A DNA stretch of 64,000 nucleotides from an uncultured Acidobacteriia bacterium. Its GTDB lineage: Bacteria; Acidobacteriota; Terriglobia; Bryobacterales; Bryobacteraceae. Location of the stretch: contig CAIYVZ010000084.1 of NCBI GenBank assembly GCA_903929755.1, forward strand, positions 1 through 64,000, in the 5' to 3' direction. The notes beneath the pieces are model-generated. The model ran no database searches. It worked only from the letters and a program-made list of their open reading frames with translations, and was not told the origin of the DNA. A program made the position numbers and the translations under genes. This document shows positions 1 to 64,000 of this stretch, piece after piece. How positions within the stretch are numbered: the first letter of the stretch is position 1; each line of letters starts with the position of its first letter.

Positions 1-51
1 CACGAATACCGAATAACGGGCATGAGCGTCACAACCGATATACTGTTTCAC
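1..51 (-). CDS. IS110-family transposase/recombinase, N-terminal fragment cut by the window edge
   Basis: Reading the minus strand from a GTG at 51, the first 17 codons give MKQYIGCDAHARYSVFV and run off the window. This matches the start of IS110-family DEDD recombinases, whose N-terminus typically reads 'Y(I/V)G(I/C)DAHxxYS' and carries the first catalytic Asp (here D8). A strong Shine-Dalgarno AAGGAGG (67-61 on the minus strand) precedes the GTG. Only the N-terminus is visible, so intactness and subgroup are unknown. The family call rests on one short motif plus the ribosome binding site; another DAH-type transposase would be the alternative. Confidence 0.68.
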   Translation of the reverse strand, partial: MKQYIGCDAHARYSVFV

Positions 52-125
52 GCTGCCGTAACCTCCTTGCGATTGAACTAAGCGCGTATTCGATTTTTAC
101 CGAATCGGCCGGAGTTGCGGCAGCG
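51..125 (-). other. Structured leader of the IS110-type gene (long inverted repeat with nested hairpin)
   Basis: CGCTGCCGTAAC at 51-62 and GTTGCGGCAGCG at 114-125 are inverted repeats matching at 11 of 12 positions. A second hairpin lies inside: ATTCG at 88-92 with CGAAT at 101-105. On the minus-strand transcript the outer stem ends at the GTG start and runs next to or partly into the Shine-Dalgarno sequence. IS110 elements are known to encode a bridge RNA in a non-coding end, often upstream of the recombinase. This could be part of that RNA or a translational control hairpin; which one is inference. Confidence 0.5.
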
Positions 126-243
126 CCCTACATATAATCACAAAGAAATTCCTAAAATCGTCCGAACCAAATCAACAACTTAACCACGCCCCAGAAAGAT
201 CCTGCACGCCACCCCTGCTACTCCTCAATCGAGGAAGCACAAA

Positions 244-972
244 ATGACGACCATCTCCGAAGCGCAACTCCAGGCCAACCGCGCCAACGCGCAGCACTCC
301 ACCGGCCCCCGCACTGAAGCCGGAAAATCACGCTCCCGTCTCAACGCCACCCGCCACGGCCTCACCGGCCAGTTCTTCGTCCTCTCCGAAGAAGACCGCC
401 ACGCCTACGACACCTTCGAACAGGGTATGCTCGCCGGCCTCAAGCCCGAAGGCACCGAAGAAAACCAGCTCGCCGTCTCCATCGCGCAGGACCACTGGCG
501 CATCAACCGCTCCCGCGCCATCGAATTCAACTCCCTCGGCATCGGCCACGGCGAACTCGTCGATGATGTCAACGCCAATTCCCCCGAAGTCCAGGCCGCC
601 ATCGCCCAGGCACAAACCTGGCGTCGTGAGCCGCAATACTTCGCCACCATCGCCCTCTACGAACACCGCCTCAACCGAACCATCGCCCGCAATAAGAAGG
701 ATCTCGCCGAACTCCAGACCCGTCGCCTCGAAACCGAACGCCAGGCCCGCCGCGAAGCTGAACTCCTCCTCCGCCAGGCGTACCGCCGCCAGGAAATGGT
801 CGATCCCACCACTCCCGTCCAGGTCAATGGCTTCGTTTATTCAGTCCCCGAACTCATCACCAGCATCAACCGCGCCGTCAACCTCAAAGAGGCCGCCTTC
901 TATGAAAAATACGGCTGGAAGACCACCTTGCCCTACCCCTGCGAAGACGAAAGGCTCCACCTTGCCGCCTAA
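244..972 (+). CDS. Acidobacterial paralogous-family protein ('NRANAQHSTGPRT' family)
   Basis: A 242-residue soluble protein. The N-terminal motif around residues 12-40 (NRANAQHSTGPRTEAGK, then a short basic stretch and ATRHGLTG) is the hallmark of a family found in many copies in Solibacter-like genomes; its function is unknown. The middle (about 145-185) is rich in Arg, Glu and Leu and likely helical or coiled. There is no signal peptide or membrane segment. The start is supported by GAGGAAG eight bases upstream. It lies between the IS110-type leader and gyrA, in a C-rich coding style shared with gyrA. Confidence 0.75.
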   Translation: MTTISEAQLQANRANAQHSTGPRTEAGKSRSRLNATRHGLTGQFFVLSEEDRHAYDTFEQGMLAGLKPEGTEENQLAVSIAQDHWRINRSRAIEFNSLGIGHGELVDDVNANSPEVQAAIAQAQTWRREPQYFATIALYEHRLNRTIARNKKDLAELQTRRLETERQARREAELLLRQAYRRQEMVDPTTPVQVNGFVYSVPELITSINRAVNLKEAAFYEKYGWKTTLPYPCEDERLHLAA

Positions 973-1093
973 ACTCGCCCCGCTCTCGCTCACTCTCCCC
1001 AGCCAACGCCAGAACTGCGTCCAAACAACCACATTCCCGTCCGCAAACCGGACATCTAAATCTTTGCTATACTGACACTTATCCCTCAAAACC

Positions 1094-3691
1094 ATGGCTG
1101 ATCAGGAACTCCCACCGCAGGGTCCACCCGCTCCTCCCCAACCGCCCGAGAAAATCCGGCATACCGGCAAGGAGGGCAATCAAAACAACGTCCCGATTAA
1201 TATCGAAGACGAAATGCGCAGGTCCTACATCGATTACGCCATGAGCGTCATCGTTGGCCGCGCTCTCCCCGACGTCCGTGACGGTCTCAAACCCGTCCAC
1301 CGCCGCATTCTCTACGGTATGAGCGAAATGGGCCTCGCGCCCAACCGCCCCACCCGTAAATGCGCCAAAATCGTCGGCGAAGTCCTCGGTAAGTTCCACC
1401 CCCACGGCGATTCCTCCGTCTACGACGCTCTCGTCCGTATGGCGCAGCCCTTCAGCCTCCGTTATCCCCTCATCGACGGCCAGGGTAACTTTGGCTCCGT
1501 CGATGGCGATCCGCCCGCCGCCTATCGGTATACCGAAGCCCGGCTCTCCAAGATCGCCACGGCGCTCCTCGAAGATATCGACAAGGAAACTGTCGATTTC
1601 CGCCCCAACTTCGACGACTCCGAAGTCGAACCCGAAGTTCTCCCCACCCGCGTCCCGAATCTCCTCGTCAACGGCTCCTCCGGGATCGCCGTCGGCATGG
1701 CCACCAACATCCCGCCGCATAACCTGCGCGAGATCGTCGAAGCCACCATCCTCATGATTCGTGAGCCGGACGTCACCTTCGACCGTATCTGCGAAATCGT
1801 CCTCGGCCCTGACTTCCCCACCGGCGGCATCATCCTCGGTCGCACCGGCATCCTCGATGCCTTCCGCACCGGCCGTGGCAGCCTCCGCATCCGCGCCAAA
1901 GCCGAAATCGTTCCCTTCGGTAAGGATCGTCAGCAGATCATCGTCTCTGAGATCCCCTACCAGGTCAATAAGTCCCGCCTCATCGAAGCCTGCGCCGGTC
2001 TCGTCAACGAAAAGAAGATCGAAGGCATCTCCGAAATCCGCGACGAAAGCGACCGCGATGGCATGCGCATCGTGTTCGATCTCAAGCGCGGCGAACAGGC
2101 TCAGGCCATCCTGAACAACCTGTACAAGCAGACCCAGCTCCAGACCAGCTTCGGCGTTATCAATCTGTCCATCGTCAATGGCCAGCCCCGCGAGCTGAGC
2201 CTGATGAGCACCATCAAGTACTTCATCGAGCATCGCGCCGATGTCGTCCGCCGTCGTACCGATTACGAACTCCGCAAGGCCCGCGAACGCGAGCATATCC
2301 TCCTCGGCTTCCGTCTTGGCCTCGATAACATCGACGAAGTTATCCGCATCATCCGCGCCGCCAAGTCGCCGAAGGAAGCCCGCGAAGGCCTCGTAGAAGC
2401 CTCCACCCGCTTCTACTTCAATCCGCTTTATTTGAAGGCTGCAGGTGCCGCCGAACCCCTCACCCGGCTCAGCGAACGTCAGGCGCAGGCCATCATCGAA
2501 CTCCAGCTCCAGCGCCTTACCGGCATGGAACAGGATAAGATCGCCAACGAGCTTAACGACATCCAGCGCCGCATCACCGAGTACCTCGAAATCCTCGGTT
2601 CCGAACTCGTTCTCCGCGAACTCATCATCAAGGAACTCCGCGAAGTCCAAAAGGACTTCGGGGATGCCCGCCGTACCCAAATCGTCGAAGATACCGGCGA
2701 CATCAGCCTCGAAGACATGATCGCCGTCGAGGACATGGCCGTTACCGTTAGCCACGGCGGCTACGTCAAGCGCACCTCCGTCGATACCTACGTCCGTCAG
2801 GCACGCGGCGGCAAGGGTCGCATTGGCATGGGCACCCGTACAGAGGACTTCGTCGAGTACTTCCTCGTCGCCTCCACCCATGACTACATGTTGGTCTTCA
2901 CCAACAAGGGCCGCGTCTACTGGATCAAGATCTACGAAATCCCCGACGCTTCCACCACCGGCAAAGGCAAGCACGTCTCCAACCTGCTCGCCCTCCAGCC
3001 CGATGAACAGGTCAAGGCCTTCCTGCCCGTCAAGGCATTTGTGGCCGATAAGTTCATCGTCATGGTCACCAAGTTCGGCGTCATTAAGAAGTCCGAGCTC
3101 AGTGAGTTCGATCACCCGCTCTCCCGCGGCATCATCGCCATCGGCATCGATGACGGGGACGAACTCATCGCCGCCCGCCTCACCTCCGGCAGTGACTGGA
3201 TCTTCCTCGGCTCCCACAACGGGCAGGCGATTCGCTTCAACGAAACGCAGGTCCGTCCCATGGGTCGCCCCGCTCGCGGCGTTCGCGGCATGGACCTCGC
3301 CAAGAGCGACTACATTGTCGGCGCCGAAGTGGTCGGCGAAGACGGCCTGATCCTCTCCATCTCGGAGATGGGTTACGGCAAACGTACCAAACTCACTGAC
3401 TACCGCCTCACCAACCGCGGCGTCAAGGGCGTCATCAATATGAAGGTGACGCGCAAGACCGGCAGCGTGGAAGCGATTCTCTCCGTTAAGGAAGATTCCG
3501 AGCTGATGATCATCACCCGCGAGGGTAAGATGATCCGCATCGATTCCGGTGAAATTCGTCAGGCCGGCAGGTCTACCCAGGGTGTCCGTCTCGTCCGCAT
3601 GGAGGATAAAGACACCGTGGCCGCAGCCTCGCTCATCCCCGAAAGCGAAAAGCCTGAAGAAATCGAAGGCGAAACGCCAGCCGTTCAGTAA
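1094..3691 (+). CDS. gyrA: DNA gyrase subunit A
   Basis: An 865-residue type IIA topoisomerase A subunit that, with GyrB, introduces negative supercoils. After a Pro-rich N-terminal extension (residues 1-30), the breakage-reunion domain follows with catalytic R145-Y146 in AAYRYTEAR. The quinolone-determining region [10 protein letters not shown] has S107 and D111, the usual susceptible residues. The C-terminal beta-pinwheel carries a GyrA box read as QARGGKG instead of Q(R/K)RGGKG, which still favours GyrA over ParC. The acidic tail ends at residue 865. A TATACT hexamer (1068-1073) lies just upstream. gyrB is not in the window. Confidence 0.97.
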
Positions 3692-3715
3692 AGCTCGCTT
3701 TCAATAACGTCCGTT

Positions 3716-4330
3716 TTAGTACAAAGTGGCGGGGACCCGGGTAACCAGGTCCTCGTCAACTTGTTTGGCCTCAACAAAACCTTTGGTATGCGCCTCCAGC
3801 ATGGTTCCGAAACTCGGGACTGTGCCTTTTGGCGCATGTTTCGCGGGATTCCACAGATCCGCGCGCACCAAAGCCCGGCTGCAGTGAATATAGACCTCTG
3901 AAACCTGCACCACCAGAACAGTTTTCGGGGTCTTCCCCTGCACTTCAAATTGGCTCGTCAAAGCCGGGTCCCGGCTGATTACCGCCTCGCCGTTCACCCG
4001 AAGCGTCTCATCCGTGCCCGGCACCAAAAACAGCAGTCCAACCTGGCCGTTTTTCACGATGTTTCGCAGCGAATCGATCCGGTTATTCCCCCGCCGATCC
4101 GGTAGTAACAGCGTCTGGTCGTCGGCCACTTTTACGAATCCGGGCACGTCCCCGCGCGGCGAAACGTCGCCTTCCGAGCCCAGCATCACCATCGGTGAGG
4201 CTGCAATGAACTGCCTGCAAAGGTCGTCCAGCCCGGCCATCTGTTTCTTAACGGAGCGCTCCAGCGCCTCCCCGTACATAGCATCTAACTCGGCGGTATC
4301 TCGAACCAGAAAGGAAGCATCAACGTTCAT
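3716..4330 (-). CDS. Pyridoxamine 5'-phosphate oxidase-type FMN-binding protein
   Basis: A 204-residue split-barrel flavin protein resembling the MSMEG_1061-type PPOX subfamily. Recognisable pieces are the segment around MVMLGSEGDVSPRGDVPGFV (residues 48-67), LLLPDRRGNNRIDSLRNI (FMN-phosphate-binding region) and VYIHCSRALVRADLW near the C-terminus. These proteins usually reduce or bind flavin or F420-type substrates, but the substrate is not predictable here. It converges with gyrA (24 bp apart). Its start lies 40 bp from the divergent enolase-superfamily gene, so the two probably share a promoter region. Confidence 0.85.
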   Translation of the reverse strand: MNVDASFLVRDTAELDAMYGEALERSVKKQMAGLDDLCRQFIAASPMVMLGSEGDVSPRGDVPGFVKVADDQTLLLPDRRGNNRIDSLRNIVKNGQVGLLFLVPGTDETLRVNGEAVISRDPALTSQFEVQGKTPKTVLVVQVSEVYIHCSRALVRADLWNPAKHAPKGTVPSFGTMLEAHTKGFVEAKQVDEDLVTRVPATLY

Positions 4331-4370
4331 GCACCCAGTCTACTGGCAATCAAACTGCAACGTGACCCAC

Positions 4371-5711
4371 ATGGCACAACACAAACTCGGCCGCAGATCC
4401 CTCCTCGGGATGGCCGGCATGGCTTTCTGGGCCGATGAACTCCTCGAAGCCTCCCCCCAGAACGTCAATCGGAACGGCAAGCCGTCTGACCTGAAGATTA
4501 CCGATCTCCGCGTCGCCACCCTGCAGGGCGCTCCCATGACCGACCCCATCATCCGCATCGACACCAACCAGGGAATCTATGGCCTCGGCGAAGTCCGCGA
4601 TGGAGCCAGCGCCCGCTATGCGCTCCAGCTCAAGAGCCGCATCCTCGGCCAAAACCCCTGCAATATCGACCAGATCTTCCGAAAAATTAAGCAGTTTGGC
4701 GGCGACGCCCGCCAGGCCGGCGGTGTCTGCGGCATCGAGATGGCGCTCTGGGATCTGGCCGGAAAAGCCTACAATGTCCCCGTCTGGCAGATGCTCGGCG
4801 GCAAGTTCCGCGACAAGATCCGCTGCTACGCCGACACCACCGAATCGCACGACCCAAAAGTCTACGGCCAGCGCCTCAAAGAGCGTCGCGACCAGGGTTT
4901 CACGTGGCTCAAGATGGATCTCGGCGTTGATCTGCTCGACGGCCAGCCCGGTACTCTCGTCCATCCCGCCACCGTCAAGGGTGACGGCGTCAGCAGCAAC
5001 ACCCAGCACATGTTCACTGGCATCGAGATCTCCCCCAAAGGCATCGAGAAAATGGCCGAATACGTCGCCGTTATCCGCGAGAATGTCGGTGACGACATCC
5101 CGCTTTCCGCCGACCATTTCGGGCACATCGGAGTCAACTCCTGCATCCGCCTCGGTCGTGCGCTCGAGAAATTCAACCTCGCCTGGCTCGAAGACATGAT
5201 TCCCTGGCAGCAGACCGATCTCCTCAAAGAGATCAAGCAGGCCATTAATATCCCGCTCCTGACCGGCGAAGACATCTACCTCAAAGAGAACTTCGTCAAA
5301 CTTGCCGCCGCCCACGCGGTGGATATCCTGCACCCCGATCTCGCCACCTCGGGCGGCATCCTCGAAACGCACAAGATCGGGGATCTGATTCAGGACTACG
5401 GCGTCGGCATGGCAATGCACTTCGCCGGTTCTCCCGTCTCCTGCATGGCGAACGTGCACTGCGCCGCTGCCACCGAGAACTTCCTGGTCTTAGAAAATCA
5501 CTCCGTTGACGTCCCCTGGTGGGGCGACCTGGTCGAGGGCGTTTCGAAGCCCATCGTCGACCACGGCTTCATCACCGTTCCCGACGCGCCGGGCCTCGGC
5601 GTAACGCTTAATGACGATGTGATGAAGCGCCACCTGATGCCCAATACAACGTACTTTGGACCGACCGACGAGTGGAATGTCGATCGGTCCAATGACAGGT
5701 TATGGAGTTAG
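4371..5711 (+). CDS. Enolase-superfamily (mandelate racemase/muconate lactonizing-type) enzyme with Tat-like leader
   Basis: The chosen ATG gives 446 residues beginning MAQHKLGRRSLLGMAGMAF, a twin-arginine-like leader. An open frame extends upstream but crosses the divergent gene. The capping domain (about 45-160) is followed by a TIM barrel with the metal-ligand series expected of the superfamily: D in LSADHFGH, E in WLEDMIPW and E in LTGEDIYLKENF. The histidine in AMHFAGS is a possible general acid/base. Such enzymes abstract an alpha proton from carboxylates, often dehydrating sugar acids. The substrate is not identifiable. A second Tat-type member lies at 13.5 kb. Confidence 0.88.
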   Translation: MAQHKLGRRSLLGMAGMAFWADELLEASPQNVNRNGKPSDLKITDLRVATLQGAPMTDPIIRIDTNQGIYGLGEVRDGASARYALQLKSRILGQNPCNIDQIFRKIKQFGGDARQAGGVCGIEMALWDLAGKAYNVPVWQMLGGKFRDKIRCYADTTESHDPKVYGQRLKERRDQGFTWLKMDLGVDLLDGQPGTLVHPATVKGDGVSSNTQHMFTGIEISPKGIEKMAEYVAVIRENVGDDIPLSADHFGHIGVNSCIRLGRALEKFNLAWLEDMIPWQQTDLLKEIKQAINIPLLTGEDIYLKENFVKLAAAHAVDILHPDLATSGGILETHKIGDLIQDYGVGMAMHFAGSPVSCMANVHCAAATENFLVLENHSVDVPWWGDLVEGVSKPIVDHGFITVPDAPGLGVTLNDDVMKRHLMPNTTYFGPTDEWNVDRSNDRLWS

Positions 5712-5724
5712 CCCGGGGCCTGAC

Positions 5725-7950
5725 TTAGTCAGTCTTCGGAGCTATCGTCGGAGGGGCCTGCTCGCCGATATGGCTGGCAAGCTCCTCGCTCACATCCCGG
5801 AGAGCTTGCTGCTGCCGCTCGGGGTTCTCCAGGTCTTTTTCCAGCCGCTGCAATGCCGCGCCAATCACATCGCGGTGGTGCAGTTTGGAACCGAACTGAG
5901 CCGATAGCCCCAGCCAGATCTGGTGCGCGCGCTCCACGTCTTCGGGCCACAAACGGGGCGGGTGGGGCCCCAGGTTGACGAAGTGCGAAGGCCGGTCCGG
6001 GGTCAAAATCTCAAGCGAGAAAGCGTGCCGCGGTTCCGGCAGTTTCTCCCACGCTATGCCAATGCGGCGAGCCAGTTCCGCCGTCTCCATGCGGAGCGAT
6101 GCGCCGGTAACAACACGCGAAACCTGGAGTGTTTGGGCCGTTTGCATGATCGCTCCGAACGGATCCGCACTGGGTACCACCAGCAGTTCCACGGTCTTGC
6201 CTTCCTTCTCGGCCATGCTGACGACCTTGGTAAACAGCTCTCGTTCGTACTCCGAGAAGACTTGTGCCGGAGCCAGTTGGTCGCCGCTGTTAATGGGACG
6301 AACGGTCATCACGATGATGTCGTGCCGCCGCAGGTTGGTCTTCCGCAACACCGACTGCAGGTGCGCCAGGTTGCTCATCTCGCGAGCCGCCACCAGGATG
6401 GAACCCGGACGGGCGTTCAGGAGCGTGGTCGCCATTTCCGGCTGCGAGTCGAGGTTGAACTCTTCGAGGCCCGCCAGATGGCCGTCCTTGCGCTTCCGGT
6501 TGATGTGTTCGGAAACGGTGAAGATCAGGAACAGCAGGACCGTGAAGGCAATACCGTAGATAGTGGCGAACTTCTTCGAGAACAGGTTCGCCACCGCTGT
6601 ACAGCCCAGCAGCAGGGTCGCCATGCCCAGGCCGATCGGAAGCTCGATGCCTCCGATGGTGATGTTGCCCGGGAACTTGTATTCCTGGTCGCGCCGGTGA
6701 TACCGAAGCACCAGAACGCCGAGGGCCTTCAGGAAGAAGCTCCAGACCACGCCGAACGCGTAGGCTTCGCCGAGCAGATAAACGTTGCCACCGCTTAGGG
6801 CGATGGTGACAATCTGCAGAATGGCCACCAGGTTGATGATGCGGTAGGTGGTGCCGAACCTGGGGTGTGGCTTGCGGAACCAGGGGATCAGCACGCCGTC
6901 TTCCGCCACCCGGTTCATCACGCCATTAGCGCCGATGATAGACGTGTTGGTCGCGCCCGAGAGAATCAGGACGCCGACGATCACGACGAAGATGTGGAAG
7001 CCCAGCTTCAGTAACTCTGGCCCCGCAAGGTGCATGGCGAGGCCACCCAGCAGGTTGTCCACATACTTGGGGCGGATGTCGTTGGGGATAATCATCGATG
7101 CGAACAGGGTGATGACGCCCGTGCCAATTGCCGCGTAGAAGCAGACGATGTTGCCCGTAATCTTCAGGTTCTTCAGCTTCGGGTAAGCGATTTCGCGATA
7201 TACCTGAGCCAGCGTCTCGAAGCCCGACATGGAGAGCAGAGAGTGGCCGAACGCGATGACAACGGCAATCATCGAAATGGTGGGGAAGATAGTGCCCTTG
7301 AACCAGCCAAGCGCGTCTTCGCTGAAGTGGAGGTTCGCGGCAACCGGCGCCGGCGGGATTTGAGCGGGGCCGTGCAGCAAAAGCGTAATCGGGCACCAGA
7401 CCAGGAAGATTACAACCATCACTGTGGTGACCTGCATGATACGAAGAGCCTTGCCGCTCGATTCGTGCATGCCCTTCAGGTTTTCCCACCAAAAGTAAAC
7501 GGTAGCCAGAATTGCGAACCCGGCTGAGAAGAGATCGGGCGGAACTTTCAGCCCGAATTCATTCAGCAAGCCTGCCATATATTGGCCAGCGCTGACTACG
7601 CTGATGGGGCCGGTCAGGATGTAATCGAACAGCAGGGAAGAGACGGAAATTCTGGCTACAAACGGGCCCATGGCGTCGCGAACCACCACGTAAACGCCGC
7701 CCCGGACGAACATGGAAGAACTTTCGATATAGATGGACCGAACGGCAAAACTGAACAGCATGACGCCCAGAACGAACCAGGGCGCGGAGGGTCCAATAGC
7801 CTTCTCGGCGATGCCGCCGGCGTAGAACGCGGACGACGCGAGATCGGCGAGAACGATGGACGCCGCGCGCCAAAAGGAAATGAACGCGAGGGCGACGGTG
7901 GTCGCAATAACAACCTTGGAACCAGTAGTTCTGGCCACGGGTGATGACAT
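5725..7950 (-). CDS. KimA/YdaO-like APC-superfamily potassium transporter with C-terminal cytoplasmic domain
   Basis: A 741-residue membrane protein. Residues 10-490 hold about twelve hydrophobic segments with APC-type motifs (DLASSAFYAGG, FVRGGVYVVVRDAMG, LLFDYILTGPISVVSAGQY). The last ~220 residues form a soluble USP-like domain starting near PGSILVAAREMSN. The arrangement matches the KimA (YdaO) K+ uptake family rather than a simple amino acid permease. The ATG at 7950 is chosen over an upstream frame because AGGAG sits eight bases before it. A c-di-AMP riboswitch in its leader strongly supports the potassium role, as this riboswitch class classically controls such transporters. Transport substrate remains inference. 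Confidence 0.85.
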   Translation of the reverse strand: MSSPVARTTGSKVVIATTVALAFISFWRAASIVLADLASSAFYAGGIAEKAIGPSAPWFVLGVMLFSFAVRSIYIESSSMFVRGGVYVVVRDAMGPFVARISVSSLLFDYILTGPISVVSAGQYMAGLLNEFGLKVPPDLFSAGFAILATVYFWWENLKGMHESSGKALRIMQVTTVMVVIFLVWCPITLLLHGPAQIPPAPVAANLHFSEDALGWFKGTIFPTISMIAVVIAFGHSLLSMSGFETLAQVYREIAYPKLKNLKITGNIVCFYAAIGTGVITLFASMIIPNDIRPKYVDNLLGGLAMHLAGPELLKLGFHIFVVIVGVLILSGATNTSIIGANGVMNRVAEDGVLIPWFRKPHPRFGTTYRIINLVAILQIVTIALSGGNVYLLGEAYAFGVVWSFFLKALGVLVLRYHRRDQEYKFPGNITIGGIELPIGLGMATLLLGCTAVANLFSKKFATIYGIAFTVLLFLIFTVSEHINRKRKDGHLAGLEEFNLDSQPEMATTLLNARPGSILVAAREMSNLAHLQSVLRKTNLRRHDIIVMTVRPINSGDQLAPAQVFSEYERELFTKVVSMAEKEGKTVELLVVPSADPFGAIMQTAQTLQVSRVVTGASLRMETAELARRIGIAWEKLPEPRHAFSLEILTPDRPSHFVNLGPHPPRLWPEDVERAHQIWLGLSAQFGSKLHHRDVIGAALQRLEKDLENPERQQQALRDVSEELASHIGEQAPPTIAPKTD

Positions 7951-8002
7951 GAAAAAGACTCCTGTTTCTCCCTCCACATCAGGTGGAGAGGCGCTCCCAA
8001 TA

Positions 8003-8142
8003 GAGCCTGCGAGGTTAGCTGACGGGCTGGAGTTTGAAAGTCCTCCGTTCCTGGTTTGCTAAAAAAGCGCCCAGAAACTTCGCCCCGTGAAACCGGGTCC
8101 CCCGCTTCTGCCGCGAAGAGTGTCGCAACAAGAATTCGGCAA
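8003..8142 (-). promoter_or_regulatory. c-di-AMP riboswitch (ydaO/yuaA motif)
   Basis: The minus-strand leader of the KimA-like gene carries the conserved ydaO elements in order: GCCGAATTC (8140-8132), GCGGGGGACCCGG (about 8105-8093), ACGGGGCGAAGTTTC, then CCCGTCAGCTAACCTCG with the adjoining GCAGGC (ending near 8005). The 5' GCC and 3' GGC can form the closing P1 stem, and the ~140 nt length is normal for the class. Downstream, CTCCAC/GTGGAG can form a hairpin just before the Shine-Dalgarno sequence, a plausible expression platform. Binding of c-di-AMP normally switches K+ importers off. Recognition is by motif from memory, without a covariance search. Confidence 0.88.
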
Positions 8143-8170
8143 TTTCAGGTTAACATGAGATTGTTAGAGT

Positions 8171-9529
8171 GTGGAAGCCCTCGCAAAGTCGGTAGTTCGG
8201 CGGTTGAGGCACGAAGGCCATGCCGCATGGCTGGTAGGTGGCTGTGTTCGGGATCTGCTGATCGGGCGAGCCCCCAAGGATTTCGATGTCGCCACCGATG
8301 CCGTACCGGACGAACTACGCCAGATCTTTCCCGGCGCGCGAGAGGTGGGCGCGCACTTTGGCGTAATCCTTGTTGTGGACGGGGAGCACTCCGTGGAAGT
8401 GGCGACTTTCCGCAGCGAAGGCACCTATTCCGACGGTCGCCGGCCCGATGCGGTGCGCTTTGAGACCGACCCCCGCGAAGATGTCCTTCGCCGCGATTTC
8501 ACCATCAACGGCCTGCTTCTGGATCCCGAAACCAGCGAGGTGCTGGACTTCGTGGCAGGCAAGGCAGACCTGAACGCCGGCCTGATCCGAACCATCGGTG
8601 ACCCGGAGTTGCGTTTTACTGAGGACCATCTGCGGATGCTGCGGGCGGTGCGCTTTGCCGCAGCGCTGGAGTTTGAGATGGAAGCCGGGACATTCTCGGC
8701 GATCCAGCGCATGGCGCCCGCGATCCAGCGGATTTCCATGGAGAGGGTTCGCGATGAGGTGTCGCGAATGCTCACCCAGGGGCATCCGCGGCGTGGTTTT
8801 GAACTGCTCTCGGACAGCGGCTTATTGCGCGAAATCCTGCCGGAAATCGAGGCCCTGAAAGGCGTGGCCCAGCCAGCGCAGTATCACCCGGAAGGCGACG
8901 TGTGGGCGCACACGATGATGATGTTGGAGGGCCTCCAAAACCCATCGCTCGAACTGGCGCTCGGAGTCTTACTGCACGATGTGGGGAAGCCTGCCACCTT
9001 CCGCATTGCCGACCGCATCCGCTTTGACGGCCATGTAGCGAAGGGCGTGGAGATCGGGCGCAGGCTTCTGACGCGCCTGCGCTTTTCTCTGGCCGTTACC
9101 GAGGCGGTCTGCCTGATGATTGAGAATCACATGAAGTTCCGCGATGTTGCGGTGATGAAAGAGAGCACTCTCAAGCGTTTCCTGCGGTTGCCAAAGTTCG
9201 ACGAACATCTGGAACTGCATCGGCTCGACTGCCTGTCGAGCAACGGCCATCTCGACATGTACGAACTTGCCAAAACCCGCTTTCACGAGACCCCGGAAGC
9301 GCATTTACGGCCTGCGAAATTACTGGGAGGGCAAGACCTGATTGCAGCCGGTTTCACGCCCGGTCCGGCCTTCGGACCCGTCCTCCATGATGTGGAAGAC
9401 GCTCAACTGGAGGGGGTAATTACGACTCGGGAGGAGGCTCTGGCACTGGCGCTTGATCTGTTAGCGTCTTCAGTTTCGCCTGCTGTACCGCGATCAAAGT
9501 TTTCGCCAGCATCGCCGCCAAAAGGATGA
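8171..9529 (+). CDS. CCA-adding enzyme / poly(A) polymerase-type nucleotidyltransferase with HD domain
   Basis: A 452-residue class II nucleotidyltransferase starting at GTG. The head domain has GGCVRDLL and the metal-binding pair in APKDFDVAT. The arm has RRDFTINGL and the neck has RFTEDHLRMLRAVRFAA. An HD phosphohydrolase domain follows (HTMMML and LLHDVGKPATF, near residues 240-275). Such proteins add or repair the tRNA 3' CCA end or polyadenylate RNA; the sequence alone does not decide which. The last 35 or so residues are read antisense to a small membrane-protein gene and look low in complexity, so the essential enzyme probably ends earlier. Confidence 0.9.
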   Translation: MEALAKSVVRRLRHEGHAAWLVGGCVRDLLIGRAPKDFDVATDAVPDELRQIFPGAREVGAHFGVILVVDGEHSVEVATFRSEGTYSDGRRPDAVRFETDPREDVLRRDFTINGLLLDPETSEVLDFVAGKADLNAGLIRTIGDPELRFTEDHLRMLRAVRFAAALEFEMEAGTFSAIQRMAPAIQRISMERVRDEVSRMLTQGHPRRGFELLSDSGLLREILPEIEALKGVAQPAQYHPEGDVWAHTMMMLEGLQNPSLELALGVLLHDVGKPATFRIADRIRFDGHVAKGVEIGRRLLTRLRFSLAVTEAVCLMIENHMKFRDVAVMKESTLKRFLRLPKFDEHLELHRLDCLSSNGHLDMYELAKTRFHETPEAHLRPAKLLGGQDLIAAGFTPGPAFGPVLHDVEDAQLEGVITTREEALALALDLLASSVSPAVPRSKFSPASPPKG

Positions 9530-9623
9530 GGACCATCGCCATCACTTTACCCGTAAGGATGTAGGCAGCCGCCAGCATGAGGACGGCGTAAGCGACAATC
9601 GCGGGGGCCAGCTTCTTATTCAT
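9420..9623 (-). CDS. Small two-helix membrane protein
   Basis: A 67-residue protein starting at ATG (MNKKLAPAIVAYAVLMLAAA). Two hydrophobic helices cover residues 6-22 and 28-42, followed by a charged helix and a Pro/Glu-rich tail (PVPEPPPES). An alternative TTG start lies two codons upstream. It overlaps the 3' end of the nucleotidyltransferase gene by 110 bp on the opposite strand. The clean amphiphilic pattern suggests it is coding. No family is recognised and the ribosome binding site is weak. Confidence 0.6.
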   Translation of the reverse strand: MNKKLAPAIVAYAVLMLAAAYILTGKVMAMVLILLAAMLAKTLIAVQQAKLKTLTDQAPVPEPPPES

Positions 9624-9644
9624 AAACAACTTGATTGTGACACG

Positions 9645-11426
9645 CTAACGCCTGACAACAACGGTTGAGGCCCAGGCACTGCTGCCTCTGGCATCCCACG
9701 CCTTGACGACGATGGTGTTGGTACCGACGTATAAAGGCACGCCTGCCGCGAGCCAGTTGGTGGTCCCCTGGGCAATGCCGGCCGCGCCTGCCGAGGTTTG
9801 CCAGGTGACGCGGGAGATGCCCGAGCCGGAAGCCGCAACGCCTCCCAGCGTGAGGGTGGCACCCGAGACTGTGGACGTGAGAGGGGCGGGGGTGCGGATG
9901 GCCACCGAGAGCGGCACGTTCGAGGTTGAGGGGGAAGCTGCGGCCGCCTGCCTGGTGACAGTAACGGCTGCGGCGGCGCTTTGCAGCGCGCCGTCATAGG
10001 CGTTGATGGAGATCGCGTTGTCACCGACGACCAGCGGAATGCCGGTCGTGTTCCAGGCCTGGGTCCGCAGCGTGGCCTTGCCGGTGGCGCCGCCCGAGGT
10101 TTGCCACTGCACGGTAACGGGAGCCTTGCCGCCTGTCGCGGTGCCGGACAGCGTGGTGGTTTCGCCTGTCGTCGAGACTGGAACCGCGTCCACAGTCAGG
10201 CGCAGCGCTGGTGGAGGGACCGGGTCTGTGGGTTGGGTAATGGGGGCGGGGGCGCTGCCGGCAGGCTTGCCATACAGGCTCTGGGCTGCGGCGATATCGT
10301 TGGCGGAGAGTGACGAATGGCTGTGATAGTAGGGGTACATCACGTCGCCCGGCTTGTCGGAATGGCCGAGGCCGATGGCGTGCCCCGCTTCGTGGAGCGC
10401 CACACTGAAGATGTCAGTATCGCCGCCCGCATGCCAGTTTTCATCGGCATCCAGATGCATGTCGCCGGCGAGGGTCTCGGCATTCACGGGAACCGGATAG
10501 AAGGTATGGGCCAGCGAGCCGGTGGGCCCGTCGAAGGGGTAGGAATCTCCGTGTGCGCCGCTGACGAACTTGATGAGGATATTGCGCGGTCCCCCCGGGT
10601 TGGTGCCGGGCTGGAAGGTGAGATTGGTGACTTGCGTCCATAAGCTCAGGGCGCGGAGAACTTCCGAACGGACGGTAAGCGCGGGTATTTTGGGGGTTAC
10701 AGAACCAAAGAGATAAGTGAGGTGGAGGAAGTGGTCCGCGTCGAGGTCCCAACCGTGGACGATGGTGGCGTATTGCCCGGCCATACCGTTGGTGGTTAAC
10801 ATGCCCGCGCAGGTGAGAAGGCCTTCCGGCGCGGTGTCTCCGGTCAGGTCCGGATCGGCGGGAAAGATGTAGGCGACCTCGTCGTAGACTGCCAGCTTTC
10901 GGAGCGCGGCAATATCTGCTGAGACGATGCCGTGCTGTGTCTGGAGGTACGGTACGCGCCGCAGTTCCACGCCTGCAGCACCGGCTACGGTGTCCTGTTG
11001 GCCGGGGGTGACATCGGAGTGAAATTCGATGAGCGCGAGGATCTGGTCGCCGTTCTGGTCGCCGTTCTGGCCGTTCGGGGTCAGGGCGGGACTGAGCTTG
11101 TCGGCAGCGTCCATCGGGCCGGCCCACGAGATACCCTCGCGAACGTTTACTTTACCGCCGGGCGCCGAGACAATGACGGCATTGTCGGGAAGGGCTCCCA
11201 CCACGCTGATGCCATCGCGTAACAGAGCGGCAACTTCCTCCGCGCCGGGAGGATGATCATACTGCAGGATTTTGTGGACGACCGAGGTATCCCTCAGGGC
11301 ATCGTCAACTGATTGAAGTTGTAGCGCGTCAGCCGTCGTGGCTAATGTGCGGGTCTTGAAATGTAAATCCTGACCCCAACACGCACAGGCCAACAGCAGT
11401 AAGCACCTCCGAAGGTACCTCTCCAT
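9645..11426 (-). CDS. Secreted matrixin-type zinc metalloprotease with C-terminal Ig-like modules
   Basis: A 593-residue protein. A signal peptide covers residues 1-18 and a propeptide-like region about 20-200. The metzincin catalytic domain (about 220-388) has zinc site HEAGHAIGLGH at 345-355 and Met-turn DVMYP at 361-365. After a Pro-rich linker come two similar ~90-residue Ig-like modules, each with a GG-x-V-TWQT/TVQWQTS strand and a closing 'W...G.PL.VG.N.I.V.A.D' segment. It is presumably an exported peptidase acting on extracellular protein. A short duplicated stretch encodes NGDQNGDQ near residue 121. The gene is divergent from thiD. Confidence 0.88.
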   Translation of the reverse strand: MERYLRRCLLLLACACWGQDLHFKTRTLATTADALQLQSVDDALRDTSVVHKILQYDHPPGAEEVAALLRDGISVVGALPDNAVIVSAPGGKVNVREGISWAGPMDAADKLSPALTPNGQNGDQNGDQILALIEFHSDVTPGQQDTVAGAAGVELRRVPYLQTQHGIVSADIAALRKLAVYDEVAYIFPADPDLTGDTAPEGLLTCAGMLTTNGMAGQYATIVHGWDLDADHFLHLTYLFGSVTPKIPALTVRSEVLRALSLWTQVTNLTFQPGTNPGGPRNILIKFVSGAHGDSYPFDGPTGSLAHTFYPVPVNAETLAGDMHLDADENWHAGGDTDIFSVALHEAGHAIGLGHSDKPGDVMYPYYHSHSSLSANDIAAAQSLYGKPAGSAPAPITQPTDPVPPPALRLTVDAVPVSTTGETTTLSGTATGGKAPVTVQWQTSGGATGKATLRTQAWNTTGIPLVVGDNAISINAYDGALQSAAAAVTVTRQAAAASPSTSNVPLSVAIRTPAPLTSTVSGATLTLGGVAASGSGISRVTWQTSAGAAGIAQGTTNWLAAGVPLYVGTNTIVVKAWDARGSSAWASTVVVRR

Positions 11427-11494
11427 GTATTAACATCTCCATGCATTAACATCGGTTCGGGTGAGCAGGGACTCTATACCTCCACGCGTTAATC
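11421..11494. repeat. Tandem 16-bp direct repeat plus a third related copy between divergent genes
   Basis: CTCCATGTATTAACAT (11421-11436) and CTCCATGCATTAACAT (11437-11452) are adjacent and differ at one base. A third related copy, CTCCACGCGTTAAT, lies at 11481-11494 just before thiD. The metalloprotease start codon falls inside the first repeat. The spacing suggests an operator or replication slippage; no regulator is assigned. Confidence 0.6.
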
Positions 11495-11508
11495 TGGAGA
11501 TGTCCCTT

Positions 11509-12318
11509 GTGAATAAGATCGCAGTAGCTCTCACCATAGCCGGGTCTGACCCCAGCGGCGGCGCCGGCGTTCAGGCTGATTTGAAGACGTTCCACCAGCA
11601 CCGCGTTTATGGCATGTCGGCCATCACGCTGGTCACGGTACAGAACACGGTGGGCGTGAGCCGCGTGGAATTGTTGTCGCCGGAACTGATTGCGCAGCAG
11701 CTTGAGGCGGTACTCCTCGATATCCCGCCCGATGCCGTGAAGACCGGGGCATTGGGCGGAATTGCGGCGATCGAGGTGATTGCAGCGGCCCGGTTCAACT
11801 GCCCCTTGATTGTGGACCCGGTGATGATCAGTAAACACGGTGCTCCGTTGATGGCGGAAGCGGCGCGTGAAGCCCTGAAGACGCTGCTGCTGCCGAGGGC
11901 AACGCTGGTGACGCCGAATTTGCATGAAGCCGAGGCGATTACCGGGATGGTGGTGGATTCGGTTGAGTCCATGAAGGAAGCGGCTCGCCGGATTCAGGGG
12001 ATGGGGTCGAAGGCGGTGCTGGTGAAGGGCGGGCACCTGGAGGGCGACGCCATTGATGTCCTGCTGGCGGATGGGGTGTTTACGGAGTTCTGTTCAGTGC
12101 GGTTCCCGACGCAACACACGCACGGCACCGGGTGCACCTATTCCGCCGCGATTACGGCCCTAACGGCTCGTGGTTTGGGGCTGGTGGAGGCGGTTTCGGC
12201 GGCTAAGAACTTCATTACCGAGGCAATTCGAACGGCACCCGGCCTGGGTTCTGGTTCCGGTCCGGTGAATCATTTGGCGGGTTCGATATACGCGTTCGAT
12301 ACAATCAAGGTTTCATGA
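11509..12318 (+). CDS. thiD: Hydroxymethylpyrimidine/phosphomethylpyrimidine kinase
   Basis: A 269-residue ribokinase-fold enzyme that phosphorylates HMP and HMP-P in thiamine biosynthesis. Diagnostic segments are ALTIAGSDPSGGAGVQADLK near the N-terminus, VTVQNT, DPVMISKHG, the anion-hole region THGTGCTYSAAI and the usual C-terminal AKNFI. The GTG at 11509 is chosen because GGAG lies nine bases upstream; an ATG at 11500 and a GTG at 11461 are possible but worse placed. No TPP riboswitch motif is visible upstream. Its stop overlaps the next start in an ATGA. Confidence 0.95.
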   Translation: MNKIAVALTIAGSDPSGGAGVQADLKTFHQHRVYGMSAITLVTVQNTVGVSRVELLSPELIAQQLEAVLLDIPPDAVKTGALGGIAAIEVIAAARFNCPLIVDPVMISKHGAPLMAEAAREALKTLLLPRATLVTPNLHEAEAITGMVVDSVESMKEAARRIQGMGSKAVLVKGGHLEGDAIDVLLADGVFTEFCSVRFPTQHTHGTGCTYSAAITALTARGLGLVEAVSAAKNFITEAIRTAPGLGSGSGPVNHLAGSIYAFDTIKVS

Positions 12319-12530
12319 CCAAAGTCCAGAAGCGTTTCCAGCTCCAAAAGCCACTCGACGAAGCTCTGATGCAGCAGATTGCTGATGCCCACTCGATCTA
12401 TGGCATCGAACGTATCGTGATCGGCAGCTCGAACCAGGATCTGCTGGTGGAATTTGACGCCACGCGACTGCGCGCGGCCAACGTGGAAGCGGCTCTGCAG
12501 CAGGCCGGTATTCCGGCCCAGGTAATTTAG
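12315..12530 (+). CDS. Small conserved-looking protein translationally coupled to thiD
   Basis: A 71-residue soluble alpha/beta protein (MTKVQKRFQLQKPLDEALMQ). Its ATG overlaps the thiD stop (ATGA), so the two are almost certainly co-translated. The pattern, with a beta strand around IERIVIG and QDLLVEF and a final helix with 'AGIP', resembles a small ferredoxin-like fold. No family is recognised. Possible roles in thiamine metabolism are guessed from context only. It converges with the next gene with a 4-bp overlap. Confidence 0.75.
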   Translation: MTKVQKRFQLQKPLDEALMQQIADAHSIYGIERIVIGSSNQDLLVEFDATRLRAANVEAALQQAGIPAQVI

Positions 12531-13306
12531 CCCCGCCGCCTGGTAGTTGCACGAAGAGCCATCAGGGCCAGGCCGCAAACCAGTAAAGAGACTGATCCCG
12601 GTTCGGGAATTCCGGGGCCCAATTCCACTTCTCTGTCATCAAGGGTGACGCCGTCAACGGCCAAGCCGGAATCGAACGCGGTGTCTGTGGCGTTGGTCGC
12701 GCCTATCGCGAGATAGTAATTTCCTGCCGCCGTCACGGTGTACCGGGAATTGACCCAGCCCGTGTTGCCGCAGCCGGGACCGTAACAAGAGCCAGAATCC
12801 GGGCCCAACTCTTCCCACGTTGTTCCTGTGATGAGCGAGACGCTGGACGGACTGAGCACTGCGGCATTGGGGGGCAGGCCAAAGCCGGGAAATATGGGAC
12901 CTGAGGCGTTCGTTCGTGCGGCGAACAACTGCGCGACCTGACTGTCCGTAGCGGCGTCAATCAACGCCGCCCAGCCATAGTCAGGGAATGTCTCGGTGCC
13001 ATCGGAGGTGAGATAGAGAAAGTTAAACTCCAGCAGCGAACCTGAGTCAGCGGTAAAGACAGCCGACGTCAGGATGGAGCCGTTCGTATCCTCCAACTGG
13101 AAGCCAATTGGTAGCGAGCCACCGGCCAAGGGGCCTTCATAGGTGGTGATGTATTGGTAGGGGCTCCCCGTCGGCGTAGTGGGGACATCGCCATTGGCAA
13201 TTCCACTGCCGCAGGTGCCAAAGCACGAGCCTGGGGTCAAAGCGGCGGCGTTCGCCCCCATAGAAGCAGTCAGGCTCAGACAACACAACCACGCGAGTTT
13301 TTTCAT
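12527..13306 (-). CDS. PEP-CTERM sorting domain protein
   Basis: A 259-residue exported protein. A signal peptide (MKKLAWLCCLSLTASMGANA) is followed by a Gly/Thr/Ser-rich beta domain, a cysteine-rich stretch (SGSCYGPGCG), and a C-terminal sorting signal: IPEPG, a hydrophobic helix and the basic tail TTRRRG. PEP-CTERM proteins are handled by an exosortase and placed at the surface or in exopolysaccharide. No exosortase gene is in the window. GGAGG lies just upstream of the ATG. A second PEP-CTERM protein lies at 40.5 kb. Confidence 0.85.
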   Translation of the reverse strand: MKKLAWLCCLSLTASMGANAAALTPGSCFGTCGSGIANGDVPTTPTGSPYQYITTYEGPLAGGSLPIGFQLEDTNGSILTSAVFTADSGSLLEFNFLYLTSDGTETFPDYGWAALIDAATDSQVAQLFAARTNASGPIFPGFGLPPNAAVLSPSSVSLITGTTWEELGPDSGSCYGPGCGNTGWVNSRYTVTAAGNYYLAIGATNATDTAFDSGLAVDGVTLDDREVELGPGIPEPGSVSLLVCGLALMALRATTRRRG

Positions 13307-13488
13307 TTCGGATCCTCCGTAAAAACGCTGGATCCGACTGCATCAGGAAGGTTTTGTCGTTATTCGGGTTCTGTCAGAAAGCACGACAGAGACCGTCCTG
13401 CTGCTCAGCGCGGTTAGAGAAAACGGCGATGAATCATGCAATAGGATCTACCGAGAGTGTAGGCCTGTTTCCGACTGGTGTAAAGGTG

Positions 13489-14718
13489 TTACGCCCACCA
13501 CTTCTCGCCTGGGGCGAGGTGGGCCTTGACGGTGTCCGGATTCAGGTCGATTCCGAGACCCGGTTTTGAGGTGTTTACCTGCACGAATCCCTTCTGAATA
13601 TACGAGCCTTCGAGGGCGAGGAGTTGGTCCATCCAACCTCCGACGCCTGTGATGGTTTCGCAGCACAGGAAGTCTCTGATGGCTCCGGCCCACTGGCAAT
13701 TCGCCCAGGTATGTAGTTGGCTGGCGGTGTTGTGGGTGGCCATCGGCAGACCGTAGGTTGCGGCCATATCGGCGATGCGTTTGGTTTCGAGGAAGCCGCC
13801 GGAGTTGCGCAGATCCGGGTTGAGAATGTCCGCGCCCTGGTTGGTGATGAAGTCTCGAAAACCTTCGCGGCGGGCGAGGTTTTCTCCGGTGCAGATCGGC
13901 ACTTTCGAACTGTAGACGAGGCGCTTCCAGGAGTCGGAATAATCGACTCCGAGAGGGTCTTCCAGCCACAGAGGCTTGATGGGCGCGACGGCTTCGGCGA
14001 TCTGGATTGAGGTGCGCAGGTCGTATTCCCAGTGGCAGTGGACCATGATGTCGTGGTCCCACCCGATGGCTTCGCGGCAGTTTTCGAAGCCTTGCGCGGC
14101 ATCGCGGAGTTGTTTGGTGGAGAGCGTTCGGTCAGTGGCGTGTTGCAGGCCAAATTTGTGGCCGGTGAAACCGCTCTTGTCTTCTTTGATCTTCGCGGCC
14201 CATTCGCGGCAGGAGGCTTTGTCGAGCATGTCGCGCGGGGCTTCGTGGTCATAGACGCGGACCTTGTCGCGGAAGGCTCCACCCAGCAGGATGGTGACGG
14301 GCTGGCCGAGGAGTTTTCCGGCCAGGTCCCAGAGCGCCATTTCGATTCCGCTGGCGGCGCGCAGAAAGTTGTGAGCGGAGCCATCGGTACGGGTTCCGCT
14401 CAGGTTCTTTGTGCCCTCGCCCAGGTGGGTGTAGAGCGTGTCGATTTCGAGGGGATCTTTGCCCAGGAGCCAGGGCTTCAGGTCGAGGATCTGCTCTTTG
14501 ACACCGACGGCGGGCGTGCCGTAAGCTTCGGCGATGCCGTAGGTGCCGTCATCGGCGGTCACCTTCACCAGCACGTAGGTGCGGGGACCGGTGAGCGTCA
14601 TGGTCTGGACATCGCGGATCTTGTAGCGGCGACGTTCCGGGGCGGCAAGGGCTTCGAAGGCGGGGAGCAGCGCGGCACCTCCGAGAACTTTGCCGAACTG
14701 CCGTCTGGAGAGGGACAT
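13489..14718 (-). CDS. Enolase-superfamily sugar-acid dehydratase-like protein with Tat leader
   Basis: The ATG at 14718 gives 409 residues beginning MSLSRRQFGKVLGG, a classic twin-arginine leader; an upstream ATG would overlap the dehydratase gene. The capping domain is followed by a barrel with ligand positions in HDIMVHCHWEYD, LWLEDPLG and CTGENLARREGF, and a histidine in MATHNTAS. The gene lies 14 bp downstream of an IlvD/Edd sugar-acid dehydratase and is probably co-transcribed, which supports a role in uronic or aldonic acid use. Tat export of such an enzyme is unusual outside these bacteria. Confidence 0.88.
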   Translation of the reverse strand: MSLSRRQFGKVLGGAALLPAFEALAAPERRRYKIRDVQTMTLTGPRTYVLVKVTADDGTYGIAEAYGTPAVGVKEQILDLKPWLLGKDPLEIDTLYTHLGEGTKNLSGTRTDGSAHNFLRAASGIEMALWDLAGKLLGQPVTILLGGAFRDKVRVYDHEAPRDMLDKASCREWAAKIKEDKSGFTGHKFGLQHATDRTLSTKQLRDAAQGFENCREAIGWDHDIMVHCHWEYDLRTSIQIAEAVAPIKPLWLEDPLGVDYSDSWKRLVYSSKVPICTGENLARREGFRDFITNQGADILNPDLRNSGGFLETKRIADMAATYGLPMATHNTASQLHTWANCQWAGAIRDFLCCETITGVGGWMDQLLALEGSYIQKGFVQVNTSKPGLGIDLNPDTVKAHLAPGEKWWA

Positions 14719-14732
14719 GCGCTGACCGCCTT

Positions 14733-16454
14733 CTAGTGAATTTCGGGCTCGGGCCACGGGACGCGCTTTTCGAGGAAGTCGAAGTCGCAGCCTTCGTGAG
14801 CCTGAGTTACCCGCTCAGCATATAACGCCAGATAGCCGCGCGTATACTTCGGCTCGGGTTTCACCCATTCGGCGCGGCGGCGGGCAAGTTCTTCGTCGTC
14901 GATCAGGATGTCGAGGCGGCGGTTGGGAACGTCGAGGCAGATGGGGTCTCCGTCTCTCACCAGCGCCAGATTACCTCCGATCCAGCTTTCCGGGGACACG
15001 TGCAGAACGCAGGTTCCATACGCGGTGCCGCTCATGCGAGCGTCGGAGATGCGGACCATATCCCGCACACCGAGCGACAGCAGTTTCTTCGGGATCGGCA
15101 ACATGCCCCATTCGGGCATACCGGGACCACCGAGCGGACCGGCGTTTTGCAGGACGAGGACTGAATCGGGCGTGACTTCCAGGTCGTCACGGTTGATGCG
15201 TGCGTCCATGTCGTTGTAGTCCTTGAAAACCACAGCGGGACCGGTGTGGGTAAGCAGGTTTTCGCTGGCAGCGGAGGTCTTGATGACGCCTCCATCGGGG
15301 CAGAGGTTGCCGTAAAGGACCGCAGTGCCGCCGCTCGAAACCATGGGGTTTTCGCGGGTGCGGATGACTTCATCGTTGTAAGTGGGAGCCCCGGCGTTGT
15401 TCTCGCCGAGAGACTTGCCGTTGACGGTGATGGCGTCCGTATGCAGCAGGTCCTCAATGCGGGCCATCAGGGCGCGCAGGCCTCCGGCGTAGAAGAAATC
15501 CTCCATCAGGAAACGGCCGGAAGGGCGGATATCGGCCAGCACCGGGACGCGGCGGGAAATTTCGTCGAAGACGGTGATGGGAAGGTCAATATTCGCCCGG
15601 CGGGCCATGGCGACGAGGTGGATAAAGGCGTTGGTGGAGCCGCCGATAGCCATATCGACGGCGATGGCGTTTTCAAACGACTGGCGCGTGAGGAAGGTGG
15701 AGGGTTTCAGGTCATCCCAGACCATCTGGACGGCGCGCTCGCCGCATTCCATGGCCATGCGGACGTGGTTGGAATCGGGCGCGGGGATGGACGACGCGCC
15801 GGGGAGGGTAAAGCCGATCGCTTCGGCGAGGGCCGTCATGGTGGCGGCGGTGCCCATGGTCATGCAGAAGCCGGGGGAGCGGGCGATGCCGTTTTCGATG
15901 TTGCCCCAGTCCTCCTCGGTGATGTTGCCGGCGCAGCGTTCGGTCCAGAACTTCCAGAGGTCGGTGCCGGAGCCGAGGGGTTTGCCGCCCCAGTTGCCGC
16001 GGAGCATGGGGCCGGCGGGAAAGAAGATGCTGGGCAGGTCGATGGAGATGGCACCCATGAGGAGGCCGGGGGTGGTTTTGTCGCAACCGCCCATCAGGAC
16101 CGCGCCGTCGATGGGGAGACTGCGCATAGCTTCTTCCACGTCCATGGCGAGGAGGTTGCGATAGAGCATGGGGCTGGGCTTGGCGTAGGTTTCGGAGATG
16201 GAGAAGGCCGGGATTTCGACGGGGAAGCCGCCCGCTTTCCAGACCCCGCGTTTGACGGCCTCGGCGCGCTCGCGGAGGTGGTAGTGGCAGGGGTTAATTT
16301 CGCTCCAGGTGTTGATGATGGCGATGACGGGCTTGCCGGTGAAGTCCTCTGTGCGGAAACCGGGCTGCTTCATGCGGGAGCGGTGGCTGAAGCCGCGCAT
16401 GTTGTCGGGGCCGAACCAGCGGTAACTACGGAGTTCCTCGGGGCTTTTGGGCAT
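14733..16454 (-). CDS. IlvD/Edd-family dehydratase, L-arabinonate/pentonate dehydratase-like
   Basis: A 573-residue Fe-S dehydratase. The N-terminus YRWFGPDNMRGFSHRSRMKQ closely recalls L-arabinonate-type sugar-acid dehydratases rather than valine-pathway IlvD. The cluster-ligand region is LMGGCDKTTPG, with further conserved stretches SISETYAKPSPM, AIGGSTNAFIH and NAGPLGGPGMPEWGM. It would remove water from an aldonate to give a 2-keto-3-deoxy acid. It is the first gene of a two-gene unit with the Tat-type enolase-superfamily protein. The exact aldonate cannot be read from sequence. Confidence 0.9.
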   Translation of the reverse strand: MPKSPEELRSYRWFGPDNMRGFSHRSRMKQPGFRTEDFTGKPVIAIINTWSEINPCHYHLRERAEAVKRGVWKAGGFPVEIPAFSISETYAKPSPMLYRNLLAMDVEEAMRSLPIDGAVLMGGCDKTTPGLLMGAISIDLPSIFFPAGPMLRGNWGGKPLGSGTDLWKFWTERCAGNITEEDWGNIENGIARSPGFCMTMGTAATMTALAEAIGFTLPGASSIPAPDSNHVRMAMECGERAVQMVWDDLKPSTFLTRQSFENAIAVDMAIGGSTNAFIHLVAMARRANIDLPITVFDEISRRVPVLADIRPSGRFLMEDFFYAGGLRALMARIEDLLHTDAITVNGKSLGENNAGAPTYNDEVIRTRENPMVSSGGTAVLYGNLCPDGGVIKTSAASENLLTHTGPAVVFKDYNDMDARINRDDLEVTPDSVLVLQNAGPLGGPGMPEWGMLPIPKKLLSLGVRDMVRISDARMSGTAYGTCVLHVSPESWIGGNLALVRDGDPICLDVPNRRLDILIDDEELARRRAEWVKPEPKYTRGYLALYAERVTQAHEGCDFDFLEKRVPWPEPEIH

Positions 16455-16580
16455 GTCTTGTTTATGATATCGGGCGGGGCGTGAGGTAGTGATGGGGGGG
16501 CGGTTGCTTTGTTCGATAGTGGGCCACGGGGCACCATCCGACTTGGAGTACGGCCACGAGATGCGCTGAAATCAAGATTC

Positions 16581-16900
16581 ATGAAATTGTCGGCCATACG
16601 GCGAGCGTTCTTGATCGGCTGTGTCTTTCTTGTGCTCGGGGCACCGGTGTCAGCGCAGGCGCAGCAGGATGAATTCGTGAAGTGGACCTGGGAACACGCG
16701 ATTCCCTGATCCGCGATCGAGGCTGGAGCCGACTTGAGGGATCTCTTACCGCTCGAGGCCGTCATCGGTTCTGCGAGGGTAATGGCACTCGGCGAACCTA
16801 CACATGGTGCCTGCGAGCCGCTCGCCTTCCGGAATCGGGTGATACGTTTCCTCGTCGAACGGATGGGATTCACAGCTGGGGCTTTGGCCAGTTCGGCGAG
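16581..16900 (+). pseudogene. Erythromycin esterase-like gene remnant (in-frame stop, 3' truncated)
   Basis: The frame opens with a signal peptide (MKLSAIRRAFLIGCVFLVLG) and continues FVKWTWEHAIP, then hits TGA at 16707-16709. The same frame then reads on with RDLLPLEAVIGSARVMALGEPTHG and FRNRVIRFLVERMGFTAG, matching the N-terminal part of the erythromycin esterase/succinoglycan-type family (GE-THG motif). Homology fades near 16890, far short of the ~400 residues expected. This is a decayed, truncated gene. The rest of the 16455-17125 gap shows no recognisable coding sequence. Confidence 0.7.
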
Positions 16901-17125
16901 AATCGCGGGTTGGTCGGTTGGAGGCGCAGGTATAATTCTGACCCGGCGCGGCGGCGAAAGATCCGCTTTTACCGCATTGACCGCGGAGTCAGTTTTCGGG
17001 ATGGGTGTTTTTTCGTCTGCCCCGGCGTGAATTCTCCGCACCGGATACTGGACCGATGCACCGTCCCTGATATCGGCACTGAGACCGCGATCCACTGGCA
17101 CGTGCTCGTTACCCGCTGTGCGTTA

Positions 17126-17458
17126 TCAGAGCTGCATGATCTGCCTGAGTCCATCCTCAAGTGCCGCCATCTCATCCGCCGTGACTATGCCCAGTCGATT
17201 TCGCAGGCGTTCCTTTGCCACCGCTCGGATTTGGTCACTCACAGCAACTACAGTATGCCCATCGCAGGAGACCGGGATCAGGATCGGCGGGCTGGCCTTC
17301 GGCGAACTCGACAGCGGGACAACGATCACGGTCCTGCGCCTCTCATTGAGGACCTTCGCCGAAATCACAACGCAGGGGCGAGTCTTGCGAATCTCCGAAC
17401 CGAGCGTCGGATCCAGGGCTACCCACCAGATTTCACCACGCTCCGGGATCACTTCCAT
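17126..17458 (-). CDS. mazF: MazF/PemK-type toxin endoribonuclease
   Basis: A 110-residue PemK-like protein. It has PERGEIWWVALDPTLGSE at the N-terminus, the RPCVVIS core, VIVVPLSSSP and the conserved DQIRAVAKERL near residue 75. Toxins of this fold cleave mRNA and are blocked by a partner antitoxin. It overlaps the upstream antitoxin gene by 10 bp, the typical antitoxin-first order. All fold-defining segments are present, so it looks intact. Confidence 0.92.
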   Translation of the reverse strand: MEVIPERGEIWWVALDPTLGSEIRKTRPCVVISAKVLNERRRTVIVVPLSSSPKASPPILIPVSCDGHTVVAVSDQIRAVAKERLRNRLGIVTADEMAALEDGLRQIMQL

Positions 17459-17685
17459 GGCTCTGCCATTTCGTCGCCGATTCCGTCAAATTCCTTCTCA
17501 ATTTCGGCCACGTCCAGGTCCTGATTCGCGATCTCGCAGGCACGGATCAGCGCGGCGTCGCGCTCTTGCAGTCTTGCAGCCAGCGCTTCACTTGCAAAAC
17601 GTGAGCGGTCACGAGAAGCAACCCTTCGCAGAAGCTGCGCAGCCAGCGACTCGGGTATGCTGAAGGTCATCTTCTTCGTTGCCAT
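17449..17685 (-). CDS. MazE/ribbon-helix-helix-type antitoxin
   Basis: A 78-residue protein from the ATG at 17685 (MATKKMTFSIPESLAAQLL). The N-terminal strand TFSIPESL and following helices fit a ribbon-helix-helix DNA-binding domain. The acidic C-terminus (DVAEIEKEFDGIGDEMAEPW) would wrap the MazF toxin encoded immediately downstream. A frame from 17709 exists but runs through the putative operator repeats, so the shorter start is preferred. Confidence 0.88.
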   Translation of the reverse strand: MATKKMTFSIPESLAAQLLRRVASRDRSRFASEALAARLQERDAALIRACEIANQDLDVAEIEKEFDGIGDEMAEPWK

Positions 17686-17714
17686 AAGTCCATAATACCC
17701 GAAAGTCATAATAC
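17686..17714 (-). promoter_or_regulatory. Candidate autoregulatory operator of the MazEF operon (direct repeats)
   Basis: AAGTCCATAATAC (17686-17698) and AAGTCATAATAC (17703-17714) are near-identical direct repeats directly upstream of the antitoxin start. On the coding strand each contains TATTAT, which could also serve as a -10 element. Toxin-antitoxin operons are commonly repressed by the antitoxin at such repeats; binding is inferred. Confidence 0.5.
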
Positions 17715-17805
17715 TGGGGACTGGGGCGTTACCTCATGCAGCCACAAGTTGTTGACTATACTAGCCCGGGGCAGGTTCTTGGGGAATCGGCGCCGACTTC
17801 AAAGG

Positions 17806-18111
17806 TCACGCCGCCGGACGTACGCGGACTCTTTGGAGAATCTCCTGGCCTGCGCGTTGCCGTGTCAGGCGCAAGTCGTCTTCGAGTTGCAAGCCAAGCC
17901 AGGTTTCGGGTGAGACGCCGAAATAGGTCCCGAGCCTGAGGGCCGTGTCCGCGGTGATGGCGCGTGCGCCGTTGACGATGGCGCTGATGCGGTTGGGTGG
18001 CACGTCCAGGTCGCGGGCCAGTTGGTTGATGCTGATGCCTAACGGCTTCATGAAGTCTTCGAGGAGAATTTCTCCCGGATGGATCGGATCAAGTTGTTCT
18101 TGCGGGTTCAT
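17806..18111 (-). CDS. higA: HigA-family addiction module antitoxin (XRE-type)
   Basis: A 101-residue protein from the ATG at 18111. The opening PIHPGEILLEDFMKPLGIS is diagnostic of HigA/VapI antitoxins. The helix-turn-helix covers INQLARDLDVPPNRISAIVNG and is followed by TADTALRLGTYFGVSPETWLGLQ. It lies 10 bp after the HigB gene in the usual toxin-first order. A longer upstream frame is open but would read through the toxin gene. A decayed second copy of this gene's 3' half lies 0.75 kb away. Confidence 0.93.
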   Translation of the reverse strand: MNPQEQLDPIHPGEILLEDFMKPLGISINQLARDLDVPPNRISAIVNGARAITADTALRLGTYFGVSPETWLGLQLEDDLRLTRQRAGQEILQRVRVRPAA

Positions 18112-18121
18112 GCTGGCCTCT

Positions 18122-18400
18122 TCAGTGATAATCGACGATCTCAACGTCGTGGGCATCGCCTTCACGCCACGCGAAGCAGCCGCGCCACTGGTCGTTGATG
18201 CGTATGCTGTGGGTTCCGGCACGATCGCCCCGGAGCAGTTCCAGTTGGTTGCCCGGCGGTACGCGGAGGTCCTCCAATCGCCTTGCCTGCTGGAGGTACA
18301 GGAGTTTTCGGCGCGCCGGGCGTTCGATCGATTGAAACGGACGTACCATGCGGTCCTGAAACAGCGATGCGGTGTCTGCGCATTTGAACGAACGAATCAA
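18122..18400 (-). CDS. higB: HigB/RelE-type toxin
   Basis: A 92-residue RelE-superfamily protein beginning at TTG (MIRSFKCADTASLFQ), the standard HigB opening. The core LRVPPGNQLELLRGDRAGTHSIRINDQWR and the ending DVEIVDYH match ribosome-dependent mRNA-cleaving HigB proteins. It is followed by higA. A TTGACA hexamer lies upstream of the start on the minus strand, but no good -10 is paired with it. Confidence 0.92.
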   Translation of the reverse strand: MIRSFKCADTASLFQDRMVRPFQSIERPARRKLLYLQQARRLEDLRVPPGNQLELLRGDRAGTHSIRINDQWRGCFAWREGDAHDVEIVDYH

Positions 18401-18487
18401 GTTGTAGGCGATTACGCGTATGGTGTTATGTCAAGCGTCATAGACGGTGCCCTGGAGGCAGGCTAATTGGGTTAATCTGGTTGAACC

Positions 18488-18826
18488 ATGGCATCGGATG
18501 AGAAGTTCGTTCAATTCGTTTGCGACCAGATGGCCGCGGCGGGGGAAATTACGACTCGCAGGATGTTTGGCGAGTATGCGGTTTATTGCGACGAGAAGGT
18601 AGTCGCGCTGGTCTGCGACAACCGGCTGTTTGTAAAGCCGACGCAGCCTGGCAGGGAATTGTTGCGGGTGGTGGTGGAAGCTCCGCCGTACACCGGCGCG
18701 AAGCCTCATTTCCTGATTGAGGACGATTTGGACGACTCGATTCTGCTGTCGAAGCTGATTTCGGTTACAGCGAGTCAGATGCAGAAGCCGAAGCCGAAAG
18801 CGCCGAAAAAGAAGAAGACGGCTTAG
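18488..18826 (+). CDS. TfoX/Sxy N-terminal domain protein
   Basis: A 112-residue protein with the TfoX_N fold: FVCDQMAAAGEITTRRMFGEYAVYCDEKVVALVCDNRLFVK is the conserved core (residues 8-50). A second conserved region, PPYTGAKPHFLIEDDLDD, follows. The C-terminus is a lysine tail (KPKPKAPKKKKTA). In gamma-proteobacteria TfoX links to competence, but stand-alone N-domains like this have no fixed role. It lies among toxin-antitoxin genes and remnants; the reading frame looks intact. Confidence 0.88.
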   Translation: MASDEKFVQFVCDQMAAAGEITTRRMFGEYAVYCDEKVVALVCDNRLFVKPTQPGRELLRVVVEAPPYTGAKPHFLIEDDLDDSILLSKLISVTASQMQKPKPKAPKKKKTA

Positions 18827-18954
18827 TTGAAACCCTGGACAACGTCAGCCCGTGTCCGGCGTAAATCGTATTCGAGTTGCAAGCCAAGCCAGGTTTCGGA
18901 CGAGACACCGAAGTAAGTCCGGAGCCTTGGGGCTGTATCCGCTGTAATGGAACG
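18823..18954 (-). pseudogene. Remnant of a second higA gene (3' half only)
   Basis: The minus frame reads SITADTAPRLRTYFGVSSETWLGLQ followed by LEYDLRRTRADVVQG, closely matching residues 53-90 of the intact HigA at 17.8-18.1 kb. Homology stops abruptly near 18954, where the methyltransferase gene begins on the other strand. The helix-turn-helix and the HPGE start are missing, and there is no HigB. Duplication or insertion followed by deletion is the likely cause. Confidence 0.75.
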
Positions 18955-18997
18955 CGTGCTGGGGGAAGAATGTTCGCTGTGCCTTAAACTGAAGCCA

Positions 18998-20368
18998 ATG
19001 AGCGAAGTGCGGGTCGCGGCCGGAAATGCTGCATTTGATGAGAAGATCCGCAGCATGGCGGAGAGTGTGCAGGCGCGGACCCGCTATCACTCGATTGAAC
19101 TGCCGGATGGCAGCGTGCTGCCTGGCCTGCAGCCGATTGAACACCTGAAGAGCCGTCTGGCGCTGTTTGGTTTGCCGGAGGATTTGCGCGGAAAGCGCGT
19201 TCTTGACATCGGCGCCTGGGATGGGTGGTTCAGTTTCGAATGCGAGCGACGCGGGGCGGCGGTTGTCGCCCTGGATTGCGTGGAATTGGCTACGTTCCTG
19301 GAAGCGAAGGAACTACTGGCGTCGAAAGTGGAATACCTGACGCTGGACGTGGCCGAGATTAGCGCGGCGCGGCTGGGGACCTTCGATATCGTCCTGTTCT
19401 TCGGCGTGCTGTATCACCTGCGGCATCCGCTTTTGGGGCTGGAGCGGGTGCTGGAAGTCTGCACGGATGTGGCGCTGATTGAGTCGTTCGTGATTGAAGC
19501 GGAAGCTCGGGCGATTCCCACCGTGATGGAGTTCTACGAGCGGGCGGAACTGGGTGGCCAGCTTGATAACTGGTGCGGACCTTCGCCGGAGTGTCTGGTG
19601 TCGATGTGCCGGTCGGCTGGGTTCGCGCAGGTGGATTTGTTGGAGATTACGAGCCAGAGGGCGTCGGTGAAGTGCCAGCGGCATTGGCCGGATACGGGCG
19701 TGGCAGGCGGCCCCGCTCCGCTCCTGGTTTCCGCAGTGAACAGCCGAACGTATCTTCCTGTGTTTCATCAGTTTAAAGATGAATATATCTGCTGCTTTTT
19801 TAAGTCTGCAGAAGAGGGTTTAGCGGTTGACGACCTGATGCTGGAAGTGGACGGTTTCGGGGTTCCGGCGATTTTGGTGGCAGCGAATGGCGCGGGAGCG
19901 TGGCAGGCGAATTGTCTGCGCCCGGTGGGCTTGGCACCCGGTCGGCATTCGGTGACGCTGGGGGTGCGGACCAGCGGACGGAGTAATCCGGCGCAGTTTA
20001 CGGTGCTGGATGCGGAAGGCAAGGCTCCGGTCAGCGGTGGGGCATCGGCAGTGAGCCATGCGGCGGAACTTTGCAGCGCGGAGTATCAGGCGTCCGCCGA
20101 CTTGCGGCTGACGGCGGGCCGGGCGGGGACGCTGGTGGTTTACTTCCGTTCGGAGGCGGAGGAACTGGGGAGCGCGGATGTATGGATAGAGGTAGCGGGC
20201 AGGACCGTACAATCTCAAACGATTAGTTCTCTGGGTGACGGGGTTTGGCAGGGCAACGTGGTGTTGAGCGAGGAACTTCCGGAGCCGGCAGGGGTCCGGC
20301 TGCGGTTGGGAATTGGTGACTGGAGCGAGCACCAAACAGTCAGGCGGGAAACAGTCAGGCGGGGATAA
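18998..20368 (+). CDS. Class I SAM-dependent methyltransferase with C-terminal beta domain
   Basis: A 456-residue protein from the ATG at 18998 (MSEVRVAAGNAAFDEKIR); a longer frame starts inside the higA remnant. The methyltransferase domain (about 60-230) has motif I RVLDIGAWDGWFSFECERRG, the acidic end VVALDC, and FDIVLFFGVLYHLRHPL. This resembles the tRNA-cmo5U34/DUF1698-type methyltransferases. The C-terminal ~200 residues are beta-rich with repeated 'W..N' segments of unknown function. G-rich codon use matches the following genes rather than the toxin-antitoxin genes. Confidence 0.82.
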   Translation: MSEVRVAAGNAAFDEKIRSMAESVQARTRYHSIELPDGSVLPGLQPIEHLKSRLALFGLPEDLRGKRVLDIGAWDGWFSFECERRGAAVVALDCVELATFLEAKELLASKVEYLTLDVAEISAARLGTFDIVLFFGVLYHLRHPLLGLERVLEVCTDVALIESFVIEAEARAIPTVMEFYERAELGGQLDNWCGPSPECLVSMCRSAGFAQVDLLEITSQRASVKCQRHWPDTGVAGGPAPLLVSAVNSRTYLPVFHQFKDEYICCFFKSAEEGLAVDDLMLEVDGFGVPAILVAANGAGAWQANCLRPVGLAPGRHSVTLGVRTSGRSNPAQFTVLDAEGKAPVSGGASAVSHAAELCSAEYQASADLRLTAGRAGTLVVYFRSEAEELGSADVWIEVAGRTVQSQTISSLGDGVWQGNVVLSEELPEPAGVRLRLGIGDWSEHQTVRRETVRRG

Positions 20369-20373
20369 TTCGC

Positions 20374-20567
20374 TTGGACAGGGTACTGGAACTACGGCCT
20401 CTTGTTCTGGCGCATGCCGAGGCGTTGTACGCGCTGGTGGCGGCGAACCGGGAGCGTTTGCAGCGGTGGATGCGGTGGCTGGGCGCGCAGACGATGGGTT
20501 GCATCGAATTGAGATTCGCGTTGCCGGCCCCGATAGGTACCGGTGGTACTGCAGAAATACTTACTGA
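20374..20567 (+). pseudogene. GNAT (RimJ/RimL-type) acetyltransferase remnant with internal deletion and frameshift
   Basis: The first frame reads LELRPLVLAHAEALYALVAA then NRERLQRWMRWL, the start of a RimJ/RimL-type acetyltransferase. From about 20489 the next frame reads GLHRIEIRVAGPDRYR, which matches the much later 'GLNRIEIR' region of the same family. About 60-70 residues appear deleted between them and the frame is shifted. No acetyl-CoA loop remains, so it is non-functional. Confidence 0.68.
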
Positions 20568-20669
20568 ACCGTTACACCTCTGTTACACATGCCTTATGAA
20601 TTTCACGCTATGATTTCTAACAGAAGGAAGCGTCGGGGATAGGGTCAAAAGGAAGACGGGGAGAATAGG

Positions 20670-22880
20670 GTGGGGGGCGGTAGCCAAACATCGCGGTGGT
20701 GTGGACGGGGGGCGACGGCCTGCCTGGCCGCTATTTTCCTGTCTGCGGCATCGGTCGCGTTCGGGCAGGTTACGGTTGAGGGGGTGGGCGGGGCGAATGC
20801 CGCTGTCTCTCCGAACGGCAACTGGCAGCTAAGAATTCCCGAAATGGGATGGTCTTTTTCCGGCGGGGTCGGCGCGTCGCTCTATTACGCGATTCCGGAA
20901 TCGGGTAAAGACAAGCTGGGTGAGTATCGGCAGGTGACGTTCCGCTATCCTGCGCCGGGCACTGTCCACATTTCTTCGATGCGCCTTTATACGGCCCGAC
21001 CCGTGGCGATTTTTTCCACTACGTGGGAGGGCGACACGCCCAACATGGCACCGTTTCCGGTGATCACGCAGTATCCGGCGCTGCAGCATCTGAGTTTCAA
21101 CGGGATGTTCGCGCAGGAAGATTTTGCGAATGTGGTACCGGACAGCGCTACGGCATGGTTCGATGGTACGGGGAAAACCTGGGTAATCTCGGCAGCGACG
21201 AACTTCATGACAGCTGAGACGGCGCGCAATTCCTCGGATGCGATTGAGGGCCGGATATCGGGCCAAATTCCGACGCTGCCGGCTGGCTTCACGCACGAGA
21301 CGATTCTGACCTGGGGCCACGGCATCAACAAGACTCTGGTGGCGTGGGGCACGGCGCTGACGGATAAGTCGGGCAAAGTGCGGCCGGGGAACGGCGTTGA
21401 TACGCTGCTGAGCCATTTGAGTTACTGGACTGACAATGGTGCTTTTTATTACTACAATCCGGGTGAGTTGCCTTATGCGGAAAGCCTGAAGGCGATCCGC
21501 GCGGAATTGGCGGGGAAGGGCATCCGCCTGGGGTCGCTGCAACTGGATAGCTGGTGGTATCCGAAGGGGCCGGATAACAGCTGGTTCAGCCGGTCGGGAA
21601 TCTGGACGTACACGGCGGCTCCGAACTTGTTCCGGGGGGAGTTGGCGGAATTTCGCCGCGAGGTGGGAATTCCGTTGACGACGCACGCGCGGTGGATTGA
21701 TGCGGCGAGTCCGTACAGGACGGAGTACGTGATGTCGGGGGATGTCTCCATTGATCCGAAGTATTGGGAGAAGACGGCGACTTATCTGAAAGCGTCCGGT
21801 GTGGGGACGTATGAGCAGGACTGGCTGGGGCTGGCCGCGCACACGGATTTCAATTTGAAGGACCCGGATGCCTTTTTGGACAATATGGCGAGCGCGATGG
21901 CGCTTCGGGGGCTGACGATTCAATACTGCATGGCGAACCCGAACCACTTTTTGGCGAGTTCGAAATACAGTAATGTTACGTCGATCCGTACCAGTCAGGA
22001 CCGATTTGGACGGGAACGGTGGTCGCATTTCCTTTACTCGTCCAGGCTGGCGACAGCGGTTGGTGCGTGGCCGTTTACCGATGTCTTCATGAGTTCCGAG
22101 CGGGATAATCTGTTGCTGGCGACGCTCTCGGCGGGCCCGTTGGGGATTGGCGATGAACTGGGTAAGATCAACCCGGAGAATCTGTTGATGTCGGTTCGCA
22201 AGGACGGGATGATTGTGAAGCCGGATGTGGCGGTATTGCCGACGGACGACACCATTCTTGCAGACGCTAAGGGTGTGGATGTGCCCATGCAGGCAGCGGC
22301 GTGGACGGATTTTAACGGACTTCGGGCCAACTACATTTTTGGGTACACGCGCGGGGCGAACTCGATGCTGACGATTGATCCAGCGAAATACGGCATCAGC
22401 GGCGAGGCCTGGTTGTACGACGTGCTGAAGGGTGAGGGGCGGTTGATTGCGCCCCGTGCGACGTGGACGACCGACTTGGGGGCCGATGTGGGGTACTTCC
22501 TGTTGACGGCGGTGGGGAAATCCGGGTTGGCGCTGACCGGTGACAAGGAATTGTTTGTGACGATGGGGCGCAAGCGGATTTCCGAGGCTTCCGACGACGG
22601 GGTGGTGGATGTGACGGTGGAGTTTTCGGTGGGCGAGACGATGCGTTCGCTTTCCGGGTATTCGCCGCGTCCGGTGAATGTTTCGGCGGTGAACGGGCGG
22701 CTGAGTTCGCCGGTTTGGACGGCATCCACGCAGACGTTCACGGTGAACGTGCGTCCGGAGGCTGGCTCTCGCACGGCCCGTTTCAGGCTGTCCCAGGCAG
22801 GCCATGTAACGCCGCCACCTGGTGGGGGGGCGTGTGCTCCGCGTTGTGCGGTGCCTCCGGGCAACGGGCCGGTGCGGTAG
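20670..22880 (+). CDS. Secreted TIM-barrel glycoside hydrolase-like protein
   Basis: A 736-residue protein with a signal peptide ending near residue 32 (AASVAFGQ). An N-terminal beta domain (about 35-240) precedes a barrel containing LGSLQLDSWWYPKG (near 290) and VGTYEQDWLGLAAHT (near 385), acidic positions typical of the catalytic centre of GH36/GH31-type enzymes. A C-terminal beta sandwich ends in a Gly/Pro-rich cysteine-containing tail. It is probably an exported glycosidase, but the family assignment is uncertain. GGGGAGA precedes the GTG start. Confidence 0.65.
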   Translation: MGGGSQTSRWCGRGATACLAAIFLSAASVAFGQVTVEGVGGANAAVSPNGNWQLRIPEMGWSFSGGVGASLYYAIPESGKDKLGEYRQVTFRYPAPGTVHISSMRLYTARPVAIFSTTWEGDTPNMAPFPVITQYPALQHLSFNGMFAQEDFANVVPDSATAWFDGTGKTWVISAATNFMTAETARNSSDAIEGRISGQIPTLPAGFTHETILTWGHGINKTLVAWGTALTDKSGKVRPGNGVDTLLSHLSYWTDNGAFYYYNPGELPYAESLKAIRAELAGKGIRLGSLQLDSWWYPKGPDNSWFSRSGIWTYTAAPNLFRGELAEFRREVGIPLTTHARWIDAASPYRTEYVMSGDVSIDPKYWEKTATYLKASGVGTYEQDWLGLAAHTDFNLKDPDAFLDNMASAMALRGLTIQYCMANPNHFLASSKYSNVTSIRTSQDRFGRERWSHFLYSSRLATAVGAWPFTDVFMSSERDNLLLATLSAGPLGIGDELGKINPENLLMSVRKDGMIVKPDVAVLPTDDTILADAKGVDVPMQAAAWTDFNGLRANYIFGYTRGANSMLTIDPAKYGISGEAWLYDVLKGEGRLIAPRATWTTDLGADVGYFLLTAVGKSGLALTGDKELFVTMGRKRISEASDDGVVDVTVEFSVGETMRSLSGYSPRPVNVSAVNGRLSSPVWTASTQTFTVNVRPEAGSRTARFRLSQAGHVTPPPGGGACAPRCAVPPGNGPVR

Positions 22881-22932
22881 CGCCTTTCGCCTCTCTGGTT
22901 GACCTGGCGAATGGGGCCTGATAGCGTGTTCA

Positions 22933-23583
22933 ATGATGAAACGCAGAGGCTTCATTCGCGCTCTGGCCGCCACACCGGCCATTCCTGTCCTGATAGCTCA
23001 ACAACCGGCTGCCGCGCCCGCGCAGGCACCGACGCCAGGCGGACGGGCGGGCGGTAGAGGCGCGGGCAGTGGCGGGGCCCCCACTGAGCCGCCAAAGATC
23101 GCGCTCTCTGATGTGAACGATATGGCTGAGGGTGGTCGCCGTTTTTTCACGGTGGCGCAGTTCGCCACGCTGAAGAAACTGGGCGGGATCCTGGTGCCGC
23201 CGGTGAAGGGCAATATTGGCGCGCTGGATTGTGATGCGGCCGAGTTTCTTGATTTCCTGATCGGAGTTTCGCCGGCGGACCGGCAGCAGTTGTATCGCAA
23301 CGGCCTGAATTCACTGGACGCGCAGGCGCGGAAGCAGTTCGGGAAGGCGTTCGCCGAGATTGATGCCAAACAGGCCGACGGGATTCTGAAGCCGCTGCTG
23401 ACGCAGGTGGCGTGGGTCTACGATCTGCCCAAGGAGCCGCTGAAGAGATTTGTCTACCAGGTCCACTCGGACTTGCGCACGGCGACGCGGAATTCTCCGG
23501 AGGCTGCGGCCGCGCTGGCGAATTCAGGGCGGCGCGGCGGTGCGGGCGGCGGGCTTTACTGGAACCCGATCGATCCGGTTTAG
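22933..23583 (+). CDS. Gluconate 2-dehydrogenase subunit 3-family protein (Tat-exported small subunit)
   Basis: A 216-residue protein. A twin-arginine-like leader (MMKRRGFIRALAATPAIPVL) is followed by a low-complexity Ala/Pro/Gly linker, then the small-subunit core FFTVAQFATLKKLGGILVP and PLKRFVYQVHSDLR. Such subunits accompany GMC-type flavoprotein dehydrogenases and carry them through the Tat system. The GMC gene starts 35 bp downstream in the same direction, so the two form an operon. The C-terminus is Gly-rich. Confidence 0.88.
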   Translation: MMKRRGFIRALAATPAIPVLIAQQPAAAPAQAPTPGGRAGGRGAGSGGAPTEPPKIALSDVNDMAEGGRRFFTVAQFATLKKLGGILVPPVKGNIGALDCDAAEFLDFLIGVSPADRQQLYRNGLNSLDAQARKQFGKAFAEIDAKQADGILKPLLTQVAWVYDLPKEPLKRFVYQVHSDLRTATRNSPEAAAALANSGRRGGAGGGLYWNPIDPV

Positions 23584-23618
23584 ACCGCAACTGACTTGAC
23601 GAAAACAAGGGAACTGAC

Positions 23619-25193
23619 GTGGCGAAAAAAGAATACGACGTATTGATTGTGGGCTCCGGGCACTCGGGCGGGATGGCCGCCAATATTCTGACGCAGCAGG
23701 GTCTGTCGTGTCTGATGCTGAATGCCGGACCGGAAGCGGACTATACGCGGGACCGCGTCAACAAGGCGGCGCATGATTTGCCTTATCGCGGTTTTGGCAA
23801 GCCCGGGCGTCTGGAGCACGTTTATCAGGCCAACGAATATAACGCCAACCAGTGGGTGGACGAGAAGGAAAATCCGTATACGTATGACCCGGCCAAGCCC
23901 TATAACTGGGTTCGCGTGCGGCTGCTGGGGGGCCGGTCGTTGTTCTGGGCCCGGCAGTCGTTTCGCCTCAGCGATTTGGAGTTCAAAGCGGCTGAAGTGG
24001 ACGGTGGCGGCGAGAGCTGGCCGATCAGTCTGGCCGATCTGGATCCGTATTATTCCCGCGTAGAGGGCATTTTTCGGGTATCGGGCCGGAAAGAAGGCTG
24101 GCCTCAGTTTCCGGACGGAAATTTCATTGAGACGACTTATCCTCCGGACAGCAAAACCATTCAGACGGTAACGGACCTCTGCAAACAGAAAAACATCGGG
24201 GTTTCGAAGATGCGGTCGTCGCAGGGGCAGAACGGCCTGGCGAGTTCGATTAATCTGCTGCTGCCGGACGCGGTTGCCACGGGCAAGCTGGACGTGGTGG
24301 CGAACGCGATTGTCCGTGAAATTACGCTGGACAAGGACACGGGGAAGGCGAACGGCGCGCACTTCGTGGATCGGCACTCGAAGCGTGAAATGCACGTGAA
24401 GGCGAAAGTTGTGGTGCTGGCTGCGGGGTGTCTGGAGACGACCCGGCTGCTGCTGAACTCGGGGCTGGCGAACTCGTCGGGGGTGCTGGGGCATTATCTG
24501 CACGATCAGATTTACGGCGTTTCGGTGGTGGCTTCGGTGCCCGAGGCTCGTGACGGGAAGGCTCCGCAGGGGCTGATGGGCGGGACGGCGTTCCTGCCGC
24601 GCTTCCGGAATCTGAATAAGGGCGAAAAGCGGAACTTCATCAAGGGGTATTGCGCGATTATCAGCAGCGGAGGCAGTGCGCAGCCGAACCATTTCGCGGC
24701 CTATGGCGAGGACCTGCAGCAGAAGCTGGAGCATTACGCGGGCTCCTGCGTTTCGGGCAGTATTTACGGCGAGAGGGTGCCCCGGTTTGAGAACCACGTG
24801 CGGATCAACAAGACTGTGGTGGATGCGTGGGGGATTCCTGTGCTGCACGTTGACGTGAAAGACAGCGACAACGAGCTGAACATGGCGAAGGACTCCGCCG
24901 ACACGATGGAAGAGGTTTTCAAGAACGCCGGCTGGGAGATTATTTCGAAGACCGACAAGTTCTATCCGCCCGGCTACAGTATCCATGAAGTGGGGACGGC
25001 GCGGATGGGGGATAACCCGAAGACGAGCGTGCTGAACAAGTGGAGCCAGAGCCATGACATTAAGAATCTGGTGGTGGTGGATGGCGCGAGCTTCGTGACG
25101 TGTGGCTGGCAGAACCCGACGATGACGATTCTGGCGCTCTCTATGCGGGCATCGGAGCATCTGGTGGCCGAGATGAAGCAGGGCAACGTCTAA
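23619..25193 (+). CDS. GMC-family FAD-dependent oxidoreductase (large subunit of a periplasmic sugar/alcohol dehydrogenase)
   Basis: A 524-residue flavoprotein starting at GTG. The Rossmann motif VLIVGSGHSGGMAAN opens the protein and RVRLLGGRSLFW is the second FAD-contact region. KVVVLAAGCLETTRLLLNSG follows, and the C-terminal GMC signature is HEVGTARMGDNP ... VVDGASF...NPTMTILALSMR. It lacks its own signal peptide, so export would depend on the Tat-type small subunit encoded upstream. The substrate is probably a sugar or polyol; the electron-accepting cytochrome subunit is not adjacent. Confidence 0.9.
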   Translation: MAKKEYDVLIVGSGHSGGMAANILTQQGLSCLMLNAGPEADYTRDRVNKAAHDLPYRGFGKPGRLEHVYQANEYNANQWVDEKENPYTYDPAKPYNWVRVRLLGGRSLFWARQSFRLSDLEFKAAEVDGGGESWPISLADLDPYYSRVEGIFRVSGRKEGWPQFPDGNFIETTYPPDSKTIQTVTDLCKQKNIGVSKMRSSQGQNGLASSINLLLPDAVATGKLDVVANAIVREITLDKDTGKANGAHFVDRHSKREMHVKAKVVVLAAGCLETTRLLLNSGLANSSGVLGHYLHDQIYGVSVVASVPEARDGKAPQGLMGGTAFLPRFRNLNKGEKRNFIKGYCAIISSGGSAQPNHFAAYGEDLQQKLEHYAGSCVSGSIYGERVPRFENHVRINKTVVDAWGIPVLHVDVKDSDNELNMAKDSADTMEEVFKNAGWEIISKTDKFYPPGYSIHEVGTARMGDNPKTSVLNKWSQSHDIKNLVVVDGASFVTCGWQNPTMTILALSMRASEHLVAEMKQGNV

Positions 25194-25284
25194 GCTGCGT
25201 TTTCGGGGCTGTTTACCGGGGCTGCGTACCGGGGGGGCGTCGTTAGCGCTGGCGGCCCGAAGGCGATAGAATGCCTTTGACCCC

Positions 25285-26520
25285 ATGCGTGCTATCTGCT
25301 TGTCCGCCCTTCTTTTGCTCCCTGCCCTCGCGCCTTGTGCGCAGGACTATTTTCCGCCACCTGACGCGAAAGGTGGCTGGCGGGAAGCCAAAGATCCTGC
25401 TGCCGCCCGCAAAGCCGCGGCTATCGACACCCACCGCCTGGATCAGGCTTTCGAGTACGCGCAGCGCTCCAGCCAGCACGGCGGGCTCCTTGTGGTCCGC
25501 CACGGTTATCTGGTTTTCGAGCGTTACTACGGCAAGGGAAATCGCAACGCCAACCCCACCATGGCATCGGTAGGGAAAGCCTTCGTCTCGGTAGCGTGCG
25601 GCATCCTGCTCGATGAGCGCAAGGCGGATTTCCCCGATGGCCTGGACCAGAAAGTCTTTACGCAGAAGTATCTCCCCCAGGCCTTCCCTCTCGATGACCC
25701 GGCTAAGGCCGACATCCGCCTCGGCCATCTCCTCAGCATGGCCGCCGGACTTCGCGGTGACGGCAACGGCAACCCCGGCTTTGTCAACGGTATCCCGAAC
25801 CCCATGCCGCCCCTCGCCAAGCCGCTGGAAACCGGTCTTGATCAGGATATGACCGCTCTCCGCATCCCGCTCTGGACTGTGCCTGGCGGCGGCTACTCCT
25901 ACGCTTCCGGCTCCCCCCACATCGCGTCAATCGTGGTCCGCAACATTACAGGTAAGGAGGTTCGCGACTATCTGGACGAAAAGCTCGGCCAACCTCTCGG
26001 CTTTGGTACGTGGGGCTGGCAGAACCATAACGGGGCGACTGCCCTCCCGCACAATCCGGGAGGCGGTGGTGTGGCAGTTCATTCCACCGATGCGCTGCGC
26101 TTCGGCTATCTCCTGCTCCATAAGGGTGACTGGGCCGGTAAGCAGATTGTGTCCTCCGGCTATGTGGACAAACTCTCTCACCCCTCGCCGTACCAGAAGC
26201 ACGCGCCCTACAGCCTCAGCTTTGAACAAAATGCGGACGGCCACGTTGCAGGCGCCCCCAAAGATGCATACTTCAAGTCCGGTGGCGGAGGCTTCGGTAT
26301 CTACGTAATCCCCTCGCTCGATATGGTGATCTACAAGATGGCGGGTAATGACACGCAGTACGACCCGGCAGCAACCGGCCTGAAGCAGGATTATCCCTAC
26401 GACGGCAGCCGGGATAAGTGGAAGCCCGAGCCCCATACCCAGTTCTCCGACGGCCCCATTGGCGTTGACGACGGCGTCCGCCGCGTCCTCGAAATGGTGG
26501 TCGCGGCGATAATTCCGTAA
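25285..26520 (+). CDS. Beta-lactamase-fold serine hydrolase (class C/esterase type)
   Basis: A 411-residue exported protein with a signal peptide (MRAICLSALLLLPALAPCAQ). The SxxK nucleophile motif is S95-V-G-K98 in TMASVGKAF. The YxN position is occupied by Y206-A-S, and a KSGGGGFG-type stretch (about 333-339) replaces the KTG box. This pattern fits esterase or peptidase members of the family more than true beta-lactamases. Coding style switches here from G-rich to C-rich relative to the genes upstream. Confidence 0.85.
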   Translation: MRAICLSALLLLPALAPCAQDYFPPPDAKGGWREAKDPAAARKAAAIDTHRLDQAFEYAQRSSQHGGLLVVRHGYLVFERYYGKGNRNANPTMASVGKAFVSVACGILLDERKADFPDGLDQKVFTQKYLPQAFPLDDPAKADIRLGHLLSMAAGLRGDGNGNPGFVNGIPNPMPPLAKPLETGLDQDMTALRIPLWTVPGGGYSYASGSPHIASIVVRNITGKEVRDYLDEKLGQPLGFGTWGWQNHNGATALPHNPGGGGVAVHSTDALRFGYLLLHKGDWAGKQIVSSGYVDKLSHPSPYQKHAPYSLSFEQNADGHVAGAPKDAYFKSGGGGFGIYVIPSLDMVIYKMAGNDTQYDPAATGLKQDYPYDGSRDKWKPEPHTQFSDGPIGVDDGVRRVLEMVVAAIIP

Positions 26521-26582
26521 AATACTGCGCAGGCATGTCCTGAAACGGAACTTAACTACGCTAAACATAGTGAGGAATCCTG

Positions 26583-27404
26583 ATGAACGTTTCGGTTGAA
26601 GATCTAAAGTACGCGAAGAACATCACGCTGCCCATCGTGAACGCCGCCTATAGTCGCTTCCAGGGTAAGGCGGGAGACGTGGACGGCATCACTCATCTGG
26701 CCGACATTACCGTGGAGCGTGCCGACCTGGACCGCTTTGCCGCCGAAGAAGATGCGGCGACCAGGAAGTTGCTGTACCAGGTCTTTGGGGATAACAATCT
26801 GTTTGGCGGATTGGAGCGGGAGGATGCAACAGGCACAGGTTTCGTCGTTTTTCGTGGTACCCAGACCGCCGCCGACTGGATAGAAAATGCTCGCCTGTTG
26901 GCAGCCCCGTTCAAGGAAGTCGCCGGTGCTCCCGCCGTCCATTTGGGCTTTCATCGCGTCTACCAGTTGGTCCGCAAGAGTCTGACCAGCCAGTTGGCGT
27001 CTCTCAATTTCGCAGCCGGTCTGAACCGCGTCATCGTTACCGGGCACAGCCTGGGCGGCGCGGTAGCCAGTCTGTGCGCCCTCGATCTCGCTTCGCATGG
27101 AGTGCTGCCGAACCTTGAATGCTGTACCTTCGCCAGTCCGCGGACTTTCTACTTTACGGCAAGCTCGTTTGTAACTGCTGTTCCGAAAAGTCTGCGCGTG
27201 GCCAATTCCCTCGATATTGTCACCCGGGTTCCGCCCCGCGAGCTTGGCTACGTGCATGTGCACGGGGGGCTCGATATCGCACCGAAGTTCGAAGATTTTC
27301 ACGATCTGGATAAAACCTACGGGCCCGGGCTGCAACAGATCATCGAGCAGGCTACGCACTCGGCCATTGCTGTCAGCAACGCAGAGTCGGTCCTGGGGCT
27401 TTAA
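26583..27404 (+). CDS. Class 3 lipase-family protein
   Basis: A 273-residue alpha/beta hydrolase without a signal peptide. GFVVFRGTQTAADWIENA (about 87-104) is the lipase_3 oxyanion-side motif. The nucleophile elbow is GHSLGG with S156. A catalytic Asp is likely in VANSLDIVTRVPP, and a His lies in GYVHVHGG. It would hydrolyse acylglycerols or similar esters, apparently in the cytoplasm. GAGGAATCC lies just before the ATG. Confidence 0.87.
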   Translation: MNVSVEDLKYAKNITLPIVNAAYSRFQGKAGDVDGITHLADITVERADLDRFAAEEDAATRKLLYQVFGDNNLFGGLEREDATGTGFVVFRGTQTAADWIENARLLAAPFKEVAGAPAVHLGFHRVYQLVRKSLTSQLASLNFAAGLNRVIVTGHSLGGAVASLCALDLASHGVLPNLECCTFASPRTFYFTASSFVTAVPKSLRVANSLDIVTRVPPRELGYVHVHGGLDIAPKFEDFHDLDKTYGPGLQQIIEQATHSAIAVSNAESVLGL

Positions 27405-27462
27405 CCGCGGGCGGGAAAGCTGGGTGGGGGAAAGCTGGGTGGGAGTAACATGGGTGATCTCC

Positions 27463-28722
27463 ATGCTCCCGCGCCTCTTTACCGCAACCCTCGCTCTCGC
27501 CGCCCTGCTGCCCGCGCAGAATAACTGGTTCCAGCCCGCCAGCCTCAAAGAACCGGGGCTCGCGAAGGCTATCCAGTCCGTAGACGACCGTTCTGCTGCC
27601 ATCATTGACGAATGGATTCGGCTCGTCGAAATCCCGGCGCAATCCGGCAAGGAACAGGCGCGGGCTACCTACATGAAGGCCGAGATGGAGAAACTGGGCC
27701 TCTCCGAAATCCGCATGGACGGCAAGCTCAACGTCTCCGGCGTCCGTAAAGGCACTGGCGGAGGCCCCACCGTCGTCTTCGCCGCCCATACCGACACCGT
27801 TTTCCCCGAGGGCACAAATGTGAAAGTGCGGCGTGAAGGGGATAAGCTGACGGCCCCCGGCGTCGGCGACGACACATCGAATCTGATGGCCACTCTCGAA
27901 ATGTTTCGAGCCCTCAATCGCGGGGAAATCCGCACCAAAGGCGACCTCATCTTCCTTGCGTCCTCACAGGAAGAACTCGGCCTGCTGGGCGCGAAATACT
28001 GGCTCGAAAAGAGTGGCTACAAGCCGGACATGTTCATCGCCGTGGATGGTGGCATGAATACGATCTGGTACGGCGCGCTACGTATTTCGCAATTCAAGTT
28101 CTTCTACACCTCGCCCGGCGCCCACACGCTGGAGAGTCGTGGTGCGCCCAGTCCCGCGAAGGCAATTGCGAAGGCCATCACGGCCATGTACGACATCCCG
28201 CTCCCGCCCGTTGTGCCTGGCCTTGATAGCTTCAAGCTCCCCACCATCAACGTCGGCATGATTTCCGGCGGTACCGTCACCAACGCCATACCTCGTGAAG
28301 CCTGGTTCACCGTTGACCTGCGCTCGCTCGACGGTGTCACACAGGATAAGCTCGCCACCGCCGTAGTTTCCGCCGCCACCCAGGCCGCTCAGAACGAAGG
28401 CGTCGGCTTCCGCATGGAAACGGTCTTCGCCGTCGATTATTCCAACGCGAAACCGCCAAGCGAACGCCTGAACTACCCCGTGGTCCAGACCGCGCTCGCC
28501 ACCGCCAACTACTTCCGAAAAGCCGGCACCCCCGAGATCATTCCCGCAGATCTGGGTTCCACCGACGCCAACAACGCCGTGGCCATGGGTATTCCAGCGG
28601 TCGCGATCGGAGCCGCCTCCACGCATATGGCGCATCGCCTGGAAGAATTTGCCGAAGCCGGCAGCATCATCCCCGGCATCAAACACCTGCTTGCGCTTGC
28701 CGTTGCGCTCACCACCCACTAA
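27463..28722 (+). CDS. M20-family zinc peptidase (tripeptide aminopeptidase/carboxypeptidase-like), exported
   Basis: The ATG at 27463 gives 419 residues with a signal peptide (MLPRLFTATLALAALLPAQN); the longer frame overlaps the lipase gene. Metal-site motifs are FAAHTDTVFPEG (His, Asp), GVGDDTSN (bridging Asp), SSQEELGLLGA (catalytic Glu pair) and the terminal His in STHMAHRLEEF. The dimerisation domain lies around residues 215-325. Just upstream (about 27413-27445) is a short duplicated GGGAAAGCTGGGTGGG, probably slippage. Confidence 0.88.
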   Translation: MLPRLFTATLALAALLPAQNNWFQPASLKEPGLAKAIQSVDDRSAAIIDEWIRLVEIPAQSGKEQARATYMKAEMEKLGLSEIRMDGKLNVSGVRKGTGGGPTVVFAAHTDTVFPEGTNVKVRREGDKLTAPGVGDDTSNLMATLEMFRALNRGEIRTKGDLIFLASSQEELGLLGAKYWLEKSGYKPDMFIAVDGGMNTIWYGALRISQFKFFYTSPGAHTLESRGAPSPAKAIAKAITAMYDIPLPPVVPGLDSFKLPTINVGMISGGTVTNAIPREAWFTVDLRSLDGVTQDKLATAVVSAATQAAQNEGVGFRMETVFAVDYSNAKPPSERLNYPVVQTALATANYFRKAGTPEIIPADLGSTDANNAVAMGIPAVAIGAASTHMAHRLEEFAEAGSIIPGIKHLLALAVALTTH

Positions 28723-28937
28723 GCGGCGTTCGTCAGCACGCGGGATGTCCCGAATCGGAGCCTGATCGCCAGGCAACCTCGATTTCCACCGACGTGGACG
28801 AGTACGGCTTCGAATGGGAAGCCGATCTCCATTGCCTGCTCGTTTCCAGACTCACTTTTTGCAAAGTTGCGAAAAGTAAGATGTCCTGGCGGGACCGGAG
28901 AACCTGGTTAAACTGGTAGGGGAAGGTGAACCTGAAT

Positions 28938-29183
28938 ATGGCGACGCCACAGACAGTGATTGATTGGTCGCGTTGCTCCGTCCTGGAGAGTAAGGCGGAC
29001 ACGCAAGGGGGCGCGTGGGTGTTTCGTGGCACCCGGGTTCCCGTCACGGCCATTCTGCGTAATCTGAGTGAGTTAAGCGTGCCGGAACTTTCGCAAGAGT
29101 TCCCCACGGTGCGGCAAGAGCAGATAACCGGATTATTGGATTTTATCGCGCGCAGCGCCGAACCGCGTCCCATAAGTGCCTAA
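28938..29183 (+). CDS. DUF433-type antitoxin (VapB45-like)
   Basis: An 81-residue protein from the ATG at 28938; GGGGAAGG lies about 11 bases upstream. The core GGAWVFRGTRVPVTAIL, followed by a helix-turn-helix-like SVPELSQEFPTVRQEQITGLLDF, is typical of DUF433 proteins. These pair with DUF5615 PIN-like toxins, as in mycobacterial VapB45/VapC45. It overlaps the partner gene by 8 bp. Confidence 0.87.
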   Translation: MATPQTVIDWSRCSVLESKADTQGGAWVFRGTRVPVTAILRNLSELSVPELSQEFPTVRQEQITGLLDFIARSAEPRPISA

Positions 29184-29505
29184 ACAAGTCTTGCTCGATG
29201 AAAATCTCCCGCAGAAGCTGCGGCTGCTGATCAGCGCACATCAGGTCGTAACTACCGCGTGGCAGGGGTGGGCCGGGAAATCGAACGGCGCGTTGATTGC
29301 GGTAGCGGAAGAGGCGGGGTTTGAGGTGCTGGTCACGGCGGACCAGGGCTTGAATTATCAGCAAAACATGCTGGGTCGAAAGCTGGCGCTGGTTGTTCTG
29401 AGCACAAACAAAAACAGTCTCGTCATTGCGAATATTGGGGAGATTTCTGCGGCCATTGATGCCGCGCATCCCGGCAGTTTCGCTGTGGTTGACCTCGGCC
29501 ATTGA
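29176..29505 (+). CDS. DUF5615 PIN-like toxin (VapC45-like)
   Basis: A 109-residue protein starting at GTG inside the antitoxin gene's 3' end. The N-terminus QVLLDENLPQKLRLLIS has the conserved Asp-Glu pair of PIN-like nucleases. EAGFEVLVTADQGLNYQQN carries the second acidic site. It is predicted to cleave RNA unless bound by the DUF433 antitoxin. It appears intact, whereas the genes immediately downstream are broken. Confidence 0.87.
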   Translation: MPKQVLLDENLPQKLRLLISAHQVVTTAWQGWAGKSNGALIAVAEEAGFEVLVTADQGLNYQQNMLGRKLALVVLSTNKNSLVIANIGEISAAIDAAHPGSFAVVDLGH

Positions 29506-29574
29506 CGAAGAAATGTCTGTCAATGACAAACCTGCATCGCTTGAAGCAGTCGGGCATCTATAAGAGACGGCACC

Positions 29575-29664
29575 ATGAAGATTGTCGCCATTTCCGGCAG
29601 CCAGCGTACTGCTTCGGCCAACACGGCCATGCTTCAGTGACACAGTTGCCGTCGTTCGGGGTCG
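29575..29664 (+). pseudogene. NADPH-dependent FMN reductase N-terminal stub joined to a TIGR03437 3' fragment
   Basis: ATG at 29575 opens MKIVAISGSQRTASANTAML and stops at 29640. This is the phosphate-binding start of FMN-reductase/flavodoxin-like proteins with everything after residue ~20 missing. From about 29631 the DNA (CTTCAGTGACACAGTTGCCG) matches the 3' end of the TIGR03437 fragment at 29953 on the opposite strand. Two unrelated genes have been fused by recombination. From 29665 to 29897 I see no coding signal beyond a 12-bp direct repeat, CCGCTCACTTAG, at 29707 and 29721. Confidence 0.65.
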
Positions 29665-29897
29665 GCTTGTCATATCCGGCGTTTCAGGCCCCCGGCCTGG
29701 CCTCATCCGCTCACTTAGCCCCGCTCACTTAGGCCCGCGATTCCGTTTCGTTGTAACCAGGGAGCGTTTCGGCTGCGGAAGCTTCCACTTACGCTTACCC
29801 GACGCGTCCGCCAGACCCAACCAGTACCTATGGTGCCGTGATCCGGCTTTCTGCCATGGTCAACCTTCTGGTCGCACCCAGTCTTCGCTACAAACGC

Positions 29898-29931
29898 AAA
29901 AAGAGGCCAGCGTTTCCGCTGGCCTCTTTTT
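29898..29931. terminator. Strong bidirectional intrinsic terminator
   Basis: A perfect hairpin with stem GAGGCCAGCG and its complement around a TTTC loop, flanked by A5 on one side and T5 on the other. It would stop transcripts from both directions. It lies downstream of the TIGR03437 fragment on the minus strand. Confidence 0.88.
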
Positions 29932-29950
29932 GTGTCGTGCTTTACAGGGG

Positions 29951-30511
29951 CTACTTCAGTGACACGGTTGCCGTGGTCTGGGTCGGCGTCCCATTCACTG
30001 TCAGCACAATCGGGACCGCCGTACCAGCAGTCACGCCAGCGGGAATCTGCAGATTGAACTGCTGCAGGCCGTCCGTGGTTCCGGGTGTGTTGCCGGCGTA
30101 AAGGACGGTTGCATCCACGCCCCCGATTGTCGCCGTTACGTTACCCGCAACAGTGCGAAGGCCATTCGTCCCGGCTGCATTGAAGACGCCGAAACCGGTG
30201 CCATAAACCGACAACCAACTGCCTCGGGTGGAGGGGTTCGTGCTGGTGTTGCGGGTGCCGTCACTGTTCACGATGGCGGCCTGACCTTGGCCGTTGCCTG
30301 TCTGTGTAAAGATGCCGGGCACAACGCCTGCCGTAGTGAGGCCGTTGAAACTCCAGGCGGTGGGCCCGTTACAGGCCACCGTTAAGGCTGCGGGCGTGGT
30401 GATGTTGGCAGGGGCGGCGTAGTTGAGTTGACGGGGTGGATAAGAACTCCAGCTGACCGCCGTGCCGTTGCTGCTGACAACCGGGGCGGTGGCGCAAGTG
30501 AAATCTGCACG
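29951..30511 (-). pseudogene. 5'-truncated TIGR03437-type C-terminal domain fragment
   Basis: About 185 residues match the C-terminal module seen in the CHRD protein: RQLNYAAPANI, FNGLTTAGVVPGIFTQTGNGQGQ, VYGTGFGVF and LQQFNLQIPAGVTAGTAVPI, ending in ATVSLK and a TAG stop. No signal peptide or upstream exported domain is present. The open frame upstream of residue ~24 (to 30583) is basic and unrelated. It is probably the surviving 3' end of a large surface-protein gene. A terminator follows directly. Confidence 0.72.
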
Positions 30512-30606
30512 GTAGAGGGTGATCCGGGTTCTGCCACGCCTGGCGCTGTGCCGCAGCTCACTTCCCCCACGTCGCCTCCGCACGGCCCGAAAGCGCGTGT
30601 CGCTGC

Positions 30607-31386
30607 TTAAACCGTCTTCGTGCTGCCGCCATCGGCGTCAATCAACGACCCATGCACGTACCGCCCGTGCTTCGACAGCAGAAACGCCACCAGCCCCGCG
30701 ATATCCTCGGGCTCGCCCACCTGGGTAATCTTCTCCTCGCGGACAAAGATCCCCAGTGCCGTCTCCCGATCCACGCCATGTTCCGCCGCCGTCATTGCCA
30801 GGCGTTTCTCGAACCGAGCCGTCCGCACCGGACCTGGATTGATGCAGTTCACCTGCACCCCATCCTGCAACCCCAGTTCCGCCAGCGCCTTGGTCAGCGA
30901 TAATAATGCCGCATTCACTGACCCGCCAATCGTGAACTGAGCCCCCGGAGTCCTTCCCCCCGACCCCGAAATATTCACCACCGCACCCTTGCCGGCCTTC
31001 AGATGCGGCCACGCCGCCCGCGTTACCCGCACCGCGCCGAACATCTTCAGCGCATAGCCATCCATCCAGTCTTCTTCGGTCAGCGTCAGGAAATCGCCGC
31101 GCTTTGTCGCCCCGGCATTATTCACCACAATGTCGAGCGATCCGAACGCGTCAAGCGCCGCCTGCACCGCCCGCGTGGCTGATTCCGGCAGGCGCAGATC
31201 CAGCGCAAGGCCGGCAGCCTCGCCCCCGGCGGCGCGAATCTCCGCCACCGCCTCGCCCAGCATGGCCTCATCGCGGGCACACAACACCACGCGCGCCCCG
31301 TCCTCCGCCAGCCGATTCGCAATCGCGCGGCCAATCCCGCGATTGGAACCCGTAATCAGTGCCGTCCTGCCCGAAAGTTCGCTCAT
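30607..31386 (-). CDS. SDR-family protein with non-canonical active site
   Basis: A 259-residue Rossmann-fold protein. TGSNRGIG (cofactor loop) and NNAG are intact and the catalytic-type Ser is present in NISGSGG. Where YxxxK is expected the sequence reads TIGGSVNAALLSLTKAL, so the catalytic Tyr and Lys appear replaced. The C-terminus VHGSLIDADGGSTKTV is normal. It may bind NAD(P) with altered chemistry. It overlaps the upstream metalloprotease gene in an ATGA, so the two are translationally coupled. Confidence 0.88.
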   Translation of the reverse strand: MSELSGRTALITGSNRGIGRAIANRLAEDGARVVLCARDEAMLGEAVAEIRAAGGEAAGLALDLRLPESATRAVQAALDAFGSLDIVVNNAGATKRGDFLTLTEEDWMDGYALKMFGAVRVTRAAWPHLKAGKGAVVNISGSGGRTPGAQFTIGGSVNAALLSLTKALAELGLQDGVQVNCINPGPVRTARFEKRLAMTAAEHGVDRETALGIFVREEKITQVGEPEDIAGLVAFLLSKHGRYVHGSLIDADGGSTKTV

Positions 31387-31994
31387 TCCTTAGCAGGATA
31401 TCTGGTCCGCAACACTGAGCGGTCGGCGTCCGAGATTCCCGCGTTGGCGGCGATGTCCCCGCGCTTCTTCAGCAGCCGCCGGTAGCGCCCGAAATACTCC
31501 GTAATGTCGCCGCCATAGCGGAAGCTGTACATGATGTCGGCGAACGTTGACGTATGCGCAAAACCGATGCCGTGCCCCGCTTCGTGCAGGCATGTCAGAT
31601 ACACAATCGCGTCCCGCAGCATATCGTCGGTGCGGGTGGCGGCAGCCATGTCGAGGCTCAGCATGCGCGTATCTGGCAGCACATAGATATCGGCGCCGCG
31701 CTTGCCATCCACGTTCACCGGGACCGCCTCGCCATACAGGCTGCCCTGGCCGTTCGCCCAGTGAATCCGGAGCCGCGCATGGGCCTCCGTCGGGCTGGCT
31801 TTGAACGTAATGCCGCCGGCCGATTCGCGTGACCACGCCTCCAGCGCCCATTTGCCCAGCTCCGGATCGCTTGGCTTGCAGCCTGTAGACTTCTCAGCCT
31901 CGGCAGTGCACGGGTCCACCCAGTAAGTCCATTCTTCGGCCAGGGCCGAACATCCCGAAAGCACCAGCAACAATGTAAGCCGCCAAATCGCCAT
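31383..31994 (-). CDS. Small secreted matrixin-like metalloprotease
   Basis: A 203-residue protein from the ATG at 31994 (MAIWRLTLLLVLSGCSALAE). The signal peptide contains LSGC, so it may be a lipoprotein. The zinc site is HEAGHGIGFAH with Met-turn DIMYSF. The domain is compact, with no Ig-like modules, unlike the 593-residue matrixin at 9.6 kb. It is translationally coupled to the downstream SDR gene, an odd pairing for an exported protease. Confidence 0.85.
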   Translation of the reverse strand: MAIWRLTLLLVLSGCSALAEEWTYWVDPCTAEAEKSTGCKPSDPELGKWALEAWSRESAGGITFKASPTEAHARLRIHWANGQGSLYGEAVPVNVDGKRGADIYVLPDTRMLSLDMAAATRTDDMLRDAIVYLTCLHEAGHGIGFAHTSTFADIMYSFRYGGDITEYFGRYRRLLKKRGDIAANAGISDADRSVLRTRYPAKE

Positions 31995-32036
31995 GCCGGA
32001 ATTGTACAATCAAGCCCAGACCCCCGTCTCTAAAAC

Positions 32037-33539
32037 ATGGCGCTCCCCCGTAAGATTCTGATCGCGAACCGCGGCGAGATCGCTCTCCGCATTATCCGTA
32101 CCATTCGCGAAATGGGCCTCCGTTCCGTCGCTGTCTATTCCGATGCCGACCGTGCCGCGCTCCACGTCCGCAAGGCCGATGAAGCGGCACATCTGGGCCC
32201 CTCGCCCTCCTCAGAGAGCTATCTGAACATCGGCAAAATCCTGGACGCTGCCCGCCGCCACGGAGCCGACGCTATCCACCCCGGCTACGGTTTCCTCAGC
32301 GAAAACGCCGCTTTCGCCAAAGCCTGTGAAGACGCGGGGATCACTTTCATCGGCCCGTCGTCGAAGTCCATTTCCATGATGGGCTCGAAAACCAGCGCCC
32401 GCCGTGTGGCGAAATCCGGCGGAGCCCCCATCGTCCCTGGCACGGAAGAGGGCATTTTGGACGCCGCAGCAGCCGAGGGCATCGCCAAAACCATTGGTTT
32501 TCCCGTCATGCTGAAAGCCGTCGCCGGAGGTGGTGGCAAAGGCATGCGCCGCGTGGACCGTCCCGAAGACCTCCGCTCCGCGTTCGAATCCGCCTCCAGC
32601 GAAGCGCTTCGTTCCTTCTCCGATGGCCGTATTTACCTCGAAAAGCTCATCGAGAACGCCCGGCACGTCGAAATCCAGATCTTTGGCGACCACCACGGCA
32701 ATCTCGTCCACCTGGGCGAACGCGAATGCTCCGTCCAGCGCCGCCACCAGAAGGTAATCGAAGAATCGCCCTCACCCCTGATGGCCCGCCACCCTGGCCT
32801 TCGGGAGCGTATGGGCGAAGCGGCCGTGAAAGCCGCACGCGCCGCCGGATACTTCAACGCCGGCACCGTGGAATTCCTTGCCACCGACTCGGGCGATTTC
32901 TACTTCCTGGAAATGAACACACGCCTCCAGGTAGAGCACCCGGTCACCGAACTCGTCACCGGTCTGGACCTGGTCCGCCTCCAGCTGGAAGTTGCCGGCG
33001 GAGCCTCGCTGCCCTTCACCCAGGCCGATGTTTCCCTGAGCGGCGCCGCTATCGAGTGCCGCATTTACGCCGAAGATCCCGCCAACAGCTTCTTCCCCTC
33101 GCCAGGCCGCATAGCCACCCTGGCCGAACCCTCCGGCCCCGGTGTTCGCCTCGATTCCGGCGTCTACCCCGGCTGGACGGTGCCCCTCGAATACGACCCC
33201 CTGCTGGCGAAGCTCATCGTCTGGGCCGACACCCGCGAACACGCCATCGCCCGCATGCTCCGAGCACTCTCCGAGTACCACATTGGCGGCATAGAAACCA
33301 ACCTCTCGCTCTTTCGCCTCATCCTGAATGAGCCGAACTTTGTCGCCGGAGACCTCCACACCGGGTATCTGGACGCCCTGCTGCAGACTCAGCCCAATTT
33401 CAACCCGGCGCCGCCCCATCACATTCCGCCCATAGCAGCCCTGGCCGCCTCGCAACGCAAGGCCGCTGCTACATCCCTGGAAGTCACCGCCGAACCTTCC
33501 CGCTGGAAAGCCGCAGGCCGCGAGGAGTTGTTCCGATGA
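32037..33539 (+). CDS. accC: Biotin carboxylase subunit of an acyl-CoA carboxylase
   Basis: A 500-residue ATP-grasp enzyme: KILIANRGEIALRIIRT at the N-terminus, HPGYGFLSENAAFA, the ATP loop AVAGGGGKGMRRV, ECSVQRRHQKVIEE and EMNTRLQVEHPVTE. It carboxylates biotin on the partner carrier protein. The length and the separate BCCP suggest a two-gene version of an acetyl- or propionyl-CoA carboxylase alpha chain; no carboxyltransferase is nearby. TACAAT (32003-32008) is a likely -10. The stop overlaps the BCCP start. Confidence 0.93.
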   Translation: MALPRKILIANRGEIALRIIRTIREMGLRSVAVYSDADRAALHVRKADEAAHLGPSPSSESYLNIGKILDAARRHGADAIHPGYGFLSENAAFAKACEDAGITFIGPSSKSISMMGSKTSARRVAKSGGAPIVPGTEEGILDAAAAEGIAKTIGFPVMLKAVAGGGGKGMRRVDRPEDLRSAFESASSEALRSFSDGRIYLEKLIENARHVEIQIFGDHHGNLVHLGERECSVQRRHQKVIEESPSPLMARHPGLRERMGEAAVKAARAAGYFNAGTVEFLATDSGDFYFLEMNTRLQVEHPVTELVTGLDLVRLQLEVAGGASLPFTQADVSLSGAAIECRIYAEDPANSFFPSPGRIATLAEPSGPGVRLDSGVYPGWTVPLEYDPLLAKLIVWADTREHAIARMLRALSEYHIGGIETNLSLFRLILNEPNFVAGDLHTGYLDALLQTQPNFNPAPPHHIPPIAALAASQRKAAATSLEVTAEPSRWKAAGREELFR

Positions 33540-34012
33540 GCCGCCGAGTCCTGATTAACGGCCTTCCTGTCGATCCCGCCGAAGCCGGTTCAATAATTGA
33601 ATGCGAACCCGGCGTGTACTCCATCCTGCATGCCGGCGCGTCCTTCGAGGTGCGGGTCTCTGCTGCTGCTGACCGTCTGGAGGTGGATGGCCATCTTGTG
33701 CGCTGCGCCCTCGAAGATCCCCGCCAATGGAAGCGCTCCTCCGCTCTTGCCGGAGCCGGTGGCCGGGCCAACATCACTGCGCCTATGCCGGGCAAGGTGG
33801 TCCGGATCCTGGTCGCCACGGGAGACATGGTTACAGCAGGGCAGGGAATTGTCGTCATGGAAGCCATGAAGATGCAGAACGAACTCAAGTCCCCGGTGGA
33901 TGGCGTGGTGGCTCGCCTCGCAGTCTCTGAAAACGAAGGTGTGTCGGCCGGAGCCGTGCTTGCTGTTATTGAAGCGGCTGTAATCGAAGCCGCAGTTCCG
34001 GACGCGGGATAA
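33536..34012 (+). CDS. Biotin carboxyl carrier protein
   Basis: A 158-residue protein. The C-terminal biotinyl domain (about 78-150) has the acceptor lysine K112 in MEAMKMQNELKSP. The N-terminal ~70 residues resemble the linker region of acyl-CoA carboxylase alpha chains. The ATGA overlap with the biotin carboxylase gene makes co-translation near certain. The closing residues VIEAAVIEAAVPDAG contain a small duplication. Confidence 0.93.
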   Translation: MSRRVLINGLPVDPAEAGSIIECEPGVYSILHAGASFEVRVSAAADRLEVDGHLVRCALEDPRQWKRSSALAGAGGRANITAPMPGKVVRILVATGDMVTAGQGIVVMEAMKMQNELKSPVDGVVARLAVSENEGVSAGAVLAVIEAAVIEAAVPDAG

Positions 34013-34023
34013 TCGAAACGAAC

Positions 34024-34785
34024 ATGACTCCTGCCCTATGCCCGGATTGCGGTGGAACCGGATGGAAGATCGTGGAACGCGAGGAGCTCTCCGGAGCCGT
34101 CCGCTGCCACTGCGTTTCCACGGAGCGGGCCACCCGGCTCGTCGGCGAATCGGCCATCCCTCCCCTCTACTCCAACGCGTCGTTCGAAAACTTCCTGCTG
34201 CCCCGCGACAACCCCATCGCCTACCGAGAACTCACGGAAGTCTTCCTGCAGGTCCGCGGTTATGCGAGAGAATTTCCCAACACCAAACGTCCAGGCCTGC
34301 TTTTGATGGGCTCACCCGGGACCGGCAAGACCCACCTCGCTGTAGCCGCCTTCCGCGCCCTGCTCGGCAAAGGTTTTGAGGGCCTTTTCTTCGACTACCA
34401 GAACCTGTTGGACCGTATTCGCTCCGGCTACGACAAAGAATCGAATCTCGGGGATAAAGAAGCCTACCGCGAGGCTCTGGAGCGCGAAGTTCTGCTGCTC
34501 GACGACCTCGGCGCGCATCGTGTCACCGACTGGGTGGAAGATACCGTCACCAGCATCATTACCCACCGCTGCAATAACAGCAAACCCCTCATCGCCACCA
34601 CCAACCTGATTGATGCCGATGCCGGGTTCGCCACGTACGAAAAATCGGGTACCGGCATGGTGGACCACCGCACCACGCTCTCCGAACGTATCGGGGCCCG
34701 CGCCCGCTCCCGCCTGTTCGAGATGTGCCTCGTTATCAAGATGCCGCTCATTGAGGATTACCGCGTGCGGAAACAGAGGTCCTGA
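34024..34785 (+). CDS. DnaC/IstB-like AAA+ ATP-binding protein with N-terminal zinc-binding motif
   Basis: A 253-residue protein. CPDCGGTGWK (residues 6-15) and RCHC (about 28-31) form a small zinc-binding motif. Walker A is LLLMGSPGTGKTHLA, Walker B is LLLDDLGAH, and sensor-like ATTNL follows. This layout matches bacterial DnaC/DnaI-type helicase loaders, though IstB-like transposition helpers share the fold. No transposase is nearby, which favours a housekeeping role. It follows the BCCP gene by 11 bp. Confidence 0.85.
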   Translation: MTPALCPDCGGTGWKIVEREELSGAVRCHCVSTERATRLVGESAIPPLYSNASFENFLLPRDNPIAYRELTEVFLQVRGYAREFPNTKRPGLLLMGSPGTGKTHLAVAAFRALLGKGFEGLFFDYQNLLDRIRSGYDKESNLGDKEAYREALEREVLLLDDLGAHRVTDWVEDTVTSIITHRCNNSKPLIATTNLIDADAGFATYEKSGTGMVDHRTTLSERIGARARSRLFEMCLVIKMPLIEDYRVRKQRS

Positions 34786-34786
34786 C

Positions 34787-36748
34787 TTGCGACGGGCGAT
34801 CGTTCTGGCTGTGCTGGCTATTACCGTCGCCCCGGCAGCTCCGCCTGTGCCCGCTTGGGTGGAATCCGTGGAGTTTCCCTGGGCTGCTACCCCCCGCCAC
34901 CTCTGGGAACGCGATCTCCTCTGGCTCAAAGATGCTGGTATTACCCACGTCAGCCTCCCGTCGGCAGGGGACACCTCCGAACTCCTGCCGCTCATCCGGA
35001 TCATCCGACGCCTCGATCTGGAAGCCGATCTGGAAGGCCCGGTTCCGGCCTCTCTGGAGGCGCTCACGCGGGTTCACGAAGGTCCGCTCACCGCACCGCT
35101 CCCCGGTCCACCAGTCCGCATCTCGGCCCTCGCCCCCGACGCGCTGAACCGCGTCACCGAACAGTTTCTGAACTCATCCCGGGCCGTAATCTGGACCGAC
35201 GTCTTCGACACCCTCAACGGTTCCACCTTCCACCCGGGAGCGGTCGCCTTTAATGGCACGGAACGCCCTGCCGCCCTCACGCTCCGCAGATGTGCCCAGC
35301 TCACCCGCTATTGGGGCCATCTGGGCACGAAACTTCGTCCGGTAGCCGGTTCCCAGCCCCGCATCCCGGTTGCAACCCTCGGCGTTCACCAGTTCGAAAC
35401 CGCTGGCGGAGCCGCCTTTGTGTCGGTCGTGAATAGTGCACGCGCGCCATGGACCGGTGACCTGCGAGTCTCCTACTCTGCCGCCCGCCGGTTCCTCGCG
35501 CTGCCCGGCGTTACGGTGCCGCCCCTCGACAGCCTGCGGCTCCCCGTCAACATCCCCCTCATGGCGGGTCCCCTTTGTCGCGATTGCAGTGCTTTCGCCA
35601 CGCCGGACCACCTCATTTACGCCACCGCCGAACTCAGCACCATGGAGTACGAAAACGGTATCCTGGCCATGGAATTCTACGCCCCCACGCCAGGCGAAGC
35701 CCTCCTCCAGCTCTCCCGTGAACCTTCCGGGCCGCTCGTTGCCGGTGGTAAACCAGCACCCTTCGTGTGGGACGATGCTTCAAAACGCCTGAAACTGAGC
35801 ATCCCCGCCGGGCCCGCTCCCTCGCGACGCATCCGCATCGCCATCGCCATTGAACCGCCCGACGCCACCGCATACTTCCCCAGCGCCAAAGTCTTGCTCA
35901 TCGGCGAAGAGAACCGTCTGATCGCGCAGTATTCCTCCGAGGCCATTTCGCAGCGTTCCCGCCTCATTGCCCGCACAGGCATTGAAGCAATCCGAGACGC
36001 CACGGACGCAAAGTCTCCTCTCGAATCCGTGTTCCGCCTCACTCCGCCCCCGGTTGCCATTGACGGCGACACCGCCGACATCGCCCTTGAAGCGGACGGA
36101 ATCCGCCTGAGTCACGCGCAACCGCGTCTCCGCAAGCCGGCAGCGCTCTCTTTCGGCGATGGCATCGCCGTCCGTCTCGCCGCCAACTCCACCCTCGCCC
36201 TCTGGCCCGCCACCATCCCCGTGAACCAAAAGGCCGGCCGCGAGGTGACGGTTACCATCCAAAACAACGCCCCCGAAATCCGTACCTTTCAGCTGGAATT
36301 GAGCGCCGAGGGTCTGGAATTTTCGCCTAAATTGGCCAATGTGACGGTGGGAGTTTCTGCCCGCCGTCCCGTCACCTTCCGCGTCTTCTCCAGTAACGCC
36401 AAACCCGGGCTACACGAAGGCACCGCGCGCCTCTCCGGAGCCGCCGCCGAATCGGAACCCGTTCGCTTTCTCATCCTCCCCCAGACTGCCGCCGTCGCAT
36501 GGTCTGCCGAGGGCTTCCATTTCCTCGAAAACCTGCGCCAAAGGGCTAGTTTCCTCCCCGGGCGCTGGCTGGAATTCATTGGCAAGGAAAATGGGCGCGA
36601 CGCCCTCCTGCCCGGCGGTATCGCCTTCACACCCGGCCCCCTCCGGACCTCTGGCGACGAACTTGTGGCGGGCCCACTCCCCGGCAAAATCTTCCGTATC
36701 GCGGACCTGGAAGCGCTTGCCCCCAGGGCTCCCCACAAGCCCGAATAA
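34787..36748 (+). CDS. Uncharacterised secreted protein
   Basis: A 653-residue protein from a TTG at 34787, one base after the DnaC-like stop, with AGAGG at suitable spacing. The signal peptide is MRRAIVLAVLAITVAPAAPP. The opening EFPWAATPRHLWERDLLWLKDAGITHVS faintly recalls the barrel start of GH35-type glycosidases, but no catalytic Glu pair is evident. The C-terminal third is beta-rich (about 490-600, Ig- or NPCBM-like). The function is unknown; a degenerate glycosidase is the best guess. Confidence 0.72.
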   Translation: MRRAIVLAVLAITVAPAAPPVPAWVESVEFPWAATPRHLWERDLLWLKDAGITHVSLPSAGDTSELLPLIRIIRRLDLEADLEGPVPASLEALTRVHEGPLTAPLPGPPVRISALAPDALNRVTEQFLNSSRAVIWTDVFDTLNGSTFHPGAVAFNGTERPAALTLRRCAQLTRYWGHLGTKLRPVAGSQPRIPVATLGVHQFETAGGAAFVSVVNSARAPWTGDLRVSYSAARRFLALPGVTVPPLDSLRLPVNIPLMAGPLCRDCSAFATPDHLIYATAELSTMEYENGILAMEFYAPTPGEALLQLSREPSGPLVAGGKPAPFVWDDASKRLKLSIPAGPAPSRRIRIAIAIEPPDATAYFPSAKVLLIGEENRLIAQYSSEAISQRSRLIARTGIEAIRDATDAKSPLESVFRLTPPPVAIDGDTADIALEADGIRLSHAQPRLRKPAALSFGDGIAVRLAANSTLALWPATIPVNQKAGREVTVTIQNNAPEIRTFQLELSAEGLEFSPKLANVTVGVSARRPVTFRVFSSNAKPGLHEGTARLSGAAAESEPVRFLILPQTAAVAWSAEGFHFLENLRQRASFLPGRWLEFIGKENGRDALLPGGIAFTPGPLRTSGDELVAGPLPGKIFRIADLEALAPRAPHKPE

Positions 36749-36897
36749 CGCTCCTTTTTCGTTACATTTCCAGCACAACTTCATAACACACCGGCGCCGG
36801 ATTTCTGTTACCTTCAATCCGGTCGCATCCGATTCCAGATCGTGGCGGCAGGATTTGGCCAAGTCCAACGTCCACGTATAAGAGAGGAACGTATTTA

Positions 36898-38988
36898 ATG
36901 AAGAAACTCAAGTTCGCACTTCCGCTGGTGTTTCTGGCGAGCCTTTCGGCCCAGGCACTTTCAGCTCAAACATCAGAAACGCGCGTTTACCGCGCGTTAC
37001 TTTCCAACGCCAATGAAGTTCCCGCAGTCGCGGCGGTAGCCACCGGCACTGCCAACGTTTGGCTCCACGTCGTTCGCGACGCCAACGGCGCCATCACGTC
37101 CGGCAGCATTGATGCCAACGTCAATTACCTGTTCGGTGCCGCTACCACCATCACCGCCATGCACATCCACACTGGTGGCGCTACCGTTAGCGGAGCCGTG
37201 GTGGTTCCCTTCGGCGTTGCCCGTACCGATGTCACCACCGCCGCCGGCAGCCTTCCCCCGCAGCAGACCAATTTCCCCACCGCAACCGTGCCGCTCGACA
37301 CCATCAAGGGCATTGTTGCCAACCCCGGCCAGTGGTACTTCAACGTCCACACCACGGCTAACGGTGGTGGCGTGATGCGTGGCCAGTTGCAGCCCGCTCA
37401 GGTTATCGTCCGCATGGCCCAGCTGAAGCCGGAAAATGAAAATCCGGCCATCACCGGCCAGCCATGGTCCGGCGTCGGTTCCTACATCAGCCTCATCACC
37501 CGTGATCCGCAGGGTACGGTCACCTCCGCATACTCCATTTTCGACATGAAGTACACGGGTTTTCCCGATGATACGAGCTTCACCGGGATGCACATTCACC
37601 TCGGCGCTGCCGGTGGGAATGGCGGCGTTACTCTAAACAGCGGCCTGCCCAGCGCCGTCGCGGTGGCCGCCGGCGGAGCAGGTACCCTGCACTCCGAGAG
37701 CGAAGTAAATCTCGCGACCGCTGGTGCCCGCCAGAGTCTCGATCTCCTCTCGGGTGATACCAGCCAGTTGTACTACAACGTACATACCAAGGCCTTCGGC
37801 GGCGGAGCCATGCGCGGTCAGGTTCTCCGGACCGACCAGACTTCCTTCCAGCTCTCGCCCTCCGGCGCGCAGGAAAACCCGGCCGTCAATGTCCCCAACG
37901 CCGTCGGCAACATCCAGATCTTCACCGTCCGCAAACCGGATTCCACGGTCGCAGCCGGCGTGGTCATCTTCGATGGCAACGTTAGCTTCGCCAGCGGCAC
38001 GAACGTAACCGGCACCCACATCCACGATGCGCTGGCCGGTGCCAACGGCCCCGTCACCATTGATGCGGCTCTGGCGTCTTCTCCCGTTCTGGTCACAGAT
38101 GGTACCGGCAACTTATTCCGGGCCACTACTGTCGCCTCTGGTCAGGCGCTGGCTTCGCTGAACGACCTTCTCATCAACCCGGAAAAGCACTACTGGAACA
38201 TCCACACGAACCTGAACGGCGGCGGTGCCGTTCGGGCACAGATGGGTACCGCGGTCACTTCGGCGCCAGCCATCGGAACCGTTCAGTCGGCTGCTCTCGC
38301 CCCCACCCAGGTGGCTGTTGCTCCCGGCGGTCTGGTTTCCATCTTTGGCAGCAACTTCTCGAAGGTTGCGGGGAACACGGCGGGCTTTAATCCCCCCAGC
38401 CTCCCCACCTCGCTCAACGGCGTCAGTGCTACTGTCGGCGGCGTCCCGCTCCCGCTGCTCTATGTTTCAGACACGCAGATTAACGCGCAGGTACCGTTTG
38501 AAATCGTCAGCTCCGGCCTGCCTGCCATCGTCACTTCCGCCAGCGGAGTCTCCACGGCGGTCAACATCGTGTCCTCCGTTTACGCTCCGGCCATTTTCGG
38601 CACCCCGACTGGCCCGGTCGTGATCCGCGCGAAGGACGGTAGCCTCATCTCAGCCACCAACCCGGCCGCTGCTGGTGACGTCCTCAACGTGATTGGTACC
38701 GGCTTCGGTCAGACCACTCCGGCTCTGGCCACCGGCCAGCTCACCCCCGGTGACCAGACCTACGCCACCGCTTCCGTTACTGCCAAAATTGGCGGCATCA
38801 CGGCGGCTGTCGCCTCATCTTCCGCAATTACCGGCCTCTCCGGTGTGTACCAGGTAACTCTCACCGTGCCCGCCGGGCTCACCGCCGGGACCGCCAAACT
38901 GCAACTCCAGATGGCGGCCTCGCCTATGGCGATCTTCGGCGCTCCCAACTACGCCGCGTCCAATTCCGTCGATCTGGCCGTGAAGTAA
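36898..38988 (+). CDS. Secreted triple-CHRD protein with TIGR03437 C-terminal module
   Basis: A 696-residue exported protein with signal peptide MKKLKFALPLVFLASLSAQA. Three CHRD domains follow (about 28-168, 169-311, 312-447), each with a '(M/T)HIH' strand and a closing 'NVHT...GG.(M/V)RGQ(L/V)' or similar. A TIGR03437 module (about 452-696) ends the protein: QVAVAPGGLVSIFGSNFS, INAQVPFEI, VIGTGFGQTTPA. CHRD domains occur in chordin and in many bacterial surface proteins of unknown role. The gene is monocistronic, with a terminator directly downstream. Confidence 0.9.
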   Translation: MKKLKFALPLVFLASLSAQALSAQTSETRVYRALLSNANEVPAVAAVATGTANVWLHVVRDANGAITSGSIDANVNYLFGAATTITAMHIHTGGATVSGAVVVPFGVARTDVTTAAGSLPPQQTNFPTATVPLDTIKGIVANPGQWYFNVHTTANGGGVMRGQLQPAQVIVRMAQLKPENENPAITGQPWSGVGSYISLITRDPQGTVTSAYSIFDMKYTGFPDDTSFTGMHIHLGAAGGNGGVTLNSGLPSAVAVAAGGAGTLHSESEVNLATAGARQSLDLLSGDTSQLYYNVHTKAFGGGAMRGQVLRTDQTSFQLSPSGAQENPAVNVPNAVGNIQIFTVRKPDSTVAAGVVIFDGNVSFASGTNVTGTHIHDALAGANGPVTIDAALASSPVLVTDGTGNLFRATTVASGQALASLNDLLINPEKHYWNIHTNLNGGGAVRAQMGTAVTSAPAIGTVQSAALAPTQVAVAPGGLVSIFGSNFSKVAGNTAGFNPPSLPTSLNGVSATVGGVPLPLLYVSDTQINAQVPFEIVSSGLPAIVTSASGVSTAVNIVSSVYAPAIFGTPTGPVVIRAKDGSLISATNPAAAGDVLNVIGTGFGQTTPALATGQLTPGDQTYATASVTAKIGGITAAVASSSAITGLSGVYQVTLTVPAGLTAGTAKLQLQMAASPMAIFGAPNYAASNSVDLAVK

Positions 38989-38990
38989 TC

Positions 38991-39051
38991 CAACCGCAAG
39001 GCGGTTGAGACAAAACAGGGCGGGGGCGAAAGCTCCCGCCCGTTTCTTTTT
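38991..39051 (+). terminator. Intrinsic terminator of the CHRD gene
   Basis: The main hairpin GGGCGGGGGCGAAAGCTCCC (39018-39037, completed by GCCC at 39038-39041) has a GAAA-type loop and is followed by GTTTCTTTTT. A smaller hairpin, CAACCGC/GCGGTTG, precedes it at 38991-39008. The MFS gene starts only 30 bp further on. Confidence 0.88.
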
Positions 39052-39080
39052 CACCGCCGTCTACACTGAAGTCAAAGCTC

Positions 39081-40328
39081 TTGTCCACGCTCTTTGACCT
39101 TCCCCTTCTCCGCGCCCTCAGGCATCGAAACTTTCGGCTGTTCTTCAGCGGCCAGATCATCTCGCTCATCGGGACCTGGATGGAATCGGTGGCGCAGGCC
39201 TGGCTCATCTACCGTCTTACTGGTTCTTCCGCGCTCCTCGGGCTGGTCGCCTTTGCCGGCCAGGTCCCCGTACTGTTGCTCGGCCCTCTCGCCGGACACG
39301 CAGCCGACCGCTTGCCCCGTCGCGCCATTATCCTCTGCACACAGTCGGCCTTCATGGTGATCGGCCTGCTTCTGGCAGCGCTCACCCTCAGCGGTAAAGT
39401 GCAGATCTGGCAGATTTTTGTCCTCGCCACCCTCATGGGCATCGTCGCCGCGTTTGATGTTCCGGCCCGCCAGTCATTCCTGGTGGAAATGGTGGGCCGC
39501 GAGGACATGATGAATGGCATCGCGCTCAACTCCACCATGTTCAATTTCGCGCGCGTGGCGGGCCCCGCCATTGCCGGTCTCATCGTGGCTCAAATTGGCG
39601 AAGGCTGGTGTTTTTTGCTGAATGGCGTTTCCTATATCGCCGTCATCGCTGGCCTTGCCATGATTCGCCTGGGGCCTCTGCCCGAAAGGCCCCCCTCCAC
39701 TACCTCACCCTGGCAGAACATCCGCGACGGCTACACTTTCATCGGGCAGAATATGCCGGTCCGCAATCTTCTGGGCATGATCGCCCTGCTGAGCTTCGCC
39801 GGCCTGCCCTTCATTGTGCTGCTGCCCGTCTTTGCCGAAGGCATTCTGCATAGTGGGGCGAAAGGTCTGGGCCTCCTCATGTCCGCTTCCGGCGTCGGAG
39901 CCACTACCGGAGCCCTGCTGCTCGCCTCTCGCGTCAACGTAGCGGGTCTTAGCCGCTGGCTCTCATTCGCGGCCATCACGTTCGCCGTCGCGCTGGCAAC
40001 TTTCGCCTGGTCCACCAACCTCTGGCTCTCCGCCAGCCTGCTTCTGCTTACCGGCTTCGCCATGATGGTCCAGATTGGCTCCTGCAATACCCTGATTCAG
40101 TCCATGGTGCCCGACCACTATCGCGGTCGCGTGATGAGCGTGTATTCCATGATGCTGATCGGCATGAACCCACTGGGCGCTATGGCCTCCGGTTTCGCCG
40201 CCGCCCGCTGGGGCGCGCCCGCCACCATCACAGCCGGAGCCATTGCCTGCCTCCTGGCGGCTCTCATCTTCCTCGCGCTCCTGCCATCGTTCCGAACCGC
40301 CGCGCGAGGCCAGGGGTGTGCGACATAG
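39081..40328 (+). CDS. MFS-type exporter (EntS-like)
   Basis: A 415-residue transporter with about 11-12 hydrophobic segments. FRLFFSGQIISLIGTWMESVAQAWLI and GHAADRLPRRAIIL carry the typical first-half MFS signature, and FDVPARQSFLVEMVG fits the enterobactin-exporter-like MFS_3 group. These expel siderophores, macrolides or other small molecules. The only plausible start is TTG at 39081 with no clear ribosome binding site, so the message could be short-leadered. The true start is uncertain by a few codons. Confidence 0.85.
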   Translation: MSTLFDLPLLRALRHRNFRLFFSGQIISLIGTWMESVAQAWLIYRLTGSSALLGLVAFAGQVPVLLLGPLAGHAADRLPRRAIILCTQSAFMVIGLLLAALTLSGKVQIWQIFVLATLMGIVAAFDVPARQSFLVEMVGREDMMNGIALNSTMFNFARVAGPAIAGLIVAQIGEGWCFLLNGVSYIAVIAGLAMIRLGPLPERPPSTTSPWQNIRDGYTFIGQNMPVRNLLGMIALLSFAGLPFIVLLPVFAEGILHSGAKGLGLLMSASGVGATTGALLLASRVNVAGLSRWLSFAAITFAVALATFAWSTNLWLSASLLLLTGFAMMVQIGSCNTLIQSMVPDHYRGRVMSVYSMMLIGMNPLGAMASGFAAARWGAPATITAGAIACLLAALIFLALLPSFRTAARGQGCAT

Positions 40329-40481
40329 ATGGATAAAACGGCATTATTTACCCCCCGCACCTAGTACTTCTTCCAGCTATCCCTCGGAACGTTGTCGCTG
40401 TACCCTAAGCCTGAACCGTCCTTTCGGCGCGCGGTTCAACAGGTGGTAGCAGGCACCGAACCAGGAGATAACGGAGGCTAT

Positions 40482-41219
40482 ATGAAAAGTAGTGGGGTTT
40501 GGGCAGTGCGAGTGCTCGCGCTGTCGGCGTTTGCCGTGGTGGCATATGCGGGACCTGTCTGCGGATTTGCTCTGAACGGCTTGAACTGGGTGAACAGCTG
40601 CGATGTTGCGGCCACGCACGCTCTGGGGAGCACGGCGTTCATGTCGGGTATAGTGGACGGGAATTCGTTTACTCTGACGGCGTCAGGCATGGTCAAGGTG
40701 TGGACTGGTGTGGGCTCGGGCGGTGCCCTGCAAACCGAAATCTATGACATGACTCTGATCGGATCCGGAATCACTGTAACTGCCGGCGACGGCGTGGCGG
40801 ATGGCGTTCAGACTGCCGGTGCAAGAGCTGAATTCTATACGGGCGGCACCATTACGCAGCAGGGAAACGGCGAGTTTGCGGATAGCTTCTTCGACGTATT
40901 TTTCCAGATCGACTTGCAGACCCCCGGTGGCCCCTTAGTGCTCCACAACAACCAGGCCCAGCACACAGCGTCCGTGATTAACCAAATCCCCCCGGCCAAT
41001 GGAACGCCTTACGGCGACCCCCTGGGGATTCAAATTCAGTTGTTTGATACCAATGACCGCCTCCGTGGAGCGACTTGGGCTACCCTTGTCCCCAACCCCA
41101 GCGGCGGTGCCGATATTCCTGGGCCTCATATGGACATTAGCCCCGAGCCAGGCACCTGGCTGCTGCTCGGTTCAGCGCTGGGCCTGGCGGGAGTGCTGCG
41201 CCGTAAATCCAGAGCCTAA
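40482..41219 (+). CDS. PEP-CTERM sorting domain protein
   Basis: A 245-residue exported protein from the ATG at 40482, preceded by GGAGGCTAT. The signal peptide MKSSGVWAVRVLALSAFAVV leads into a beta-rich domain. The C-terminal signal is SPEPGTWLLLGSALGLAGVL and RRKSRA, a standard PEP, transmembrane and basic tail. Apart from the tag it shares no obvious sequence with the protein at 12.5 kb. Exosortase must be encoded elsewhere. Confidence 0.87.
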   Translation: MKSSGVWAVRVLALSAFAVVAYAGPVCGFALNGLNWVNSCDVAATHALGSTAFMSGIVDGNSFTLTASGMVKVWTGVGSGGALQTEIYDMTLIGSGITVTAGDGVADGVQTAGARAEFYTGGTITQQGNGEFADSFFDVFFQIDLQTPGGPLVLHNNQAQHTASVINQIPPANGTPYGDPLGIQIQLFDTNDRLRGATWATLVPNPSGGADIPGPHMDISPEPGTWLLLGSALGLAGVLRRKSRA

Positions 41220-41597
41220 GCGGACTCTGCTCTGGCTCAGCTACCTGTTGCGGCGCAATCAAAATCCGCGGGCTGGTTTGGCAGCCAGTTCTGGCTGAAA
41301 GCCTGGAGTCGGGGCTGGCGCCGGGCGGCGAGGCAGGTCGTCATCGGAGACGTTTCACCAGCATAGGTGCTTCTGGCTCGGGCCAAATCCTGCGCCAGAA
41401 GCACGGGGACGCTGTTCAAGCAGCCGAAACTCGACGCCTGCCCCCAACGCGGGCGCTCTCTGCGGTTGCCGCGTCGGCACCTCCACCCAAAGACCATCCT
41501 CACCTTGCGTTGCCGCGATCTCGATGACTCCACGGAGGATTACCGGGCCACTCGTCGCGCCGCCCTGACAACAACGTAAAGTATTAGGAGGCTCCCC
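41220..41597. other. Gene-free 378-bp stretch with two perfect inverted repeats
   Basis: No recognisable protein is encoded on either strand, although a 98-codon minus frame (41237-41533) stays open. CAGCCAG/CTGGCTG (41282-41297) is a near-continuous palindrome. GTGCTTCTGGC (41367-41377) and GCCAGAAGCAC (41394-41404) form a perfect 11-bp stem with a 16-nt loop. Either a decayed gene or a structured RNA is possible; neither is established. TTAGGAGGCTCCCC at the end is the ribosome binding site of the next gene. Confidence 0.5.
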
Positions 41598-42188
41598 ATG
41601 TCAACTGCTCCGCTGCCCATCTTTACGATTGACGAATATCTGAAGCTCGAACGAGCTGCGGAGTTCCGCTCGGAATACCTTCAGGGCACCATTGTCGCCA
41701 TGGCAGGCGCTGGCCGGAACCACGGCTGGATCCTCGGCGAAGCCTTTGCGCAACTCCACGCCCAACTGCGCGGCAAATCCTGCGGTGCCGCCACAAATGA
41801 TCTCCGCCTCTACATAGAAAAATACCGGGTCCTGACCTACCCCGACATCGTCGTAACCTGCGGTCCGGACGTCTTGTTCGGCGGTGCCAAAGACACGCTC
41901 GCCGACGCCACCCTCATCATCGAGGTCCTCTCCCCCTCCACCCAAAGCTACGACCGTGGTGAGAAATTCCTCTACTACCGCGCTCTTCCCTCATTCGCCG
42001 AATATCTGCTCATTTCGCAGGATGCCATCCGCGCCGAACACCACACCCGCCAACCTGACGGAGCCTGGCTCCTCCGCGAAATCTCCGACCCGAACGCAAT
42101 TCTGGAACTTAGCTCCATCGGCTGCAAGCTCCCCTTAGCCGCCCTCTACGAACGCGTGGAATTCGACCCGCCCGCTTTCTCCGCCTAA
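41598..42188 (+). CDS. Uma2-family (DUF820) putative endonuclease
   Basis: A 196-residue protein of the Uma2 family, a PD-(D/E)XK-like nuclease fold abundant in cyanobacteria and acidobacteria. The N-terminus TIDEYLKLERAAEFRSEYLQG, the central YPDIVVTCG (Asp) and ADATLIIEVLSPSTQSYDRGEKFLYYRALPS (Glu, then downstream Lys) are characteristic. The biological role is unknown. It has a strong ribosome binding site (AGGAGG). The convergent lipoprotein gene begins 7 bp beyond its stop. Confidence 0.9.
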   Translation: MSTAPLPIFTIDEYLKLERAAEFRSEYLQGTIVAMAGAGRNHGWILGEAFAQLHAQLRGKSCGAATNDLRLYIEKYRVLTYPDIVVTCGPDVLFGGAKDTLADATLIIEVLSPSTQSYDRGEKFLYYRALPSFAEYLLISQDAIRAEHHTRQPDGAWLLREISDPNAILELSSIGCKLPLAALYERVEFDPPAFSA

Positions 42189-42194
42189 CCCGCG

Positions 42195-42614
42195 CTACTT
42201 CACCTTCAAATCCCGCTGCACCGCCCGCACCAGCGCCGTAATCTCATCCCGCGACACCCCGCGCCACTGCACAATCACGTAGAACTTCCCCTCCTGGAAC
42301 TTCACCGTGTCCGCCTCCGCCCGGCCTTTTTGCATGGCCTCAAACGCAGCAGCCTCCGCCGCAAACCCGCACGCCGTCACCTCGGCCGATCCCTTCGTCG
42401 AGTACTCCGCCTTCCAGCATGCAGGCTGCGTCTTACCTGCCACGCCAGCCGGGACGGCTGTCTTCGCCAGGCTCTTCCGCGTCCACCCCGGCGTCGCCGA
42501 CTCAGGCAACTTCGGCTCTCCCGGTCCGGCTTCGCCACATCCTGCAAGAAGCCCTGTCATTACAAGGAGTAAACTAAAGGTTTCCCATCGAACAGTTCTG
42601 GTCACATGTTTCAT
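42195..42614 (-). CDS. Small lipoprotein
   Basis: A 139-residue protein from the ATG at 42614; the longer frame overlaps the divergent PGI-like gene. The N-terminus MKHVTRTVRWETFSLLLVMT is followed by GLLAGC, a clear lipobox. The mature part has conserved-looking cysteines (QPACW, VTACGF) and ends in a helix. No family is recognised. It starts 17 bp from the divergent gene, so the two promoters must overlap the opposing coding regions. Confidence 0.75.
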   Translation of the reverse strand: MKHVTRTVRWETFSLLLVMTGLLAGCGEAGPGEPKLPESATPGWTRKSLAKTAVPAGVAGKTQPACWKAEYSTKGSAEVTACGFAAEAAAFEAMQKGRAEADTVKFQEGKFYVIVQWRGVSRDEITALVRAVQRDLKVK

Positions 42615-42630
42615 CGACCTTGAGGATACC

Positions 42631-44556
42631 TTGTCTCTTTCCATTCTTAACGACTCCACACGCGCTAACTCTGACGCCGCCTTCTCTCGCTTCGAGTCCG
42701 AAAACACCCTCGGTCGCGTCCGAGCTCTCGACCTCCGAGCTCGCACCGAGGGTCTCGCCTCTCTCAAACCTTCTGACGACCCACTCATCCCCATTTCGAT
42801 GGAGATCAACGCGGATGGCCAGGTTACCAAAAACTCGCTTGGTGTCCTGAACCTCGCCTGGCAGGCCGCTGAGCACCCCGAGTGGGCCGCGCAAATCACG
42901 GCCGAAGTGGACGAAATCCGCCAGCGCATTCAGGACACCCACTCCACCCGCCTCCGGTTCATCATCTGGGCCGGCATGGGAGGGTCGATGGAAGACAAAA
43001 CGGCGTTCAACGCCGCCGGTCTCTTCAAAGGCGGGCCCCGCTTCTACTCGCTCGACTCGACTGACCCCCAGAAGCTCAAGTCCATTGTCGATGACATGCA
43101 GAAGCGCGCCGGTAAGCCCATCGCCGAACTCCTGCCCGCAACGCTGGTGGTCGGCATGGCCATGGGCATGACATCTTATGAGCCCGTCGTCAACCTTGAA
43201 AAGCTCGCCAGCCTTTACGACAAGTTCGGCATCGATTCCACGCCGAACTTCATCTACCTCACCCTCCCCGGCTCCCTTCTGGACAACTTCGCCGGCCCCC
43301 GCGGCTACCGTCGTGTCCCCCTGCAGCCCGATAACGACAACTCCACCGCCGGCCGCCACTCCGCCCCCCTCACCCGCGGCTCTCTTTACCCCCTTGCGCT
43401 CGCCAACCAGCCCCTAAAGCCCTGGATCGATGGTGCCCAGCTTACCGACGCCGAAGTCAACGACGCCTTCAAGCTCGCCGCCTTCCTCCACTCCAACGGC
43501 CTCGCCGGTCGCGACAAAGTCACCCTCCTGCTCCCCAAATCCTGGGCCTCTGCCGCCCTCTGGACCAAACAGGACGTGGAAGAAAGCCTCGGCAAATCCG
43601 AAAATATCGGCATCAAGATCGTCATCGACGAACGTGTCGCTCCTCGCCACTACCACCGCTCGGAGGACCCCAAACAGGACCGCGTCTTCCTCGCCATCCA
43701 GCACAAAGGTGAGCCGCATCCCGAAGCCGACGGCATCGGCAAACTCCGCGTCGGCAAATACCCCGTCGCCATCGTCACCTTCCCCTCAAAGGCCCCCCTC
43801 TCGCGCTACATGCAGTTCATTCACTACGTGGTCTTCGGCCTCGGAGTCCTGCGCGAGATGAACTTCGTCACCCAGCCCGCCGTTGAGCTCTACAAGGCCA
43901 TCACGTCCGAGATATACAAGGAAGCCCAGACCGTCGGCGGCATTCGCAACACCGAAGCCTGGAAGGCGCTCATCGCGGGCGCAGGCAGAAGCTGGAAGGG
44001 TGGCATCGGCCTCGAGACCCCGGAAAACCTGGCCGCAGCCATCAGCGGCGCATTCAATCACCACAAGATCAAATACGGGGAACTGACCTTCTTCGGAGAC
44101 ACCCGTTACTCAGAGGAAGGCCGGCAATTGCGCGCCATCCTCGACGAAGCCGCCAACCGTATCTTTAAATCGACCTTCCACATGGTCGCCGATGTCTATG
44201 AAGGCCCGGCCATGAATCACAGCTTCCACGAGATGATCATTGGCCACGGCAAATGCTTCTCCATCGTGCTGCTGAGCGAAAAACAGGCCCGTTTTGCCGT
44301 AGCAGGCTACGAGCCGGACTATCACACAGCCCAGTTCTTAGCCACTTGCCAGGCCCTTCGCAAAAAGGGTCGCATCGTCCACCCGGTGCTTGTAAAGGAT
44401 CTCAGCCCGGAGTCGCTGGCACTCCTCGAAGCGTTCTTCGCCGAGACGGCCCGCGAGCTCAAAGCCCCCTACAAACCGCCACCACCGCCTCCGGCACCGC
44501 GGTCGTTCCGCCCCAGTAACGACATTCCACCGCGCCGCTACCCCAGTCGCCGCTAA
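42631..44556 (+). CDS. Phosphoglucose isomerase-like (SIS-fold) protein
   Basis: A 641-residue protein from TTG at 42631 with GAGG five bases upstream. SIS-type pieces are FIIWAGMGGSMEDKTAF, FYSLDSTDPQKLKSI and WTKQDVEESLGKSENIGIK, resembling the isomerase half of transaldolase-PGI fusions. The usual phosphate-binding 'SGST.E' is replaced by AMGMTSYEP, so activity on glucose 6-phosphate is uncertain. There is no transaldolase domain. The C-terminus is a Pro/Arg-rich tail (KPPPPPPAPRSFRPS). It is longer than normal PGI. Confidence 0.75.
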   Translation: MSLSILNDSTRANSDAAFSRFESENTLGRVRALDLRARTEGLASLKPSDDPLIPISMEINADGQVTKNSLGVLNLAWQAAEHPEWAAQITAEVDEIRQRIQDTHSTRLRFIIWAGMGGSMEDKTAFNAAGLFKGGPRFYSLDSTDPQKLKSIVDDMQKRAGKPIAELLPATLVVGMAMGMTSYEPVVNLEKLASLYDKFGIDSTPNFIYLTLPGSLLDNFAGPRGYRRVPLQPDNDNSTAGRHSAPLTRGSLYPLALANQPLKPWIDGAQLTDAEVNDAFKLAAFLHSNGLAGRDKVTLLLPKSWASAALWTKQDVEESLGKSENIGIKIVIDERVAPRHYHRSEDPKQDRVFLAIQHKGEPHPEADGIGKLRVGKYPVAIVTFPSKAPLSRYMQFIHYVVFGLGVLREMNFVTQPAVELYKAITSEIYKEAQTVGGIRNTEAWKALIAGAGRSWKGGIGLETPENLAAAISGAFNHHKIKYGELTFFGDTRYSEEGRQLRAILDEAANRIFKSTFHMVADVYEGPAMNHSFHEMIIGHGKCFSIVLLSEKQARFAVAGYEPDYHTAQFLATCQALRKKGRIVHPVLVKDLSPESLALLEAFFAETARELKAPYKPPPPPPAPRSFRPSNDIPPRRYPSRR

Positions 44557-44626
44557 AACCATTTGGCTTTAGCGTTTTCCGCTGAGCCTGACTTCGCTGC
44601 GGTGGCCCGGCCTCGTGCCGGCCACC
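44551..44626 (+). terminator. Terminator overlapping the PGI-like stop codon, plus a second hairpin
   Basis: CGCTAAA (44551-44557, including the TAA stop) pairs with TTTAGCG (44568-44574) and is followed by TTTT, an intrinsic terminator. A second hairpin GGTGGCC/GGCCACC lies at 44601-44626. The rest of the gap to 44673 holds no gene. Confidence 0.68.
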
Positions 44627-44673
44627 CACGGAGGTAGCCCTATACGGAGGAACCCCTCTACGGGGGGACAGTG

Positions 44674-47004
44674 TTATGCGGCGGGACGTTTCGCGGCCGG
44701 CTTCTTTTTTATCTGTAGGGCCGGCCGTTTGGCGGTCGCGGGTACGGCTCTTCTTGCGGTGGTGACCTTCTTCGCTTTTGGCTCAGAGCGGGTCGCCGTT
44801 GTCTTCATGCCACCGCCGGGTGTTCGGGCCGCTTTCGGCAGCGCTGTCAGATAAACAGGCGGCGTATCGTAATTATCGCGAATATCCACCGCGTTCGCGT
44901 GCTTCTGCCCGTAGATGTAACGGTAGGCGTCGGCATTACGGAGTACGGCCTGCACGTAGTCGCGGGTCTCGTTGAACGGAATGCTCTCAATGAATTCAGC
45001 GGGTTCGTTGTACGTCTGGCCCCAGGCCAGCCATTGGCGCACTCTGCCAGGGCCGGCGTTATAGGCGGCCAGCGTCTGCGTCCAGTCATTATCCCAGTGG
45101 TTTAGCTGCTGCTTCAGGTAGGCGGTTCCCAGTCGGATATTGACGGAGGGGTCGAGCAGCGTTCGGGAGGTTGGCACCGGAATGCCCTCTTTCCGGCCCA
45201 TCTCGCGTCCGGTGGGGTAGACGAGTTGCATGAGGCCGAGGGCTTTCGCACGGGAGGAGGCTGCGGGGTTAAATTCGGTCTCCTGGCGAATCAGGCCGGC
45301 AACCGCGTAAGGGTCCAGGCCTTTGGCGATGGCAGCCTGCTCGATATCGCTCTTATAAGGCAGGGGAAAGAGCATCTGCCAGAACGTGAGGGGGGCGTCT
45401 TCGAACGGGACGGAGAGATAGTCGGACGAGAAGCTCTTCATGATGCGGAGGGCATTGAAGGGTGTGGGCATGCTGCGGGCCAGTTCGATGGCGAGCAAAT
45501 GAGCCTGTTCGTTTTCGGTTCTTGCACCAAATCGGAGTTCGGAATCCGCCAACTCGGTGAGGCCCGCCCCCATCAGGACCCGCGCGCGTTCCACTCGACG
45601 CTGCGTGGCGGAATTGGCAACCACGGCGGAGAAGTCCCGGGCGGGGGCCCATTCGACGGCGTTCAGCCACTCGGCGGTGGCGAGGTCCAGTTTAGCGGTG
45701 GCGAGTCTTGGTTCGGTCAGGCGTTCGCGGGAGAGGACCGCGTAGAAGTAGTGCGGGAACTGTGCGCTGTTGCGCTCAAACCAGGTGCGGGCTTCGTTGT
45801 ACTTGCCGGCGGCCCAGGCGGTTCGGCCCAGGTAGTAGAGCGCGGCGGAGGTGCGGGAATCGCGGGGGAAGCGGGCTACCTGTTCGCGCAGCAGGGCGAC
45901 GCGCTCAGGACGTCCGGCGGTATAGGCATCCCAGGCGAGTTTCCAGTGGGGTGCGGCCGTGGCCGGGTCGAGGGGGAAATCTTCCCAGGCGGCCCGGAGG
46001 AGCGGGGTGTACTGGCCGGAATCGTTCGCTGAAACGAACCGGTTTCCGGCCGCCAGCAAGGCTTTCAGGCGCCATTCGGACTTGGGATTCCGTTCGTTCA
46101 GTTGGCGGATGGCGACCAGCATCTCCTCGTCGTCGTTCAGGTGGCGCGCGGCTTCCGACAGGTAGTAGAGGAGGCGGGCATCTTCTTCAGGTGTCTTCAG
46201 CCGCAAACTCTTCAGATAGGTGAAGGCACCGGCATAGTCGCCAGCCAGGTACTGGGCGGCTCCGAAACCCGCGCGGGCTTCGTCGCGGGAGGGTTCGGGC
46301 AGGGTGCCAGCCAGGTCGCTGTATTCGCTGCGGGCCGTGCGGTAGTCGTGGAGGTCGATCAGGTGTCGGGCCCGTTCCAGTTGTTCGGCTGGTGTTGCGT
46401 CCGGAAAATTGGCACCCATGGCGCTGCGCAGGCGTTCGAGCCCGTTCTGCGACTGCGCCGAAAAGTCGTTGCCGGGGTAGCCGTAGAAGGCCTTGCGATA
46501 GCAGAAAAGGGCGTTCAGATGGTCCCCGGTGGCTTCGTAGGCGGTCCCCAGGATATATACCCCTTCCGGTTGTGGCAGGGTAGGGGTGGACTTCAGGACC
46601 TCGATGGCCTTCGCGTACGAGGCGGCTTGCTTCAGATTGATGAGGGCACGGGCGTGGACCACGGCGATGCGCCCGGCGAGCGGGGAAGCTTCCACGGGCC
46701 TGGCGCGGTAGGCGTCCAGCGTTCGGGCGGCGGCGTCTGGCGAGCCCGAGAGCAGTTCCGAGTAACCGAGATAATAGGCTCCGTAGTCGGGAACTTTGGA
46801 TAGCTGCAGGCCCCGCAGGAACTGGGTAGCCCCTGAGTAATCGTGCAACTCCCAGGCGTTGACGCCGCGGCCCAGGCGATTTGCGGAGCTCTCGGCGGCC
46901 AGCGCGACTCCGGGCAGGGCGATGGCGATTACGGAACCGAAGATGAGGGCGAGGCTAGGCCAACGGGCCGGGGTATTCACTACCCAGCAGACGTTCATCG
47001 TCAT
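44674..47004 (-). CDS. Soluble lytic murein transglycosylase with TPR-like region
   Basis: A 776-residue exported protein from the ATG at 47004 (MTMNVCWVVNTPARWPSLAL); the signal peptide ends near VALAAES. A long TPR-like helical array (about 45-540) forms the doughnut typical of Slt70. The catalytic domain has Glu in GLIRQETEFNPAASSRAKALG, then GLMQL and TLAAYNAGPGRVRQWL. The C-terminus is Lys/Arg-rich. It cleaves peptidoglycan with 1,6-anhydro-MurNAc formation. Its first 50 bp overlap the upstream GAF-like gene, suggesting coupling. Confidence 0.92.
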   Translation of the reverse strand: MTMNVCWVVNTPARWPSLALIFGSVIAIALPGVALAAESSANRLGRGVNAWELHDYSGATQFLRGLQLSKVPDYGAYYLGYSELLSGSPDAAARTLDAYRARPVEASPLAGRIAVVHARALINLKQAASYAKAIEVLKSTPTLPQPEGVYILGTAYEATGDHLNALFCYRKAFYGYPGNDFSAQSQNGLERLRSAMGANFPDATPAEQLERARHLIDLHDYRTARSEYSDLAGTLPEPSRDEARAGFGAAQYLAGDYAGAFTYLKSLRLKTPEEDARLLYYLSEAARHLNDDEEMLVAIRQLNERNPKSEWRLKALLAAGNRFVSANDSGQYTPLLRAAWEDFPLDPATAAPHWKLAWDAYTAGRPERVALLREQVARFPRDSRTSAALYYLGRTAWAAGKYNEARTWFERNSAQFPHYFYAVLSRERLTEPRLATAKLDLATAEWLNAVEWAPARDFSAVVANSATQRRVERARVLMGAGLTELADSELRFGARTENEQAHLLAIELARSMPTPFNALRIMKSFSSDYLSVPFEDAPLTFWQMLFPLPYKSDIEQAAIAKGLDPYAVAGLIRQETEFNPAASSRAKALGLMQLVYPTGREMGRKEGIPVPTSRTLLDPSVNIRLGTAYLKQQLNHWDNDWTQTLAAYNAGPGRVRQWLAWGQTYNEPAEFIESIPFNETRDYVQAVLRNADAYRYIYGQKHANAVDIRDNYDTPPVYLTALPKAARTPGGGMKTTATRSEPKAKKVTTARRAVPATAKRPALQIKKKPAAKRPAA

Positions 47005-48043
47005 GCGCAAGACTCCGTAAAATTTCGAGGTGAAGATAGTCGACCATATTGGCGGACTTTGCCATGCAGTTTTCTTGGAAATTCGTGCGGGCTCCGTCGA
47101 TCTGCTCGCGGAGACTGCCATAGATATTGCCGGCGAAAACGCCCTGGCGCAGGGCATCGGAGTGATAGAGGCGGAATTCGGCCACGCGCACACGTGCCAC
47201 GCGCTGGGCGTTGAGATGTAGTTTCTGATCGGTCGCAGAAAGATCCTGCCATTTCAGGGCGATGGTGGCAGGCCTCTCGGGGTCCGTGGTCGCGGGTTTG
47301 GGGGCGGGAGCCCCGGCGATTTGGATCAGGCCTGTTGGGCTTAAACCAGGCGCTTCCAGCGGCTTCAACGCCGGAGGCACGGCCGGCACCAGGGCTTCAA
47401 GGCGCATTCCTGCGGCTTCGGTGAGGAGTTCCAGTGCGCCCGTTACCAGGTCTCCCGAGGCCATAAAAATGCCGGTTACCACCCCGCGCACGCTTACCGG
47501 GAAGAGGTGGCAGCGGCTTTCCGGCCCAAAGGCATCGGAAAGCGGCCCGGAGACTTCACTCGGCGAGGCGAGGGCGGTGATGGGGTCGGTAGTCTCAACC
47601 ACGGCGTTCAGGGCCGCGGCGTCCTCAAGTGAGATGGTTTCGGGGAGGTTTTCGCTCTGCAGATTCCGGCTGGCCAGGAGCCGGGCTTCGCCCTCTTCCA
47701 CCACCAGGACGGCGGCGGACGTGGCCCAGGGCGCGGTCGCTTCCGCCAAAAGCTTCATGGCTCCGGCCTGTGAAGGAACCTGGCGGAGACGCCGGAGCGT
47801 CTGGTTCAAACTGTCGCTTACGGTGCGGCGAGTTCGTTCGGAGGTTTCTTCGCGGGTTTGGATACGCGCGGCTTCAGTCCGCTCGTCACCCAGACGCCGT
47901 TCTTCGGCAACGGCGGAAGTTACTGCCGCGCTCATCTGCTCGTCCAGCGCGCCAGCGAGATCCGCCACCAGCGCGGCATGGTACTGGTCGGCAATTACCC
48001 GCCACTTTGAGTCGGAAACGTTCTGCCCGAGGCCTTCTTGCAT
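46955..48043 (-). CDS. Uncharacterised acidobacterial protein with GAF-like domain and conserved C-terminal module
   Basis: A 362-residue soluble protein. A helical/coiled-coil N-terminus (about 15-85, rich in Glu, Arg, Ala) precedes a GAF-like domain (about 90-225: SAAVLVVEEGEARLLAS, HLFPVSVRGVVTGIFMA). A linker leads to a C-terminal module (about 268-362) with LHLNAQRVARVRVAE, IYGSLREQID and DYLHLEILRSLA. I recall similar C-terminal modules in other Acidobacteria, with no assigned function. Co-translation with the transglycosylase suggests a link to cell-wall turnover. Confidence 0.75.
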   Translation of the reverse strand: MQEGLGQNVSDSKWRVIADQYHAALVADLAGALDEQMSAAVTSAVAEERRLGDERTEAARIQTREETSERTRRTVSDSLNQTLRRLRQVPSQAGAMKLLAEATAPWATSAAVLVVEEGEARLLASRNLQSENLPETISLEDAAALNAVVETTDPITALASPSEVSGPLSDAFGPESRCHLFPVSVRGVVTGIFMASGDLVTGALELLTEAAGMRLEALVPAVPPALKPLEAPGLSPTGLIQIAGAPAPKPATTDPERPATIALKWQDLSATDQKLHLNAQRVARVRVAEFRLYHSDALRQGVFAGNIYGSLREQIDGARTNFQENCMAKSANMVDYLHLEILRSLAHDDERLLGSEYPGPLA

Positions 48044-48177
48044 TCTCTTTCATGGTAGTCGAAAACGACAGAAACGGAAAGCTTTAGCCGCACCGCAGGT
48101 GATACGGCGAGGTATAAGCGTGTCTGCATTATTGGGGTTGCAGTTGGGCGCCGACATAGTGGGAGATCATAATCGAT

Positions 48178-48915
48178 ATGGCGAAGAACAGACTTGCGGG
48201 AACGGTAGTGGCGATTACGGGCGGGACCCGGGGGATCGGCCGGGCGATTGCGGAACGGTTGCTGGACGAGGGCGCTCGGGTGGCGATTTGCGGCACCACG
48301 CGCCAGTCAGTGGACGCTGCGCTGGAAGAGCTGGCCGGGCGCGGTGAATTGTTGGGATCGGTGGCCGATGTCTCGAAGCTGGAAGATGTGAAGCGCTTCG
48401 TTGCGGCCACAATGGCTGCCTGGGGCCGGATCGACTCCTTTATTAACAATGCAGGGGTGGGAACTTTTCGCGCTGCCGCCGACCTGACTCCCGAGGAGTG
48501 GCACCGAATGATTGGTGTGAATCTGACTGGTACGTACTATTGCTGTCACGAGATTCTGCCGATATTTAAACAGCAGGGAAGTGGCGACATAGTCAATATT
48601 AGTTCTCTGGCTGGTAAGAATCCTTTTGCTGGCGGTTCAGGTTACAACGCTTCGAAGTTCGGTCTGAACGGGTTTTCGGAAGCAATGATGCTGGATCACA
48701 GGAATGACGGAGTTCGGGTTTCTTACGTAATGCCAGGAAGTGTTGCTACCCAATTTGGAGGCAGTGCTCACGGGAGCAAGCCGGTTGAAACGGGCGAGGA
48801 CTGGAAAATCGCGCCCGAGGATGTTGCGGATGTGGTGCAGATGCTGTTGGAGATGCCGCGACGCACGACAATCAGCCGGGTAGAGATCCGGCCTTCCCGA
48901 CCTGCAAAGAAGTGA
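48178..48915 (+). CDS. SDR-family oxidoreductase
   Basis: A 245-residue classical SDR. TGGTRGIG is the cofactor loop, NNAG follows, the catalytic Ser is in NISSLAG and the Tyr/Lys pair is in SGYNASKFGL. PGSVAT follows the active site. Unlike the SDR at 30.6 kb, the active site is complete. It probably reduces a 3-oxoacyl or sugar-type carbonyl; the substrate is unknown. The AAA+ gene begins 105 bp downstream with its own ribosome binding site. Confidence 0.92.
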   Translation: MAKNRLAGTVVAITGGTRGIGRAIAERLLDEGARVAICGTTRQSVDAALEELAGRGELLGSVADVSKLEDVKRFVAATMAAWGRIDSFINNAGVGTFRAAADLTPEEWHRMIGVNLTGTYYCCHEILPIFKQQGSGDIVNISSLAGKNPFAGGSGYNASKFGLNGFSEAMMLDHRNDGVRVSYVMPGSVATQFGGSAHGSKPVETGEDWKIAPEDVADVVQMLLEMPRRTTISRVEIRPSRPAKK

Positions 48916-49020
48916 TGTGGTGAAAAAACGCTGGAGGGTTTGCTGGCATGTTCCAGCCAGAACACCGACCAGAAAAGGGAGCAGATACTCCCGCAGAGTA
49001 CGGAGGGAGGACAGGACAAT

Positions 49021-50202
49021 ATGGTCCGGCTGAACAGAACTTTGGACCCGCAATTGACGGGGCAGGACGCAGAGAGGCTACACCGGGATTTAGGGAGACG
49101 CATTGTCGGCCAGGAAGAGGCCGTCGAGCAGATTGTCAATATCTACCAGATGTATTTGGCGGGGATGACCAGTCCGGGGCGTCCTGTGGGGAATTTCCTG
49201 TTTTTAGGGCCCACAGGCACCGGCAAGACCCGCCTGGTGGAGGCGACGGCGGAATCCCTGATCGGGGATCCGCGGGCTGTGATTAAGGTGGATTGTGCCG
49301 AGTTTCAGCACAGCCATGAGATTGCCAAGCTGATCGGCTCGCCCCCGGGCTATCTGGGGCACCGTGAAACGCACCCTATGCTCTCGCAGGAAGTGTTGAA
49401 TCAGTACCATACTGAACGTTTCCGGCTGAGCTTCGTGCTGTTTGATGAGATTGAGAAGGCGAGCGACGCGCTATGGAACCTCCTATTGGGGATTTTGGAC
49501 AAAGCGACCCTGACGCTGGGCGACAATCGGCGGGTTGATTTCTCCCGGACGTTGATTTTCATGACCAGCAATCTGGGGGCGGTCGAGATGGGCAGCATGC
49601 TGCGTCCCGAACTGGGTTTTGCCTGTCAGGAAGTGGAGCGTCAGCGGGAAGCCGGGCTTGTGGACGAGAAGCTGAACGAGAGGGTGACGCGTGCCGGCGT
49701 GGAGGCCGCTCGACGAAAGTTTAAGCCGGAGTTCGTGAATCGTCTGGATAAAATTATTGTGTTTCGGACTTTGGGCACGGAAGAGTTGCGCCGGATTCTG
49801 GATATTGAACTGACGCTGGTACAGCGGCGGGTGTTGCAATCAGTGGCCGGGATTCCCTTCATCATCAATGTGACGGAAGAAGCGCGTGGGTTCCTTTTAC
49901 GCACGGGGACCGATGTGAAGTATGGCGCACGTCATTTGAAGAGGGCGATTGAGCGCTCGCTGGTGCACCCGATGTCGAATCTGATGGCTTCCGGGCAAAT
50001 TGAAGGCGGGGATTTGATTGCGGTCGGTTACGATGCCGCGCGGGATTGCCTGTCCTTTGTAAAAGAGGCGGCAGCCCTGGGAGAAAACGTCATGGTGGAG
50101 ATGCTGGATTCGGTATTCGGGATGCCCGCCATGTCGGCGGCTGCCATGACTCCGCCCGAGTATGTGCAGCCTGCGACGGCGCGGGTTCATCGCCGGGCCT
50201 GA
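49021..50202 (+). CDS. Stand-alone ClpA/ClpB D2-type AAA+ ATPase
   Basis: A 393-residue protein from the ATG at 49021 with GGAGGGAGGA upstream. It is a single AAA+ module of the Clp type: RIVGQEEAVEQIV, Walker A GPTGTGKT, pore loop PPGYLGH, Walker B FVLFDEIEKA, sensor MTSNLGA, and the D2-small domain ending with KYGARHLKRAIERSLVHPMS. It lacks the N-domain, D1 and middle domain of ClpB. It could act as an unfoldase or remodeller. No ClpP is adjacent and no IGF-type ClpP loop is seen. Confidence 0.87.
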   Translation: MVRLNRTLDPQLTGQDAERLHRDLGRRIVGQEEAVEQIVNIYQMYLAGMTSPGRPVGNFLFLGPTGTGKTRLVEATAESLIGDPRAVIKVDCAEFQHSHEIAKLIGSPPGYLGHRETHPMLSQEVLNQYHTERFRLSFVLFDEIEKASDALWNLLLGILDKATLTLGDNRRVDFSRTLIFMTSNLGAVEMGSMLRPELGFACQEVERQREAGLVDEKLNERVTRAGVEAARRKFKPEFVNRLDKIIVFRTLGTEELRRILDIELTLVQRRVLQSVAGIPFIINVTEEARGFLLRTGTDVKYGARHLKRAIERSLVHPMSNLMASGQIEGGDLIAVGYDAARDCLSFVKEAAALGENVMVEMLDSVFGMPAMSAAAMTPPEYVQPATARVHRRA

Positions 50203-50228
50203 GTCGCTGTCGGTCAGCATACGCTACG

Positions 50229-50318
50229 CCAGGCGCGAGGACAAAGCCCCGCCTGGCGTGAGCACAGCCCCCGGCAGGCGAGAGGACAAGGCCCCGCCGG
50301 GCGAGAGCACAAAGCCAC
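50229..50318. repeat. Two tandem imperfect 45-bp repeats, each able to form a hairpin
   Basis: AGGCGCGAGGACAAAGCCCC (from 50231) and AGGCGAGAGGACAAGGCCCC (from 50276) begin two copies spaced 45 bp apart. Each can fold: CCAGGCG with CGCCTGG in the first, CCCGGC with GCCGGG in the second. They fill the gap between the AAA+ gene and the aldo/keto reductase. The period equals 15 codons, but I see no sensible protein, so a non-coding repeat or processing/terminator structure is more likely. Confidence 0.6.
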
Positions 50319-50360
50319 GCTGTCTGCGAGCACCAGGAGACGATAGAATAGCTGTTTCAA

Positions 50361-51311
50361 ATGCAAACACGACAACTTGGAAACAGCGATCTGAAGATTA
50401 CGCCTCTGGGCATTGGTGCCTGGGCTATGGGCGGCGCCGGTTGGGCTTTCTCGTGGGGCCACCAGGAGGATCAGGAGTCGATCGGTGCCATTCACGCGGC
50501 GCTGGATAAGGGCCTGAACTGGATTGATACGGCAGCGGTTTATGGTCTGGGTCATTCCGAAGAAGTGGTCGCGCAGGCACTGAAGGGCCGGTCGAACCGT
50601 CCTTATGTGTTCACGAAGTGCGAACGTATCTGGGGCGAGGATCGGCAGATTCGCAAGAGTCTGAAACGCGAGTCGATCATGGCTGAATGCGAGGCCAGCC
50701 TGCGCCGTCTGCAGGTGGATACGATTGACCTCTACCAGATTCACTGGCCGGAGCCTGATGAGGACGTGGAAGAAGGCTGGGCGGCCCTGGCGGAACTGAA
50801 GCAGCAGGGCAAGGTCCGCTGGATTGGGGTGTCGAACTTCAGCGCATCTCAGCTGGCGCGTGCGCAGGCAATTGCGCCGATTACCAACCTGCAGCCCCCG
50901 TACTCGATTTTGCAGCCCGAGATTGAAACGGACATTCTGCCGTACTGTGGCGCGAACAACATTGGCGTGATTGTGTATGCGCCGATGAAGTCGGGCATGT
51001 TGACCGGGGCGATGACGCGCGAGCGTCTGGCTACGCTGCCCGAAGACGACTTCCGCAAGCGCAACCCTTTCTTCCAGGAACCCATGGTGACGCGCAATCT
51101 GAAAGTGGTGGATGTTCTGCGTGAGATTGGTAACCGCCATGGCCGGACGCCGGGTGAAGTGGCCATCGCGTGGACTCTGCGGCGTCCGGAGGTAACGGGC
51201 GCGATTGTCGGGATGCGGTCCCCCGCGCAGGTGGAGGGTGTGGTGGGCGCGGCAGATTTCCGTCTCTCAGCAGAAGAAATCACCGAAATCGCCAACATTC
51301 CCCAGCTTTGA
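50361..51311 (+). CDS. Aldo/keto reductase
   Basis: A 316-residue (beta/alpha)8 oxidoreductase. The tetrad is visible as the Asp of WIDTAAVYGLGHSE, Tyr of that loop, Lys in VFTKCE and His in YQIHWPEP. The NADPH-site ending GVIVYAPMKSGMLTG and AIVGMRSPAQVEGV fits the family. Broad carbonyl substrates are expected. The next gene in the same direction, a sugar isomerase-like protein, begins 28 bp later, so a sugar-related role is plausible. Confidence 0.93.
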   Translation: MQTRQLGNSDLKITPLGIGAWAMGGAGWAFSWGHQEDQESIGAIHAALDKGLNWIDTAAVYGLGHSEEVVAQALKGRSNRPYVFTKCERIWGEDRQIRKSLKRESIMAECEASLRRLQVDTIDLYQIHWPEPDEDVEEGWAALAELKQQGKVRWIGVSNFSASQLARAQAIAPITNLQPPYSILQPEIETDILPYCGANNIGVIVYAPMKSGMLTGAMTRERLATLPEDDFRKRNPFFQEPMVTRNLKVVDVLREIGNRHGRTPGEVAIAWTLRRPEVTGAIVGMRSPAQVEGVVGAADFRLSAEEITEIANIPQL

Positions 51312-51338
51312 CAGGCCGAGTATGACTGAGGCCAGGCG

Positions 51339-52247
51339 ATGACGCGACGGACCTTTACAACCGCATTCATGGCCGCCACAGCGGGCCGGGCGCAACCGAA
51401 GCGCCCGGTCCGATTGGGCGGCCCGATCTTTTTGAAGTCTGAAGACCCGGTGGAACTGGCGAAAGAGCACAGGAAACTGGGCTACAGCGCTGCTTATTGT
51501 CCGGCCGCCAGGGTAGGGGACACAGCGCACGTAAACGCCATCGAAAAAGCCTTCGCAGCGGAAAATGTTGTGATTGCCGAGGTTGGCGCCTGGGTCAATA
51601 TGCTCGACCCGGACGCTGAAAAGCGACGGAAGAACCTGGAGTATGTGGGCGAACGGCTGGCTCTGGCCGAACTGGTGGGCGCGCGGAACTGCGTCGATAT
51701 CGCTGGTTCGTTTAACCCCGATTACTGGTACGGTGCGCATCCGAAGAACCTGTCGAAAGAGTTTTTCGATGCCACAGTGGAGAACTGCCGCAAGATCATC
51801 GACCAGGTAAAGCCAAAACGAACCCTTTTTACCATCGAAATGATGCCCTGGACCGTGCCGAACGGTCCGGATTCCTATTTGCGGCTCTTGAAGGCCGTGG
51901 ACCGGAAGGCATTCGGGGTCCACATCGATGTGTGCAACGCGGTGAACTCCCCGGAACGATTTTACGACAACGCGGCGCTCATCAATGAACTTTTCCGCAA
52001 GCTCGGCCGCTCCATCGCCTCCTGCCATGCGAAAGATCTGCAGTGGATCCCCGAGTACAACGTTCATTTTCTGGAAGTGGTGCCTGGTAGGGGCGTGATT
52101 GACTATAAGACCTACCTCCGGAACGTGGCCTCCCTGCCGACGGACGCGCCGCTGATGCTGGAACACCTGAAAACAGCTGCGGAGTACGACGAGGGACGGG
52201 TTTACATACGCAAAGAAGCAGCCGCTGCCGGTGTGGTCTTTGCCTGA
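51339..52247 (+). CDS. Xylose isomerase-like TIM-barrel protein (sugar phosphate isomerase/epimerase family)
   Basis: A 302-residue protein of the AP_endonuc_2/xylose isomerase-like superfamily. MTRRTFTTAFMAATAGRA suggests a Tat-type or cleavable leader. Metal-binding candidates are Glu in LFTIEMMPWT, Asp and His in GVHIDVCNAVN, His in SCHAKDLQW and Glu in LMLEHLKT. These proteins isomerise or epimerise sugars or inositols. It probably forms an operon with the aldo/keto reductase; substrate unknown. Confidence 0.85.
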   Translation: MTRRTFTTAFMAATAGRAQPKRPVRLGGPIFLKSEDPVELAKEHRKLGYSAAYCPAARVGDTAHVNAIEKAFAAENVVIAEVGAWVNMLDPDAEKRRKNLEYVGERLALAELVGARNCVDIAGSFNPDYWYGAHPKNLSKEFFDATVENCRKIIDQVKPKRTLFTIEMMPWTVPNGPDSYLRLLKAVDRKAFGVHIDVCNAVNSPERFYDNAALINELFRKLGRSIASCHAKDLQWIPEYNVHFLEVVPGRGVIDYKTYLRNVASLPTDAPLMLEHLKTAAEYDEGRVYIRKEAAAAGVVFA

Positions 52248-52331
52248 TCTGAATCTCTCGCTTCACCACCGCCATCCAAGCTCATAGCGAGCACCTTACA
52301 ATAAAAGAAACGGTGCGAGTGCGCCAATCCC

Positions 52332-54728
52332 ATGCTGACAGTCAAAGATAAATCCGATACCAGACGCCTTCCGATGATGCCCATTCGGGATGTCGTCATA
52401 TTCCCCCACATGATGACCCCCTTCGTGGTGGGGCGCGAATCCAGCGTCCGGGCCCTTGAAGAAGCCATGGCCGGTGACCGGAAAATTTTCCTTGCCACGC
52501 AGCATGATGCTTCCACGGACGAACCCCGGCCCAACGAAATCTTCCACGTGGGGTGTATCGCCAGCATCGTCCAAAGCCTGAAGCTGCCGGACGGCAACAT
52601 TAAGGTGCTGGTGGAGGGTGTGGAACGCGCCCGCCTGGTCTCTGTTACCGACGATGAAGGCTTTTTCCGCGCCGTCGTTCGTACGTATTCCTTCAAGGTG
52701 GATCAGGGCGCGCAGCTGGAGGCCCTCACCGGCCGCGTCACGTCCTTGTTCGAGCAGTACGTGAAACTGAGTCAAAATCTGAACTACGAGACCATGGTTG
52801 CGGCCATTCGCGTGGACGATCCGGGTAAACTGGCCGACACGGTGGGCGCCAATCTTCAGCTCACGATTGAAGAAAAACAGGAACTGCTCGAAATTTTTGA
52901 TCCGGTTGACCGCCTGACGCGCGTTGCCGAGATGCTGGACATTGAGACCGAAAAGCTCGGTGTGGACCGTACCATCCAGGGCCGCGTGAAGCGCCAGATG
53001 GAAAAGGCCCAAAAAGAGTACTACCTCAACGAAAAGATCAAGGCCATCCAGAAGGAACTGGGCCGCGGTGAGAAAAGTGAATTCGATGAGCTGAAGAAGC
53101 GCATCGAAATGTCGGGCATGACCAAGGACGCTACCGAAAAAGCGATGGCGGAACTGAAGCGGCTGGAAAACATGCCGCCCATGTCGGCTGAATCCACGGT
53201 CTCGCGCAACTATCTGGACTGGCTGCTCGCAGTGCCGTGGAAGAAGCGTTCCAAGGAAATTCGGGAACTGAAGTTTGCCGAGCAGGTTCTGGAATCGGAC
53301 CACTACGGTCTCGAAAAGATCAAAGAACGCATCCTGGAATTCCTCGCCGTGCGTCGCATGGTGAAGAATCCCAAGGGTTCCATTCTGCTGTTTGTCGGGC
53401 CTCCAGGCGTGGGAAAAACCTCGCTGGGCATGTCGATCGCGAAGGCTGTTGGCCGCAAGTTCATCCGGATGTCGCTCGGCGGCGTGCGCGATGAAGCCGA
53501 AATTCGGGGCCATCGCCGGACCTATATTGGCGCGCTCCCCGGCCAGGTGATCCAGATGATGAAGAAAGCCGGGACCCGCAATCCGGTCTTCATGCTGGAC
53601 GAAATCGATAAGATGTCCACCGATTTCCGCGGCGATCCGTCGTCGGCTCTGCTGGAAGTTCTCGATCCGGAACAGAACTACATGTTCGTGGATCACTACC
53701 TTGACGTGGAATATGACCTCTCGCAGGTCTTCTTCATTGCGACGGCGAACGTGCTGCATACCATCCCGTCAGCCCTGCAGGACCGCATGGAAGTGATCCG
53801 CCTCTCCGGTTACACGGAGCTGGAGAAACTGGAAATCGCCAAGCGTTTCCTGGTAAAGAAACAGATGGAAGCTACCGGTCTGGACGACAAGCACATCGAA
53901 TATACCGATGAAGGTCTTGCCAGCCTGATCCAAAGCTACACTCGCGAAGCCGGCGTCCGGAATCTGGAACGCGAAGTGGGCAACGTGGCGCGCAAGGTGG
54001 CGCGCAAGGTTGTCACCAAGGATTTCAAAGAGAAGGTCGTTGTCACGGCGGCTAAGGTGAACGAGCTTCTGGGACCCCAGAAGTATCGCGATACGGTTAC
54101 GGAACGCAAGAACCAGATCGGCTCCACCACCGGGCTGGCGTGGACCGAAGTTGGCGGCCAGATTCTCACCACCGAATGCATCCTCATGGAAGGCAAGGGT
54201 AAGCTCACGGTTACCGGCAAGCTGGGTGACGTGATGCAGGAATCGGCGCAGGCTGCGTTCAGTTATATTCGCTCCCGGGCGCTTACGCTTGGGCTGCAGC
54301 GTGACTTCTATCGCAATCTGGACGTCCACCTGCACATTCCGGAAGGTGCCATTCCGAAAGACGGCCCCTCGGCCGGTATCACGATGGCCACCACCATGTG
54401 CAGCGCTCTAACCCGAATTCCCGTCCGTGGCGACATCGCCATGACTGGTGAAATCACCCTCCGCGGTACTGTTCTTCCCATCGGTGGGCTCAAGGAAAAA
54501 CTGCTGGCGGCGCACCGCCACGGCATCCACGAAGTCATCGTGCCGAAGGACAACCAGAAGGACCTGGTTGATATTCCGGAATACGTCCGCAGTCTGATGA
54601 AGGTCCACTTTGTGGAGCACATGGACGAAGTTCTGCGGATTGCGCTCGAACGCGAACTGGTCGCGTTGCCCATCCCCCCTTCCGGAGTGGACCTGGCCAC
54701 CACACCAGAAACCGATCGCGCTCACTAA
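52332..54728 (+). CDS. lon: ATP-dependent protease Lon
   Basis: A 798-residue soluble protease. The N-terminal substrate domain ([16 protein letters not shown]) precedes a helical region, an AAA+ domain with Walker [12 protein letters not shown] and Walker [11 protein letters not shown], and a peptidase domain with the catalytic Ser in [10 protein letters not shown] and a downstream Lys. It degrades damaged and regulatory proteins and may turn over the antitoxins encoded in this window. TACAAT (52297-52302) is a likely -10. No CIRCE element was seen. Confidence 0.97.
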
Positions 54729-54747
54729 AGCGACCTTCGATTAGTTA

Positions 54748-55701
54748 ATGGAAGCGTTCGTCCTCGCCGCCGCGCACTACGGGTACTCCCTGCTGTTCGC
54801 GGCGGTGCTGGCCGAATCACTCGGTTTCCCCGTACCTGCCGCCATTGCGGTTCTGGCCGGCGGAGCCGCTGCCGCGCAGGGTGTGATGGTGCCTTGGCGT
54901 GCGCTGGGGACCGGGGTTGGTGCCATGCTAATTGGCGATAACATTCTCTTTTTCCTCGGTAGAAAGACCGGGTGGTGGCTGCTCGGCGTTCTGTGCCGCA
55001 TCGCGCTCAATCCGGAATCTTGTGTCGCGAAAGCGGCGGAGTCTTTCTATAGACGGGGGCGGGTCCTCTTGATCTTTGCCAAGTTCCTGCCCGGGTTGAA
55101 CACCATGGCACCGCCCCTTGCGGGTAGCATGGGCCTGCCGTTGATCCAGTTCTGGGCTTTGGATTCTCTCGGGATCCTGATCTATATCGGAGCCTACTTC
55201 GGTGTTGGCTTCATCTTCAGCGATATGTTGGGCACCGTCCTGCGCGGCTACTCGGCGGTGGGGTCGGTAATCAGCTGGGTTCTCGGCATCGCAATCGTGA
55301 TCTGGCTGGCCAACCGGGTCCGCCTCTGGATGCAAACCGGAGCCCGGCAGCCCGTAAAGATGCTCACGCCTGCCGACGTGGCGAAGCTTCAGGACGTAGT
55401 GATCTACGACGTCCGCAGCCACGGGTATCATGACGAGGGAACGCTCCGCATCCAGGGCTCGCTGCGCCTCGAACCAAACGCGCTGTCTCTTACGTTCGAA
55501 GCACTGCCCCGGAGCAGTCAAATCCTGCTCTATTGCACCTGTATCCGGGAAGCCACCGCAGTCAAGATAGCCCGCCAACTGGGGGCACAGGGCATCAAAG
55601 CCGCCGTTCTCAAAGGTGGCCTCGACGCATGGAAAAAAGCATCTATGCCGGTGGAACCCGTTCCGGCTGATGAGGTTGTCCACCTGCCCCGATTTGCGTA
55701 A
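54748..55701 (+). CDS. DedA-family membrane protein fused to a rhodanese-like domain
   Basis: A 317-residue protein. Residues 1-200 form a DedA/VTT (SNARE-associated) membrane domain with FLGRKTGWW, RGRVLLIFAKFLPGLNTMAPPLAG and several hydrophobic segments. Residues ~208-305 form a rhodanese-like domain: VVIYDVRSHGYHDEGTLRIQGS and LLYCTCIREATAVKIARQL, where the active-site loop reads CTCIREA rather than the usual C-x-x-G-x-R. DedA proteins handle lipid-carrier flipping; the rhodanese part may transfer sulfur or only bind. Fusions of this kind are known but uncommon. Confidence 0.87.
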   Translation: MEAFVLAAAHYGYSLLFAAVLAESLGFPVPAAIAVLAGGAAAAQGVMVPWRALGTGVGAMLIGDNILFFLGRKTGWWLLGVLCRIALNPESCVAKAAESFYRRGRVLLIFAKFLPGLNTMAPPLAGSMGLPLIQFWALDSLGILIYIGAYFGVGFIFSDMLGTVLRGYSAVGSVISWVLGIAIVIWLANRVRLWMQTGARQPVKMLTPADVAKLQDVVIYDVRSHGYHDEGTLRIQGSLRLEPNALSLTFEALPRSSQILLYCTCIREATAVKIARQLGAQGIKAAVLKGGLDAWKKASMPVEPVPADEVVHLPRFA

Positions 55702-55765
55702 AAACTGCGCCTGCCGGGCTTTGGTATCATCGGGTGGTCAACCCCGATTCCTCACCCCCTTCTCC

Positions 55766-56173
55766 ATGGACCAAGCCAGCCGCATATTAGCGAAGTGGGC
55801 TGGCGCTTCTGCAACCGGCACCGAGCTGGTATCACACGAGCGCCTGGCGGTAGGTGCGTGGAAAAAAGCTGTCGGCAAACGTCTGGCCGACCGTGCCCGG
55901 GCCGTCAAACTGGTTCGTGATCGCCTCGTCGTTGGCGTGGATGACGAAGTCTGGCAGAAAAACCTCTGGGGGCTACGCTACCAGATTCTGAAAAATCTGG
56001 AAGCTGCGATTGGGCCTGGCATCGTCGCCTCGGTGGAGTTTCGCATTCTGCCGCAGAAGATTGAACCCCAGCGGGAGACCATCTCGTTGCGGCCGGTTGA
56101 CGAAGCCGATCTGATTACCGACCCCGGCCTGCGCCGCATCTATCGCAACGCCCGCCGCCGCGAAACTGCTTAA
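55766..56173 (+). CDS. DUF721/DciA-like protein
   Basis: A 135-residue protein from the ATG at 55766; the longer frame overlaps the DedA gene. The core AVGAWKKAVGKRLADRARAVKLV followed by DRLVVGVDDEVWQKNLWGLRYQIL is the DUF721 (DciA-like) fold, KH-like in DciA. DciA recruits the replicative helicase in many bacteria. A DnaC-like protein is also encoded at 34 kb, so which one loads helicase here is open. It is 9 bp upstream of gatC. Confidence 0.82.
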   Translation: MDQASRILAKWAGASATGTELVSHERLAVGAWKKAVGKRLADRARAVKLVRDRLVVGVDDEVWQKNLWGLRYQILKNLEAAIGPGIVASVEFRILPQKIEPQRETISLRPVDEADLITDPGLRRIYRNARRRETA

Positions 56174-56182
56174 AGGAACACT

Positions 56183-56485
56183 TTGAAACTGACAGAAAAG
56201 GAAGTCCGTTACGTCGCCGGACTGGCGAATCTGAGCCTCTCTGAGGACGAACTGGCGCGCATGGTCCACGATCTGGGCGGTATCCTCACTCAAATGGACC
56301 GTTTGGCCGAGATCGATACCACCGGGGTGGAACCGATGGCGCAGGTCCTCTATGACGCCGGGGACGACACGGCAACCCTGCGCGAAGATGTGGAACGTAC
56401 GCCGCTGGGCAGCGATGCGGCTGTGGCGAATGCCGTAGTGACAGCGTCGGGCTACTTCAAAGTGCCACTCGTGATTGAGCGCTAG
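56183..56485 (+). CDS. gatC: Aspartyl/glutamyl-tRNA amidotransferase subunit C
   Basis: A 100-residue protein starting at TTG with AAAGGAAC upstream. It reads KLTEKEVRYVAGLANLSLSEDELARM, then LTQMDRLAEIDTTGVEPMAQVL and the C-terminal SGYFKVPLVIER, the standard GatC sequence pattern. It stabilises the GatCAB complex that converts misacylated Glu-tRNA(Gln) or Asp-tRNA(Asn). It is followed by gatA; gatB is not in the window. Confidence 0.95.
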   Translation: MKLTEKEVRYVAGLANLSLSEDELARMVHDLGGILTQMDRLAEIDTTGVEPMAQVLYDAGDDTATLREDVERTPLGSDAAVANAVVTASGYFKVPLVIER

Positions 56486-56513
56486 AGAAATTGAGCATTA
56501 GGGAATCAGAATC

Positions 56514-57980
56514 GTGAGCAACATCGCCAAACAAACCATCAGTTCCATCCGGGAAGGTCTGCTGTCCCGCCGCTTCTCGGCTACCGAGATCACGGTACAA
56601 GCGCTGGCCTTCGCAGCGGGGGAAAACCCGAAAACCAACGCCTACCTCCGCCTTTGTCCGGAGCGCGCTCTGGCCGCGGCAGCTAAAGTTGACGCCGCCC
56701 TTGCCGCGGGTGAGTCGCTCGGCCTGCTGGCCGGCGTGCCGGTTGCCGTAAAAGACGTGATCCTGACCAAAGGCGTGATTACAACGTGCGGCTCAAAGAT
56801 TCTGGAACACTACAATCCGCCCTACGACGCCACGGCTGTGGAGCGCCTCGAAGCGGCTGGCGGCATCATCATCGGCAAGACCAACTGCGATGAATTTGCC
56901 ATGGGCTCTTCGAACGAAAACAGTGCTTTCGGCCCCGTGCGGAATCCAGTCGCGCCTGATCGTGTTCCCGGTGGTTCCAGCGGTGGGTCAGCCGCAGTTG
57001 TTGCGCAAGGCACGGCGGTCGTCTCGCTGGGGTCTGACACCGGCGGCTCCATCCGGCAGCCGGCATCATTCTGCGGCGTGGTGGGCGTTACTCCCACCTA
57101 TGGCCGCGTGTCGCGCTATGGCCTCTCCGCTTTTGCCAGTACGCTGGACCACATAGGCCCCTTTGCCCGCAATGTGAGCGACGCTGCCACGCTGCTGGAA
57201 GTGATGGCCGGTCGCGATCCCCTGGACTCCACCTCCGCCGCCGCACCGGTCCCCAGCTACGCGGCCTCTCTGACGGGCGACGTCCGCGGGATGCGCGTCG
57301 GTGTGCCCGTGGAGTACATGAAGCACGCGACCGGTGAGACGGCCACGCTGATCTATCAGGCTCTCGACACGCTGCGCGGCCTCGGCTGCGAAGTGGTGGA
57401 CGTCAGTCTGCCTTCCACAGACTACGCCGTGGCCACCTACTACGTTATTGCCACCGCCGAAGCCAGTTCGAATCTGGCGCGCTACGACGGTGTTCGCTAC
57501 ACCACGCGTTCGGCGGAAGCGTCGTCCCTGATCTCCATGTACCAGCACTCGCGCGGCGAAGGTTTCGGCCCCGAAGTGAAACGGCGCATCATGCTGGGCA
57601 CCTACGTTCTGAGCCACGGCTACTACGACGCGTATTACGTGAAGGCGCAGCGCGTCCGCGCCCTGATTGCTCGTGACTTCACCCAGGCTTTCGGCGGCTC
57701 TGCTCAAGGGAAGCTGGATGCCATCGTCGCCCCCGTCTCCCCCTTCCCCGCGTTTAAGCTCGGTGAGAAGGTGGACGATCCCGTCGCCATGTACCTGTCC
57801 GACATCTACACCATCACGGGAAGCCTGGCGGGCATTCCGTGCATGAGCGTGCCCTGCGGGCTTACGTCGGAAGGTCTCCCGGTCGGCCTGCAAATCCTCT
57901 GCGACCACTTCAAAGAACCCGAAATGTTCCGTTTGGCGCACGCGTTTGAATCCGCCGTCGGTTCCGCATCATCCAACTGA
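56514..57980 (+). CDS. gatA: Glutamyl-tRNA(Gln) amidotransferase subunit A
   Basis: A 488-residue amidase starting at GTG. The Lys-cis-Ser-Ser catalytic triad is visible: Lys in VPVAVKDVIL, the Gly/Ser-rich PGGSSGGSAA and the nucleophile Ser in SDTGGSIRQPA. It hydrolyses glutamine to feed ammonia to GatB. It lies 28 bp after gatC in one operon with the DUF721 gene. The length is normal. Confidence 0.97.
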   Translation: MSNIAKQTISSIREGLLSRRFSATEITVQALAFAAGENPKTNAYLRLCPERALAAAAKVDAALAAGESLGLLAGVPVAVKDVILTKGVITTCGSKILEHYNPPYDATAVERLEAAGGIIIGKTNCDEFAMGSSNENSAFGPVRNPVAPDRVPGGSSGGSAAVVAQGTAVVSLGSDTGGSIRQPASFCGVVGVTPTYGRVSRYGLSAFASTLDHIGPFARNVSDAATLLEVMAGRDPLDSTSAAAPVPSYAASLTGDVRGMRVGVPVEYMKHATGETATLIYQALDTLRGLGCEVVDVSLPSTDYAVATYYVIATAEASSNLARYDGVRYTTRSAEASSLISMYQHSRGEGFGPEVKRRIMLGTYVLSHGYYDAYYVKAQRVRALIARDFTQAFGGSAQGKLDAIVAPVSPFPAFKLGEKVDDPVAMYLSDIYTITGSLAGIPCMSVPCGLTSEGLPVGLQILCDHFKEPEMFRLAHAFESAVGSASSN

Positions 57981-58013
57981 ACGCGAACTTCTCGAATATA
58001 ATTAGGAGCATCT

Positions 58014-58625
58014 ATGGCATTTACCCTTCCGAACCTTCCTTACGCGCATGACGCTCTGGAACCGTACATCGACAAAGCGACGATGGAGATCCACCACGGC
58101 AAGCACCACAACGCTTACGTCACAAACCTGAACAAGGCTCTGGAATCGGCCCCCGAGCTGGCCGGTAAGACCATTGAAGAACTGCTCGCCAATAACCTCG
58201 CGATCGTTCCCGAAGGCATCCGTACCGCCGTCCGCAACAACGGTGGCGGCCACTACAACCACTCCATCTTCTGGACGCTGATGGCTCCCGCCGGTTCCGG
58301 CGCGGCTGGTCCGTCGGGCGCACTGCTCGACGCAATCAACGCTTCATTCGGTTCCGTGGATGCCTTCAAGGAAAAGGTCAATGCCGCCGGTGCAACCCGC
58401 TTCGGTTCCGGCTGGGCCTGGCTGGTGAAGAACAACGGTGCTCTCGAAATCACCTCCACCCCGAACCAGGACACGCCGCTCTCCGAAGGCAAGCAGATTG
58501 TCCTCGGTGTGGACGTTTGGGAACACGCGTATTACCTGAAGTACCAGAATCGCCGGCCCGATTACCTGGCCGCCTTCTGGAGCGTTGTGAACTGGGCTGA
58601 AGTCGAAGCCCGTTTCGCAGCCTAA
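58014..58625 (+). CDS. Fe/Mn superoxide dismutase
   Basis: A 203-residue enzyme. Metal ligands are His in [13 protein letters not shown], His in [11 protein letters not shown], and Asp and His in [11 protein letters not shown]. Trp in SGWAWL is conserved. It detoxifies superoxide in the cytoplasm (no signal peptide). Metal specificity is not settled by sequence, though GGGHYNHS is common in Mn or cambialistic forms. AGGAG precedes the ATG and an intrinsic terminator follows. Confidence 0.96.
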
Positions 58626-58649
58626 CTTCACTTCCACTTATTGTTTCCT

Positions 58650-58688
58650 GCGCCGGACGGAGTTACCCTTCGTCCGGCGCTTTTATTT
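58650..58688 (+). terminator. Intrinsic terminator of the superoxide dismutase gene
   Basis: GCGCCGGACG (58650-58659) pairs perfectly with CGTCCGGCGC (58671-58680) around an 11-nt loop and is followed by TTTTATTT. Confidence 0.92.
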
Positions 58689-58727
58689 CTGCCTGAACAT
58701 ATTTCGCCGAGCTGCGTTTCTTTGCAT

Positions 58728-59579
58728 ATGCGCCTGCTCACTGCCGCTCTTGCTCTCACGCTCTCCCTGCCTGCTTTCGCCCAAACCCCTCTGGAATTCG
58801 AAGTTGCCTCTGTAAAGCCTTCGGCGGACCCGGGGCCACAGCGCGCACAGGCTGGCATTCGCATCGATGGCGCACAATTCACGGCCAGCTTCTTTTCCCT
58901 CAGGGACTATATCGGCATCGCCTGGAGTCTGAAGCCGTATCAAATCACGGGGCCGGAATGGATCGGCTCTATGCGCTTCGATATTGCGGCGAAACTCCCC
59001 GCCGGAGCCTCCCGCAAGGACGTACCGGAAATGATGAAAGCCCTGCTCGCCGAGCGCTTCCAGCTAAAGCTGCATAAGGACAAGAAAGAATTTGGCGTCT
59101 ACGCCCTTGTGGTGACCAAGGGTGGGGCGCGTTTGAAAGAATCCGCGGACACCGAGTCCGGCAACGGGAACGTGAACGTCAACGGCGGCGGAGATGCCAG
59201 CGGGACCAGCGTCAACCTGGGCAACGGGAGCGCCTACACCTTCGGCAGCGAGAAGTTCGAAGCGCACAAGATGACAATGGCCGTGTTTGCAGACGCCCTG
59301 GGCCGCTTTGTGGATCGTCCCGTAGTTGACAGGACCGACCTTACCGCGGCCTACGATTTCGCGCTGCCCGTCACGCCCGAAGACTTCCGCGCCATGCAGA
59401 TTCGTTCCGGCATGAACGCGGGTGTGGTGTTGCCCCCTCAGGTGATGCAAATGGCGGAAAGCTCGTACGATTCACTCCACACATCCCTCTCGAATGTGGG
59501 CCTCAAGCTGGAACAGCGCAAGGCGCCACTCGACGTCGTCATCGTGGACCATGCCGAGAAAACCGCCGGCGCCAACTGA
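58728..59579 (+). CDS. TIGR03435-family soil-associated secreted protein
   Basis: A 283-residue protein from the ATG at 58728 with signal peptide MRLLTAALALTLSLPAFAQT. Family hallmarks are FEVASVKPSA near the mature N-terminus, a central LLAERFQLKLHKDKKEFGVYALVV and the C-terminal RPVVDRTDLTAAYDF ... LEQRKAPLDVVIVDHAEK. Such proteins are greatly expanded in Solibacter and relatives; the role is unknown. A Gly/Asn-rich insert (about 144-175) is probably a loop. Confidence 0.93.
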   Translation: MRLLTAALALTLSLPAFAQTPLEFEVASVKPSADPGPQRAQAGIRIDGAQFTASFFSLRDYIGIAWSLKPYQITGPEWIGSMRFDIAAKLPAGASRKDVPEMMKALLAERFQLKLHKDKKEFGVYALVVTKGGARLKESADTESGNGNVNVNGGGDASGTSVNLGNGSAYTFGSEKFEAHKMTMAVFADALGRFVDRPVVDRTDLTAAYDFALPVTPEDFRAMQIRSGMNAGVVLPPQVMQMAESSYDSLHTSLSNVGLKLEQRKAPLDVVIVDHAEKTAGAN

Positions 59580-59845
59580 ACCCGCTTTATCGGTGATCCA
59601 CGCGGAAGGACTCGGCGGTTACATAGCCGGTCCTTTCCGCCACTTCCCGTCGAAATGTGGCCTCGTCCACAGTCGCCCCTGTGCCTGCCGCCCGAAAACA
59701 CGTAGAGCCTCGCTCCGCGGGCGGAGGGTGCATCGGATTTAATGAACGGCCATAGTTGAAACTTGAATCCGACGGAAACGTTACAGTAACCAGATTTTCA
59801 CAGAAGCGGGATATCATAAGGAGTACGGGGCCTCTCAAAAAACTT
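59580..59845. other. Intergenic region with a possible minus-strand gene tail
   Basis: On the minus strand the sequence ending at TAA near 59590 reads TVDEATFRREVAERTGYVTA and ESFRVDHR, with codon-like composition, but there is no upstream gene start and no recognisable family. It may be the 3' end of a lost gene. AAGGAG near 59817 is too far from the TonB receptor start to serve as its ribosome binding site. Confidence 0.35.
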
Positions 59846-62800
59846 ATGAATAAGACAATCGCGCGATTCGGTTTACTGCTCACCGTCGCCGCCGTCTCGT
59901 CTTTCGGACAGACGTCGGCCGGTTTCGGAGCTATCAACGGTGTGGTCGAAGACGCTACTGGATCCATCATCCAGGGCGCCAAGGTCACTATCGATAACTC
60001 ATCCAAGGGCATTCACCGCGAAACGGTTACCACCAACGCGGGAACTTTTACCGTTCCAACGCTCGTGCCCGCTTCCGGTTACAAGGTTTCCATCGTCAAG
60101 GAAGGCTTCAGCAAATACGAAGCCAAGGACCTGGAACTCGCTGTCGGCCAGATCATTTCCCTCACTCCCCGCCTCACCGTCGGTTCCACTTCCACGCAGG
60201 TGGAAGTCACCGATGCCGCGCCAGTCATTGAACGCGACAAAACGGACGTCTCCCAGGTGGTCAGCTCCAGGCAGATCCTGGAACTGCCCATCAACGGCCG
60301 GCGCGTGGACAACTTCGTGTTGCTGACTCCTGGTGTTACGTCGGATGGCCCTTTCGGCCTGATCAGTTTTCGCGGCAACGCCGGCGGCAATGCGTTCCTC
60401 ACCGACGGTAACGACACCACCAATCAGTTCTATGGTGAAAACGCGGGCCGCACCCGTACCACCAACATCTCGCAGGACGCGGTTCAGGAATTCCAGGTTG
60501 TCACCTCGAACTTCCTCGCTGAATACGGCCGCGCCTCCGGTGGCGTGATCAACACGATTACGCGCTCCGGCTCGAATAATGTCAGCGGCACCTTCTACTG
60601 GTTCTTCCGCAACCAGACTCTGAACGCCACAGATATTACCGCTAACGGTATCAACCCGTCTGAACATCGTCACCAGACCGGCGCCAGCATCGGTGGTCCC
60701 GCGAAGAAGGACAAAATCTTCTACTTCTTCAACGGTGAAATGCAGCGTCGCTTTGCCCCGCTCGTTTCTTCCAACATCATTACGGCAACCTCCGGCTCCG
60801 GGCCCTTTGACGCCAACTATAACCTGCGCGCTTCTGCCTGCCCGACGGCTTCCGCTGCCCAGTGCGCCGCCGCCCGCGACTTCGTTGTCGGCCGCATCAA
60901 GCCTCAGCTGGTTCCCCGCACCATGGACACCAACCTGATGTTCGGCAAGCTCGACTACCGCCCGAACGACAAGAACTCCATCAGCATGAGCGCCAATTAT
61001 CTCGATTTCCGTTCGCCGAACGGGATCCAGACGCAGCTCTCGCTGGCTGACGGTTCCGGTGTAGGCAACAACGCCGACACCAACGTGTTCAACCGAACCT
61101 TCCGCACGGAGTGGACTCTGGTTCCGAACGCCAACTCCGTCAACTCTCTGCGCTTCGGCTTCTTTAAGGATCGCCAGTACGACCCGGCGAGCCCCAGCCT
61201 TCTGCCCGCCACTGGCCTTGCTTCCATCTCCATCACAGGCACGGGCGGCAATATTGGTTATGCCAATGGCTATCCCCGGCTGAACCCCAGCGAAAATCGC
61301 TACTCGATCATCGATACCTTCTCCATCAACGTCGGCGCACACGCCCTGAAGTTCGGTGGCGATTGGGCCACTGTGGAAGATTACGTGAGCCGTCTGGCCA
61401 ACCGGTACGGTTCCTACACCTACCCCAGTTTCAACGCCTTCGCGCTGGACTTTAGCGGTAACACCACCGGAGCGCGCAACTACAGCTCTTATAATCAGGC
61501 CTTCGGTAACCCCATCGTCTCTACCAAAATGAACGAAGTTTCGTTCTTTGTGCAGGATCAATGGAAGGTAACTCCGAAGCTTGTCATCAGCCCCGGCGTC
61601 CGTTATGAAACGGCGTTCCTGCCGCAGCCGACCATCACGAACCCCGACTGGAAGAACACAGCAACCATTCCGCAGACGCGCAAGAACTTCGCGCCCCGCC
61701 TCGGCATCTCTTACTCGCTGGACAGCAAGACGGTGATCCGGGCAGGCTACGGTCTCTTCTTCAACCGCTACAATTCCTCCACCGTGGAAAACGCGTTCGT
61801 CACGAATGGCGTTTACCAGAAGACGTACACGCTTGGCACTGCCGCTCTCATTTCTGCCGGTGGTCCCGTGTTCCCCACCCCGCTGGCCGCTACGCCGAAC
61901 GTCGCTGGTACCGCCAGCGTTCTGTTCCTCGATCCGACCTGGCGCAATCCGTACTCCCAGCAGGCAACCTTCGCTGTGGAACGCGCCATTGCCAAGGACA
62001 CCAGCCTGACGGTCTCCTACGTCTGGAGCAATGGGATGCACCTGCTGCAGACCCGCGATGTGAACACAGCAGCCCCCACCAGCACCTATACCTACCCGGT
62101 TCTGGATCTCAGTGGCGCCCAGGTTCGCAGCTACACCACGCCGCTCTACACTGCCCGCGTGAACCCGGCCTTCGGTTCCATCTACCAGTTGGAATCGGCC
62201 GGCAAGAGCAGCTACAACGGCATGCTCGTTCAGCTCTCCCGCCGGTATTCCAACTGGCTGTTCGGCAACGTCGCCTATACCTGGTCACACTCCATCGACA
62301 ACAACCAGGGCGGCGGTGGCAACACCCTGTTCGGGTCCACCTTCGCAACTTCGGTCTTCAACGGCGACTACAACCAGGAACGCGGCAACAGCTCCAGTGA
62401 CCAGCGTCAGCGCCTGGTAGTGAATGCTGTTGTGGCTCCCACGTTTACGCACCGCAACGATTGGTTCTCGAAGAACATCATCAACGGCTGGCAGCTCTCG
62501 GCTGTTGAAACGGCTGCTACCTCGTTTGGTATCACGCCCACCACCTCCGTTACGGACCGCCCGTACGCCAATGGCGTGCAGATTACCACCCTCAGCACCA
62601 GCTCCATCAACGGTTTGGGTGGTTCCAACCGCGTTCCGTTCGAAGATCCGGCCTACCTGAAGCTCGGCAACATCTACAAGCTGGATGCCCGCATGCAGAA
62701 GAACTTCCAGATCACTGAAAAGATGAAGCTGGCCCTGTTCTTTGAAGCCTTCAACGTCTTCAACCACGTGCAGGTTGCCGGTTCCGGCGCTCGTGTCGCG

Positions 62801-62956
62801 CTCCAGTATCGCGCCATCCGCCAGACTTCGGGCCCCCTGACCGGTATCACCGCTCTGGTTCCGCAGACCTCGTACGGCACCATCGCGGCCACCCAGGCTC
62901 CGCCGGACGGCACCACCGCCCGTCGCGCCCAGGTTGGACTTCGCTTGTACTTCTAA
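59846..62956 (+). CDS. TonB-dependent receptor with N-terminal carboxypeptidase-regulatory domain (Oar-like)
   Basis: A 1036-residue outer-membrane protein from the ATG at 59846; signal peptide MNKTIARFGLLLTVAAVSSF. A CarboxypepD_reg-like domain (about 28-110: AINGVVEDATGSIIQGAKV) precedes a plug-like region (INGRRVDNFVLLTPGV, EFQVVTSNFLAEYGRASGG) and a long beta-barrel ending RAQVGLRLYF, with the expected terminal Phe. Acidobacteria have many such receptors for bulky carbohydrates or peptides. No regulator or partner is adjacent, so the substrate is unknown. A strong terminator follows. Confidence 0.93.
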   Translation: MNKTIARFGLLLTVAAVSSFGQTSAGFGAINGVVEDATGSIIQGAKVTIDNSSKGIHRETVTTNAGTFTVPTLVPASGYKVSIVKEGFSKYEAKDLELAVGQIISLTPRLTVGSTSTQVEVTDAAPVIERDKTDVSQVVSSRQILELPINGRRVDNFVLLTPGVTSDGPFGLISFRGNAGGNAFLTDGNDTTNQFYGENAGRTRTTNISQDAVQEFQVVTSNFLAEYGRASGGVINTITRSGSNNVSGTFYWFFRNQTLNATDITANGINPSEHRHQTGASIGGPAKKDKIFYFFNGEMQRRFAPLVSSNIITATSGSGPFDANYNLRASACPTASAAQCAAARDFVVGRIKPQLVPRTMDTNLMFGKLDYRPNDKNSISMSANYLDFRSPNGIQTQLSLADGSGVGNNADTNVFNRTFRTEWTLVPNANSVNSLRFGFFKDRQYDPASPSLLPATGLASISITGTGGNIGYANGYPRLNPSENRYSIIDTFSINVGAHALKFGGDWATVEDYVSRLANRYGSYTYPSFNAFALDFSGNTTGARNYSSYNQAFGNPIVSTKMNEVSFFVQDQWKVTPKLVISPGVRYETAFLPQPTITNPDWKNTATIPQTRKNFAPRLGISYSLDSKTVIRAGYGLFFNRYNSSTVENAFVTNGVYQKTYTLGTAALISAGGPVFPTPLAATPNVAGTASVLFLDPTWRNPYSQQATFAVERAIAKDTSLTVSYVWSNGMHLLQTRDVNTAAPTSTYTYPVLDLSGAQVRSYTTPLYTARVNPAFGSIYQLESAGKSSYNGMLVQLSRRYSNWLFGNVAYTWSHSIDNNQGGGGNTLFGSTFATSVFNGDYNQERGNSSSDQRQRLVVNAVVAPTFTHRNDWFSKNIINGWQLSAVETAATSFGITPTTSVTDRPYANGVQITTLSTSSINGLGGSNRVPFEDPAYLKLGNIYKLDARMQKNFQITEKMKLALFFEAFNVFNHVQVAGSGARVALQYRAIRQTSGPLTGITALVPQTSYGTIAATQAPPDGTTARRAQVGLRLYF

Positions 62957-62979
62957 GCGGAAATTCAGTCACGCTGTTT

Positions 62980-63024
62980 CACTTCGGGCCGGGAGCCTCA
63001 AAACTTCCGGCCCGAAGTGTTTTT
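62980..63024. terminator. Intrinsic terminator after the TonB receptor
   Basis: CACTTCGGGCCGG (62980-62992) pairs perfectly with CCGGCCCGAAGTG (63007-63019), followed by TTTTT. It ends against the stop of the convergent TauE gene. Confidence 0.93.
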
Positions 63025-63739
63025 AGCGCCAGTCGAAAATCAGGGATTTGATCGCCAAAATGGCTACGGCGCTGGTGAAAACCCGCCGTAGCCAGACTTC
63101 CGGCAGCCGCCTCGCAAAGCGTGCCCCAATGAACGCGCCCGCGAACGCGACGGCCCCCAGGATGCCGCCAAGCGGCCAATTAATGGCACCATGCAACGCG
63201 AAGATCAGCGCCGCCATCATCGAGGATGCCAGACTCATCAACCGTGCCAGGGCAATGGATCGCAGGAACGTATACCCGAAGAAAAACGTAAACGTCGCTA
63301 CCAGCATGGTCACGTAACCACCGCTGAAAAAGCCTCCGTAGACCGCCAGGGCAAGCGCCGCCACATAACCAGCTCTCAGCCTCCATTGCGGCGGCGCAGG
63401 TGGCTCGCCGTGGTGACGCGGCGAGACCAGCAGGAACGCCAGAACGGCCAGCATGGCCCCCGGCACGATGATCCGCAGGGCTGACGAGGGCAACAGCAGC
63501 ATCAGCCACGCGCCGCCCGCCGAGCCCGCCACGGTAATCGCCACAAGCCGCCACAGGCGTCGCCTGCAGCCCGGGTCTTCGCCGTGGAACCCCAGACTGC
63601 TGCCACCGTTCATCAGCACCAGCAGCGCCATATTGGTGGCAATGGCCGCGCGCGGTTCCACGCCGAACTGAATCATCAGCGGAACCGTGAGCAGCGAAGT
63701 CGCGCCTGTCGCCGACGTGAGGACACACACGACGAACAT
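63023..63739 (-). CDS. TauE/SafE-family sulfite exporter-like permease
   Basis: A 238-residue membrane protein with seven to eight hydrophobic segments and the TauE/SafE pattern: ATGATSLLTVPLMIQFGVEPRAAIATNMALL in the first half and YGGFFSGGYVTMLV in the second. This group moves organosulfonates, sulfite or other anions. The N-terminus looks slightly short; the frame is open to 63779 without a standard start, so a non-ATG start upstream is possible. The cupin gene lies 37 bp upstream in the same direction. Confidence 0.83.
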   Translation of the reverse strand: MFVVCVLTSATGATSLLTVPLMIQFGVEPRAAIATNMALLVLMNGGSSLGFHGEDPGCRRRLWRLVAITVAGSAGGAWLMLLLPSSALRIIVPGAMLAVLAFLLVSPRHHGEPPAPPQWRLRAGYVAALALAVYGGFFSGGYVTMLVATFTFFFGYTFLRSIALARLMSLASSMMAALIFALHGAINWPLGGILGAVAFAGAFIGARFARRLPEVWLRRVFTSAVAILAIKSLIFDWR

Positions 63740-63776
63740 GCTGAGACTCAGCGGGATGATGTGCGGGGGCAGGTTT

Positions 63777-64000
63777 CTATTTTACGGTCTGCGTGTCGAG
63801 AGCCCATTTCGTACGAGCCACGCCCACTACCATCAGTTCCAGGTCGCCCGCGCCCGTGTTGTCGATCGAGTGCACCTCGTTCAACTGCACCGGCACCGCA
63901 TCGCCCTTGTGGACCGGGGCGCTTTCAGCTCCTACGTGCGCCACGCCGTCTCCGGCCATCACGTAGTAGAACTCTTCCACGCCCTCATGCCGCTCTTTGG
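63777..64000 (-). CDS. Cupin-domain protein, partial (5' end beyond the window)
   Basis: About 74 residues are visible to the TAG stop. Reading past the internal GTG the frame continues to the window edge as KERHEGVEEFYYVMAGDGVA, the first cupin motif with a His and Glu ligand set. HKGDAVPVQLNEVHSIDNTG forms the second motif with another His. Small single-domain cupins bind metals or sugars; the role is unknown. It is followed by the TauE-type permease in the same direction. Confidence 0.82.
   Translation of the reverse strand, partial: KERHEGVEEFYYVMAGDGVAHVGAESAPVHKGDAVPVQLNEVHSIDNTGAGDLELMVVGVARTKWALDTQTVK

Follow-up and report, generated by a model that had tools for sequence, protein, structure and literature searches.

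A c-di-AMP riboswitch in the leader of a potassium-type APC transporter gene, divergent from a CCA tRNA nucleotidyltransferase-type gene, in Bryobacteraceae

A c-di-AMP riboswitch lies in the 5' leader of the gene for a K+-type transporter, here called X, and this gene stands back to back with one of the CCA tRNA nucleotidyltransferase type. The main reading, to which we assign a probability of about 0.72, is that this riboswitch lies within an older CCA-X pair, that the -10 elements of the two genes overlap and that control of X is likely to be translational and of the OFF type. The host is a soil Acidobacteria of the Bryobacteraceae type, and the riboswitch fills the short gap between the two genes. 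The features of the window (the whole 64-kb stretch of DNA that was analysed) are as follows.

5725..7950, minus strand: transporter X, 741 aa, APC superfamily, ATG at 7950
X residues 24-476: APC transmembrane part (Pfam AA_permease_2)
X residues about 514-651, then a helical tail: USP-like soluble part, predicted
7959..7963, minus strand: Shine-Dalgarno AGGAG, 8 nt before ATG 7950
7972..7988, minus strand: hairpin CUCCAC/GUGGAG between aptamer and Shine-Dalgarno, from sequence; a covarying hairpin stands at the same place in 17 other loci
7989..8151, minus strand: RF00379 c-di-AMP riboswitch match, full model, 73.6 bits, E 3.3e-15 for the window
7994..8000, minus strand: 3' tail UUGGGAG, found by reading, can pair with aptamer CUUUCAA (putative pseudoknot tail)
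8005..8140, minus strand: aptamer proper, first P1 base to P1 end, by the Rfam structure line, its start placed from the -10 spacing
8147..8155, minus strand: predicted extended -10 TGTTAACCT for riboswitch and X, by TAnnnT placement (-10 at 8152-8147)
8151..8156, plus strand: candidate CCA -10 TAACAT, predicted from sequence and locus comparison, its TA common with the opposing -10
8171..8176, minus strand: weak -35 zone of X, TTCCAC, on the CCA start codon, placed by spacing only
8171..9529, plus strand: CCA tRNA nucleotidyltransferase-type gene, 452 aa, GTG start (ORF, Pfam)

A ydaO-type c-di-AMP riboswitch on the minus strand had been proposed in the initial annotation, and a search with the Rfam model RF00379 (c-di-AMP, ydaO/yuaA leader) bore this out. 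The match spans the full model (1-134) with 73.6 bits, where the gathering score is 38, contains both GCCGAATTC and GCTAACCTCG, and is the sole Rfam match at gathering threshold within the 64-kb window. The 6.86-Mb genome has no other RF00379 match. It lies on the same strand as X and 38 nt from its ATG. On sequence grounds it is confirmed as a genuine riboswitch of a standard, known class, for which c-di-AMP binding is predicted. The RF00379 consensus has a GAGAG tail, to be compared with UUGGGAG in the window. The genome holds a single DAC cyclase gene in the order cdaA-ybbR-glmM, so that the ligand can probably be made.

A survey of the same family found an RF00379 match in 49 of 200 genomes, and every one of the 49 stands before X, the X-family match starting 2-101 nt past the Rfam 3' end, which argues that the match in the window is more than chance. 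A divergent CCA tRNA nucleotidyltransferase gene adjoins 16 of these 49 riboswitches. X is near universal in this acidobacterial family, being present in 186/200 genomes (at least five of them weakly), whereas the riboswitch is present in 49/200; a second X copy in the genome of the window is without a riboswitch. Among 20 riboswitch loci examined in other Acidobacteriota, seven precede X or KimA relatives (tblastn), and an eighth (L192) was assigned to these relatives by its site residues. Full-text literature searches found no paper on Acidobacteriota c-di-AMP riboswitches, and with the present association one more protein family would join the K+-type APC transporters that c-di-AMP controls.

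The residues of X were compared with those of KimA in a column alignment that included the window X, 13 other X proteins and the permeases of the same genome. X columns 36, 43, 109, 110, 113, 242, 245 and 397 correspond to KimA Asp36, Tyr43, Asp117, Tyr118, Thr121, Thr230, Glu233 and Tyr377. The literature on KimA gives Tyr43, Asp36, Thr230 and Tyr377 as K+ ligands (PMC10284832), and D36, D117 and E233 are described as corresponding to residues that are essential in E. coli Kup (PMC6994465). The K+/H+-site set of KimA (D36, Y43, D117, T230, E233, Y377) appears in X as D, Y, D, S, E, Y, with Thr230 replaced by Ser. Asp36, Tyr43, Asp109, Thr113, Ser117, Ser242, Glu245 and Tyr397 are invariant in 32/32 X proteins and Tyr110 is kept in 31, and X has the KimA motifs D-x2-SS-x2-Y, DY and E; none of the 11 other APC permeases of the genome has Asp36, Tyr43 or Tyr397 (the equivalent of KimA Tyr377). 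The KimA Ser125 column is off by one in the alignment. Arg337 of the KimA TM8-TM9 loop, which contacts c-di-AMP, is not kept; the window X has Pro356 there and the other 13 X proteins have Asp, Glu, Gly or Asn, while one riboswitch-free Acidobacteriota KimA relative is likewise without Arg337. X is most likely a K+ importer working with H+ through a KimA-like site, as these residues suggest.

Judged by its sequence, X forms an APC family of its own and is not a KimA ortholog. Site residues and tree support the K+ type of the "KimA-like K+ transporter" in the initial annotation, though not an identity with KimA. A KimA query found no match in the same genome at E 0.001, and KimA-like genes were found separately in 6 of 13 genomes of the genus. 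A profile of 32 X sequences matched no KimA or other relevant chain in the PDB at E up to 10, giving unrelated short matches only, and phmmer of X against the PDB gave nothing relevant. A first tree placed X, KimA and the permeases in three clades with one permease (L169) outside; in a second tree, from which L169 was left out, X, KimA and the riboswitch-linked relatives split from 10 permeases with 100/100 support (unrooted), X and KimA again forming separate clades. The family looks undescribed.

Two other identities were weighed. X might be a permease for amino acids or other organic solutes that a real riboswitch places under c-di-AMP for osmotic reasons. The Pfam assignment is indeed AA_permease_2, the weak NCBIfam matches are amino-acid transporters far below their cut-offs, and the structural matches to the transmembrane domain that follow KimA are amino-acid transporters as well. 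In a profile-to-single comparison, from which L174 and L178 were left out, X scores KimA at 65.3 and a permease of its own genome (L163) at 63.8, in effect a tie. Against this stand the K+-site residues, which the permeases of the genome lack, and the tree, in which the grouping with amino acid permeases named in the initial annotation as counting against a K+ transporter did not appear; elsewhere in the phylum, moreover, the riboswitches precede KimA and its relatives. We regard a permease as improbable. Still less probable, indeed very unlikely, is a bacterial relative of the cation-chloride cotransporters, with an APC membrane part and a USP-like soluble domain, that is not a K+/H+ symporter. 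In a full-length Foldseek search with X, human NCC was level with KimA (1.3e-14 for both), NCC, NKCC and KCC entries directly follow KimA in the list, and their soluble domains align to that of X with Z 8.6-10.7. KimA is nevertheless far higher by Z in the structure comparison (37.1, rmsd 14.8, 508 aligned, against about 27 or less), the next row other than KimA being ApcT (Z 31.8, rmsd 3.1, 400 aligned), and its three motifs are common to X.

The soluble end of X is predicted from the model to be USP-like. When this domain was searched alone with Foldseek the best row was the KdpD USP domain with c-di-AMP (7ji4, E 5.5e-5; VIA Z 11.7, rmsd 3.1, 115 aligned), but other USPs tie with or exceed it, with Z up to 13.0. 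PMC8214093 gives (A/G/C)XSXSX2N(Y/F) as the c-di-AMP motif of KdpD-type USPs; it was found in 0 of 32 X proteins, and KdpD-type binding by X was accordingly rejected. The domain resembles that of KdpD in the structure search and differs from it in this motif. The initial annotation had described an added soluble C-terminal domain, which was mistaken in that KimA itself has one (PMC10284832). The cytosolic domain of KimA is of a PPAT-like type. Sequence similarity between the soluble domains of X and KimA was not found. The full X model aligns to KimA over 30..654, whereas the isolated domain matches USPs best; the KimA domain is absent among the 50 rows listed for it, which does not in itself speak for a different fold. 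At this end X would differ from KimA in the predicted USP-like fold, and it is longer by about 80 residues.

The divergent tRNA/RNA-processing gene named in the initial annotation is supported as one of the CCA-adding-enzyme type by Pfam, with PF01743 (PolyA_pol) and PF12627 (PolyA_pol_RNAbd) above cut-off; none of the NCBIfam CCA models reached its cut-off (best NF009814, 258 against 290 bits), and an A-adding or poly(A) enzyme could also be encoded. The 29-nt spacing between 8142 and its start was also correct, the GTG lying at 8171. CCA-X pairs without a riboswitch were found at 33 loci, where the two genes stand about 150 nt closer together; the riboswitch thus looks like an insertion into a divergent spacer older than itself, which suggests gain rather than loss. 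One locus (L081) was taken out of this set by hand as it carries a riboswitch at the contig start, and the CCA-X set partly overlaps the genomes of the riboswitch survey, its riboswitch-bearing loci not being additional. Loci with and without the riboswitch at the same divergent promoter are natural pairs for following its gain and loss.

A TAnnnT element ends 6-8 nt before P1 at all 21 CCA-adjacent loci (a set without L045, where the CCA start is 92 nt away) and at 29 of 34 other riboswitch loci, and from the conserved TGnTAnnnT transcription of X is predicted to start at or near the aptamer's first base. RNA polymerase would start at the extended -10 (8155-8147) and the RNA would begin at or next to the first P1 base, about 8140. 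The extended pattern has 19 occurrences on both strands of the 64 kb. TATGCT, the first guess for the -10, was dropped, loci without CCA keeping TAnnnT rather than TATGCT. The overlapping reverse -10 probably serves the CCA gene, with predicted starts at 8140 (X) and 8163 (CCA), 23 bp apart. The promoter overlap claimed in the initial annotation held in part; both predicted -10s fall in the stretch from the base that opens the aptamer's pairing (8140) to the start of the CCA gene (8171). They are covered by the 5' flank of the Rfam match, though not by the transcribed aptamer. The proposed arrangement, with the riboswitch in the leader of an older divergent pair whose -10 elements overlap back to back, looks undescribed.

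That the two promoters are independent and the overlap coincidental is a possibility of some weight, though the less probable one. The CCA start could lie elsewhere, and an extended -10-like plus-strand match, TGTTAGAGT, exists at 8162-8170; the reverse -10 TAACAT lacks the extended form, a -35 is recognisable in neither direction (that of CCA would fall on the first aptamer bases) and a sigma-70 consensus scan of 7800-8400 found no promoter. A start 7 nt past 8170 would, however, fall inside the CCA frame, and homology in relatives begins at residue 2. The base that makes the reverse -10 complete occurs at 19/21 CCA-adjacent loci against 4/22 others with the forward -10 (Fisher 2e-6, kinship ignored), and AnnnTAnnnT is kept in 18 of 33 riboswitch-free CCA-X spacers (shuffled mean 5.8, largest 13, kinship again ignored). 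As to the direction and level of control, an ON switch, or termination further inside the gene, appears rather unlikely. Fold predictions gave no readable direction; the B. subtilis kimA and ktrAB riboswitches are described as blocking expression with c-di-AMP (PMC5573677), and no terminator-like site was found in 7800-8400. Translational control is therefore more likely, given also the conserved hairpin between aptamer tail and Shine-Dalgarno. Its covariation score of 0.418 (shuffled mean 0.205, reached in 0 of 500 shuffles; slid versions at most 0.211) comes from 17 of 55 riboswitch loci, picked since tail, hairpin and Shine-Dalgarno align by eye, which leans the score to structure, and the window's own hairpin is outside this set. 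The predicted accessibility of the Shine-Dalgarno site did not change consistently when the whole RNA was compared with the part that follows the aptamer, and sequestration by the aptamer, with no consistent pattern across loci with a pickable start and Shine-Dalgarno, was rejected as a demonstrated mechanism. On the main reading, c-di-AMP made by CdaA would bind the aptamer and most probably lower X synthesis when cell K+ is ample, as at B. subtilis kimA and ktrAB, with translation a likelier level of control than an intrinsic terminator.

A more far-reaching version, in which X is an undescribed family of acidobacterial K+ importers under double c-di-AMP control, by riboswitch and USP-like domain, and AnnnTAnnnT fires both genes, is unlikely. 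If true, the riboswitch would have arrived in the leader of a divergent CCA-X pair that is itself ancient, the USP-like domain would bind c-di-AMP in its own way and the interlocked promoter would tie K+ uptake to tRNA 3'-end repair.

The closest known system is the B. subtilis kimA (ydaO) leader with KimA, where the same riboswitch class stands directly before an APC-superfamily K+ transporter with the same K+/H+-site residues; X differs in belonging to a family of its own, with a soluble domain predicted to be USP-like, and a terminator-like site was not found. Ktr, a system of the channel type, is not known to be related to X. B. subtilis ktrAB is likewise described as riboswitch-controlled high-affinity K+ uptake (PMC5573677). 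Bidirectional promoters with symmetric -10 elements were described by Warman et al. 2021, with starts 7-25 bp apart and most commonly 18 bp (as cited in PMC10268837). The -10s in the window differ in sharing a TA dinucleotide, AnnnTAnnnT; as in those promoters, the opposing -10s overlap and the distance between starts, both predicted, is 23 bp and within the range of 7-25 bp.

The riboswitch standing before X, the 741-residue APC-superfamily transporter, is of a known kind, and the transporter is probably of the K+ type. An Rfam covariance search matched RF00379, the c-di-AMP class, over the whole model length at 73.6 bits (E 3.3e-15), well above the gathering score of 38, and the riboswitch reported in the initial annotation was thus correctly recognised. 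It was the sole Rfam hit in the window and the sole RF00379 match in the genome. The protein of the divergent CCA tRNA nucleotidyltransferase-type gene (CCA) exceeded the Pfam cut-offs for PolyA_pol and PolyA_pol_RNAbd and scored under those of the CCA nucleotidyltransferase models. Further along, at 9645-11426 on the minus strand, lies a 593-residue ORF that by eye is secreted-metalloprotease-like (HExxHxxGxxH) with repeated C-terminal modules. The features of the riboswitch locus are:

8171-9529, plus strand: CCA ORF, GTG start
8151-8156, plus strand: candidate CCA -10, TAACAT, which would imply a start at about 8163, 8 nt ahead of the GTG
8155-8147, minus strand: predicted X-side extended -10, TGTTAACCT, from the TGnTAnnnT alignment
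8151-7989, minus strand: RF00379 match
7988-7972, minus strand: hairpin CUCCAC/GUGGAG, between aptamer and Shine-Dalgarno (SD) site
7963-7959, minus strand: SD sequence AGGAG, preceding the X ATG
7950, minus strand: ATG of the X ORF, which begins 38 nt past the riboswitch match

Among 200 genomes of the same family the riboswitch was present in 49, representing 19 of 76 genera, and in 49/49 an X match followed 2-101 nt past it on the same strand. X itself turned up in 186 of these genomes, in at least five of them only weakly, and the distribution of the riboswitch is therefore patchy. Within the genus, 8 of the 12 genomes of the family survey carried it, as did five further genomes viewed via their X loci. 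Six loci had tandem X genes, two behind one riboswitch; at L033, L040, L041, L045 and L048 (the sixth being L038) the copy next to the riboswitch was the more distant one (55-57%) and the copy behind it the closer (66-73%). The genome containing the window has a second X copy, 68% identical (L071, G000:C127:33924-36110), at which no riboswitch was found. In a phylum sample RF00379 occurred in 53/297 genomes, and 20 of the 66 matches were inspected. Seven of these 20 preceded X or KimA relatives by tblastn (L191, L193, L198, L200, L205, L207 and L208), KimA being the Bacillus subtilis K+/H+ symporter, and at an eighth, L192, the site residues are shared. At L192 (G432:C86) the transporter-like protein with KimA-type site residues sits on a long separate branch. 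At L201, L203 and L204, from other Acidobacteriota, riboswitches lie upstream of quite different ORFs, by eye one D-alanine-ligase-like and two flavin-dependent-protein-like. Full-text searches of the open-licence literature, at the level of titles and abstract openings, revealed no study of c-di-AMP riboswitches in the Acidobacteria; PMC9337991 mentions the phylum once, about the Na+ riboswitch. Rfam may already list acidobacterial sequences of this class.

X had been described as a KimA-like K+ transporter, a reading that was mostly right, with the correction that X and KimA are distinct families. Its sole Pfam assignment was AA_permease_2. Sequence searches from X missed KimA in the PDB entirely, a B. 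subtilis KimA query found no match in the genome, and 6/13 same-genus genomes (L174-L179) had a KimA-like gene besides X, 39-44% identical to KimA in five (one partial), the sixth being a 74-residue fragment at 34%; X is therefore not KimA. Any RF00379 matches found in those six genomes sit elsewhere, upstream of X and away from the KimA-like genes. Counting against KimA kinship, hhalign of the X profile with single KimA scored 65.3, about equal to permease L163 (63.8); with a KimA profile, though, the score was 123 (98.5%, E 2.2e-15). A maximum-likelihood tree put 10 permeases on one side of a 100/100 split and X, KimA and riboswitch-linked relatives on the other, where X and KimA formed clades of their own. 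In the alignment X keeps KimA D36, Y43, D117, Y118, T121, E233 and Y377, with T230 replaced by Ser, and these positions are invariant or nearly so among 32 X proteins; 11 further APC permeases from this genome all lacked D36, Y43 and Y377. Tyr43, Asp36, Thr230 and Tyr377 are given as K+ ligands of KimA in PMC10284832. KimA Arg337, however, is absent from X and the Ser125 column does not coincide.

The full-length X model was of middling confidence (pLDDT 73.9, pTM 0.63). Foldseek placed KimA 8b70 on top at 1.3e-14, tied with human NCC 9bwt, and VIA-align ranked three KimA entries highest (Z 37.1 with rmsd 14.8 and 508 aligned, 36.2 and 34.8), followed by ApcT (Z 31.8, rmsd 3.1, 400 aligned), amino-acid transporters and NKCC1 at about 27. 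The soluble part (residues 492-741), modelled alone at pLDDT 86.4, is predicted to resemble universal stress proteins (USPs). Its best Foldseek row was the KdpD USP domain with c-di-AMP bound (E 5.5e-5), but by VIA other USPs outscored that domain (Z 13.0 vs 11.7), the NCC and KCC soluble domains coming next (8.6-10.7). Because of those higher scores, and because the KdpD c-di-AMP motif was found in 0/32 X proteins, c-di-AMP binding by X is left as a possibility. The genome can probably make c-di-AMP, since it has one DAC cyclase gene, CdaA-type by Pfam, with a YbbR gene next and then an ORF that by eye is GlmM-like.

The short hairpin follows the aptamer tail (GAGAG) and precedes the SD site. 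In 17 loci picked for alignability, 86.3% of its cells pair and 14 change on both sides; its covariation score was 0.418 against a shuffle average of 0.205, with 0/500 shuffles as high and slid versions reaching at most 0.211. A scan found no terminator-like site, and SD accessibility gave no clear pattern. The kimA and ktrAB riboswitches are OFF riboswitches (PMC5573677), and by this analogy, and with no terminator found, repression of X translation would be the likeliest action.

The CCA promoter had been placed inside the riboswitch sequence; a promoter close by is still predicted, with both -10 elements beside the aptamer. When 55 riboswitch loci (21 CCA-adjacent, 34 other) were aligned on the first base of P1, the first aptamer helix, TAnnnT ended 6-8 nt upstream in 21/21 and 29/34, respectively; at other offsets the mean was 0.39 and 0.16 loci per offset. 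The longer TGnTAnnnT was present at the two main offsets in 20/21 and 15/34, and the X transcript would begin close to 8140, at the initial base of P1. A sigma-70 consensus scan found nothing, and the -35 elements are therefore weak or absent. The base completing the reverse -10 was present in 19/21 CCA-adjacent loci vs 4/22 others having the forward -10 (Fisher 2e-6, related loci counted as independent); the 21 represent five genera, one of which contributes nine. At locus L009 a 4-nt insertion parts the two -10s, each keeping its distance to its own gene.

CCA and X were divergent within 500 nt at 40/80 named loci, 7 with and 33 without a riboswitch. The latter comprise L088, L090, L092 and 30 others, many with a TGATCGTAGAATA-like sequence in the spacer. 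Gaps measured 27-161 nt at the riboswitch-free loci and 209-273 nt where a riboswitch is present, a difference of about its length, as though it were an insert in the spacer. AnnnTAnnnT occurred in 18/33 riboswitch-free spacers, against a mean of 5.8 and a maximum of 13 in 200 shuffles, and CGTA[AG][AG]AT in 16/33, against a mean of 0.1 and a maximum of 2, so the pair and its overlapping -10s are independent of the riboswitch, which some lineages may have acquired or others may have shed. Bidirectional promoters are defined in PMC10268837 by starts 7-25 bp apart, most commonly 18, compared with a predicted distance of 23 in the window.
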